From contig JAFCZD010000004.1 in the NCBI GenBank assembly GCA_019314525.1, positions 1 to 36,798 of the forward strand: 36,798 nt of DNA, written 5' to 3'. The position numbers and the translations under genes are program-made. Shown piece after piece: positions 1-36,798 of this stretch (the stretch's first letter is position 1; the number at the start of each line of letters is the position of its first letter). Under the pieces are notes generated by a model. It was given only the letters and a program-made list of their open reading frames with translations, ran no database searches and was not told the origin of the DNA. The DNA is from Deltaproteobacteria bacterium. Lineage in GTDB: Bacteria > Myxococcota_A > Polyangia > GCA-2747355.

Positions 1-457
1 GAGCAGGAGCACGTTGCTTGGGCAGCCCTGGGAGGTCTGTGATCTCAGGGCTGCGCTGTTGCGGCAAGCCAGGGAGGTCTGTGATCTCAGGGCTGCGCTG
101 CTGTGGCAAGCCAGGGAGGTCTGTGATCTCTGGGCGCTGCTGGGGCAGGCCAGGGAGGTCTGTGATCTCACTGGGGACCTGCTCGAGGGCAGGGACATCA
201 GCAGACTCATAGGCGGTGATGTTCTTGGTCGTGGGGTCAACGTAGCCTGAAGGTGCCGCAAAATCTTCAGGGCTATTGCTGAGCACGAAATCAGGCCCAC
301 CATCAGGTAGCTCCCCGCTGCTGGGGAGATCCATGGTGGGTGGAGCCACCGTGAAGGAATGAAAACACGACGTACACTTCATCTGCAGCCCTGTGGAGGG
401 CACCTGTGAAGCGTTGATGTTGAAGACGATACCGCATTTTTCGCATGCGATTTTCAT
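1..457 (-). CDS. MJ0042-type zinc-ribbon protein with tandem peptide repeats (partial, 3' end outside window)
   Basis: This gene is missing from the ORF track because it runs off the left edge. Read from the ATG at 457 it begins MKIACEKCGIVFNIN and has a second pair in 'MKCTSCFHSFTV', so the first 40 residues carry two CxxC knuckles in the MJ0042/zinc_ribbon_5 arrangement (CxxC, a short linker, CxxC-x-x-F). The next ~65 residues are acidic and Pro-rich with no recognisable fold. From about residue 100 it contains four copies of a 13-14 residue unit, PEITDLPGLPQQR, continuing to the window edge. A GGGAG sequence lies about 10 nt before the ATG. In myxobacteria such N-terminal ribbons often precede low-complexity segments and a membrane or TPR region, so the missing part may hold the functional domain. 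The zinc ribbon is directly visible; the role is unknown. Confidence 0.8.
   Translation of the reverse strand, partial: MKIACEKCGIVFNINASQVPSTGLQMKCTSCFHSFTVAPPTMDLPSSGELPDGGPDFVLSNSPEDFAAPSGYVDPTTKNITAYESADVPALEQVPSEITDLPGLPQQRPEITDLPGLPQQRSPEITDLPGLPQQRSPEITDLPGLPKQRAPA
31..170. repeat. Four-copy in-frame tandem repeat (42/42/39-nt period)
   Basis: The string ggaggtctgtgatctc recurs at 31, 73, 115 and 154, giving periods of 42, 42 and 39 nt. The copies are almost identical at nucleotide level and stay in frame in the minus-strand zinc-ribbon gene, where they encode PEITDLPGLPQQR units. The near-identity, including third codon positions, suggests recent duplication or gene conversion. The array may continue beyond the left edge. 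Confidence 0.9.
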
Positions 458-575
458 GCGTTTGGCTCCCCTGCACGCCTCAAGACCGAGGCTCGGGCCG
501 AAAGTCTAAGGATTTCGCGGAGTCGCGCCCTATGCTTGTACCACTGCCCGCGCCGAGAATCAATTCCTTGTACCC

Positions 576-1859
576 TCAACGGCGACAGGGGATTTCCTTC
601 ACGCCTGCGGTGAAGGGGTGAAGGGCTTTGGGAATAGAGACCGAGCCGTCAGCGCGCTGGAAATTCTCCAAGATCGCGATCAATGTTCGACTGATGGCGA
701 TGGCCGTCCCGTTGAGCATATGCACGTGTTTTGGTGAAGCCGTAGGCTCCGGGCGATAACGGATATTCAGGCGCCGGGCCTGATAGTCAGTGCAGTTGCT
801 GCAAGAGGTGACCTCCCCATAGGCGCTACGTCCAGGCATCCAGGCTTCGATGTCGTATTTCTTCAGCGCTGGAGCGCCGAGGTCTCCGGCGCAGACGTTG
901 ACGACTCGATAAGGGATACCGAGTTCTTGCAGCAGCGCCTCTTCCTGTGCGCGGATACGTTCGTGTTGCCGCGTGGAGTCGGCTTCCTCACAGAGGACGA
1001 ACATCTCGGCCTTGGTAAATTGGTGCACTCGGTAGAGCCCGCGGGACTCTTTACCATAGGCACCAGCTTCGGTGCGGAAGCAATGGGAGAAGCCGAGATA
1101 GGAGAGCGGCAGCGTGTCAGCGTCAAAGATCTCACCTGAGTGGTAGCCGCCCACCGTAATCTCCGCGGTCCCAACGAGGCTGAGGTCTGTCTCTTCGACG
1201 TTGTAGACCTGCTTCTCGGGGCCTCGTGGGGCGAAGCCGATGCCCTCGAGGACCTCAGAGCGCGCAAGGTCAGGCGTCGTGATGGGGATGAAGCCCTCGG
1301 GGAGGAGGTGCGCGGTGGCGAAGCTACAGAGGGCTTGCTCGAGGAGCACGGCCTCATGTTTGAGGTAGTAGAAGTTGCTGCCTGTAACCTTGGCAGCGCG
1401 ATCAAAATCAATGGTGTCGGTGATCTCGCCCAGGGCGACGTGGTCACGGGGCTCGAAATCGAAGGTTGGGAGCTGGCCCCAATGGCTGACTTCGACATTT
1501 TCTTCATCGGTCTTACCATCAGGCACGTCGTCAGCCAGCAGGTTTGGCAGCAGGCGCAACAAAACGTCACGTTCAGTCGCGAGATCCTCGAGGTCCTTTT
1601 CGATCTGGGTCAACTCCCCTTTGATCCCTTTGACCTTGTTGATCACTTCTTTTCGCTCTTCAGCGGCGAGCTTCTTGATAGAGGATGAGAGCTCGTTGCG
1701 TTGGCCACGCAGGTCGTTCGCCCGGCTCTGCGCCTCACGCCACTTGGTGTCGAGGTCGAGCAGGTGGTCGACGTTGATCTTTTCGGCGTTGAGGTTGCGT
1801 CGTTGAATCGAGGTCTTCACGACCTCGGGATGGGCGCGGACATACTTAATATCGAGCAT
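576..1859 (-). CDS. serS: Seryl-tRNA synthetase
   Basis: Class IIa aminoacyl-tRNA synthetase that charges tRNA-Ser (and tRNA-Sec) with serine in the cytoplasm. The 427-residue product has the family's usual length. It starts MLDIKYVRAHPEVV and has the N-terminal antiparallel coiled-coil arm (residues ~30-105) that grips the long variable arm of tRNA-Ser. The catalytic core shows 'LVGTAEIT', motif 2 'FRTEAGAYGKESRGLYRVHQF' (in part), 'YGEVTSCSNCTDYQ' for serine recognition, and motif 3 around 'LNGTAIAISRTLIAILE'. The ORF track begins at 1886, but the ATG at 1859 is preferred: it matches the family N-terminus and follows a strong GGAGG. The downstream zinc-ribbon gene on the same strand begins 118 nt after the stop. 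Confidence 0.97.
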   Translation of the reverse strand: MLDIKYVRAHPEVVKTSIQRRNLNAEKINVDHLLDLDTKWREAQSRANDLRGQRNELSSSIKKLAAEERKEVINKVKGIKGELTQIEKDLEDLATERDVLLRLLPNLLADDVPDGKTDEENVEVSHWGQLPTFDFEPRDHVALGEITDTIDFDRAAKVTGSNFYYLKHEAVLLEQALCSFATAHLLPEGFIPITTPDLARSEVLEGIGFAPRGPEKQVYNVEETDLSLVGTAEITVGGYHSGEIFDADTLPLSYLGFSHCFRTEAGAYGKESRGLYRVHQFTKAEMFVLCEEADSTRQHERIRAQEEALLQELGIPYRVVNVCAGDLGAPALKKYDIEAWMPGRSAYGEVTSCSNCTDYQARRLNIRYRPEPTASPKHVHMLNGTAIAISRTLIAILENFQRADGSVSIPKALHPFTAGVKEIPCRR

Positions 1860-1863
1860 CTTT

Positions 1864-1868
1864 CCTCC
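1864..1868 (-). promoter_or_regulatory. Shine-Dalgarno GGAGG that fixes the serS start
   Basis: Read on the minus strand, GGAGGAAAG directly precedes the ATG at 1859. The GGAGG core is 4 nt from the start codon. This supports starting serS at MLDIKY rather than 27 nt upstream at the ORF-track start. Confidence 0.75.
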
Positions 1869-1938
1869 AATGCGCCATCGTGCCATAGGGGCGTCGTCAC
1901 GGGAAGCTACTGGGGCCTATTGAGGCCTATTGAGCGAT

Positions 1939-3357
1939 CTAATGGAGGAGCAGCGCAAAGGCTGACGTCAGGATCAGCGCTACAGCTCCGGCGCTGAGGG
2001 CGTAGGGCAGCTGTGTGCGCACATGGTCGAGGTGATCGGTGCCCGCAGCCATGGAGGCGACGATGGTGCTGTCCGAGATGGGAGAGCAGTGGTCACCAAA
2101 AATGCCACCTCCTAGGGCGGCGCCAAGGGTGAGCCCTGGGTGCAAGCCGAGCAGGCGGATCATGGGGGCGACGATGGGGATCATGATCGAAAACGTGCCC
2201 CACGAGGTGCCCGTAGAAAAAGCGATGACGCACCCAAGGAGAAAGATCACCGAGGGAATAGAGAAGGTGGGCAAGGAGGCCTTGGCGGCGTTGGCCAAAA
2301 AGACACCCGTGCCCAATTTGCGTGTGGTGACGCCGATGCTGAAGGCCAAGACCAAGACAACGAACATGGGGATCAAGCCCTGCACACCCTTGAAGAAGGT
2401 ATCCGTCAGCTCTTGCACGCTAACGATGCGCTGCAAGAGGTAGGCGAGCCCCGCGAAGAAGAGCGCTGACGTCGCGCCCCAAAAGAGCGCCTGGGAGCCT
2501 GAGCCGGCGCTAAAATCACCCTTGCCGGTGATCACGAGCACTGTGGGCACCATGGCCAACATGATCAGCAAGGGTAGGAGCATATTCAGCGGCCGATGGG
2601 GGGTCTCTGGCTTGCACTCCACCTGTGAGAGCTCTTGTGTCATCAAGGGCTGCGCGCCCTCGCGTAGGAGCGGTCCACCCGCGCGTACCCGCGCCTCGGC
2701 GCAGCGCATAGGGCCTATGTCGCGTCCGCCGAGGATCGTCAAGAGCACCGTGGCGATGGCTGAAAGCGCGTAGAAGTTGAAGGGCAAAGATGCAGCGAAG
2801 CTCGCCACGGGCTTTTCGAAGCCCTGGATCGCCAGCAGGCCGACGACATAGGCACCCCAGGCGTTGATGGGGATCAGGATGCATTTTGGGGCAGCGGTGG
2901 CGTCCAGAATGTAGCTCAGCTTCTCCCGGGAAATGCGCGCGCGGTCGAAGAGGGGCTTGGCCACCGAGCCTGTTACCAACAGACCAAACCACGACTCCAA
3001 GAAGATCGTGCCGCTCACCAGCACCGTAAAAAGCTGCAAACGCTTGGGGTGCCGCGTGAGACCTCTGCCCTCTGCCCAGCGCACGAAGCCTTCAACGCCC
3101 CCCGAGACCTGAGTGAAGCTGATCACGGCCCCGATGAGCGCCGAGAAGAGCAGCAGGTAGATATTGTCACGGGAGGAGAGCACAGAGACGATGGCGTCCA
3201 CCGAGCGGATCACCCCATAGAGCGGGTTCCAGCCCTCAATGATCGTCCAGCCCAGGAGCACATAGCTGCCCAAGGCCCAGAAGACTTGCCGGGTCATGAT
3301 CGCCATGCTGATGGCTACCAAGGGAGGTAGAAGAGAGGCCCAGCCCAAATGTTCCAC
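1939..3357 (-). CDS. NhaC-family Na+/H+ antiporter
   Basis: Predicted inner-membrane antiporter of the NhaC/ion-transporter superfamily, exchanging Na+ for H+ (or related cation and metabolite exchange). The 472-residue protein is almost wholly hydrophobic, with about 11-12 membrane segments. The N-terminal stretch 'LLPPLVAISMAIMTRQVF' and the conserved 'GGGIFGDHCSPISDSTI' near residues 405-425 are hallmarks of this family; 'FSTGTSWGTFSIMIPI' lies just before. The start is GTG at 3357, with an in-frame TAA 12 nt upstream, so no longer N-terminus is possible. No good Shine-Dalgarno is seen. It is followed at 79 nt by serS on the same strand; cotranscription is possible but the functions are unrelated. 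Family assignment is firm; the transported ion is inferred. Confidence 0.88.
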   Translation of the reverse strand: MEHLGWASLLPPLVAISMAIMTRQVFWALGSYVLLGWTIIEGWNPLYGVIRSVDAIVSVLSSRDNIYLLLFSALIGAVISFTQVSGGVEGFVRWAEGRGLTRHPKRLQLFTVLVSGTIFLESWFGLLVTGSVAKPLFDRARISREKLSYILDATAAPKCILIPINAWGAYVVGLLAIQGFEKPVASFAASLPFNFYALSAIATVLLTILGGRDIGPMRCAEARVRAGGPLLREGAQPLMTQELSQVECKPETPHRPLNMLLPLLIMLAMVPTVLVITGKGDFSAGSGSQALFWGATSALFFAGLAYLLQRIVSVQELTDTFFKGVQGLIPMFVVLVLAFSIGVTTRKLGTGVFLANAAKASLPTFSIPSVIFLLGCVIAFSTGTSWGTFSIMIPIVAPMIRLLGLHPGLTLGAALGGGIFGDHCSPISDSTIVASMAAGTDHLDHVRTQLPYALSAGAVALILTSAFALLLH

Positions 3358-3504
3358 GGCTGCAGCTTAGTACAGCCTCGGAGACCAGGCGAGCAATGAG
3401 ACACTTAGGGGTGTGATCGGAACCCGTCGATGACCCGCCGCTCCCTAGCCAGCGCCTCACGATCGATCACATTGGATCGCACCCGACCAGCTGCCTTAGG
3501 AGAG

Positions 3505-6500
3505 TTACTCCAGATAAGACGCGTAGATGTCAGCGTTGGCCCCGGTGGTATAGCTCCCGGCGCTTCCGCTGCGGTTTTCTACCCAAGCGACAACGATTTG
3601 GCTCCCCGCGATGCAGAGCTGTGGTTCACGTGCGTCCGACGCTCCCGCGGGCAGCGCCTCATCGACGCGTGCGTCAGGCACATTCCACGTGACACCATCA
3701 TCAAGGCTCTGGTTGACGTAGACATCACGCTGGGTGCCATCCCGAAGATCTTCCCAGGCGACGTAGACTCGGCTCCCTGTGGCAGAGACCGCGAGTCGCG
3801 GGCTGCTGGATGTGACCGCGCCTGCTACCCCGCCGGAGACCCGCTGGGCCACAGCCCCCCAGGTGGCGCCCCCGTCCGCCGAGCTGTTGGTGTAGATATC
3901 ATGGGCTCCACGGCTGGTGTCCGCCCAGGCGACGAAAGCTCTGCCCCCAGGCCGAAAGGCGACCACAGGATCCACCGAGTCGCCATCGACCACGTCGTTG
4001 TCAATGCGCACGCCATCGGATGGCCAGCTCGCGCCCCAATTTGTGGAGCGGCTCCCGCGTAGCGCTGAGAGGGGGGCTCGCAGGTCTTCCCAAACCACTA
4101 ACACCACACCACCACCGTCTGTCGCCACCTTGGGCTCCTTACCCGGCTGCGACGAGAGCGTCGCCTCGTCGGCGAAGGAGAGGGGCGTTGTGGCCAACGC
4201 TGCTCGGGCGACGTTGATCGACGCCCCCTGCTGCCAGGCGACGTAGATGTGACCGCTGTCTATGGCGATCTCTGGGAGGATGGCGTCTCCGGAAATGCGG
4301 TTGACTCGCCGGTCACCACTGAAGCTCGAGCCGCTGTCCTGAGAGAGGTTGCAGCGTACGTTGGGCTGAATTACCCCTGAGGTGTTGATCTCTTCCCAGC
4401 AGACCACGACGTGGTCTGCGTCGGTGGCGCTGGCGCCAGGGTGCACGGCAAGCCTCACAAAGAGCGAGTCGTTGCTCAGGGAGTCGAGGCGCAGGGGGCT
4501 CTGCCAGGTCGCCCCCCCGTCGCTGGAGCGGCGGAAGTAGACGTCACGTCGCCCCCCCGTGGTGTAGCGAGCATAGGCTAGGTAAACCCTCTTGCTCGTC
4601 GCTGTCGGGCCACCAAAAGAGAGCGCTGGCTCAACTTTCGACTCGGCCTCGGTGGCTACCGCCACGTCAGCGGAGAGCCAGCTCGCTGCGCTGTCGCTGG
4701 AGCGGTTGCCGTAGAGGTCGGCTTGTGGGTCATTGCGTCGGTCGAGCCAGAGGGTCAGCACATCGCTCTCATCACAGGCCAACGTCAGTTGCGCGGAGTT
4801 ATGGGAGCCGAGGGTCTCTGTAGGCTCGCTGAGCCGCTCCTCACGCCCTGATGCCGTGAAGACGCAGTCTGCGTCGTCATCAGCACCGTCGCAGTCGGTG
4901 TCCGTGCCATCACAATACTCCGTCTTGGGTCCCACAGCGTTGACACAGATTTGTGCGCCCGCCACACATTGAAGGGTGCCCTGGCTGCACTCACCTGTGG
5001 CGCTGCCACAAAAGCCGAAGGATGCTGGCAGGCCGTCGTCCACGAGGGTATTGCAGTCGTTATCCTTGTCATCACAGAGCTCGGCGACGGGCCTCACGTC
5101 ACCCGTGCAGGTGGGCGTCCCGAGCTGACAAACGAGGTTGCCCGTGCGGCACTCACCCACGTCGCTGCCGCAGATGCCGAGGCTGGGTGGCAGCTTGTCG
5201 TCCACGAAGGTGTTACAATCGTTGTCTTTGCCGTCACAGGTCTCTGGCTTTGGTCCTGTGGACTCCACGCAGACCTCAACGCCTCCTTGGCACTCGTGAT
5301 GCCCTTCTTGGCACTCGCCCATGGCGCTGCCACAGGGGCCCAGGTTCGAGGGCAACCCGTCGTCGACCTGGCGATTGCAGTCGTTGTCCTTGCCATCGCA
5401 AGCTTCGTTCACGGGGCCCACATCACCGGTGCAAGTGGGTGTGCCCAGCTGACAGACCAGCGAGCCGAGCTGACACTCACCCACGCTCGAGCCGCAAGCG
5501 CCGAGGCTTGGAGGCAGCCCATCGTCAACCGTACCGCTGCAGTCGTTGTCCTTTCCGTCACAGAACTCCGCCACAGGTCCCGTGGCGTTGACGCAGACCC
5601 GCACGCCTCCTTGGCACTCTAGATGCCCTTCTTGGCACTCGCCCACAGCGTTGCCACAGACGCCAAGGTTCGAGGCCAGCCCGTCATCAACGAGAGCGTT
5701 ACAGTCATTATCCTTGCCATCGCAGACCTCAACACTGGCCACGACGGCGTTCTTGCAGACAGGTTCGCCCCCTTCACAAATCAACGAGCCTTGCTGACAC
5801 TCACCCACGTCGTTGCCGCAGACGCCGAGGCTCGGGGGAAGCTTGTCGTCGATCTGACGGTTGCAGTCGTTGTCCTTGCCGTCACATAATTCGGGCTTGG
5901 GGCCTGTGGCATCCACACAGAAAGCGACCCCATTCTGACAAATCAGCTCGCCTGTCTGGCACTCGCCAATATTGCTGCCGCAGACCCCGAGGGGAGGCAA
6001 GGCGTCGTCTACTAGCCCATTACAGTCGTTATCCACGCCATCGCAGGTCTCGACGCCAGTGGCGAGGCACTCGCAGCCGTTGCCGTTGTCGCCGTCGGCA
6101 TTTTTGTGATCGCCCTTGCATGTGTCGAGCACACACTTGGCCTCAACGCAGAGGGTGGTGGCGTTGGCCAGCACGCACTTTACATTGCATCCACCGCAGT
6201 TGAAGGGGTCGGTTTGGAAGTCAACGAGCAAGCCCCCGGGGTCATCGACGACCCCGTTGCAGTCGTTATCCTTGCCATCACAGACCTCAACACCCGCGTT
6301 GCTCTTGACGCAAGGTTGTTCGCAGCCGTTGGCCTCCACGTCGTCAACATCAATGAAGCCTGGGAGGCAGCTCTGCACGAGGCACTGCCCCTTGACACAT
6401 TTTGGCGTGGCGTTGGCCAGGGCGCATGCTTGGTCGCATTTGCCACAGTTGGCGACATCGGTGCTGAGATCAAAGGTCTCGTCGATCTCGCCGTTGCAGT

Positions 6501-6921
6501 CGTTGTCGGCCTCATCACAGATCTCAGGCCCGCTGGGCGTGCATTCATACTCACATCCGTTGGCGCCCTCTCCATCGTGGTCATAGAAGCCAGGTGCGCA
6601 GCCGAGGTCTTTGCATTTGCCGAGTTCGCATAGGCTGAGGGCACCGTTCTTCAAGCAAGAGACGCCACACTCGCCGCAGTTCTCTGGATCTACCCGCAGG
6701 TTGAAGGGGTCGTCGATGAGCCCGTTGCAGTCGTTGTCGATCTCGTCGCAGATTTCGATGCCTTCGTTGGTGCGCACACAGGGCGGCCCGCCGTCGGGCA
6801 GCGGCCCAAACTCCGCCAGCTGCGCGTCACCAAGGACCACCAGCGCATAGGGATCTTGCTGGCAGCCCTGTGAGAGCATGGCCGTCAAAGAGAGCATCAG
6901 CAACGCAGATGATGTCTTCAT
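3505..6921 (-). CDS. MopE-type repeat lipoprotein with C-terminal Asp-box (sialidase-like) domain
   Basis: The 1138-residue product starts MKTSSALLMLSLTAMLSQGC, a signal peptide ending in a lipobox-like LSQGC, so it is a likely lipoprotein. Residues ~50-685 hold eleven copies of the MopE putative metal-binding motif (such as CDGKDNDCNRQIDD), separated by Cys-rich spacers of the type 'CGxxxGECQxGxLxCxxG'. Residues ~690-1138 contain at least five Asp-box-like motifs (SSDGGATW, SQDSGSSF, STNWGASW, SADGGATW, SLDDGVTW), typical of sialidase/BNR beta-propellers, although a full sialidase active site is not evident. The ORF-track start at 7170 is wrong: the ATG at 6921 overlaps the upstream gene's stop as ATGA and begins a proper signal peptide. 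The overlap implies coupled translation with the larger partner. Probable role is surface display or secretion; ligand unknown. Confidence 0.85.
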   Translation of the reverse strand: MKTSSALLMLSLTAMLSQGCQQDPYALVVLGDAQLAEFGPLPDGGPPCVRTNEGIEICDEIDNDCNGLIDDPFNLRVDPENCGECGVSCLKNGALSLCELGKCKDLGCAPGFYDHDGEGANGCEYECTPSGPEICDEADNDCNGEIDETFDLSTDVANCGKCDQACALANATPKCVKGQCLVQSCLPGFIDVDDVEANGCEQPCVKSNAGVEVCDGKDNDCNGVVDDPGGLLVDFQTDPFNCGGCNVKCVLANATTLCVEAKCVLDTCKGDHKNADGDNGNGCECLATGVETCDGVDNDCNGLVDDALPPLGVCGSNIGECQTGELICQNGVAFCVDATGPKPELCDGKDNDCNRQIDDKLPPSLGVCGNDVGECQQGSLICEGGEPVCKNAVVASVEVCDGKDNDCNALVDDGLASNLGVCGNAVGECQEGHLECQGGVRVCVNATGPVAEFCDGKDNDCSGTVDDGLPPSLGACGSSVGECQLGSLVCQLGTPTCTGDVGPVNEACDGKDNDCNRQVDDGLPSNLGPCGSAMGECQEGHHECQGGVEVCVESTGPKPETCDGKDNDCNTFVDDKLPPSLGICGSDVGECRTGNLVCQLGTPTCTGDVRPVAELCDDKDNDCNTLVDDGLPASFGFCGSATGECSQGTLQCVAGAQICVNAVGPKTEYCDGTDTDCDGADDDADCVFTASGREERLSEPTETLGSHNSAQLTLACDESDVLTLWLDRRNDPQADLYGNRSSDSAASWLSADVAVATEAESKVEPALSFGGPTATSKRVYLAYARYTTGGRRDVYFRRSSDGGATWQSPLRLDSLSNDSLFVRLAVHPGASATDADHVVVCWEEINTSGVIQPNVRCNLSQDSGSSFSGDRRVNRISGDAILPEIAIDSGHIYVAWQQGASINVARAALATTPLSFADEATLSSQPGKEPKVATDGGGVVLVVWEDLRAPLSALRGSRSTNWGASWPSDGVRIDNDVVDGDSVDPVVAFRPGGRAFVAWADTSRGAHDIYTNSSADGGATWGAVAQRVSGGVAGAVTSSSPRLAVSATGSRVYVAWEDLRDGTQRDVYVNQSLDDGVTWNVPDARVDEALPAGASDAREPQLCIAGSQIVVAWVENRSGSAGSYTTGANADIYASYLE
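4870..6770. repeat. Coding repeat array: eleven MopE motifs in the lipoprotein
   Basis: Plus-strand strings such as 'cagtcgttgtccttgcc' recur through this stretch and correspond on the minus strand to GGCAAGGACAACGACTG (G-K-D-N-D-C). Spacing between motifs is irregular, mostly about 100-200 nt. All copies are in frame. The array explains the many long shadow ORFs on the opposite strand. Confidence 0.85.
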
Positions 6922-9900
6922 CGTCGCACCTCCCCACCCCGACGCTGCCGTCGTCGGCGGCAGAGGAAGAACACCCCGAGGAGCACTAAGAGCGGCGTCA
7001 TGCTCTTGGCCCCCGCGCTCGTCGTCGCGACACCGCAGGATAGGCCGCCACCGCCAGCGGCGAGCAGGTCCACGCGCCTGCCGGCGAAGGTCAAGGGGCT
7101 GATACACTGGCCTTGTTGACAGCGCTCGCCCGAGGGGCAGGCCACAGAGACGCAGGGGTCGTCGATACAAGCGCCCTTTTCACAGAGGCGTCCCTCGCCG
7201 CAGGTCTTGCCATTGCAGGCGGTATCGCAGACCCCGTCGATGCAGCGGATGCCTTGGTTGCAGGTGATATCGGCGCAGGGGTTTGGCAGGCAGATGCCAT
7301 CCTCACAGCGCGCGCCGCCAGAGCCGCAGAGGGCTGGACCGCAGCTCGGCTTGCAGACGCCGTCCTTGCAATAGTCTCCTTCGTGGCACTGCACGCCTGC
7401 ACAAGGGGGCTTCTGACATGCGTTCTGCAGACAAACCTCTCCCACTGGACAGCCCATGCCGTAGCAGTTGTCTGCCACGCAGAAGCCGCCCATGCAGACC
7501 TCCTCTGCTTTGCAGTCGACATCAGCGCAGGGGTCGACGCACTCACCGTCGATGCAGCGCTCAGGGGCTTGGCAGGTCACTCCAGCGCATTTGTTGGGCA
7601 GGCAATAACCCTCAGAGCAGAGAAAACCCTGAGGACAGCCAAACTCGCCACCACCGCAGGCGACGCGACAGCCGCAGGCGACGCATTGGGTGTTGGGCGG
7701 GCAGAGCTCGTCACCCTCGTCGACCTCTCCATTGCAGTCGTTGTCCTTGCAGTCGCAAATTTCTGGAAAGCCTGGGATGGCGCCCACACAGGTGATTTTG
7801 CCACCAACGCACTTCGTCGCCCCCTCCAAGCACGTTTTGCCCGAGGAGTGGTCGCAGGGCTCACCCTCTCCAGGCAAGAGCGCGCCGGCCGCCGCGTCGT
7901 CCACAACGCCATTGCAATCATTGTCGACGCCATCACAAACCTCATCCTCCGGCTGTTGAGCGGTGCACCCGCTCCAGTCGTTGGTGTCGTCGTTGTCATC
8001 GACAAAGTCACAAACCTCGCTGCCGAAGCCGCAATCATTGGCACAGGAGCGTGTCAGGCCCTCGTCGATCTCGCCGTTGCAGTTGTTGTCGAGACCGTCG
8101 CAGATCTCCTCGCCGGGGATTGGTGCGTCACAGACCCACTTGCCGCCTGTGCACCTCTCCTTGCCCAAACAGCCTCCGATGGTGCACTGCTTTCCTGGTG
8201 GCAGGTTGTTGTCAATGCCACCGTCACAGTCGTCATCAACGCCATTGCAGACCTCCTTGGCCACGGGCGGCGCCGTGCAGCCGTGCCAGTCATTGCTCGG
8301 GTCTCCGTCGTCAGAGAACACACAAGCCTCCTGGCCTAGACCACACGCGCTGGAGCAAGCGCGCAGGACCCCGTCGTCGATCAGGCTGTTGCAGTCGTTG
8401 TCCTTGCCGTCGCAAGTCTCGGGCTGGGGTTTCGGTGCGTCACAGAGCCAGCCGCCGTCTCGGCAGACCCGCAGGCCGGTGCATCCACCATTTTGACAGG
8501 CTCCGTCTGTGCCCACCCCGTTGTCGATGGCGCCGTCACAGTCGTCATCTTTGCCATTGCAGATCTCAGTGACGGGCTGTGGCGCGGAGCAGTTAATCCA
8601 GCTCCCCGTGTTGTTTGGGTCGCAGGCCTCCATGCCCGTGCCGCAGATGCTGGTGCATGAACGTGTCACATCCTCATCGATCTGTCCGTTGCAGTTGTTG
8701 TCGACGCCGTCGCAGATCTCCGCTTGGGGTGCGGGCGCATCGCAAACCCATCTGCCGCCTTGGCATGTTCGCGTCCCTGTGCACCCGCTGGGCGCGGTGC
8801 AGGTGGAGCTTCCAAGGCCATCGTCGATGGCGTTGTTGCAATCATCGTCAAGGCCATTGCACAGCTCGGCCACGGGCTCTCTGGCGGTGCATCCTGCCCA
8901 GTCGTTGGCAGCGTTTCCATCAGCGGAGAAGTTACAGCTCTCCACGCCTGTGCCACAGGCGCTCGAACAGGGTCGGGTGACGTTGTCGTCCGCGGTGCCG
9001 TTGCAGTCGTTATCGATGCCATCGCAGACTTCCGCGGTGCGTGCGGGCGCATCGCAAACCCATCCACCGCTCTGGCAGAGGGTGGTGCCTACACATTGCT
9101 CTGAGCTGACACAGGGGCTGCCCACCAGACCCTCGTCGATCTCACCATTGCAATCATCATCAAGACCGTTGCAGGTCTCGAAGAGCGCCGGAACAGGAGC
9201 TGTGCAACCCATCCAATCGTTGGAGGGATCGTTGTCGTTGGTGAACGAACATTGCTCCTCCCCGCCTCCGCAGGCCGACGCGCAGGCGCGGAAGAGGTTT
9301 TCGTCCGCGGTGCCGTTGCAGTTGTCATCAACGCCATTACAGACCTCTGCTGCGGGCTGACAGGTCGGTACGAGCCCCTCGACCTTCACCATCGTGTCTT
9401 CATAGTCGTTGTCGCCCCCACGAAAGAGGTCCTCGAAGCCAAAGTAGAAGTGATCGGGGTTGGCTTTGCTGCGGTAGACGAGATAGTGCACGTAGTTGCC
9501 GTCGTTGTTCAGCTTGCTCTCGGTGTAGTAGATGCGGCCAAAGCCGTTGTCATCATCGTGGCCATCGCCCTCATCGACGTTGTCGTCGTCAAGGGCCCCT
9601 CCAGAGACGAGGGTGCCGCGGTCGTCGGGATCTGTGGCGCAGTTGCGCACGTAGACCCCATCGAAGCGGTCATTGCTGCGGTTGTAGCTGCCCTCAGGGG
9701 TCACCAGATAAAAGCCGATTTGCTTGCCCTTGTAGCGCCCCGCCGAAAACTCGGCCGCGAAGTCGATGCTGAAGGTGTACTCGCCGCTGATGACCCCACC
9801 CGACTCGGTGGCAGCTTCATAAGTGGAACGTTGCCCATAGGCGCATGAGGGCACAGCGGGATAGCGGATATGAGGCTCACCCACGTTGTACCAGCCAAAG

Positions 9901-10244
9901 ATGTTTTCAAAGCCGGCGCCCTCCTGCAGCAAGCGGAAGTTCACGGTGACGAAGGAGCCTGCGACCTCTGGCACGAGGAAGGTCTCAGGGCCCGTGTTCG
10001 CGTCGAGGATCGCGTCCACGGGGTTTGGCTGGCCCGTGGGCGGGATGCCCGAGACGATCCCTTCCCCATAGTTCAACCCCGTTTGGATACACCCGATGAG
10101 ATCCCCAGGACACGTGTTGATCTGCACGGGTACGATGGTGCCATCGATCTGATTCACTACCGCGCCGAGGCGGGGGGCCATGACGAGCAACACAGCCGCG
10201 GCGATGAGCGCGGCGGCACTTCTAGTTTTTCGAGAGCGTGACAT
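6918..10244 (-). CDS. DUF4114-like / MopE-repeat surface protein with MYXO-CTERM-like anchor
   Basis: The 1108-residue product has a signal peptide (MSRSRKTRSAAALIAAAVLLVM). Residues ~30-290 resemble DUF4114: 'IGFYLVTPEG' and, near the end, 'YFGFEDLFRGGDNDYEDTMV', matching that family's FEDL..GDxDYxD signature. Residues ~290-830 hold eleven MopE-type motifs (CDGxDNDCNG or CNGxDDDCNG). They are followed by about nine short Cys-rich units of the form CxxVxCxxGxxCxxGxC. The C-terminus is a tripartite signal: a GGGGLSCGVA segment, a hydrophobic helix 'TPLLVLLGVFFLC' and an Arg cluster 'RRRRQRR', as in MYXO-CTERM proteins processed by myxosortases. The ATG at 10244 is preferred because the ORF-track extension precedes the signal peptide. 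Its stop overlaps the start of the following lipoprotein gene. Confidence 0.85.
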   Translation of the reverse strand: MSRSRKTRSAAALIAAAVLLVMAPRLGAVVNQIDGTIVPVQINTCPGDLIGCIQTGLNYGEGIVSGIPPTGQPNPVDAILDANTGPETFLVPEVAGSFVTVNFRLLQEGAGFENIFGWYNVGEPHIRYPAVPSCAYGQRSTYEAATESGGVISGEYTFSIDFAAEFSAGRYKGKQIGFYLVTPEGSYNRSNDRFDGVYVRNCATDPDDRGTLVSGGALDDDNVDEGDGHDDDNGFGRIYYTESKLNNDGNYVHYLVYRSKANPDHFYFGFEDLFRGGDNDYEDTMVKVEGLVPTCQPAAEVCNGVDDNCNGTADENLFRACASACGGGEEQCSFTNDNDPSNDWMGCTAPVPALFETCNGLDDDCNGEIDEGLVGSPCVSSEQCVGTTLCQSGGWVCDAPARTAEVCDGIDNDCNGTADDNVTRPCSSACGTGVESCNFSADGNAANDWAGCTAREPVAELCNGLDDDCNNAIDDGLGSSTCTAPSGCTGTRTCQGGRWVCDAPAPQAEICDGVDNNCNGQIDEDVTRSCTSICGTGMEACDPNNTGSWINCSAPQPVTEICNGKDDDCDGAIDNGVGTDGACQNGGCTGLRVCRDGGWLCDAPKPQPETCDGKDNDCNSLIDDGVLRACSSACGLGQEACVFSDDGDPSNDWHGCTAPPVAKEVCNGVDDDCDGGIDNNLPPGKQCTIGGCLGKERCTGGKWVCDAPIPGEEICDGLDNNCNGEIDEGLTRSCANDCGFGSEVCDFVDDNDDTNDWSGCTAQQPEDEVCDGVDNDCNGVVDDAAAGALLPGEGEPCDHSSGKTCLEGATKCVGGKITCVGAIPGFPEICDCKDNDCNGEVDEGDELCPPNTQCVACGCRVACGGGEFGCPQGFLCSEGYCLPNKCAGVTCQAPERCIDGECVDPCADVDCKAEEVCMGGFCVADNCYGMGCPVGEVCLQNACQKPPCAGVQCHEGDYCKDGVCKPSCGPALCGSGGARCEDGICLPNPCADITCNQGIRCIDGVCDTACNGKTCGEGRLCEKGACIDDPCVSVACPSGERCQQGQCISPLTFAGRRVDLLAAGGGGLSCGVATTSAGAKSMTPLLVLLGVFFLCRRRRQRRGGEVRR
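7690..9360. repeat. Coding repeat array: eleven MopE motifs in the MYXO-CTERM protein
   Basis: Repeated plus-strand strings such as 'ttgcagtcgttgtc' and 'ttgcaatcatcatc' mark in-frame copies encoding DNDCNG, DDDCNG or DNNCNG. The repeats are more diverged than those in the downstream lipoprotein gene. Spacing is mostly 120-180 nt. Confidence 0.8.
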
Positions 10245-10431
10245 GCGCAGGAAGATAGCTCGTGGTTGGGGCCTTGGGTAGGGCTCGGAAATCTGAGGGT
10301 GTGATCGGACGCTCGGCCAGGCGCAACCGGCGCCGAGGGAACGTTCACGCTTGTAGATCCCGCCCTCGGCGACTCCCGCCGACGCCCATTCACTTGCACC
10401 GCACACAGTTCATCGGCTAGGTTGCGCCGCT
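10245..10431. promoter_or_regulatory. Divergent intergenic region between the MopE-type pair and the arg operon
   Basis: This 187-nt region separates two diverging transcription units and must carry promoters in both directions. I cannot identify a convincing -35/-10 pair by eye. On the minus strand it contains TCCGATCACACCC (10297-10309), which also occurs at 3409-3421, a similar distance (about 52 nt) upstream of the antiporter start. Confidence 0.45.
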
Positions 10432-11484
10432 ATGAACAAACACGCCCTTCGGGTTCGCCCCGACAAGGTTGGTAGCGTTTGCCTCCCATTGAATCTTCGT
10501 CCCTACCTCACCGTGAGCCCTGAGCTCGTCGTTGAAGAGGGCGTCGCCATCGTGGGGCGGGTGCTAACCATCTCTCATACTTACGGACACCTTGAGCTCA
10601 CCTCGGGGCGCCCAGCGCTGCTGGTTCCCGGTGATTTGGTGGTGGGGGTGCTTGGCGCACGCGCTGCTCTGCGTGGCTTCTGCGGCCGGGTGCCGCAACG
10701 CCTCACACGGGGAGACACCGTCTTTTTGCTCAACAAGGGCGGGGTCATCGGTGAATCCTCCGGCGCCACGGTAGGACTCGGTGAGCCTATTCGCCTTGAG
10801 GTCATCGGCACACCCATCCGTGATGGCAAACCCCTGCGCCTCTTGGATTATGCCATCACGCCAGTGAAGCAGCTGCCACCTAAGATGCCGCCGGTGTTGG
10901 TGGTGGCTGCCACCTGCATGCACGCGGGTAAGACCAGCGCTGCGGGCGTGGTGATCCATCATCTTACGAGCCGCGGTCTGTGTGTACACGCGGGCAAGGC
11001 GACGGGCGTGGCGGCTCAGGGCGACCTGCTCAGCTTCATCGACAATGGCGCTGCCAAGATAGCGAGCTTTGTCGACGTAGGCTTGCCCTCGACCTGTGAT
11101 CACAAGGACATGCCCGACGTGACACGCACCCTCTTGGCGCACCTCGCCGAGGAGGATCCCGATGTGATCGTGCTTGAGCTCGGCGATGGTTTGATGGGAG
11201 CTTACGGCGTGGATGATATCGTGGAGGACGCGGAGCTGCTCGAGGCCTTCACGGGTGCGCTCGTAGCCGCCAATGATGTCATCGGTGGCCACGCGGCTGC
11301 CAACATTCTTCAGCAGCGCGGTGTGCCTGTGGTGGCGATCACCGGGCCCGCTACGGACAACGAGGCAGGCCGTGGAAGGCTCGCGCTGCTGGGTTTTCCT
11401 GCTGCGAATATCTTCCAGCAGGCGCGGAAGCTTTGTGAGCTGGTGGATATCTCCTTCGGCTTTGAGGTCGAGGAGAGTCCATGA
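10432..11484 (+). CDS. Uncharacterised P-loop NTPase (DUF1611/dethiobiotin-synthetase-like), first gene of the arg operon
   Basis: The 350-residue soluble protein has two parts. Residues ~1-145 are beta-rich with no recognised fold. Residues ~150-350 begin with a strand and P-loop-like 'VVAATCMHAGKTSAAG', containing the GKTS of Walker A but Thr in place of its first Gly, as in some dethiobiotin-synthetase/CobQ-type loops. A Walker B-like strand 'PDVIVLELGDGLMGAYG' follows at ~240-260, then 'VPVVAITGPATDNEAGRG'. This order resembles the C-terminal domain of DUF1611 proteins, but the N-terminal half does not look like theirs. The stop overlaps the argC ATG (ATGA), indicating coupled translation and a link to arginine metabolism. 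The function is unknown; amide-bond ligase-like or regulatory ATPase activity is speculation. Confidence 0.7.
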   Translation: MNKHALRVRPDKVGSVCLPLNLRPYLTVSPELVVEEGVAIVGRVLTISHTYGHLELTSGRPALLVPGDLVVGVLGARAALRGFCGRVPQRLTRGDTVFLLNKGGVIGESSGATVGLGEPIRLEVIGTPIRDGKPLRLLDYAITPVKQLPPKMPPVLVVAATCMHAGKTSAAGVVIHHLTSRGLCVHAGKATGVAAQGDLLSFIDNGAAKIASFVDVGLPSTCDHKDMPDVTRTLLAHLAEEDPDVIVLELGDGLMGAYGVDDIVEDAELLEAFTGALVAANDVIGGHAAANILQQRGVPVVAITGPATDNEAGRGRLALLGFPAANIFQQARKLCELVDISFGFEVEESP

Positions 11485-12509
11485 CACGAGTCCCCGTGGG
11501 TGTGGTGGGTGCGAGCGGCTTCCTTGGTGGCGAGTTGATCCGGTTGCTGGTAGCGCACCCTGAAATTGAACTCGCCATGCTCTGCGGCGCGCGTTCCGCG
11601 GGCCAGAAGATTGGCGCTTTGCGCCCTTCCCTCGCTGCGCTGCCCCATGTTGTCGAGGCCGTGAACGCAGAGGCCCTCGCTGCGCGCTGTGAGGTGGTCT
11701 TCTGCGCCATGCCTCATGGCGAGAGCGCGACCTTGACCGCTGAGCTCCTTGCTCTCCACGAGACCGTGCGTGTGATCGATCTTGGCTCTGATTTTCGGCT
11801 GCGCGATCCTGCCGGCTACCCCCGCTATTACGGTCGACAACACCCCCACCCGGAGCTGCTGGAGCAGGCCTTCTACGCGCTCCCAGAGCTTACAGGTGGC
11901 GCACCACGAGAGGCGCGCATCATCGCCAATCCGGGCTGCTTTGCTACGGCGCTGGCGTTGGGCATTACGCCCCTGGCGGCGGCGATGAAAACTTCCGCCC
12001 GCATCGCTATCAGTGGTGTCACGGGCAGCAGCGGGAGCGGCGCTGCGCCTGGGCCAGGTGTGCATCACGCCTTGCGGCTCACCAACCTCAGAGCGTACAA
12101 GCCCCTCGCGCACCAGCACCTCGGGGAGTTGCGTCAAACCTTGCGCGAGGTGGCTCAAAACGAGGTGGCGGTGGACTTCGTGCCCCACAGCGGCCCCATG
12201 GCGCGGGGGATTCATTTGACGATGCATATCCGTCGCAACGAGCTCGAAGGAGACGCCCTCTCCCTCCTCGAAGCGGCCTACGCCAAGAGCGCCCTGGTGC
12301 AGGTGCAACAAGGCCCTGTAGCCATGGGCGCGGTCCTTGGCTCTTGCCGCGTCGAGATCGGCGTCGCCCAGGACGCTGAGGCCATCGTGGTCTTTGTGGC
12401 CATCGACAACCTCCTCAAGGGAGGCTCGGGCCAAGCGCTACAAAACCTCAACCTCTGGCTCGGCCTCGAAGAGACGCTGGGTCTGCCCCTCTGCGGAGTA
12501 TGGCCATGA
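11481..12509 (+). CDS. argC: N-acetyl-gamma-glutamyl-phosphate reductase (or LysW-type homologue)
   Basis: NADPH-dependent reduction of N-acetyl-glutamyl-5-phosphate to the semialdehyde, third step of arginine synthesis, in the cytoplasm. The 342-residue protein has the Rossmann start 'VGVVGASGFLGGELIRLL', the 'IDLGSDFRLRD' segment, and the catalytic Cys in 'ANPGCFATAL' (about residue 152). 'AYKPLAHQHLGEL' and 'FVPHSGPMARGI' follow, with the closing 'AIDNLLKGGSGQALQNLNL'. The 'GVTGSSGSGAAP' loop and 'YKPLAHQH' also resemble the LysY branch, so a LysW-linked substrate cannot be excluded. Its ATG overlaps the stop of the P-loop gene by 4 nt, and its own stop overlaps the argD start. Confidence 0.92.
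   Translation: MTRVPVGVVGASGFLGGELIRLLVAHPEIELAMLCGARSAGQKIGALRPSLAALPHVVEAVNAEALAARCEVVFCAMPHGESATLTAELLALHETVRVIDLGSDFRLRDPAGYPRYYGRQHPHPELLEQAFYALPELTGGAPREARIIANPGCFATALALGITPLAAAMKTSARIAISGVTGSSGSGAAPGPGVHHALRLTNLRAYKPLAHQHLGELRQTLREVAQNEVAVDFVPHSGPMARGIHLTMHIRRNELEGDALSLLEAAYAKSALVQVQQGPVAMGAVLGSCRVEIGVAQDAEAIVVFVAIDNLLKGGSGQALQNLNLWLGLEETLGLPLCGVWP
12495..12498 (+). promoter_or_regulatory. GGAG ribosome-binding site within the argC end, selecting the argD start
   Basis: Two in-frame ATG codons lie at 12500 and 12506. The GGAG at 12495-12498 is only 1 nt from the first but 7 nt from the second. The second also forms an ATGA overlap with the argC stop. Both facts favour 12506. Confidence 0.65.
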
Positions 12510-13645
12510 GTGAAGCTCTGCTTGATGTTTATCCACGTCTGCCTATTCACCTCGAGCGCGCCCAAGGGCAGTGTCTCTACGCTTCGGATGGTCGCGAGTT
12601 GCTCGACCTCTATGGAGGCCACGCCGTCACGCCCCTTGGGCATGGCCACCCCGCGCTCACACGCGCGCTTTGCGAAGGGCATCGTGAGCTCGACTTCTTC
12701 TCCAACTCGCTGCACATGGCCGTGCAACGACGAGCAGCAGAGGGCCTGCTCGAGGGCAGCGCCCACTTACGCCACGCGCACTTCGTCAACAGCGGCACCG
12801 AGGCCAATGAGGCGGCGATTCACCTCGCGCGCCGCCTCTCCGGCCGCAAGAAGATCCTCTCCTTCGATTGCTCCTTTCATGGTCGCACCCAGGCGAGCTT
12901 GGCGGCCACGGGACTCCCAGGGTACAGGCGCCGTCTGAGCGTGCCCGAGGACGAGGCGTTCAATGGCTTCATCTCGTTTGGCGCCCAGGATGACCTCGCC
13001 GCCATCGACGAGAGCGTAGCCGCCGTACTCTGCGAGTCCGTGCCTAGCCTCGCTGGCGTGTTGATGCCGCCAGAGGGTTACTACCCAGCCCTCGAGGCGC
13101 GCTGTCGTGAGGCGGGGGCGCTGCTGATCTTTGATGAGGTGCAAGGGGGCTGCGGTCGGTTGGGGCATTTTTTCGCCCATGAGCGCTTCTCTGTGCAACC
13201 CGATATGGTGACCTTGGCCAAGGGCGTCGCCGGTGGGTACCCTGCCGGAGCCTTGTTGGTGACCGCTGGCATCGGCGCTGCGGTAGAACATGGCGAGTTG
13301 GGCACAACCTTCGGCGGAGGGCCCATGGCCTGCCGCATGATCGAGACCACGGCGCGCCTGATCCGGGAGGAGGGCCTGCTGCAGCGAGTGGGGCAGATCT
13401 TTGCGCGCATCGCCGCCGGGGTGAAGCCCATGGAGGGCGTTAAGCTGCGTGGTGCTGGCTGTTTAATCGGCCTCACGTCGCGGTTACCCGCCAAAATGCT
13501 GCAAAAACGCCTCCTCGAGGCGAACATCCTTGTGGGCACGAGCGCCGATCCACGGGTTTTGCGCCTGCTTCCAGCGTATACTCTGACGGACGAGGAGATC
13601 GATCGTTTCCTCGACGCTCTAGGGAGCGCGTTGGCTGAGGCTTAG
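12506..13645 (+). CDS. argD: Acetylornithine aminotransferase (class III PLP aminotransferase)
   Basis: PLP-dependent transamination of N-acetylglutamate semialdehyde to N-acetylornithine, or the equivalent LysW-bound step. The 379-residue product has the class III features: 'LDLYGGHAVTPLGHGHP', 'NSGTEANEAAIHLAR' for cofactor phosphate binding, 'FHGRT', 'LIFDEVQGGCGRLG' with the Asp that contacts the pyridine nitrogen, and the Schiff-base Lys in 'VTLAKGVAGGYP' (about residue 238). The start at 12506 is chosen over 12500 by ribosome-binding-site spacing and the 4-nt overlap with argC. argB follows 22 nt after the stop, so the four genes form one operon. Confidence 0.93.
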   Translation: MSEALLDVYPRLPIHLERAQGQCLYASDGRELLDLYGGHAVTPLGHGHPALTRALCEGHRELDFFSNSLHMAVQRRAAEGLLEGSAHLRHAHFVNSGTEANEAAIHLARRLSGRKKILSFDCSFHGRTQASLAATGLPGYRRRLSVPEDEAFNGFISFGAQDDLAAIDESVAAVLCESVPSLAGVLMPPEGYYPALEARCREAGALLIFDEVQGGCGRLGHFFAHERFSVQPDMVTLAKGVAGGYPAGALLVTAGIGAAVEHGELGTTFGGGPMACRMIETTARLIREEGLLQRVGQIFARIAAGVKPMEGVKLRGAGCLIGLTSRLPAKMLQKRLLEANILVGTSADPRVLRLLPAYTLTDEEIDRFLDALGSALAEA

Positions 13646-13667
13646 CGGCCTCTTGGAGAGGGAAACT

Positions 13668-14534
13668 ATGGTTGGTGATTTAGGGCCGAGCCTTAGCGAG
13701 GCTGCCCCCTATATTCAGTCGTTTCGCGATCAATTCGTGGTGATCAAGCTCGGCGGTGAGCTCTTCGACCAAGGCTCCACCTTGGAGCGCATTGTGCCAC
13801 AGGTCGCCACACTCTACCGTTGTGGTCTGCGCCCTGTGTTGGTGCACGGTGGCGGCAAGCAGATCGACGAACGCTGCGCCAAAGAGGCCGTAGCCATCGA
13901 GAAGCGCCACGGGCGGCGCATCACGAGCCCCGCCGTTCTCGAGATTGTGCTTGAGGTGGTGGGTGGTGACATCAATGGGCGCTTCTGTCAGCTGCTAGAA
14001 GAAGCAGGGGTCCCCACCCACGGTTTTGCCGCCGGTGTCGCTGAGGCTATCCATTGTCGCCGTCGCCCTCCTGTGGAGATCGAGGGTGAGCAAGTGGACT
14101 TTGGCGAGGTGGGGGATGTGCTCGAGGTGCATACCGAGACCCTGGTCAGAGACAGCGACGGGGGCAAGGTGCCTGTATTCCCCAGCATCGGTATGGGTGA
14201 AAATGGGCCGCTCAACGTCAACGCGGACAGCATCGCCTCGAAGATCGCCGTGGCCTTGCGCGCCCAGAAGCTGGTGATGCTCTCGCGGGTCGCAGGAGTG
14301 ATGGAGGACCTCAACGCCGACGGACCTATTTCACAGCTGACCACCGTGGAGGCCCGTGAGCTGATCGACGAAGGCATCGTCGAGGGTGGCATGCGCGCCA
14401 AGCTGGAAGAGGCGCTCTCTGCCCTCACCGGCGCCGTGGCCGAAGTCCACGTCATCTCGGGGGTTCAGCCCCAGACTCTCCTACGAGAGATCTTCACGGA
14501 TGAGGGTTGTGGGACCTGGATTCGGCGGGCTTAG
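13668..14534 (+). CDS. argB: Acetylglutamate kinase (amino acid kinase family)
   Basis: ATP-dependent phosphorylation of N-acetylglutamate (or a LysW-glutamate/aminoadipate conjugate), the usual feedback-controlled step of arginine synthesis. The 288-residue protein carries 'VVIKLGGELFD' at the N-terminus, the Gly-rich loop 'LVHGGGKQIDERC' (canonical NAGKs have HGGGPQI), and 'LNVNADSIASKIAVALRA' followed by 'LVMLSRVAGVMED'. The C-terminal 'IVEGGMRAKLEEAL' and 'VHVISGVQP' are typical. The ORF-track start at 13653 is a TTG; the ATG at 13668 has GGAGAGGG just upstream and is preferred. It is the last gene of the operon. No argJ or argA acetyltransferase is seen in the window. Confidence 0.9.
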   Translation: MVGDLGPSLSEAAPYIQSFRDQFVVIKLGGELFDQGSTLERIVPQVATLYRCGLRPVLVHGGGKQIDERCAKEAVAIEKRHGRRITSPAVLEIVLEVVGGDINGRFCQLLEEAGVPTHGFAAGVAEAIHCRRRPPVEIEGEQVDFGEVGDVLEVHTETLVRDSDGGKVPVFPSIGMGENGPLNVNADSIASKIAVALRAQKLVMLSRVAGVMEDLNADGPISQLTTVEARELIDEGIVEGGMRAKLEEALSALTGAVAEVHVISGVQPQTLLREIFTDEGCGTWIRRA

Positions 14535-14831
14535 CGCGCTCACCAAAAAAAGAGGTGGAGCCTACAAACGCGGAGGCCGGGTTCCACGGCTGCAGGCTCC
14601 ACCAGCAAGAATGCGGGGCAGAGGGTCACGACGAGCCGACGTTCTTTTCGTACCAACTCGGCGTGCGGCGCCACGATGGGCAAGACCGAGGCGCGAACAA
14701 ACTGTTTCTCAAAGCGCCCGCCAGCAGACTGCCAGCTTGCTGCGAACAGTTTAGGATGCTCTTGCTCCTCCTCCCGTCCTCTTACGAGCCAGAGTGCCCC
14801 ATGGTTCCCGCTAAACCTTAGGACCCAGCGT
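14535..14831. other. Convergent intergenic region (about 300 nt), no gene seen
   Basis: The region lies between the 3' ends of argB (+) and the amidohydrolase gene (-). It holds the candidate terminator at 14545-14603. A second, weaker inverted repeat pairs aaactgtt (14699-14706) with aacagttt (14745-14752) and encloses a nested cagca/tgctg stem. ORFs in the track here overlap argB and lack a ribosome-binding site or recognisable sequence, so I treat the region as non-coding. Confidence 0.55.
14545..14603 (-). terminator. Candidate rho-independent terminator for the minus-strand amidohydrolase gene
   Basis: A perfect 10-bp inverted repeat, ggtggagcct (14554-14563) and aggctccacc (14594-14603), encloses a 30-nt loop containing a smaller gccg/cggc stem. 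Read on the minus strand, the hairpin is followed after TC by seven T residues (plus-strand A-run 14545-14551). The orientation fits termination of the leftward transcript from 16112-14832. The long loop and the ~230-nt distance from the stop codon weaken the call. Confidence 0.45.
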
Positions 14832-16112
14832 TTACTCGTCGAGAGTATCGCGTACCACTACGCCGTCGCGGAGCACCAAGCGGACCTGCTCGGTGAGGGA
14901 AATATCCGTGAGAGGATCTCCTTTCACCGCGATGACGTCCGCCAGCTTGCCTGACTCCAAGGTCCCGATGCGGTCCCCGAGCTGCAGGTGCTCAGCGCCT
15001 CTACGTGTGGCCGCCACGAGCACCTCCATCTCTGTGTAGCCCCCCTCCACCATCAAACGCAGCTCTTGGTGAAAGGTCGCGCCAAGGACCACGCCCGCGT
15101 TGGAGGCATCGGTGCCCACGGCGACCTTCGCGCCCGCAGCGCGCAGCACGGCGTAGTTGTGCAAGATGTCCTCGCGTGAGGAGGTTCGATACTGCGAGAT
15201 CATGGTGGCGGTGGCCACGTAGGCGATGCCCGAGGCGGCGATCTCCTCTGCCAGCGCGCTGTCCATGCTGCCCTCGGAGAGCCCATGCTCGAGGCTGTAG
15301 GCGCCTGCGGCCATCGCGGCCTCGATATCCTCTACAGAGTCGGTGTGTACCACGGTACGCAAGCCCCGTTGCTGCGCCTCATCAACGATGGCCGCCAGCA
15401 CCGCTGGGTCGAGGCGCGGCCGGCTGCCAAAGACGTCGGTGATGATGCATTTGATTTGGTCCACGCCCGCCGCCTGCAAGCGAGCCACCTCGAGGCGCGC
15501 CGTGGCTGCGTCGTCCACGGTGATCGCGATGGCTGCGGCCATCTCCGGATCGTTAGGGAAGATCGTGCTGATGGGGTGGCCGCCAGGGGCCGTGAAGCAA
15601 GGCCCGGTGACCACCATGCGCGGTCCCTCTCGCCGCCCAGCGCGCACATCATCCCGCAACGCGAGCACCGTCTCGAGGGGAGCGGCCACGTCCTTGATGG
15701 CTGTCACGCCAAAATCTAACTCACGATCGAGGCCAAACTGGGGATTGTTAAGGGTGGCGAGGTGCATGTGTACGTCGACGAAGCCGGGAAGCAGCGTCAT
15801 GCCCTCGAGGTTGATCACCTGCAGGTGTTGTGGGATTTCTTGCGACTCTGGCTCCACCGCGACGATCTTCTTGCCCCGAATGATCAAGGCGTGCCCTTGG
15901 AGGGGGCCGGCGCCCGTGCCATCGATGATCGTCGCCCCGCGCAGGTAGTAGCCAGGTTCAAGGGGGAGGTCGACCGTGCTCTCGGTGACTTGGTGGTCGT
16001 CGACGGAGCCCTCTAAGAGGCCCGCGTCGCTATGCGCGGTGGAGGGAGACTCGCCACAGGCCGAGAACATGACGGTGAAACCAAGAAGAAACCACGGGAT
16101 ATGACGTGACAT
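14832..16112 (-). CDS. Amidohydrolase-family lipoprotein (imidazolonepropionase/prolidase-like)
   Basis: Metal-dependent hydrolase of the amidohydrolase superfamily, 426 residues. The N-terminus 'FLLGFTVMFSAC' is a lipoprotein signal peptide with the Cys at residue 19, so it should be exported and lipid-anchored. After a short acidic linker the urease-type small beta domain begins ('YYLRGATIIDGTGAGPL'). Metal-site residues are visible: HMH at ~114-116, a Lys in 'QIKCIIT' (~220), His in 'VVHTDS' (~255), His in 'SLEHGLS' (~276) and Asp in 'VGTDASN' (~334). The ending 'GTLESGKLADVIAVKGDPL' is diagnostic. The substrate is unknown; exported relatives act on Xaa-Pro or imidazolone compounds. It stands alone, divergent from the ABC-F gene across a 298-nt gap. 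Confidence 0.88.
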   Translation of the reverse strand: MSRHIPWFLLGFTVMFSACGESPSTAHSDAGLLEGSVDDHQVTESTVDLPLEPGYYLRGATIIDGTGAGPLQGHALIIRGKKIVAVEPESQEIPQHLQVINLEGMTLLPGFVDVHMHLATLNNPQFGLDRELDFGVTAIKDVAAPLETVLALRDDVRAGRREGPRMVVTGPCFTAPGGHPISTIFPNDPEMAAAIAITVDDAATARLEVARLQAAGVDQIKCIITDVFGSRPRLDPAVLAAIVDEAQQRGLRTVVHTDSVEDIEAAMAAGAYSLEHGLSEGSMDSALAEEIAASGIAYVATATMISQYRTSSREDILHNYAVLRAAGAKVAVGTDASNAGVVLGATFHQELRLMVEGGYTEMEVLVAATRRGAEHLQLGDRIGTLESGKLADVIAVKGDPLTDISLTEQVRLVLRDGVVVRDTLDE

Positions 16113-16410
16113 GATGACTCGTCCTTCGCAGCGTAGGGTCGCAAACCGAAAGAAACGTCATCCAGTCTCGCACGACCCGCGAGGGCGCGGAAGGCAAACG
16201 CTCCATTCACGTCGCTCGTCTTGAGTGTGGCATGAAGGCTCTTTTCGGATAGTCCACCCAAGACGTTGCGAAGAAGCTGCAGATTTCCTGCTGGGCGGTA
16301 AACAATACGACCACTGTGGTCGTATTGTTGTGGGAGGGTCGAGTTGAAGAGAAGGGGGCAATCCCCTAGTTTCCCGTTGACTCTCCCGCCCTTTGGGCTA
16401 ATCCAGACCC
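16113..16410. other. Divergent intergenic region (298 nt) upstream of the ABC-F gene
   Basis: It separates the leftward amidohydrolase gene from the rightward ABC-F gene, so promoters for both are expected here. The one striking element is the 29-bp palindrome at 16301-16329. Short minus-strand ORFs in the track (16013-16361) show no family features. I see no RNA gene. Confidence 0.5.
16301..16329. promoter_or_regulatory. Perfect 29-bp palindrome (14-bp arms, 1-nt centre)
   Basis: AACAATACGACCAC (16301-16314) is followed by a single T and then by its exact reverse complement GTGGTCGTATTGTT (16316-16329). It lies 82 nt upstream of the ABC-F start and ~190 nt upstream of the divergent amidohydrolase. 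It is locally AT-richer than its surroundings. A dimeric-repressor operator is the simplest reading. A hairpin is also possible, but no T-run follows. Confidence 0.6.
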
Positions 16411-18357
16411 ATGCCAGTGATCGGAGCCCAAGGGCTGTGCAAGAACTATGGCGAGCGTGTGGTGCTCGACGCGGTGGATCTCACCCTCACGCGCGGCGAG
16501 CGGGTGGGGCTCATCGGCCCCAACGGCTGTGGGAAGAGCACCCTGGCGCGCATTCTCGCCGCTGAGGAAGACGAAGACGACGGTAAGATCACCACCCGCC
16601 GCCTGGCGCGCGTGGTCTATCTCCCCCAGACACCCATCCCCACCGCGCCCACCGTGGGTGAAGAGGTCCAGGCCGGCTTGGGGCCGTGGAAAGCCGCTCA
16701 TGCGCGCTTTGACGCGGTTAACACAGCCCTGGCAGAACTCTCGGCTGGTCCAGACTCTGGCACAAACATGGAGGCGTTGCTCGCCGAGCAGGAGGCTGCC
16801 CAGGTAGAGATCGAGCGCCTCGGTGGCTACGACAAGCAACATGAAATCGAGGCCCTCGCCCTGCACCTTTCGCTTCCGCCGCTGGATCGCGAGATCGCCA
16901 CTTTGAGCGGTGGTGAGGTGCGCCGGGTGGCCTTGGCGCGGCTGCTCTTGGCCAAACCTGACTTGGCGATCCTCGATGAGCCTACCAATCACCTCGACCT
17001 ACAAACCATTGAGTGGCTACAGCAACACCTCGCCGAGACCTTCACGGGCGCCGTGCTCTTGATCACCCATGATCGCGCCTTCCTCGATGGCATCGTGGAC
17101 CGCACCCTGGAGCTCGATGCAGGAGCGCTCTATAGCTACCCCGGAGGCTACGAGAATTACCTCGAAGGGCGCGCCGAGCGGTTGGCCCAGCAGGCACGCG
17201 AAGAGGACAACCGCCAGCGCTTCGTGCGCCAAGAGCTACAGTGGTTGCGCCGTCAACCCAAGGCTCGCAGCACCAAGCAGAAGGCGCGGGTGCAGCGCGC
17301 CGAATCGGCGATACAGAAGACCGCACCCGCCAAGGAGGGCAAGACGCGCTTGGCCCTTGACTCGACGCGCCTGGGCAAGACCATCCTCGAGCTGCGAGGC
17401 GTCACCGTCAACGTGCCGGGTGGCTCGCGTCCCCTGCTGCGCAACCTCGATTTCATCCTCACCCGCGGCAAGCGAGTGGGCATCGTGGGCCCCAACGGTT
17501 GCGGCAAGACGACGCTCTTGCGCGTGATCTCTGGAGAGCTCGAGCCCGAGATCGGTGAGGTGGTGCGCGGCAAGAATACTCGCATCAGCTACCTCAGCCA
17601 GACGCGCGACCAGCTCGACGAAGAGGCGACGATCTGGGAGAATATTGCCGGAGAGCGTGGGGTGGTCACCATCGGCGGGCGTGAAGTAGGCCCCCACAGC
17701 TACCTCGAGCGTTTCCTCTTTCGTGGCGAGGTCTTGCGCCAGCCGGTGAAGGCGCTCTCAGGTGGAGAGCGCACCCGCGTGGCCCTCGCGCGGCTGCTCG
17801 CGCAGCCCGCGAACCTCTTGATCCTCGATGAGCCCACCAACGATCTCGATATCGCCACCATCAGGGCGATGGAGCAGCTCCTGCTCGAGTTCAGAGGCAC
17901 CGCCTTGGTGGTGACCCACGACCGCTATTTCCTCAACCGCGTGGCCACCAGCTTGCTCGCGTTCGTCGATGATGAGGTCCGCCACCTCTCAGGAGGGTTC
18001 GCCCAACATCGGGCCGAACTCCTGGACGCTTGGCGTCCACGGCGCCGAGACGACAAGCCCTCAGCGCCACCCGCGCCCTCGCCTTCGGCCGCCTCCGTGA
18101 AAGAAGCCAAGCCCCGCGGGCCCAAGCTCACCTATGGAGAGCGCCTGGAGTTCGAAAAACTGGAGCCGCGCGTCGAAGCTCTCGAAGGGGAGATCAAGGC
18201 CCTCGAGGGGCAGCTCGCCGACCCTGCGCTCTATCAAGGCCATGGTGAGCGTGTGCCTGAGATTCAGGCCAAGCTCGAGGCGCTGAACACCGAGCATGAG
18301 ACGCTCTTCATGCGATGGAGTGAGCTAGAAGAGAAACGCGAGGCCTCAGCAGGCTGA
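16411..18357 (+). CDS. ABC-F family ATPase, Uup-like
   Basis: Soluble protein with two ABC ATPase domains and no membrane segments, 648 residues, as in the ABC-F translation factors that act at the ribosomal E site. Domain 1 has Walker A 'GPNGCGKST', signature 'LSGGEVRRVALARLL' and Walker B 'LAILDEPTNHLD'. The interdomain linker (P-site tRNA interaction motif region) is Arg/Lys-rich around 'RRQPKARSTKQKARVQ'. Domain 2 has 'GPNGCGKTT', 'LSGGERTRVALARLL' and 'LLILDEPTNDLD'. After a Pro/Ala-rich spacer, residues ~575-645 form a charged coiled coil ('EPRVEALEGEIKALEGQL') like the C-terminal domain of Uup, which EttA lacks. It converges on ispH, with 13 nt between the stops. Confidence 0.92.
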   Translation: MPVIGAQGLCKNYGERVVLDAVDLTLTRGERVGLIGPNGCGKSTLARILAAEEDEDDGKITTRRLARVVYLPQTPIPTAPTVGEEVQAGLGPWKAAHARFDAVNTALAELSAGPDSGTNMEALLAEQEAAQVEIERLGGYDKQHEIEALALHLSLPPLDREIATLSGGEVRRVALARLLLAKPDLAILDEPTNHLDLQTIEWLQQHLAETFTGAVLLITHDRAFLDGIVDRTLELDAGALYSYPGGYENYLEGRAERLAQQAREEDNRQRFVRQELQWLRRQPKARSTKQKARVQRAESAIQKTAPAKEGKTRLALDSTRLGKTILELRGVTVNVPGGSRPLLRNLDFILTRGKRVGIVGPNGCGKTTLLRVISGELEPEIGEVVRGKNTRISYLSQTRDQLDEEATIWENIAGERGVVTIGGREVGPHSYLERFLFRGEVLRQPVKALSGGERTRVALARLLAQPANLLILDEPTNDLDIATIRAMEQLLLEFRGTALVVTHDRYFLNRVATSLLAFVDDEVRHLSGGFAQHRAELLDAWRPRRRDDKPSAPPAPSPSAASVKEAKPRGPKLTYGERLEFEKLEPRVEALEGEIKALEGQLADPALYQGHGERVPEIQAKLEALNTEHETLFMRWSELEEKREASAG

Positions 18358-18370
18358 GTCAAAGAGCCAC

Positions 18371-19312
18371 TCACCGAGCCGTGACGTCCTCTTCGCGAAG
18401 CTCCCGAGGTAGCGCAAAGACCACGTCCTCGCGCATGGTCTCCAGCGTCTCCACGCTTTGCACGCCCAAGGCCTCGAGCCGCTGCACCAGCTTTTCCACC
18501 AAGACCTCGGGGGATGATGCGCCGGCGCTCAGCCCTACCCGCGCCTTGCCCTTGAGCCATGCCGTGTCGACATCCTCTGCGTTATCCACCAGGTGCGCCT
18601 CGATACCACGCCTCTCGGCGACCTCCACGAGGCGTTGTGAATTCGAGGAGTTTTCCGAACCCACCACCAAGAGTAGATCCACGCTCGCGTCGCAGAGCGC
18701 CTTGACGGCGTCTTGCCGATTTTGGGTGGCGAAACAGACGTCGGTTGCTTTGGGCGTCGCGAGGTGGGGGAAGCGTTGGCGCAGCGCCGCCATGATCTCT
18801 CTTGTGTCATCCACCGAGAGGGTCGTCTGGGTGAGCACCACCAGCATACCCGCGGGTAGGTTCACGCTCTTGGCGTCCTGCACATTTTGCACAAGGGTGA
18901 CGGAGCCTGGTGCGTGCCCCATGGTGCCCAGCACCTCGTCGTGTCCTTGATGGCCGATGAGTATGAGCTGGCAGCCTTTGTCGGCGTAGCGTAGGACCTC
19001 GCGGTGTACCTTGGTCACCAACGGACAGGTGGCGTCGATGGCGTGCAGCCCACGCGCCCCCGCCTCCGCCTTCACCGCCGGTGAGACACCATGGGCCGAA
19101 AAGACCACCGTCGCCCCCCGAGGCACTTCGTGTAGCTCTTCAACGAACACGACGCCTTGCTCGCGCAAGCGCTGCACCGTGTAGCTATTGTGCACGATCT
19201 CTCGGCGAACATAGAGGGGTGTCCCGAAGCGCTCCAGAGCACGTTCGACGATCTCCACCGCGCGCGCCACACCGGCACACACACCTCGGGGTTTGGCTAG
19301 GATCAGCTGCAT
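18371..19312 (-). CDS. ispH: 4-hydroxy-3-methylbut-2-enyl diphosphate reductase
   Basis: Last enzyme of the MEP isoprenoid pathway, converting HMBPP to IPP and DMAPP using a [4Fe-4S] cluster. The 313-residue product has the three cluster cysteines in their expected settings: 'LAKPRGVCAGV' (residue 12), 'DATCPLVTKVH' (~95) and 'TDVCFATQNRQDAV' (~191). 'HNSYTVQRL', 'FSAHGVSP' and 'GSENSSNSQRLVE' supply substrate-binding residues. The ORF-track start at 19348 is a TTG; the ATG at 19312 begins MQLILAKPRG, as in the family, and is preferred. No clear Shine-Dalgarno is seen. Its presence shows the organism uses the MEP pathway. Confidence 0.96.
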   Translation of the reverse strand: MQLILAKPRGVCAGVARAVEIVERALERFGTPLYVRREIVHNSYTVQRLREQGVVFVEELHEVPRGATVVFSAHGVSPAVKAEAGARGLHAIDATCPLVTKVHREVLRYADKGCQLILIGHQGHDEVLGTMGHAPGSVTLVQNVQDAKSVNLPAGMLVVLTQTTLSVDDTREIMAALRQRFPHLATPKATDVCFATQNRQDAVKALCDASVDLLLVVGSENSSNSQRLVEVAERRGIEAHLVDNAEDVDTAWLKGKARVGLSAGASSPEVLVEKLVQRLEALGVQSVETLETMREDVVFALPRELREEDVTAR

Positions 19313-19393
19313 GGGGGTTGTTTTAGCGCAGCCCAGGGGGTAGGGCAAAGTCCATAACGAAGGTTTTGCTTTTGGGGTCTGGTGGGCCCATCC

Positions 19394-20329
19394 CTATGGA
19401 TAGAGTCCCGCCAGGATGATATGGGGTCGGTAGCTGGCATAACCCCAATCATCGGCGCTGTTGGCGTAGATCAGCATGTTGCCACGTTCGAGGGTCAGGC
19501 AAATATCTCGAAGGCGCCCTGAGCTGCCCATCAACTCGGCCACCACCTCTTTGAAATCTCGTGTGTAGGCGATGCGCTGGTAGACCGCCTCCTGGGCCGA
19601 GATGACAAACACATGAGGGTCGCTCGCGAGCAGGTACTCACGGCTGATAGAGCCGTGGAGGTGGTGATTGGTGCGATAGACGTGGCTGCGAACCACCTCC
19701 GGGCCGAAGCGCGAGAGGATTCGCTCTTGCCCCTCGGCGTACACATCCGCTCCATGGCTGTATACAAAGCCTTCATACTCAAGGCGGAAGGCCAGGGAGC
19801 GATCGTTCTCCTCTCGCCCGTCGTCATAGCTGTTCTGAATTTGCAGCTTGGTGCCCTCGAATTCGAGTTCTGCGCCAGTCTGGAAGCTCTTGTAATCCCA
19901 GACATGCTTGACGTGAAATTCTCGAATGATGCGCGCTTTTTCGCCCACATGGTCTTCATGATAGTGGGTATTGATGTAGTAGCTGACCTCGCCAATCTCA
20001 TGGTTCTGCAAGAACGGAATCACCCGCTTGCGACACCACGCTTCTTTGGCCGAGTCGATAAGCGCCACGCGTCCCGAAGGAAGAATGATCAAGGTCGCGT
20101 CACCGTGATCGACGTCGAGGCAGACGATCTTCAGTGCATGTTTGCCAGCAGCTTGACGGCGGGGGTCGACGGTCTGTCGCACATAATGCGTCGGGTGCCG
20201 CGGGCCTTCTTGGGCGCTGGAGAGCAGCTTCTTGAGGCGTTTGATGACCTGCACGCGGGAATGATATCGAAAAACGAGTGGGGAGAAAAGCTGGAGGAGG
20301 GCTGGGGGTGCACAGTCATGACGGGACAC
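19394..20329 (-). CDS. Metallo-beta-lactamase-fold hydrolase (ComEC C-terminal-like)
   Basis: A 311-residue protein with an MBL fold. The domain starts near residue 65 with 'KIVCLDVDHGDATLIILPSG', comparable to the 'DVGQGDA' of the ComEC/Rec2 MBL domain, followed by the metal-binding motif 'NTHYHEDHVGE' (HxHxDH). Further ligands are likely in 'VYSHGADVY' and 'RTNHHLHGSIS', the latter resembling the HHGS motif of ComEC-type domains. The first ~60 residues are basic with a hydrophobic stretch, but not a clear signal peptide. The start is GTG at 20329 and is uncertain. The substrate is unknown: nuclease, phosphodiesterase or lactonase activities all occur in the fold. Confidence 0.75.
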   Translation of the reverse strand: MSRHDCAPPALLQLFSPLVFRYHSRVQVIKRLKKLLSSAQEGPRHPTHYVRQTVDPRRQAAGKHALKIVCLDVDHGDATLIILPSGRVALIDSAKEAWCRKRVIPFLQNHEIGEVSYYINTHYHEDHVGEKARIIREFHVKHVWDYKSFQTGAELEFEGTKLQIQNSYDDGREENDRSLAFRLEYEGFVYSHGADVYAEGQERILSRFGPEVVRSHVYRTNHHLHGSISREYLLASDPHVFVISAQEAVYQRIAYTRDFKEVVAELMGSSGRLRDICLTLERGNMLIYANSADDWGYASYRPHIILAGLYP

Positions 20330-20369
20330 TTCTGCGACAGGAGTTGGCAGATCGGGATTCAGGAAAAAC

Positions 20370-20963
20370 TCAGGCGCGTTTGAGCACCATCTTGAAAGGT
20401 CCTGCCTTGCCTTTGGAGCAGGTGAGCTTGTCCGCCAATACGTCGCAGATGATGGTCTTCTTCTCGGATGTAGAGATCTTCACCTTTCCATCCACCATCT
20501 CCCACTTGCCAGCCTTCTCTTTGACCTCAGGCTTGGCCTTCTTGCCAAAGGAGGGTGGGGTCTCTTTGATCGCCACCACGCCGCCCTCCTTGAGGGTGAC
20601 TTCCATTTCCATTTGGTCGATGAACTTGAGCATCATCGTCGCCATGTTGCGCTTGTCTTTGGGCATCTTGGCGATGGCGTCGACCATCTGCTTTTTCACA
20701 GCGACCTTGTCGATGACATATTTACCGACGACGCTGCCGGTGGTCTTGCCGCTGGGTGCGGCGGCCTTGGCGGGCTCGGCAGCGGCGGCCTTGGTGGGCT
20801 CGGCAGCAGCGGCCTTGGCGGGGGCGGTAGCAGCGGCTTTGGCAGGTGCGGCAACAGCGGCCTTCACGGCTGTCTTCGAACCTTCTGTGCCTTTTGTGTC
20901 TTTGTTGCAGGCGGTAAATACGAAGCCTGTGAGGGCAATCATCATAAGAGGGGATATACGCAT
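20370..20963 (-). CDS. Small lipoprotein with Ala/Lys/Pro repeat linker, unknown function
   Basis: A 197-residue predicted lipoprotein: MRISPLMMIALTGFVFTAC, with the acylated Cys at residue 19. Residues ~30-70 are a low-complexity linker of AAAAEPxK-type units. The remaining ~125 residues form a small Lys-rich domain ('GKYVIDKVAVKKQMVDAI', then a beta-rich part ending 'GKAGPFKMVLKRA') that I do not recognise; it resembles small extracellular 'if scale increases, penalty' type domains only in general character. AAGGAG lies 6 nt before the ATG, so the start is secure. It sits 40 nt upstream of the MBL gene on the same strand. It is probably anchored in the outer membrane or facing the periplasm. 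Confidence 0.75.
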   Translation of the reverse strand: MRISPLMMIALTGFVFTACNKDTKGTEGSKTAVKAAVAAPAKAAATAPAKAAAAEPTKAAAAEPAKAAAPSGKTTGSVVGKYVIDKVAVKKQMVDAIAKMPKDKRNMATMMLKFIDQMEMEVTLKEGGVVAIKETPPSFGKKAKPEVKEKAGKWEMVDGKVKISTSEKKTIICDVLADKLTCSKGKAGPFKMVLKRA

Positions 20964-21076
20964 TCCATGCTCCTTGCTAAGTGACGTCAGCGGAGACGAT
21001 GTTGATCGTGCACGGGCTTATATCCGCTCTTGGGCACTGACGCCAGACGTTCGCGGCGTGAGTCGGGAACCAAGAG

Positions 21077-22279
21077 TTAGTGACACGGTGGTTTCAGAAG
21101 GTCGGTGAAACGCTTCCAGAAGCGGCGATGAAAGCCAAGAGTCTCGAGGTCTTTGGCTTCAGGCCCGACGCGACGCCCCTTTTTGCCCGTGGTTCGCAGG
21201 CGGTGATCGTAGACATAGTATTCTGGATGAAATTGCACGCCGAGCACATGGGGAAACACCTTATGTTTGACGGCTTCTACGATCTTTCCGTCGGTGGAGG
21301 TCGCGATGACCTGCAGCTTGGCCCCGAGCTTTTCGATGGCTTGATGGTGAACGCTGAGCACGGAGACGGGGGTTCGAGCTGGGTGGAGCTTGGTCCATAG
21401 CTCCAAAGCGCCGGTGAAGCGTAAGGGATGGTAGACACCCGGTGCGGGCACTTTGTTGGGCTGGAGGCGATGTTTGGCGCTGCGGTGGCGCGTGGAGCCT
21501 GGCAGCTTCAGCACATCTTCGAAGGTCTTGACGCCATAAACCTCTGAAGGGATATCCTGGATCAACGTGCCACCCGTTGCGACGTTCATCGCTTGCAGGC
21601 CCATGCAAATGCCGAGCACGGGGAACCCAGGGCGGCGTTTCATCAGCGGCTCGAGGTTCGCGTTGCGGGACGATCCAAGCAGCTGAGACAAAAAGGACAG
21701 CTCCCAGAATTGTCGATAGGGGGTGCGGATCACGGTGGTGAGCGATGTCTTTTCGCCATAGAGCGCAGGCGGGATGTCAGCGCCTCCGTTGAAGATGATC
21801 CCAGCGGAATGCTTCAGTAATTTCCGGAAGACAGGGCTGCAGGCGTTGGACTGAAAGAGCGTCTCCTGGCTGATGGGACACGTCAGCTGGTGCAGCACCA
21901 TCCACTGGATGCCGTTTTCTTTCAGGTATGCGTGGGAGCGATCATAGCGTTCTCGCTCTTGCGCGTGGTGAAGGCCGATGACGAGCAGCTTGGGAACAGC
22001 AAGCTGCTTTTCCTGCATCATGGCGTGCATCGTGCGTACGATCAGGAGGCTGGGATGGGTCACCAACAAGACCGTGCGATCCCCGAGGGCGTCGAGGTTG
22101 ATCGATGGCGACGCCTTCGACTGAGGCAGAGGCTGAGGCGTCTTGGCCTTGGGCGCTCGTGGTGCTTGCGCCACCTCCTTCTGTCCTGGGGCGCAAGAGA
22201 GAAGCGCCACGCAGAAAACGAGGGGCGCAACGAGGGGCGCTTTGATGTGTTTCAGCATAAGGCGCCAAGTATGGGCCAT
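21077..22279 (-). CDS. Exported class I glutamine amidotransferase-like (peptidase C26) lipoprotein
   Basis: A 400-residue protein with a lipoprotein signal peptide ending 'FCVALLSCAP' (Cys near residue 29), a Pro/Lys-rich spacer and a class I glutamine-amidotransferase fold. 'AGIIFNGGADIPPALYG' corresponds to the 'GG.D..P..Y' of gamma-glutamyl-GABA hydrolases (PuuD, peptidase C26). The nucleophile elbow 'VLGICMGLQAMNVATGG' supplies the Cys (~226), and 'VLGVQFHPEYY' supplies the His-Glu pair (~348-350). So the catalytic triad appears complete. The gene starts at 22279, or possibly at the ATG at 22258. An exported location is unusual for this family. The likely reaction is hydrolysis of a gamma-glutamyl amide bond; the substrate is unknown. 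Confidence 0.83.
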   Translation of the reverse strand: MAHTWRLMLKHIKAPLVAPLVFCVALLSCAPGQKEVAQAPRAPKAKTPQPLPQSKASPSINLDALGDRTVLLVTHPSLLIVRTMHAMMQEKQLAVPKLLVIGLHHAQERERYDRSHAYLKENGIQWMVLHQLTCPISQETLFQSNACSPVFRKLLKHSAGIIFNGGADIPPALYGEKTSLTTVIRTPYRQFWELSFLSQLLGSSRNANLEPLMKRRPGFPVLGICMGLQAMNVATGGTLIQDIPSEVYGVKTFEDVLKLPGSTRHRSAKHRLQPNKVPAPGVYHPLRFTGALELWTKLHPARTPVSVLSVHHQAIEKLGAKLQVIATSTDGKIVEAVKHKVFPHVLGVQFHPEYYVYDHRLRTTGKKGRRVGPEAKDLETLGFHRRFWKRFTDLLKPPCH

Positions 22280-22315
22280 GATCCTGGGTGAGACCAGATC
22301 TGCTTAGCCGTCTGC

Positions 22316-23566
22316 TTAACCCTCGCCCTCGCCGCGTCCGGAGGGCTGTCCGGGATAATAGCCGTGGGTCAGATCGAAGCGGGGGTTGGCGAGGGCGCCA
22401 CCTGGCCCGAACCCTTCCACGGTTTCTTGCAGCGCTCGCGCACCAGGAGCTTTTCCTCCACCCACCACCCTGGGCGTGTCCCCATAGAAGGCGTCGACCT
22501 GAATGGTAGAGGTGGGGAAGGCGAACTCCACGCCCACCCTCTGGGCGAGTTCGAGGATCGAGAGCATGAGCTCATGGCGCGCCTTGAGCTCTTCGCTCCA
22601 GCTTGGGACAGTGACGAAGACGTAGAAGAGCACCTCGAGGGCATAGGCGCCGAATTGGTTGAAGTGGATCTCGTATGTGTCTTTACGCGTCAGAGGGTGT
22701 GCAGTGATGATCGCCCGCAGTCCCTCGACGAAGGCTTGCATCTGCGGGGGCGTGGTGCTGTAGGTCAGCCCGAGCATCATCTTGATGCGGCGGTGCTCCC
22801 GCGCGCCCATGTTGTCGATGGACTTCGCTGTGAGCTGAGAGTTTGGCACGGTGACGAGAGAATCGTAGAAGGTGCGGATGCGGGTGGTGCGGAAGCCCAC
22901 GTCCGCCACGGTGCCCTCGATGTTGCCGATGATCACCCAGTCGCCGATCTGAAAGGGGCGATCGATGAAGATCACCAACGAGCCGAAGAAATTGGCCAAG
23001 GTGTCTTTGGCGGCGAGGGCGAAGGCCAAACCGCCAAGGCCGAGACCAGCGACGAGAGAGGCGACGTCCACGTCGAGGTTCTGCAGCACGAAGATGCCGC
23101 CAATGGCCATGGTGAAGGATTTAAGTGTGCGCCGCACCAAGGGCACGAGCTGATCGTCGAGCTTGGTCTCCGTGCGCTCAGCGCGATCGGCGAGCACTCG
23201 GGAGATCACGTCGATCTGTCGATAGACGAGCCAAACACCGCTGGCGACGGCGAGGATGCGCACGGCCAGCCGCACGACGCCCTCCACAGTGGAGCCGAAG
23301 CCGAGGAGCGGAAAACCCACGCCAAAAACGAGGGCCATGGTGAGCCCTGAGAGGGGCTGCGCTGCGCGCTGAACGCTGTCTTCGAGGCTAGGCGCAACTC
23401 GACCCACGAGCCGCTTGAAATAGGAGGAGATAAAGAAGACCACCAGACGTTGCAGCAGCAAAGCGATGAAGATCAGCGCAAAGATGCCAAAGATCTGCCA
23501 GATGGCGACCCCAATGACCCTATCGTTGAACCAAAGGGGGAGGTTTTCAGCTGCCCAGGTATGCAT
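22316..23566 (-). CDS. MscS-family mechanosensitive ion channel
   Basis: Small-conductance mechanosensitive channel homologue of the inner membrane, 416 residues from the ATG at 23566. It has four to five membrane segments: one near the N-terminus ('FGIFALIFIALLLQRLVVFF'), two in the middle, and the pore-lining TM3 region 'VAGLGLGGLAFALAAKDTLANFFGSL'. The beta domain follows with 'IDRPFQIGDWVIIGNIEGTV', 'VGFRTTRIRTFYDSLVTVPNSQL', the MscS signature. A C-terminal alpha/beta domain ends in a Gly/Pro-rich tail. The ORF track starts 48 nt earlier at a GTG; the ATG is preferred because it leads directly into the membrane region, though neither has a good ribosome-binding site. It is divergent from the TPR gene. 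Role: osmotic-shock relief or related signalling. Confidence 0.92.
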   Translation of the reverse strand: MHTWAAENLPLWFNDRVIGVAIWQIFGIFALIFIALLLQRLVVFFISSYFKRLVGRVAPSLEDSVQRAAQPLSGLTMALVFGVGFPLLGFGSTVEGVVRLAVRILAVASGVWLVYRQIDVISRVLADRAERTETKLDDQLVPLVRRTLKSFTMAIGGIFVLQNLDVDVASLVAGLGLGGLAFALAAKDTLANFFGSLVIFIDRPFQIGDWVIIGNIEGTVADVGFRTTRIRTFYDSLVTVPNSQLTAKSIDNMGAREHRRIKMMLGLTYSTTPPQMQAFVEGLRAIITAHPLTRKDTYEIHFNQFGAYALEVLFYVFVTVPSWSEELKARHELMLSILELAQRVGVEFAFPTSTIQVDAFYGDTPRVVGGGKAPGARALQETVEGFGPGGALANPRFDLTHGYYPGQPSGRGEGEG

Positions 23567-23687
23567 TGGGGGAGAAACTACGGCCCTTCCCGATGAGCCG
23601 TCAAGTGGGTCCACAAAGCCTGCGTGAGGTTATTGCAGCGGGAACTGGTGCCAAGTGGCTCCTTTACGTTATAAACATGCTGAAGCC

Positions 23688-26600
23688 ATGACGATTAATA
23701 GCCCACAAGAGACGGCTCGGCGGGTGCGGCAGCTCCTACGGGACAAGCACCTCGCTGACGCGATTCAAGTTTGTCGTGACGGTTTGGCCGGTGGCGGCGC
23801 CAACAACCCAGAGCTACGACTCTTGGTGGCTCATGGGCTTCTGGCCCAGGGCGACCAAGACGCCGCCAAGAAAGAGGCGCAGTCGGTCTTGCGCGTTGAT
23901 CCGCGGCAAGTCGAAGCACACCGTATCCTGGCTGATGTTGCTTGCACTCGCGGAGAGTTCGCGACGGCGAGTTACCAGCTGGAAAAGATACTCGCCCTTG
24001 GTGGAGAAGACGCCAACGCAGCAAAGTTGCTGAGGGCCATCGAGAACGCTTCGTTTTCTGGCACCACCGAGCTGACTTTGGAAGGCTCCTCGCGGGTGGC
24101 CTCCCTCGAGCGCTTCCTCAGGCTCGGAGAGTCAGGGGTCATGCCTATCTCCGATTCAATGATGGAAGTGTTCCCGGACGGTGAGCCCGAGGAGCAGCCC
24201 ACGCTGCCTCTGCTTCGCCCCTCAGCCCCCGCAGAGCCCGTACCCCATCTCGATCCCCACGCCGCAAAGCCTGTCTCCCCCAAGGGCTTGGCCGATTTGC
24301 TCGGGGATCCGCGTGATATCGGCGATGGATCCATCGCGCCGCTGGGCACGATGCCCGTCTCCCCCTCTCAAATCCTCGCGGAGGCCGAGGGGGGAGACCT
24401 GGGTGAGGAGGATGAGCGTGACACCCTCGACGTCTTCGATGACTTTGATGTGGAGGACGCGAGCGCACCCAATGTTTCTCCTTCCAGGGTGAACCAAGCG
24501 GTGCAAGAGGGTTGTTTGGAGAACGACCGAACCCGCGTCGCGCGCCCGAGAGAAAAGACGCGAAAGAAACACGCTCCAAGTCCGCAGTTACCCATCGAAC
24601 GCGTCTCTACAGGAGGGAGCTGGGACCCAACCGCCTCGGAAGAGGAGCTCGCTCCCCAACAAAGGGCAAAAGACCCTTCCGGGGGCTGGGATCCTTTGGC
24701 GACGCCTCCTCCCGAGGGCCTCGAAGCGCTCCCGTCCACAGAGGGCTGGGACCCTCTCGCTGACGTTGATGAAGAACCCAAGCCCTCTTCAGACTCGATC
24801 TCAGGTTGGGACCCGCTGGCCACTCCTTCTCCAGAGGTGGCCCACAAGGGGCTCGGGAAGGTCGGCACGAGTGAAGGCTGGGACCCATTGGGATCGGATG
24901 GTGAGGGCGGTGGAGAGGAAGACTCAGGAGCCTGGGATCCTCTCTCCGATGTGTCGAGTTCGGTCTCGGAGGGCGAGGATGCCTTCGAGAGCGAGTTGGC
25001 CGCCGATCTGGGCAAGTCACCCCGAAAAGGTGGCGGCCGCTGGTTAAAAGTCTTGGTGGTGCTGCTCTTGTTGGCCGGGGGTGGTGGCTACGGTGCCTAT
25101 TGGTATCTGGGCTACACATTCGTCAAAGAGCAATGGGTAGCCTTTCGCCACGCTGCCTATGGTGGCACGCCCAGTGGCTACAAAGAGGCTGAGGCGATCG
25201 CCAAGAAAATCCTCGAGCGCAAGCCGGGCAATACAGCCGCGCTGGCGGCTCAAGGCATGTGCGCCGCGGCGCTGGCCATCGACTTTGGGGAAGACCGGCG
25301 CAAAGAGGCGCAAGACGCCCTGACTGCGACCGAGGGCAAAGAGTCAGAGTGGCGTACGGCAGCTCAGAGCTTCCTCTCACGCCTCGATGACCCCGCCACC
25401 CTGGCGGGCTATCTTGCAAAGAGCGCCGAGCTCTACCCCAAAAGTGCCCTCTTGCATTACCTGCGTGGGCGCGCCCTCGAGGCTACGGGTAGCAAGGACC
25501 AAGAGGCCGTCGACGCCTACCAGAAGGCGCTGAAATTGAGCCCCTCTATCGTCTCTGCCCGGCTCGCCCTGGCCCTCTTGGTTGGAAAGCAGGCCAAGGG
25601 CTACGAGAACGCCCTCGTTGACCTAGACAAGGTTCTGCAGAAGAGCCCGGACAACGTGCAAGCGCTGCTCACCCGTGTTCGGGTGCGTGTGCTTCATCAT
25701 CGCGATCTCGCCTCAGCTCAGGCTGACGCGGCCAGGATCAGCGGTGAGCTGATGAAGAGCGCGAGCCGCAGTCAGTTGGCGTGGGCGCACCTCGTACAAG
25801 CTCAAATAGAGAGCCAACGCATTCAGGCCATCGCCCAGGGGCTCAGGACCAAAGACAAAGACAAGATCGCCGTGATGGAGGCCGCCGTAAAGCGCATGGG
25901 GCAAGCTCTCGACGAGGCGATCAAGAGCGCACCCTGCTGTGATTGCCGTTTTCGCTACGAGCTGGCGGGCGAGCTGATGGGAGTCTTCCGGCTGCGCGAG
26001 GCCCATAAGGAGCTGGGGGCGGCCCTCGCCTTCAAGGCTCGAACGTCACACTTGATGTTGCGTGCCGCACGCTGCGCGCTGGAGCTGGGCAAGGTCGACG
26101 AAGCCGCCAAGGCCCTCGATATCGCCCCTCCCAACGCTCCAGAGACGAAGCTCTTGCGTGGCAGGGTGCTCTACGCGCGTGGCACATTCAAGGAAGCGAC
26201 CTCGCAGCTGAAGACGCTCGCTGGTGAAGCACGCTTCGGAGCCGAAGCTCGTCTCTACACCGCCTTGGCTCAGGCGCGCGCTGGGAAGGCCAAAGAGGCG
26301 CTCAACACCCTGCGGTCCCTCGCTAAGAAACACCCCAACGTGGACACACTCCAACGCGCCATCGGCTTGGTGCATCGCTGGACCGGCGACCTCAAGAGCG
26401 CTGAGGTCGCCTTCAAGCGGGCCTGGCGGCTCAATCGCCTCGATCCACGTCACGCCACCGCTTTGGGAGAGATCTCCCTCGCACGCTATGATTTCACCCG
26501 CGCCCAGCGACGGCTCAACATCGCCCTCGCCACGCGCCCCGACCACACCCGAGCTCGGGTAGCCCTCGCGCTCTTGGCGCTGCGCCGGGGTGATTCAGCC

Positions 26601-27341
26601 AAGGCCATCGCCGAACTGCAGAGGGTCATCCCGGCGGACCAGCAGCACGCTGATTACCTGCTGGTCTCGGCGCGAATTGCCCTTGTACGAGGAGATCTGG
26701 CCGCTTGCGAGAGCGGCGTCGCGGCCGCCAAACAGGCGGGGGCTCGCGCTGGAGAGATCGCGCATCTTCAGGGTGATCTCGTGCTGGCTCAACGCAAGCC
26801 AAAGACCGCCCTGCCCTTGTTGAAGAGGGCTCGAAAGCTACAAGGAAAGGCTGTGGATGTGCTCCTCTCTTTGGGACGAGCGCAGATCGCGGCGCGACAC
26901 ACCGACGATGCCTATGAGAGCTTTCAGGACGCCCTGGATGTGGACAAGGGCAACCCGGAGGCGTTGATCGTATTGGCCAAGATCGCCATTCGTGACGGCG
27001 AGCTACCACGGGCGGTGAGTCAGCTGGGCAAGGCCATCGCTGAGATCAAGCGACGCGCCAGCCCCGTGCGTTTGTTGGCTCGCGCCTACGCCATGCGCGC
27101 CAAGGCGCAGCTCAAGCGCGGGGACACAGGCCGCGCCCTCGCCGACCTGCAGGATGCCCTCGAGGTGGACGGCGAGGCGGTACAACCTCATGTGTTGATG
27201 GGCAAGACCTACAAGCGGCTCAACCGCCCAGAACGCGCCCTGGCGTATTACCAGAAGGCCCTGGCGCTGCTAGCAAAGCGCCCAGGCGCCGCCAACGCGA
27301 AGGTTCTTCAGGCCCAGATTCAGCAACTCCAGGGCAAGTAG
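23688..27341 (+). CDS. Membrane-anchored TPR protein with six GWDPL motifs
   Basis: A 1217-residue protein. Residues ~5-110 contain two or three TPR-like helices ('QVCRDGLAGGG', 'LLVAHGLLAQGDQDAAKKEAQSVL'). Residues ~120-450 are acidic, Pro/Ser-rich and disordered, with six copies of a WDP motif at ~309, 333, 351, 372, 396 and 414 (GSWDPTA, GGWDPLA, EGWDPLA, SGWDPLA, EGWDPLG, GAWDPLS). One membrane segment (~451-476, 'LKVLVVLLLLAGGGGYGAYW') follows a Lys/Arg patch, suggesting the N-terminus is cytoplasmic. Residues ~480-1217 are a long series of TPRs, probably periplasmic. The ORF-track start at 23655 is GTG; the ATG at 23688 is preferred, though its ribosome-binding site is weak. It may be a scaffold for an envelope complex. 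No close family is recognised. Confidence 0.82.
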   Translation: MTINSPQETARRVRQLLRDKHLADAIQVCRDGLAGGGANNPELRLLVAHGLLAQGDQDAAKKEAQSVLRVDPRQVEAHRILADVACTRGEFATASYQLEKILALGGEDANAAKLLRAIENASFSGTTELTLEGSSRVASLERFLRLGESGVMPISDSMMEVFPDGEPEEQPTLPLLRPSAPAEPVPHLDPHAAKPVSPKGLADLLGDPRDIGDGSIAPLGTMPVSPSQILAEAEGGDLGEEDERDTLDVFDDFDVEDASAPNVSPSRVNQAVQEGCLENDRTRVARPREKTRKKHAPSPQLPIERVSTGGSWDPTASEEELAPQQRAKDPSGGWDPLATPPPEGLEALPSTEGWDPLADVDEEPKPSSDSISGWDPLATPSPEVAHKGLGKVGTSEGWDPLGSDGEGGGEEDSGAWDPLSDVSSSVSEGEDAFESELAADLGKSPRKGGGRWLKVLVVLLLLAGGGGYGAYWYLGYTFVKEQWVAFRHAAYGGTPSGYKEAEAIAKKILERKPGNTAALAAQGMCAAALAIDFGEDRRKEAQDALTATEGKESEWRTAAQSFLSRLDDPATLAGYLAKSAELYPKSALLHYLRGRALEATGSKDQEAVDAYQKALKLSPSIVSARLALALLVGKQAKGYENALVDLDKVLQKSPDNVQALLTRVRVRVLHHRDLASAQADAARISGELMKSASRSQLAWAHLVQAQIESQRIQAIAQGLRTKDKDKIAVMEAAVKRMGQALDEAIKSAPCCDCRFRYELAGELMGVFRLREAHKELGAALAFKARTSHLMLRAARCALELGKVDEAAKALDIAPPNAPETKLLRGRVLYARGTFKEATSQLKTLAGEARFGAEARLYTALAQARAGKAKEALNTLRSLAKKHPNVDTLQRAIGLVHRWTGDLKSAEVAFKRAWRLNRLDPRHATALGEISLARYDFTRAQRRLNIALATRPDHTRARVALALLALRRGDSAKAIAELQRVIPADQQHADYLLVSARIALVRGDLAACESGVAAAKQAGARAGEIAHLQGDLVLAQRKPKTALPLLKRARKLQGKAVDVLLSLGRAQIAARHTDDAYESFQDALDVDKGNPEALIVLAKIAIRDGELPRAVSQLGKAIAEIKRRASPVRLLARAYAMRAKAQLKRGDTGRALADLQDALEVDGEAVQPHVLMGKTYKRLNRPERALAYYQKALALLAKRPGAANAKVLQAQIQQLQGK

Positions 27342-27347
27342 CCCACG

Positions 27348-27369
27348 GGTTTTCGGATGGTTTTCGGAT
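27348..27369 (+). repeat. 11-nt tandem duplication GGTTTTCGGAT across the ydcF-like start
   Basis: GGTTTTCGGAT occurs twice back to back (27348-27358 and 27359-27369). Each copy runs into an ATG (27357 and 27368), and the two ATGs are 11 nt apart in different frames. Only the second opens the YdcF-like reading frame. Confidence 0.85.
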
Positions 27370-28138
27370 GTTCTTCTCCCTCTCCAAGACCCTCGGCCTG
27401 CTGGTCCAGCCGCTAAATCTTGCGCTCGTACTCTTGGTGTTGTGGCTTCTTCTGCGCTGGCGTCAACGTGCTCCGCGACTGCGCCGCTTTTGTTTTCGTT
27501 TGGCCCTCGGCCTGCTGGTGGTCTTTAGCTTGCCCCTTACAGCACAACTGCTGCTTCACCCCCTCGAATCAGCCCACCCTCGAGAGCCCAAGCTTGGAGC
27601 ACCGCCTGTGGCCATCGCCATGCTTACCGGCATGACGGATATCCGCTCCACCGGTTATGAGCTGACAGAGGCTGGGGACCGCATCGTGGAGACCGTCCGG
27701 CTCGCACACCGCTACCCCCGCAGCCGCGTGCTGCTCTTGGGAGGATCGGGCTCGTTGATCGACCGCTACCATGAGAGCGTCGTGCTTGCGCGCCTTGCGG
27801 TGGACCTGGGCATTGAGCGCAAGCGCATCATCGTGGACACCACCTCTCGCAATACTCACGAGAACGCCGTGGAAGGTGCTGAGTTGTTGAGGCGAATGGG
27901 CGTCAAGAAGGGCACAGTGCTGCTCGTCACCTCGGCCTCGCACATGACACGCGCCCTCGCGTGTTTTGCCAAGAGCTACCCCGGCCCCTTGAAGATCGTA
28001 CCCTGGCCGGTGGATTTCCAGCACGACGTCATCCGCCACAGCTCTTTCATTCCTCGCCCGCGGGCCATGATTCGCAGCAGGCGCGCCATCAACGAATACG
28101 TTGGCATGATCACCTACTGGCTCCTCGGATACCTCTAG
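27368..28138 (+). CDS. YdcF/ElyC/SanA-like DUF218 membrane protein
   Basis: A 256-residue protein with two N-terminal membrane helices (residues ~5-28 and ~40-62) and a DUF218 domain from ~80. Family signatures are visible: 'VAIAMLTGMTDI', 'RLAHRYPRSRVLLLGGSG', 'IIVDTTSRNTHENAVEGAELL' and 'VLLVTSASHMTRALACFAKSYPG'. The closing 'RSRRAINEYVGMITYWLLGYL' is also usual. E. coli ElyC and SanA relatives affect envelope integrity and lipid-carrier or peptidoglycan metabolism; the biochemical role here is inferred only. It starts 26 nt after the TPR gene. Its TAG stop shares a G with the GTG start of the next gene, so the two are translationally coupled. Confidence 0.87.
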   Translation: MFFSLSKTLGLLVQPLNLALVLLVLWLLLRWRQRAPRLRRFCFRLALGLLVVFSLPLTAQLLLHPLESAHPREPKLGAPPVAIAMLTGMTDIRSTGYELTEAGDRIVETVRLAHRYPRSRVLLLGGSGSLIDRYHESVVLARLAVDLGIERKRIIVDTTSRNTHENAVEGAELLRRMGVKKGTVLLVTSASHMTRALACFAKSYPGPLKIVPWPVDFQHDVIRHSSFIPRPRAMIRSRRAINEYVGMITYWLLGYL

Positions 28139-29688
28139 TGCCAGATATCGTGCTCTGCGCCATCAACGCACGCTACATTCACAGCTCTCTGGCGCTGCGC
28201 TCGCTGCACGCAAACCTCGGAGTCTTGCGCGAACGCGCCACGATCCTTGAGGTGATCACCGCTCAGCGTGGTGTCGACATCGCTGAAATGCTCTTGGCAT
28301 TACAACCGAAGATCATTGGCATCAGCGTCGCTATCTGGAACGCCCAACTGAGCCTTGAGCTGGTGCAGCTCTTGCGCGCCCTCGCCCCTGAGGTCGTTGT
28401 GGTGCTTGGGGGGCCCGAGGTGAGCCATGAACTCCATGGGCGCCGCATCGTCGAGCTGGCGAATTATGTGATAGCCGGTGAAGGGGAGGTGGCCTTTCGT
28501 GAGCTTTGCGAGGCGCTGCTCGCGGGGGATGCGCCCGCGGAGAAAGTGATCGTTGCCAAGCCTCCAGATCTCTCGCACCTCGAGCTGCCCTATGGGCTCT
28601 ACGACGACGAGGATATCGCGCAGCGTGTGATTTACGTTGAGGCCAGTCGCGGCTGCCCTTTTGGCTGCACGTTCTGTCTTTCGGCCCTCGACCCTGGTGT
28701 TCGATATTTCCCCGAGGAACAGCTCTTCGGGGCGTTTTCCTCGTTGCTCGAGCGTGGAGCGCGGCGCTTCAAGTTCGTCGATCGCACCTTCAACTTGAAC
28801 ACACGTCGTGCCGTGCGGCTGCTGGATTTCTTCAGTGGACGCCGCGAGAAAGACCTCTTTGTGCACCTGGAGGCTGTGCCGCAGCGGCTACCGGAGCCTC
28901 TGGTGGAGGCGCTGAAGAGGTTTGGTCCGGGGCAGGTGCAGCTCGAGCTGGGCGTGCAATCGCTGGACACCCAGACCTTGGAGCGTATCGGTATCCGTCG
29001 CAACCGGCAGCAGGTGCTGCGCAACATCGAGCGCCTCGCGGTCCTTGGCGTACACTGCCACGCCGACCTCATCGGAGGGCTGCCCGGCGAGAGCTTGGAC
29101 ACCTTTGCGCAGGGTTTCGACCGACTCTGGGAGACAGGGGTGAACGAGATACAGCTCGGAATCCTCAAGCGCCTCTATGGAGCGCCTATCAGCGGTGAGC
29201 CTTCATCGCAGGGCTTGCTCTTCGCGGAGCACCCGCCCTACGAGGTGCTGCGCAGTGACGCCATGACCTTCGAGACCCTCGCGCAGCTCAAGCGCGTCGC
29301 ACACCTTTGGGATCGCGTGGGTAACAGCGGGAACTTCACGTCTATGCTCCCTCTCGTCGAAAAAGACCGCTCTATTTTCTGGGGGCTCTGGGAGCTGACA
29401 GGTTGGGTCTTCGCCCACGAAGGTCGGGTGCATAGCATCGCCCTCGACCGCCTCGCCGTGTTGCTGGGGGATTATCTGGTGGAGGAGCGTGGCCTAGAGC
29501 GCGCGAGCATCGCTAGCATGTTGATCGACGAATACCGACGCGCCGGGCGGAAGCTACCTAAGGCGCTGCGCCCCTTTGCCGCGGGTGTGGGCGGTGCTCT
29601 TGCTCCGCAGGCTTCGGCAGAATCGGGAGCAGATTGCGCCGCCCTGCCATCGCGGCAAGCACGCCATCGCAAAGGGCGTGGCGGTTAG
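28138..29688 (+). CDS. B12-binding-domain-type radical SAM protein (DUF4080-like)
   Basis: A 516-residue iron-sulfur enzyme. Residues 1-140 form a cobalamin-binding-type Rossmann domain ('VLCAINARYIHSSLALRSL', 'VVVLGGPEVSHEL'), but I see no DxHxxG motif, so base-off cobalamin binding through that His is unlikely. The radical SAM core begins with 'VEASRGCPFGCTFCLSALD' (CX3CX2C, ~172-180) for the [4Fe-4S] cluster and S-adenosylmethionine. The C-terminal third resembles DUF4080 ('YEVLRSDAMTFETLAQLKRVA'). The ORF track extends it to 27961, but the GTG at 28138 is preferred: it overlaps the upstream stop as TAGTG, and the family sequence begins there. The last ~30 residues are an unconserved-looking Ala/Arg-rich tail. 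The reaction is unknown. Confidence 0.87.
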   Translation: MPDIVLCAINARYIHSSLALRSLHANLGVLRERATILEVITAQRGVDIAEMLLALQPKIIGISVAIWNAQLSLELVQLLRALAPEVVVVLGGPEVSHELHGRRIVELANYVIAGEGEVAFRELCEALLAGDAPAEKVIVAKPPDLSHLELPYGLYDDEDIAQRVIYVEASRGCPFGCTFCLSALDPGVRYFPEEQLFGAFSSLLERGARRFKFVDRTFNLNTRRAVRLLDFFSGRREKDLFVHLEAVPQRLPEPLVEALKRFGPGQVQLELGVQSLDTQTLERIGIRRNRQQVLRNIERLAVLGVHCHADLIGGLPGESLDTFAQGFDRLWETGVNEIQLGILKRLYGAPISGEPSSQGLLFAEHPPYEVLRSDAMTFETLAQLKRVAHLWDRVGNSGNFTSMLPLVEKDRSIFWGLWELTGWVFAHEGRVHSIALDRLAVLLGDYLVEERGLERASIASMLIDEYRRAGRKLPKALRPFAAGVGGALAPQASAESGADCAALPSRQARHRKGRGG

Positions 29689-29694
29689 CGGACC

Positions 29695-30204
29695 TCAAAG
29701 CAACGAGAGCTGCGGCTCCTGACGACGCTGCACCGCTTCATCGTCCTCTAATTTGCCATTTCCGCGCAGATGCCAGACTTGTCCCCCCTCACTGCGCGCC
29801 TCGAGGTCAGGGGCGAGCAGCGCATAGCGGTGACAGCCCGCGGGGTCTTCTTCGGCCCCGAGCAAGGCCACCTTGGCGCGGCGGCTGAGGTCCAAGACGC
29901 GCTCGAGGGCAGCGGCGTAGGCGTGCTCGCGCGCAGCTCTTAGGTTGTCGTCTGTGACGTCGGCGGGGTTCGCGCCGAGGTCCTTGCCCAAATAGAGGTA
30001 ATTGATGCCACGCGCCGCCAGCGCTTGCTGAAGCTCGGCCTTGTTGAAGTGACGAGCTGGGCGCGAGGAGGGCTTGGCGCGCACGTCTACCACCACCTGG
30101 ATGGAGTGTCCGTGGAGCAGCGAGAAGAAGCGCTCGAGGGTGTGCCGTGCGTGACCGATGGTGAAGAGGCGAGCCTCGCTCTGCCCACCACGCTCACTGC
30201 TCAT
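29695..30204 (-). CDS. DUF488 family protein
   Basis: A 169-residue soluble protein. It opens with the DUF488 signature 'LFTIGHARHTLERFFSLL', followed by 'VVVDVRAKPSSRPARHFNK', 'GINYLYLGKDLGA' and the closing CHR motif in 'EEDPAGCHRYALL' (~121). In many relatives the strand before CHR reads LLCxE; here it is LLGAEE, so one of the two conserved Cys is replaced by Gly. The ATG overlaps the upstream oxidoreductase stop (ATGA), making it the last gene of the five-gene operon. It converges on the radical SAM gene with 6 nt between stops. The family's biochemical role is unsettled. Confidence 0.88.
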   Translation of the reverse strand: MSSERGGQSEARLFTIGHARHTLERFFSLLHGHSIQVVVDVRAKPSSRPARHFNKAELQQALAARGINYLYLGKDLGANPADVTDDNLRAAREHAYAAALERVLDLSRRAKVALLGAEEDPAGCHRYALLAPDLEARSEGGQVWHLRGNGKLEDDEAVQRRQEPQLSLL

Positions 30205-31214
30205 AAGCGCTCCGGCGCGCCGTCGTTGCGCATGGATTCCTCGGCGGCCTCGAGCACTCGCACGACCTCTAGGCCTTGCTCTCCAGGGCTACGTGGCACC
30301 TCATGGTGAGAAACGCAGCGCAGAAAGTGGCGACACTCGGCTGTAAGGGGCTCTTTGAGGGGGATGTGGGGGATGTTGATGTCGCCATCTCGCAACGAGA
30401 GATACGCCCCATAGGTTTCATATTCTGGAGGCTGGTCAAAGCCCTTATCGTAGATGCGGAGCTTCTCGCTGACATGTGTATCGTCAAAGACCACCATCTT
30501 CTTCGAGCCCACCACCGTCAAGCGGCGCTCCTTGTGGGGGTCGAGCCAGGAGAGCTGTATTTGCGCCATGGTGTCGTCGTCGAAGCCGAGGTTCAAAAAG
30601 ACGACATCCGCCACATCTGGGCGCAGGTAGCCCCGCCCTCGCGCTGACACGGAGACAGGCTTTTTGCGGAGGATGTGTGAGATCAAGCTCACATCGTGAG
30701 GGGCGAAGCTCCACAAAGCGTTTTCATCGTCGCGGATGCGCCCGAGGTTCACGCGTGAAGCGTAGAGATAATAGATGCGTCCCAAAGCGCCACTGGCGAC
30801 CAACTCCTCAAGGTGTTCCACCGCTGGGTGGTAGAGCATCAGGTGCCCCACCATCAACGTCAGCCCTTTACGTTGCGCCAAGGCCACCATCTCTTCCGCC
30901 TCTGCTACGGAGGGCGCCATGGGTTTTTCCACCAGCACATGTTTGCCAGCGTTCAAGGCCGCCATGGCGATGGCGTGGTGTGTGCTCACGTTGGTGGCGA
31001 TGGCCACCGCTTGCACGCCCTCGTCAGCCATGACCTCCAAGTAGTCCGTCGAGAGCTGCGCCCCTGGTGCGCAACGCTGCGCTCGCTCCAGGGCAGCGGC
31101 GTCGGCGTCACAAGCCCAGCGCAAGCGCGCCTCGGGCAGCGCCTCGAAGTTCCGCACGTAATTGCGTCCCCAATAGCCCGCGCCCACAACAGCCATGTTG
31201 ATGCTCTCGCTCAT
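30201..31214 (-). CDS. Gfo/Idh/MocA family oxidoreductase (WbpB-like)
   Basis: A 337-residue NAD(P)-dependent sugar dehydrogenase. The N-terminal Rossmann fold has '[20 protein letters not shown]', and the conserved catalytic region reads '[13 protein letters not shown]' (EKP at ~96). The C-terminal alpha/beta domain follows with '[20 protein letters not shown]'. The next gene upstream is a WbpD-like acyltransferase. In Pseudomonas and Bordetella O-antigen clusters WbpB/WlbA oxidises UDP-GlcNAcA at C3, and WbpD/WlbB acetylates the product after transamination; the same pairing suggests modified amino-uronic-acid synthesis. A WbpE-type aminotransferase is not present here. The ATG at 31214 overlaps the preceding stop as ATGA; the longer ORF-track start at 31268 lies inside the upstream gene. 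Confidence 0.9.
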
Positions 31215-31789
31215 GATCGCTCCCGTAGTTTCTTGCCCGCTTCGTCGAGCTGGTAGCTTTGCCCGCACGCCGCGCAGAGTGAAGGCTCACTTTTCCCGAG
31301 GGTTACCCCACAGCGGCAGACCCAACCCCGCTGCTTGCCAGGCACTCCCACCACCAAAGCGTAGTCTGGCACATCGTGCGTGATCACCGCGCCCGCGCCC
31401 ACCATGGCGAAGCGCCCAATGGTCACACCACAGAGGATGGTGCAGTTAGCGCCGAGGGTGGCGCCCTGGCGCACGAGGGTGGTGCGGTATTCCTTTTTGC
31501 GTTCGATAAATGCGCGCGGGTTGATCACGTTGGTGAACACCATGGAGGGGCCACAGAAGACGTCTTCTTCGAGGTGCACCTCGTCGTAGACAGAGACGTT
31601 GTTCTGAATCTTTACGCCATCGCCCATGGAGGCACGCGATCCGACATAGACGTTCTGACCAAGGACACAACGAGCCCCGATCTGTGCTCCTGCAGAGACA
31701 TGGGAGTAGTGCCAAACTCGGGTCCCATCTCCTAAGATCGCGCCATCGTCCACGGTGGCTGTGGGGTGAACCTGAAGCTCTCGACTCAT
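31211..31789 (-). CDS. WbpD-like acyltransferase, left-handed beta-helix with C-terminal zinc ribbon
   Basis: A 192-residue hexapeptide-repeat acetyltransferase, close to the ~190-residue length of WbpD/WlbB. The left-handed beta-helix is visible as hexad repeats ('[21 protein letters not shown]', '[20 protein letters not shown]'). The '[24 protein letters not shown]' and '[11 protein letters not shown]' segments are highly characteristic of UDP-GlcNAc3NA N-acetyltransferases. The C-terminal ~45 residues form a zinc ribbon (CRCG...CAACG). Expected role: transfer of an acetyl group to a UDP-amino-sugar for surface polysaccharide. GGAGGAG lies 4 nt before the ATG at 31789, which also overlaps the upstream stop (ATGA). 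This excludes the ORF-track start at 31924. Confidence 0.92.
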
Positions 31790-32886
31790 GTTTCTCCTCC
31801 CACGAAAAATTCGGGTGCCAAGACCAAGGGCAGCCCTCGGCGGCTCCAGCCTCGTGCCCAACGCATCAGCTCCCAGGGGTCGAGGCCCAGCGCCTCGAGG
31901 GGATTTCCCATCTTCTCCACCCATTGCTCAGGCCCTGAACCAAAGAGGCCACCAAGAGATGTACTCGAGAGCAGCTTCCCGGCGAGGCGCGCGGAACGAC
32001 GAGCAGCCTCGGTGAGCGCACCTGCGCCGATCAACGCCAACAACCAACGAGGACAGGGATCGATCACCGCCTGCCGTGCAGCGAGGGCCGCGGCCAAGGC
32101 GCTGCGATCGCCTCCGACGAAACGGCGCCAGCTCGGCAGCGAGATGAACGCTGCGATATGTGGCGGTGCAAAGCGGCGCGTGACCGCTGTGCAAACCCGT
32201 GCCGCGTCACCTACAGAGCAGACCCTCACGCTCGACGCCAACGCCAGATGTGACGTGATGAGGTCGATGTCACCGTGGCGCTTGCGCGCGATGAGGGAGG
32301 CCCAGACCGCCCCCTTGTGGAGCACATAGAGCACGAAGCTGCGATCATCGGGCAAAACATGGTCGAAGGTGCGTTGTAGGAGTTCCACCGAGGGCAGCTT
32401 GACGCCTCGCCCCAAGAGTGGAGGGTCGACCAGAATATCCTTCTCGAAGGCGGGTTCCAGGGTTCGAAGCGCCGCCAGCGCTTGAGCCGCGAGATCGCCA
32501 CCGAGGGGTACGGCGAGCTGCATGCGGGCGATAATATCTGGGAGCACCTCCACTCGGATGGCCACAACGAAGGCGTATTGGTGACGTTCACGCCAGCGTG
32601 AGAGTTCACGCCGCTCCAAGGGCGCGATGAGATCGTCGGTGGACACCACGCCGCCGCCTGGCATGAAGGCGCGCAAAGGCGCCCCGCCCTCCACCAGCAC
32701 CACGGCTGGTCGTGCACCGCGAGGTGGAAGATCGGGCTCCGGAATAGTCGACGAGGCCGCGAGCTGCGCTAGAAATCCCCGGCGGCCCTCGGGCCTTTCC
32801 TCACCAGGGGGTGGGTCGAAGAGCGCGAAGAGGCGCGTCAACGTGGTCGCGTCGATGCCTTCGAAGCGCAGGTCGTGGTGGATCAC
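31786..32886 (-). CDS. Protein of unknown function, second gene of the five-gene operon
   Basis: A 366-residue protein that I do not recognise. It starts at a GTG at 32886 that overlaps the stop of the glycosidase-like gene (GTGA), and its own stop overlaps the WbpD-like start. The N-terminal ~90 residues contain '[21 protein letters not shown]'. The middle has beta/alpha segments such as '[19 protein letters not shown]' and '[22 protein letters not shown]'. The C-terminal region is helical and ends '[16 protein letters not shown]'. No signal peptide or clear membrane helix is seen, and no catalytic motif. Its place between a sugar-hydrolase-fold gene and nucleotide-sugar genes suggests a role in the same polysaccharide process. 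Codon use resembles the neighbours. Confidence 0.75.
31796..31800 (-). promoter_or_regulatory. Strong Shine-Dalgarno deciding the WbpD-like start
   Basis: On the minus strand GGAGGAGAAAC precedes the ATG at 31789. Despite overlapping the end of the upstream coding sequence it is near-consensus, suggesting that this gene is initiated strongly in its own right rather than only by reinitiation. Confidence 0.65.
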
Positions 32887-34916
32887 GAGCTGCCTCCTTC
32901 TTCTTGAACGCCCACGGGGCGGCAGCGCAGCAGCGACACAGATCCTGCCTTCAGTGTGAGCTCCTCATTGAGAGGCGTGCCTGAGAGCGCGTCCCAGAAA
33001 CGACAACGGCCACCAACACACCCCAAGAGCGGCGACTGCACGGCTCGATTTGTCTCGTTGGCCACGAGGAGCACGCCGCCTTTTGTACAGGCCAGCCCGC
33101 TCTGATCTGATTCATCCCGCAGCCGCGCCGCAATCAAGGGTGCTTCTACGAAGCGCGGTCCAGCTTTGACGCCAAGCTCTTGCAAGGCCCGCAGGGTCGC
33201 CACCTCATTGGCGACAAGCTCGTGAGCGGGCAGAGCGGCGACGTCCAAAGCTTGCCCCGAAGGCTCCCAACGCGGGCGCACGGGACCGAGCAATAGAGTA
33301 CCTCCGTTGCGCACATAGCGTTCGAGCTTGGGCCAGAGCGCGGCGTCAACGATGTCCGCGCACGGCAAGATCAGCGCGCGGTAACGCCCCAAGACTTCAT
33401 CGCTTGCCTCACCCTCCACCCAGTCGAAGGGTAGCCCGCTGTGGAGCAGCGCGTCTTCCACGGAGCCCTCGAAGGCACGGCCAGCCGCGGAGGCCGCGAA
33501 GAGGCCACGGTCATCGCAGAGTTCGTTGGCACCCAGGCCGAAGAGCGAGAGCACGAGGGGCGAGAGCGGACCTACGAGAGATGAGAGGAGCGAGAGTCGA
33601 CGTGTGCAGCCCTCGCTGATGATGGCGACCTCTACCTTCTCGCTCCTCTTCAACACCTCGAGGTCGGCGATGGCGGCGATCAAGCGTTGGGTGAGCGCGT
33701 AGCGCTCAACACCTGTGGGGCGACCTTCGCAAGAGATGGGAGCGTCAACCCAGCGATCGCGCTCGACGAGGGAGTGGAAGATCAGACCACGAGCGCCGTG
33801 CATCAGCGCACCGAGGGCCGCGCTGCACTGGGCGTGGGCTAGGGGGGGTGCCCACCAGGCTGGTGCTCCCCACTGCAGCTGCCCGACCACCGTTGAGCGG
33901 CTGTTGGCGCGAGCCCGTCGCAGCGCGCGACGATGCTGGGCGAGGTTTTGTCCCAAGGAAAAGAGATCGTAGCTGGCGCTCTCGACGCTCTGCTGCAGAG
34001 AGGTCAAGGGGATCGCGCCCCCCACCTCTGTGTGTGGCGCGCCATGAAAGAGCGGGATCCCCTCGAGGCCTCCAGCGCGAGCCTCGGCGACAAAATGAGC
34101 GATGGCAGTACGCAGGATGTCTTCTTTGTAGGCGAGCCAGTCGAGGTGCAAAGCCAGATCACCGACGCTGCGAGCGTCCATCTTGCGGGGGGGCGTGATA
34201 ACTGACGCATAGACCTCTGGCAGGGTGTCACCATGACGCGCCTTGACGAAGGTCGAGAAGCCTTCTACGGCGTCTGGATGGTAGTCCTGATCATAGGCCG
34301 CTGTGCGATAGAAGAAGGAGGCTTTGTCGTCGATGCTCACCGCCACCACCGGCCCCTCGGGATAGCGGTAGCTGGCGATCTGCGTGGAGACTGCCCGCAC
34401 CCAAGCCCCTGCTTCGGCGAGCAGCCCCTCGCTGGCGTAGGAAGGCGCCGCGAAAGCAGCGGGCGGCAGCGCGATGATCACCGGCTCGCCTTGGGGGCCG
34501 CGAGCCTGGAAGCGACCCTCGTCGAGGATGCGACGCGGAAACCCAAGCCCCTCAAGCTCGAGCCCCACCGCTGGCCCAATGCGTAGCCAAACGAAGAGGC
34601 CGCGCTCGTGGCATGAATCAAGGAAACGCCCCAGATCACGCTGGTAACGCCCCTGTGCTCCCTGGAAAAGATAGGACCCGGCCTCGACCTCGTGGATCGA
34701 CCACGGGACGCTCGCGGAGATCATTTGCAGGCCAAGCTCGGAGACGGCGTCCAGCACCTTGGCCTGCTGCGCGACCTTCAGGTGCACATACTCCACAGAA
34801 CCGCCCACCATGGAGAGCAGTCGGTCTTCTGCTAGCAGTAGCAACCCCTCATTAGAGAGTTCGACTCGTGCTCCCTCCGCTGGCGAGTGTTCTTTCATCG
34901 TCAAGGCCAAGAGCAT
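32883..34916 (-). CDS. GH35/GH42-like TIM-barrel protein with apparently degenerate active site
   Basis: A 677-residue protein resembling beta-galactosidases. The N-terminal barrel start 'LSMVGGSVEYVHLKV', 'LGLQMISASVPWSIHEVEAG' and 'RGLFVWLRIGPAVGLELEGLG' align by eye with GH35 (SGxxHYxR, NTVxxYVxWNxHEPxxG, GLxVxLRPGPY). Where GH35 enzymes have the acid/base 'VENEYG', this protein reads 'VSIDDKASFF' (~190-197). Near the expected nucleophile region it reads 'VVGQLQWGAPAWW' (~341-353), with no Glu. A GH42-type trimerisation-like domain may follow ('YRALILPCADIVDAALWPKLE'). There is no signal peptide. It is the first gene of the operon and is divergent from the Hsp70 gene across 61 nt. The start at 34916 is uncertain; the ATG at 34898 is an alternative. 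Confidence 0.75.
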   Translation of the reverse strand: MLLALTMKEHSPAEGARVELSNEGLLLLAEDRLLSMVGGSVEYVHLKVAQQAKVLDAVSELGLQMISASVPWSIHEVEAGSYLFQGAQGRYQRDLGRFLDSCHERGLFVWLRIGPAVGLELEGLGFPRRILDEGRFQARGPQGEPVIIALPPAAFAAPSYASEGLLAEAGAWVRAVSTQIASYRYPEGPVVAVSIDDKASFFYRTAAYDQDYHPDAVEGFSTFVKARHGDTLPEVYASVITPPRKMDARSVGDLALHLDWLAYKEDILRTAIAHFVAEARAGGLEGIPLFHGAPHTEVGGAIPLTSLQQSVESASYDLFSLGQNLAQHRRALRRARANSRSTVVGQLQWGAPAWWAPPLAHAQCSAALGALMHGARGLIFHSLVERDRWVDAPISCEGRPTGVERYALTQRLIAAIADLEVLKRSEKVEVAIISEGCTRRLSLLSSLVGPLSPLVLSLFGLGANELCDDRGLFAASAAGRAFEGSVEDALLHSGLPFDWVEGEASDEVLGRYRALILPCADIVDAALWPKLERYVRNGGTLLLGPVRPRWEPSGQALDVAALPAHELVANEVATLRALQELGVKAGPRFVEAPLIAARLRDESDQSGLACTKGGVLLVANETNRAVQSPLLGCVGGRCRFWDALSGTPLNEELTLKAGSVSLLRCRPVGVQEEGGSS

Positions 34917-34977
34917 ACTTTGCGCTCTGTGGCGGGTCGAGTAACATCAGCGTCCGCCCCAAGAAGGAGCGCTACCC
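34917..34977. promoter_or_regulatory. Short divergent promoter region between the five-gene operon and hsp70
   Basis: Only 61 nt separate the leftward glycosidase-like start from the rightward Hsp70 start, so the two promoters probably overlap each other or the coding starts. AAGGAG at about 34964-34969 is the Hsp70 ribosome-binding site. No CIRCE-like inverted repeat is visible, so HrcA control is not supported. Confidence 0.5.
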
Positions 34978-36798
34978 ATGAGTGACATCCCCGCGGTCGG
35001 AATAGACCTCGGCACCTCCAATAGCGTGATCGTCGTGATACAAGACGGCCGCGCCCGTGTCATCGGCAGTCAAAACGGACGGCAGATTCACCCCTCGGTG
35101 ATCAACTTCCATCCCGATGGTTCTGTCGTGGTTGGCACCGAGGCCAAGAAGAGGCGGGTGATCGACCCAGCCAATACGATCACCTCTGCGAAACGGCTTA
35201 TTGGCCAGAACTTCCGCTCACAGCAGGTTAAAGAGTCGATTCAACGCGCCCCCTACCGCATCCTCGAAGGTGAACATCAGCAGGTGATGATCGGTGCTCG
35301 CGGCAACGATTATACCGTGCCTGAGATTTCGGCCCTCGTGTTGCGCTATATCAAGGGCGTCGCCGAGCGAGAAATTGGCCAGCCCATCGAGCACGCGGTG
35401 ATCACGGTCCCTGCGAACTTCAACGACAGCCAACGCGAGGCCACACGTATCGCCGGCGAGATCGCCGGTATGCAGGTCTTGCGGGTGCTCAACGAACCCA
35501 CCGCCGCCGCCCTCGCCTATGGCTACGGCCAACAGATGCGCAGCCGCATCGTGGTCTACGACTTCGGGGGTGGAACCTTTGACGTCACCATCCTGCAGCT
35601 CGACGAGCACGTCTTCGAGGTGATGTCCACGGCGGGGGATAGCTTTCTTGGTGGAGACGACATCGATGAGGTGATCGTGGAGCATATGGTGCAGCTCTTT
35701 CTGCGCCAGCATCGGATCGATCTGCGCGAAGACGTGCGCGCCATGGTGCGCATGCGCGCCGTGGGTGAACAGATCAAGTGCAACCTCTCCACCAAGCCCC
35801 GCGCGGTGGTTCAAGTCAAAGAGATCGCCTACGGCGTCGGGGGTCAACCGCTAGACTTGCACTTCGAGTTGACGCAGGAGCAACTCTCGCAGCTCGCGGG
35901 CGATATCGTGCGTCGGTCGTTCTTGATCTGTGATGAGGCGCTGAACCTGGCCAAGATCTCGGCCACTCAGATCGATGACGTGGTGATGGTGGGCGGAACC
36001 ACACGTATGCCTTTGGTGCGTCAGGCCGTGCAGGGTTATTTCAGCTTGCAGTCACGGGCGGACATCAATCCAGATGAGGTGATAGCTGTGGGGGCTGCTA
36101 TCCAAGCTGCCGCGCTCTTACGCCGCAGCGCTGTGCAACAACCTGCAGCTCCACCTCCCGTACCCGCTTCATCGCCCGTTTCGGCGGCGCCACCGCCTCC
36201 TCCTTCCGCATCACGAGCTCCAGGTCCTCCGCCGCCTCCGCGGCCAAGAAAGCCGACCGCAAAGGGTCATCGACCCGCTGGCGAGCCGGCCAAGCCTCTG
36301 GCCGCGATAAATCTCAAGAAAGTACCGGTGCCAAGCCCAGCAGCAGCACCGCCAAGCCCAGCAGCAGCACCGCCAAGCCCAGCGGCAGCACCGCCAAGCC
36401 CAGCGGCAGCACCGCCAAGCCCAGCGGCAGCACCGCCAGGCCCAGCGGCAGCACCGCCAAGCCCAGCGGCAGCACCGCCAAGCCCAGCAGCAGCACCGCC
36501 AAGCCCAGCGGCAGCACCGCCAAGCCCAGCGCCGGCCGGTCCAGCAGTCGTGGCTCCGTCGAATATGCAGATGCAGACCCTGCCCGAGGTAGACGCTGTG
36601 CTCCTCGACGTCACGCCGCGCGCCCTCGGTATCGCGGTGGTGGGGGGCTTCGCAGAGGTGATCATTCCACGCAACGCGCAGATTCCTCTCGAGCAAACAC
36701 GACGATTCTCCACGGGCCAGAGCAACCAGAAGGTGGTGCGCATCCAGGTCTGTCAGGGAGAAGCACGTGTCTTTGCGGACAACGAGCCTTTGGGTCAG
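34978..36798 (+). CDS. Hsp70/DnaK-family chaperone with long Pro/Ala interdomain insertion (partial, runs off right edge)
   Basis: This gene is absent from the ORF track because its stop lies outside; 607 codons are visible from the ATG at 34978, which has AAGGAG upstream. The ATPase domain (1-385) is intact: 'VGIDLGTSNSVIVV' (phosphate 1), 'AVITVPANFNDSQREAT', 'VLNEPTAAALAYGYG', 'VVYDFGGGTFDVTIL' (phosphate 2) and 'DVVMVGGTTRMPLV' (adenosine). In canonical DnaK the hydrophobic linker and 'LLDVTP' follow at once. Here ~150 residues of Pro/Ala/Ser-rich sequence intervene, and 'VLLDVTPRALGIAVVGG' opens the substrate-binding domain at ~537. Probably a specialised paralogue rather than the housekeeping DnaK; no grpE or dnaJ is next to it in the window. 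Confidence 0.9.
   Translation, partial: MSDIPAVGIDLGTSNSVIVVIQDGRARVIGSQNGRQIHPSVINFHPDGSVVVGTEAKKRRVIDPANTITSAKRLIGQNFRSQQVKESIQRAPYRILEGEHQQVMIGARGNDYTVPEISALVLRYIKGVAEREIGQPIEHAVITVPANFNDSQREATRIAGEIAGMQVLRVLNEPTAAALAYGYGQQMRSRIVVYDFGGGTFDVTILQLDEHVFEVMSTAGDSFLGGDDIDEVIVEHMVQLFLRQHRIDLREDVRAMVRMRAVGEQIKCNLSTKPRAVVQVKEIAYGVGGQPLDLHFELTQEQLSQLAGDIVRRSFLICDEALNLAKISATQIDDVVMVGGTTRMPLVRQAVQGYFSLQSRADINPDEVIAVGAAIQAAALLRRSAVQQPAAPPPVPASSPVSAAPPPPPSASRAPGPPPPPRPRKPTAKGHRPAGEPAKPLAAINLKKVPVPSPAAAPPSPAAAPPSPAAAPPSPAAAPPSPAAAPPGPAAAPPSPAAAPPSPAAAPPSPAAAPPSPAPAGPAVVAPSNMQMQTLPEVDAVLLDVTPRALGIAVVGGFAEVIIPRNAQIPLEQTRRFSTGQSNQKVVRIQVCQGEARVFADNEPLGQ
36331..36540. repeat. 21-bp tandem repeat (nine full units plus a partial) in the Hsp70 linker
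   Basis: Units of the form ccaagcccagcggcagcaccg begin at 36331 and every 21 nt after that up to 36499, with a partial tenth at 36520. They encode PSPAAAP heptapeptides. Variation is limited to a few third-position and single-base changes (gca/gcg, one ccagg). The exact in-frame period keeps the chaperone open while allowing length change. Confidence 0.92.

Follow-up and report, generated by a model that had tools for sequence, protein, structure and literature searches.

The first gene of the arginine operon in the window, a stretch of 36,798 nucleotides from a deltaproteobacterium, probably encodes a non-homologous N-acyl-L-glutamate synthase, a P-loop protein of SIMIBI fold that would perform the first committed step of arginine synthesis. 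The arginine role of this gene is well supported, while the reaction is one that we infer at the sequence level from the completeness of the operons that carry the gene and from the replacement of ArgJ and ArgA in the respective genomes. In the proposed pathway, the protein would N-acylate L-glutamate, a task otherwise performed by ArgJ, ArgA or GNAT-type synthases, and the N-acylglutamate would be processed by ArgB, ArgC and ArgD, an N-acylornithine carbamoyltransferase, and finally ArgE, ArgG and ArgH. In the window's own lineage, deacylation followed by an ornithine carbamoyltransferase would probably take the place of the N-acylornithine carbamoyltransferase.

The P-loop gene (10432-11484, + strand) starts with ATG and encodes 350 aa. 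It is followed on the same strand by argC (N-acyl-gamma-glutamyl-phosphate reductase, 11481-12509; NCBIfam TIGR01850, 328 bits), argD (N-acylornithine aminotransferase, class III, 12500-13645; assigned by family models) and argB (N-acylglutamate kinase, 13653-14534; TIGR00761, 167 bits), whose product of 293 aa has no fused acetyltransferase domain. The TGA stop of the P-loop gene (11482-11484) overlaps the ATG of argC (11481) as ATGA, and the sequence GAGGAG within its last codons (11470-11475, + strand) corresponds to the argC ribosome-binding sequence. The original prediction had described this overlap and the position of the gene at the head of argC-argD-argB, and both were recovered at exactly the same coordinates. 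The G+C content by codon position (0.71/0.45/0.71) matched that of argC and argD. Homologues with 35–66% identity were present across two phyla, Myxococcota and Acidobacteriota, so the gene is not a chance open reading frame. Divergently from the operon, on the minus strand, the window encodes two large cysteine-rich MopE-like proteins with EXCDGXDNDCNGXXDD repeats (3505-7170 and 6918-10406), the second of which has a MYXO-CTERM-like tail at its end.

We did not detect any Pfam or NCBIfam match for the window protein up to E 10, and its best hits among PDB sequences (E 0.3-0.9) were chance only. The AlphaFold2 model, built with seven sequences (pLDDT 90.4, pTM 0.89), contained only strands in residues 1-130, with the exception of residues 15-17, then a short helix (137-140) and then an alpha/beta P-loop domain. 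The top Foldseek matches of the P-loop domain in the PDB were the SIMIBI-class proteins FtsY, BioD, HypB and SRP54, with CTP synthase also among those returned. For the isolated N-domain model (pLDDT 73), no PDB fold match was found by Foldseek (all E above 0.5). Four features were located on the + strand: the all-beta N-terminal domain (residues 1-152; 10432-10887) with conserved Y51, E55, R77, G82 and N101-K-G-G; the P-loop ATCMHAGKTS (residues 160-169; 10909-10938), in which G166, K167 and T168 are invariant; the invariant K189 (10996-10998), which aligns with the second active-site lysine of dethiobiotin synthetases; and the Walker-B-like strand VIVLELGDG (residues 245-253; 11164-11190) with the invariant E249. 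A variant P-loop, a Walker-B-like strand and a beta-rich N-terminal domain had all been predicted from the sequence, and all three were borne out. R77, G166-K167-T168, K189, D198, F213 and E249 were invariant in 68 out of 68 homologues, distant ones included, while N101 and D309 were invariant in the arginine-linked clade only, with Y51 and E55 nearly so. When the family profile was compared to dethiobiotin synthetases, K167, T168 and K189 fell on the P-loop and second-lysine positions. With its GKT loop, second lysine, acidic residues and SIMIBI fold, the protein belongs to the SIMIBI P-loop class, and D198 and E249 would be its Mg ligands.

We searched 284 Myxococcota and 149 Acidobacteriota genomes, plus GTDB contigs. 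Relatives were found in 60 of the Myxococcota genomes, 54 of which contained the close kind (counting the partial match in G157), and the close kind was also present in 35 Acidobacteriota genomes, including two (G285 and G288) that were also obtained from the GTDB scan. The GTDB contigs yielded six further loci, one from Myxococcales and five from Acidobacteria. Distant paralogues were carried by Priestia and Rhodobacterales plasmids and by a few of the Myxococcota and Acidobacteriota. In the maximum-likelihood tree, all 90 close-kind sequences formed one clade (96/97 support), in which Myxococcota and Acidobacteriota sequences were interleaved, and the 12 unlinked paralogues fell outside this arginine-linked clade. 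Two loci labelled 'non' inside the clade (L034 and L061) lie at contig ends and touch argC or argF'. The distant paralogue on the Priestia megaterium plasmid NZ_CP085446.1 (L037, 82732-95592) is part of an apparent phosphonate biosynthesis cluster, with a PEP mutase family protein, a split TPP-dependent enzyme, two ATP-grasp proteins, an ornithine carbamoyltransferase, an M20 peptidase and an LLM flavin oxidoreductase. The paralogues of Rhodobacterales plasmids (L038, L039) and two of Myxococcota (L094, L095) are close to an ABC transporter gene (cluster c19), which the first two overlap directly, possibly as part of a natural-product or transport system.

A locus was scored as linked when arg genes lay no more than 9 kb away on its own strand, on the basis of profiles of argR, G, C, D, F', B, E and H. 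We read 90 loci of the close kind (51 Myxococcota, 33 Acidobacteriota, and 6 GTDB), and all of them adjoined arg genes (51/51, 33/33 and 6/6, respectively); the outgroup of 12 distant paralogues was the only group without arg linkage. The arginine role, which the original prediction had drawn from the coupling in one genome, is supported by this linkage in 90 out of 90 loci. The gene directly downstream was argC in 82 of the 90 loci (43 Myxococcota, 33 Acidobacteriota and 6 GTDB), and the remaining Myxococcota loci were at contig edges or adjoined argG or argF'. The typical order was argR-argG-[P-loop gene]-argC-argD-argF'-argB-argE-argH; a second order was argD-argF'-argB-argE-argH-argG-[P-loop gene]-argC, and a third argG-argH-[P-loop gene]-argC-argF'-argB. 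That the gene is a fossil of an ancestral operon, hitch-hiking without any arginine role, is extremely improbable: all linked members do belong to a single clade, as such a fossil would have it, but at least three rearranged gene orders keep the contact with argC or argG in most cases, the sequences of the two phyla interleave in the tree, and the exclusion of ArgJ described below would be left unexplained.

The full operons comprised argR, G, C, D, F', B, E and H, that is, all the steps except for N-acylglutamate formation. Of the loci with the P-loop gene, 24 out of 51 in Myxococcota and 15 out of 33 in Acidobacteriota also contained argE. Among the operon neighbours examined, we did not see any GNAT gene that recurred. 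In the loci L044-L048 of family f31, the arg operon lacked argD with all the other steps present, and the N-acylornithine aminotransferase must be located elsewhere. Another locus (L140, G291:C56, 10431-14081) had an extra set of argD-, argB- and argC-like genes adjoining the arg operon, which possibly belongs to a lysine or other amino-group-carrier pathway.

The presence of the P-loop gene was accompanied by the absence of the known first-step enzymes. ArgJ (PF01960) was encoded in 142 out of 284 Myxococcota genomes, but only in 1 out of 54 with the P-loop gene as opposed to 141 out of 230 without it (Fisher p 1.8e-17), and in Acidobacteriota the numbers were 0 out of 35 and 47 out of 114, respectively (p 2e-7); these p-values overstate the case, since they ignore phylogeny and genomes within a phylum are non-independent. 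The same exclusion was found within families f7, f21 and f25, and the second phylum agrees. The lone Myxococcota genome with both genes (G253) has 6% contamination, and another record with both (G284, relative L031) is 11.2 Mb long and may be mixed. Classical full ArgA was present in 17 out of 284 Myxococcota genomes and in 0 out of the 54 with the P-loop gene, and short S-NAGS above the cut-off in 0 out of 51 genomes with the P-loop gene. In operons with the P-loop gene, all four ArgB proteins that we scanned had a single domain and a length of about 290 aa. PF01960 did not match the window protein or anything else in the window's genome. TIGR01890 (ArgA) did not match the window protein and gave one match in this genome (E 2.4e-36), far below the cut-off, as is expected from a single-domain argB. 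The GNAT Pfam domains had no match in the window protein or in the homologues scanned.

The simplest reading of these operons, complete except for step 1, together with the replacement of ArgJ and ArgA, is that the P-loop protein supplies the N-acylglutamate. The original prediction had proposed a role not covered by the textbook enzymes; given this replacement, the enzyme would indeed be a non-textbook one, but what it catalyses is probably step 1 as given in textbooks. We consider it unlikely that a diverged, unlinked GNAT (S-NAGS, C-NAGS or ArgA2-like) makes the N-acylglutamate, with the P-loop protein being an accessory of the operon, such as an allosteric sensor, a chaperone or a partner of ArgB or ArgC. 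GNATs diverge fast, and an unlinked one may escape homology searches. Some known synthases, such as Cg3035 of C. glutamicum, evaded detection for years (PMC3827942). Residual weak GNAT matches were found in 2 out of 51 genomes, and the genome G127 manages without the P-loop gene: its operon (L105, G127:C173; argR-argG-argC-argF'-argB-argH, then carA/carB-like genes) was accompanied by neither the P-loop gene nor ArgJ, so another first-step route must exist there. However, one would not expect an accessory gene and ArgJ to exclude each other in two phyla, the P-loop gene is the sole member without an assigned step in otherwise complete operons where no GNAT recurs, and its invariant catalytic-type residues point to an enzyme rather than an accessory protein.

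That the P-loop protein is an enzyme of another step, involved in carbamoyl supply, deacylation, or N-acylation of ornithine or citrulline instead of glutamate, is very unlikely. BioD-like enzymes do handle CO2/carbamate chemistry and some of the operons are without argE, but argE co-occurs with the P-loop gene in the Myxococcota and Acidobacteriota loci counted above, and ArgJ, the enzyme that alternates with it, acts on the N-acyl group of glutamate and ornithine and not in carbamoyl supply.

We compared the putative synthase with its distant homologues. It shares a P-loop domain of the same class with DUF1611 (PF07755/PF17396), which includes the N-acetyltransferase DgcN (NCBIfam NF041892): 32 out of 44 homologues matched PF07755 weakly (best E 1.3e-4; 14.0-19.5 bits for those scanned singly, the cut-off being 25), with no match for the window protein at E 10, and the profile-profile comparison of the two families gave 92% (E 5e-7). 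There was no full-length match, though, and an all-beta N-domain stands in place of the Rossmann-like DUF1611_N, with PF17396 matching neither the window protein nor the homologues. In addition, the P-loop protein keeps GKT and K189, whereas the three DUF1611 proteins that we read have GKRTT and no lysine. NF041892 did not match the window protein, and the DUF1611 proteins of Myxococcota matched it below the equivalog cut-off. An identity with DUF1611/DgcN was thus rejected due to the sub-cut-off score, the different N-domain and the different active-site letters. DgcN reportedly N-acetylates D-glutamate from acetyl-CoA, and it offers a precedent for N-acylation of glutamate by this fold class. 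For the DUF1611 family, a solved structure is available (7xrj). A literature search on DUF1611 and on P-loop N-acylglutamate synthases found nothing relevant.

The P-loop protein also resembles BioD and the CobQ/CobB/CTP-synthase group in its SIMIBI P-loop fold and in the active-site lysines and threonine. The sequence similarity is, however, restricted to approximately 50 residues around the P-loop, there is an extra N-domain, and the context is an arginine and not a biotin operon; TIGR00347 (BioD) matched 20 out of 44 homologues weakly (best E 7e-6), never above the cut-off, and did not match the window protein. In enzymes of the BioD and CobQ/CobB/CTP-synthase group, a carboxylate, carbamate or carbonyl oxygen is first phosphorylated, and an amine or ammonia then reacts with it. 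By analogy, ATP might activate a carboxylic acid as an acyl phosphate to be attacked by the amine of glutamate, the alternative being direct transfer from acyl-CoA. We slightly prefer the ATP-dependent ligation because, as judged from the alignments, the ATP/Mg residues of BioD are kept, unlike in the three DUF1611 proteins read. Like ArgJ and ArgA/S-NAGS/C-NAGS, the P-loop protein would initiate arginine synthesis by N-acylating L-glutamate, but it did not match their family models. The same role has been proposed for ArgA2 (BT3761/Cabys_1732) of Bacteroidetes, as an N-succinylglutamate synthase in genomes whose carbamoyltransferase is of the succinylornithine type (PMC7311316, PMC9026213). 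The annotation places ArgA2 in the GNAT family (PMC9026213), and on the basis of this description the P-loop protein, with its SIMIBI fold, was set apart from it.

We finally examined the carbamoyltransferases as indicators of the acyl group. A relative of N-acetylornithine carbamoyltransferase was encoded in 52 out of 54 genomes with the P-loop gene. Three positions are reported to separate the acetyl- from the succinyl-ornithine enzymes (PMC4581275), and a specificity rule is also available from the Bacteroides-type succinyl route (PMC7311316). We took A/S/P/V/Q, P, and V/I/E at the positions of Glu92, Asn185 and Lys302 of X. campestris, respectively, as succinyl-type. The carbamoyltransferases beside the P-loop gene had mostly A/V/P/S/Q at the first position (7 T and 1 I), P at the second (rarely G or A) and V/I/E at the third (except for 7 with K), and none in these loci had the E-N-K triplet. 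These residues make the Bacteroides-type succinyl route likely in these operons, and most relatives probably work with a succinyl group. Myxococcota contain two kinds of knotted N-acylornithine carbamoyltransferase, the succinyl-type by the P-loop gene and the acetyl-type by a 442-aa ArgB; in G008 (L113), the E-N-K enzyme lies beside such an argB, whose length would accommodate an acetyltransferase domain. In the window's genome (G000, 84% complete), no succinyl-type carbamoyltransferase was found, and an ornithine carbamoyltransferase was present in two reading frames (contig C447, 8534-9378), due to an assembly error or a frameshift. An ArgE-like gene with a carbamoyltransferase in the same genome (G000:C779, L101) was rejected as a second arg locus, as it adjoins a ygfK-like gene; we take these to be ygfK-, ygeY- and ygeW-like genes of the selenium/purine-catabolism type.

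More tentatively, the P-loop protein may represent a new synthase class that uses ATP and free succinate or acetate via an acyl phosphate and serves an arginine pathway with succinyl intermediates in Myxococcota and Acidobacteriota. The first-step enzymes that we found described are GNATs, ArgJ-type transacetylases or, as predicted, an M20-like protein (PMC3827942, PMC9026213), and genome-based metabolic models repeatedly show a gap at the first arginine step. If our reading is true, a P-loop enzyme would close this gap across much of two widespread phyla, and succinylated arginine synthesis would extend beyond Bacteroidetes. It would also suggest an amide-forming chemistry for an uncharacterised superfamily, other members of which are found in apparent natural-product clusters.
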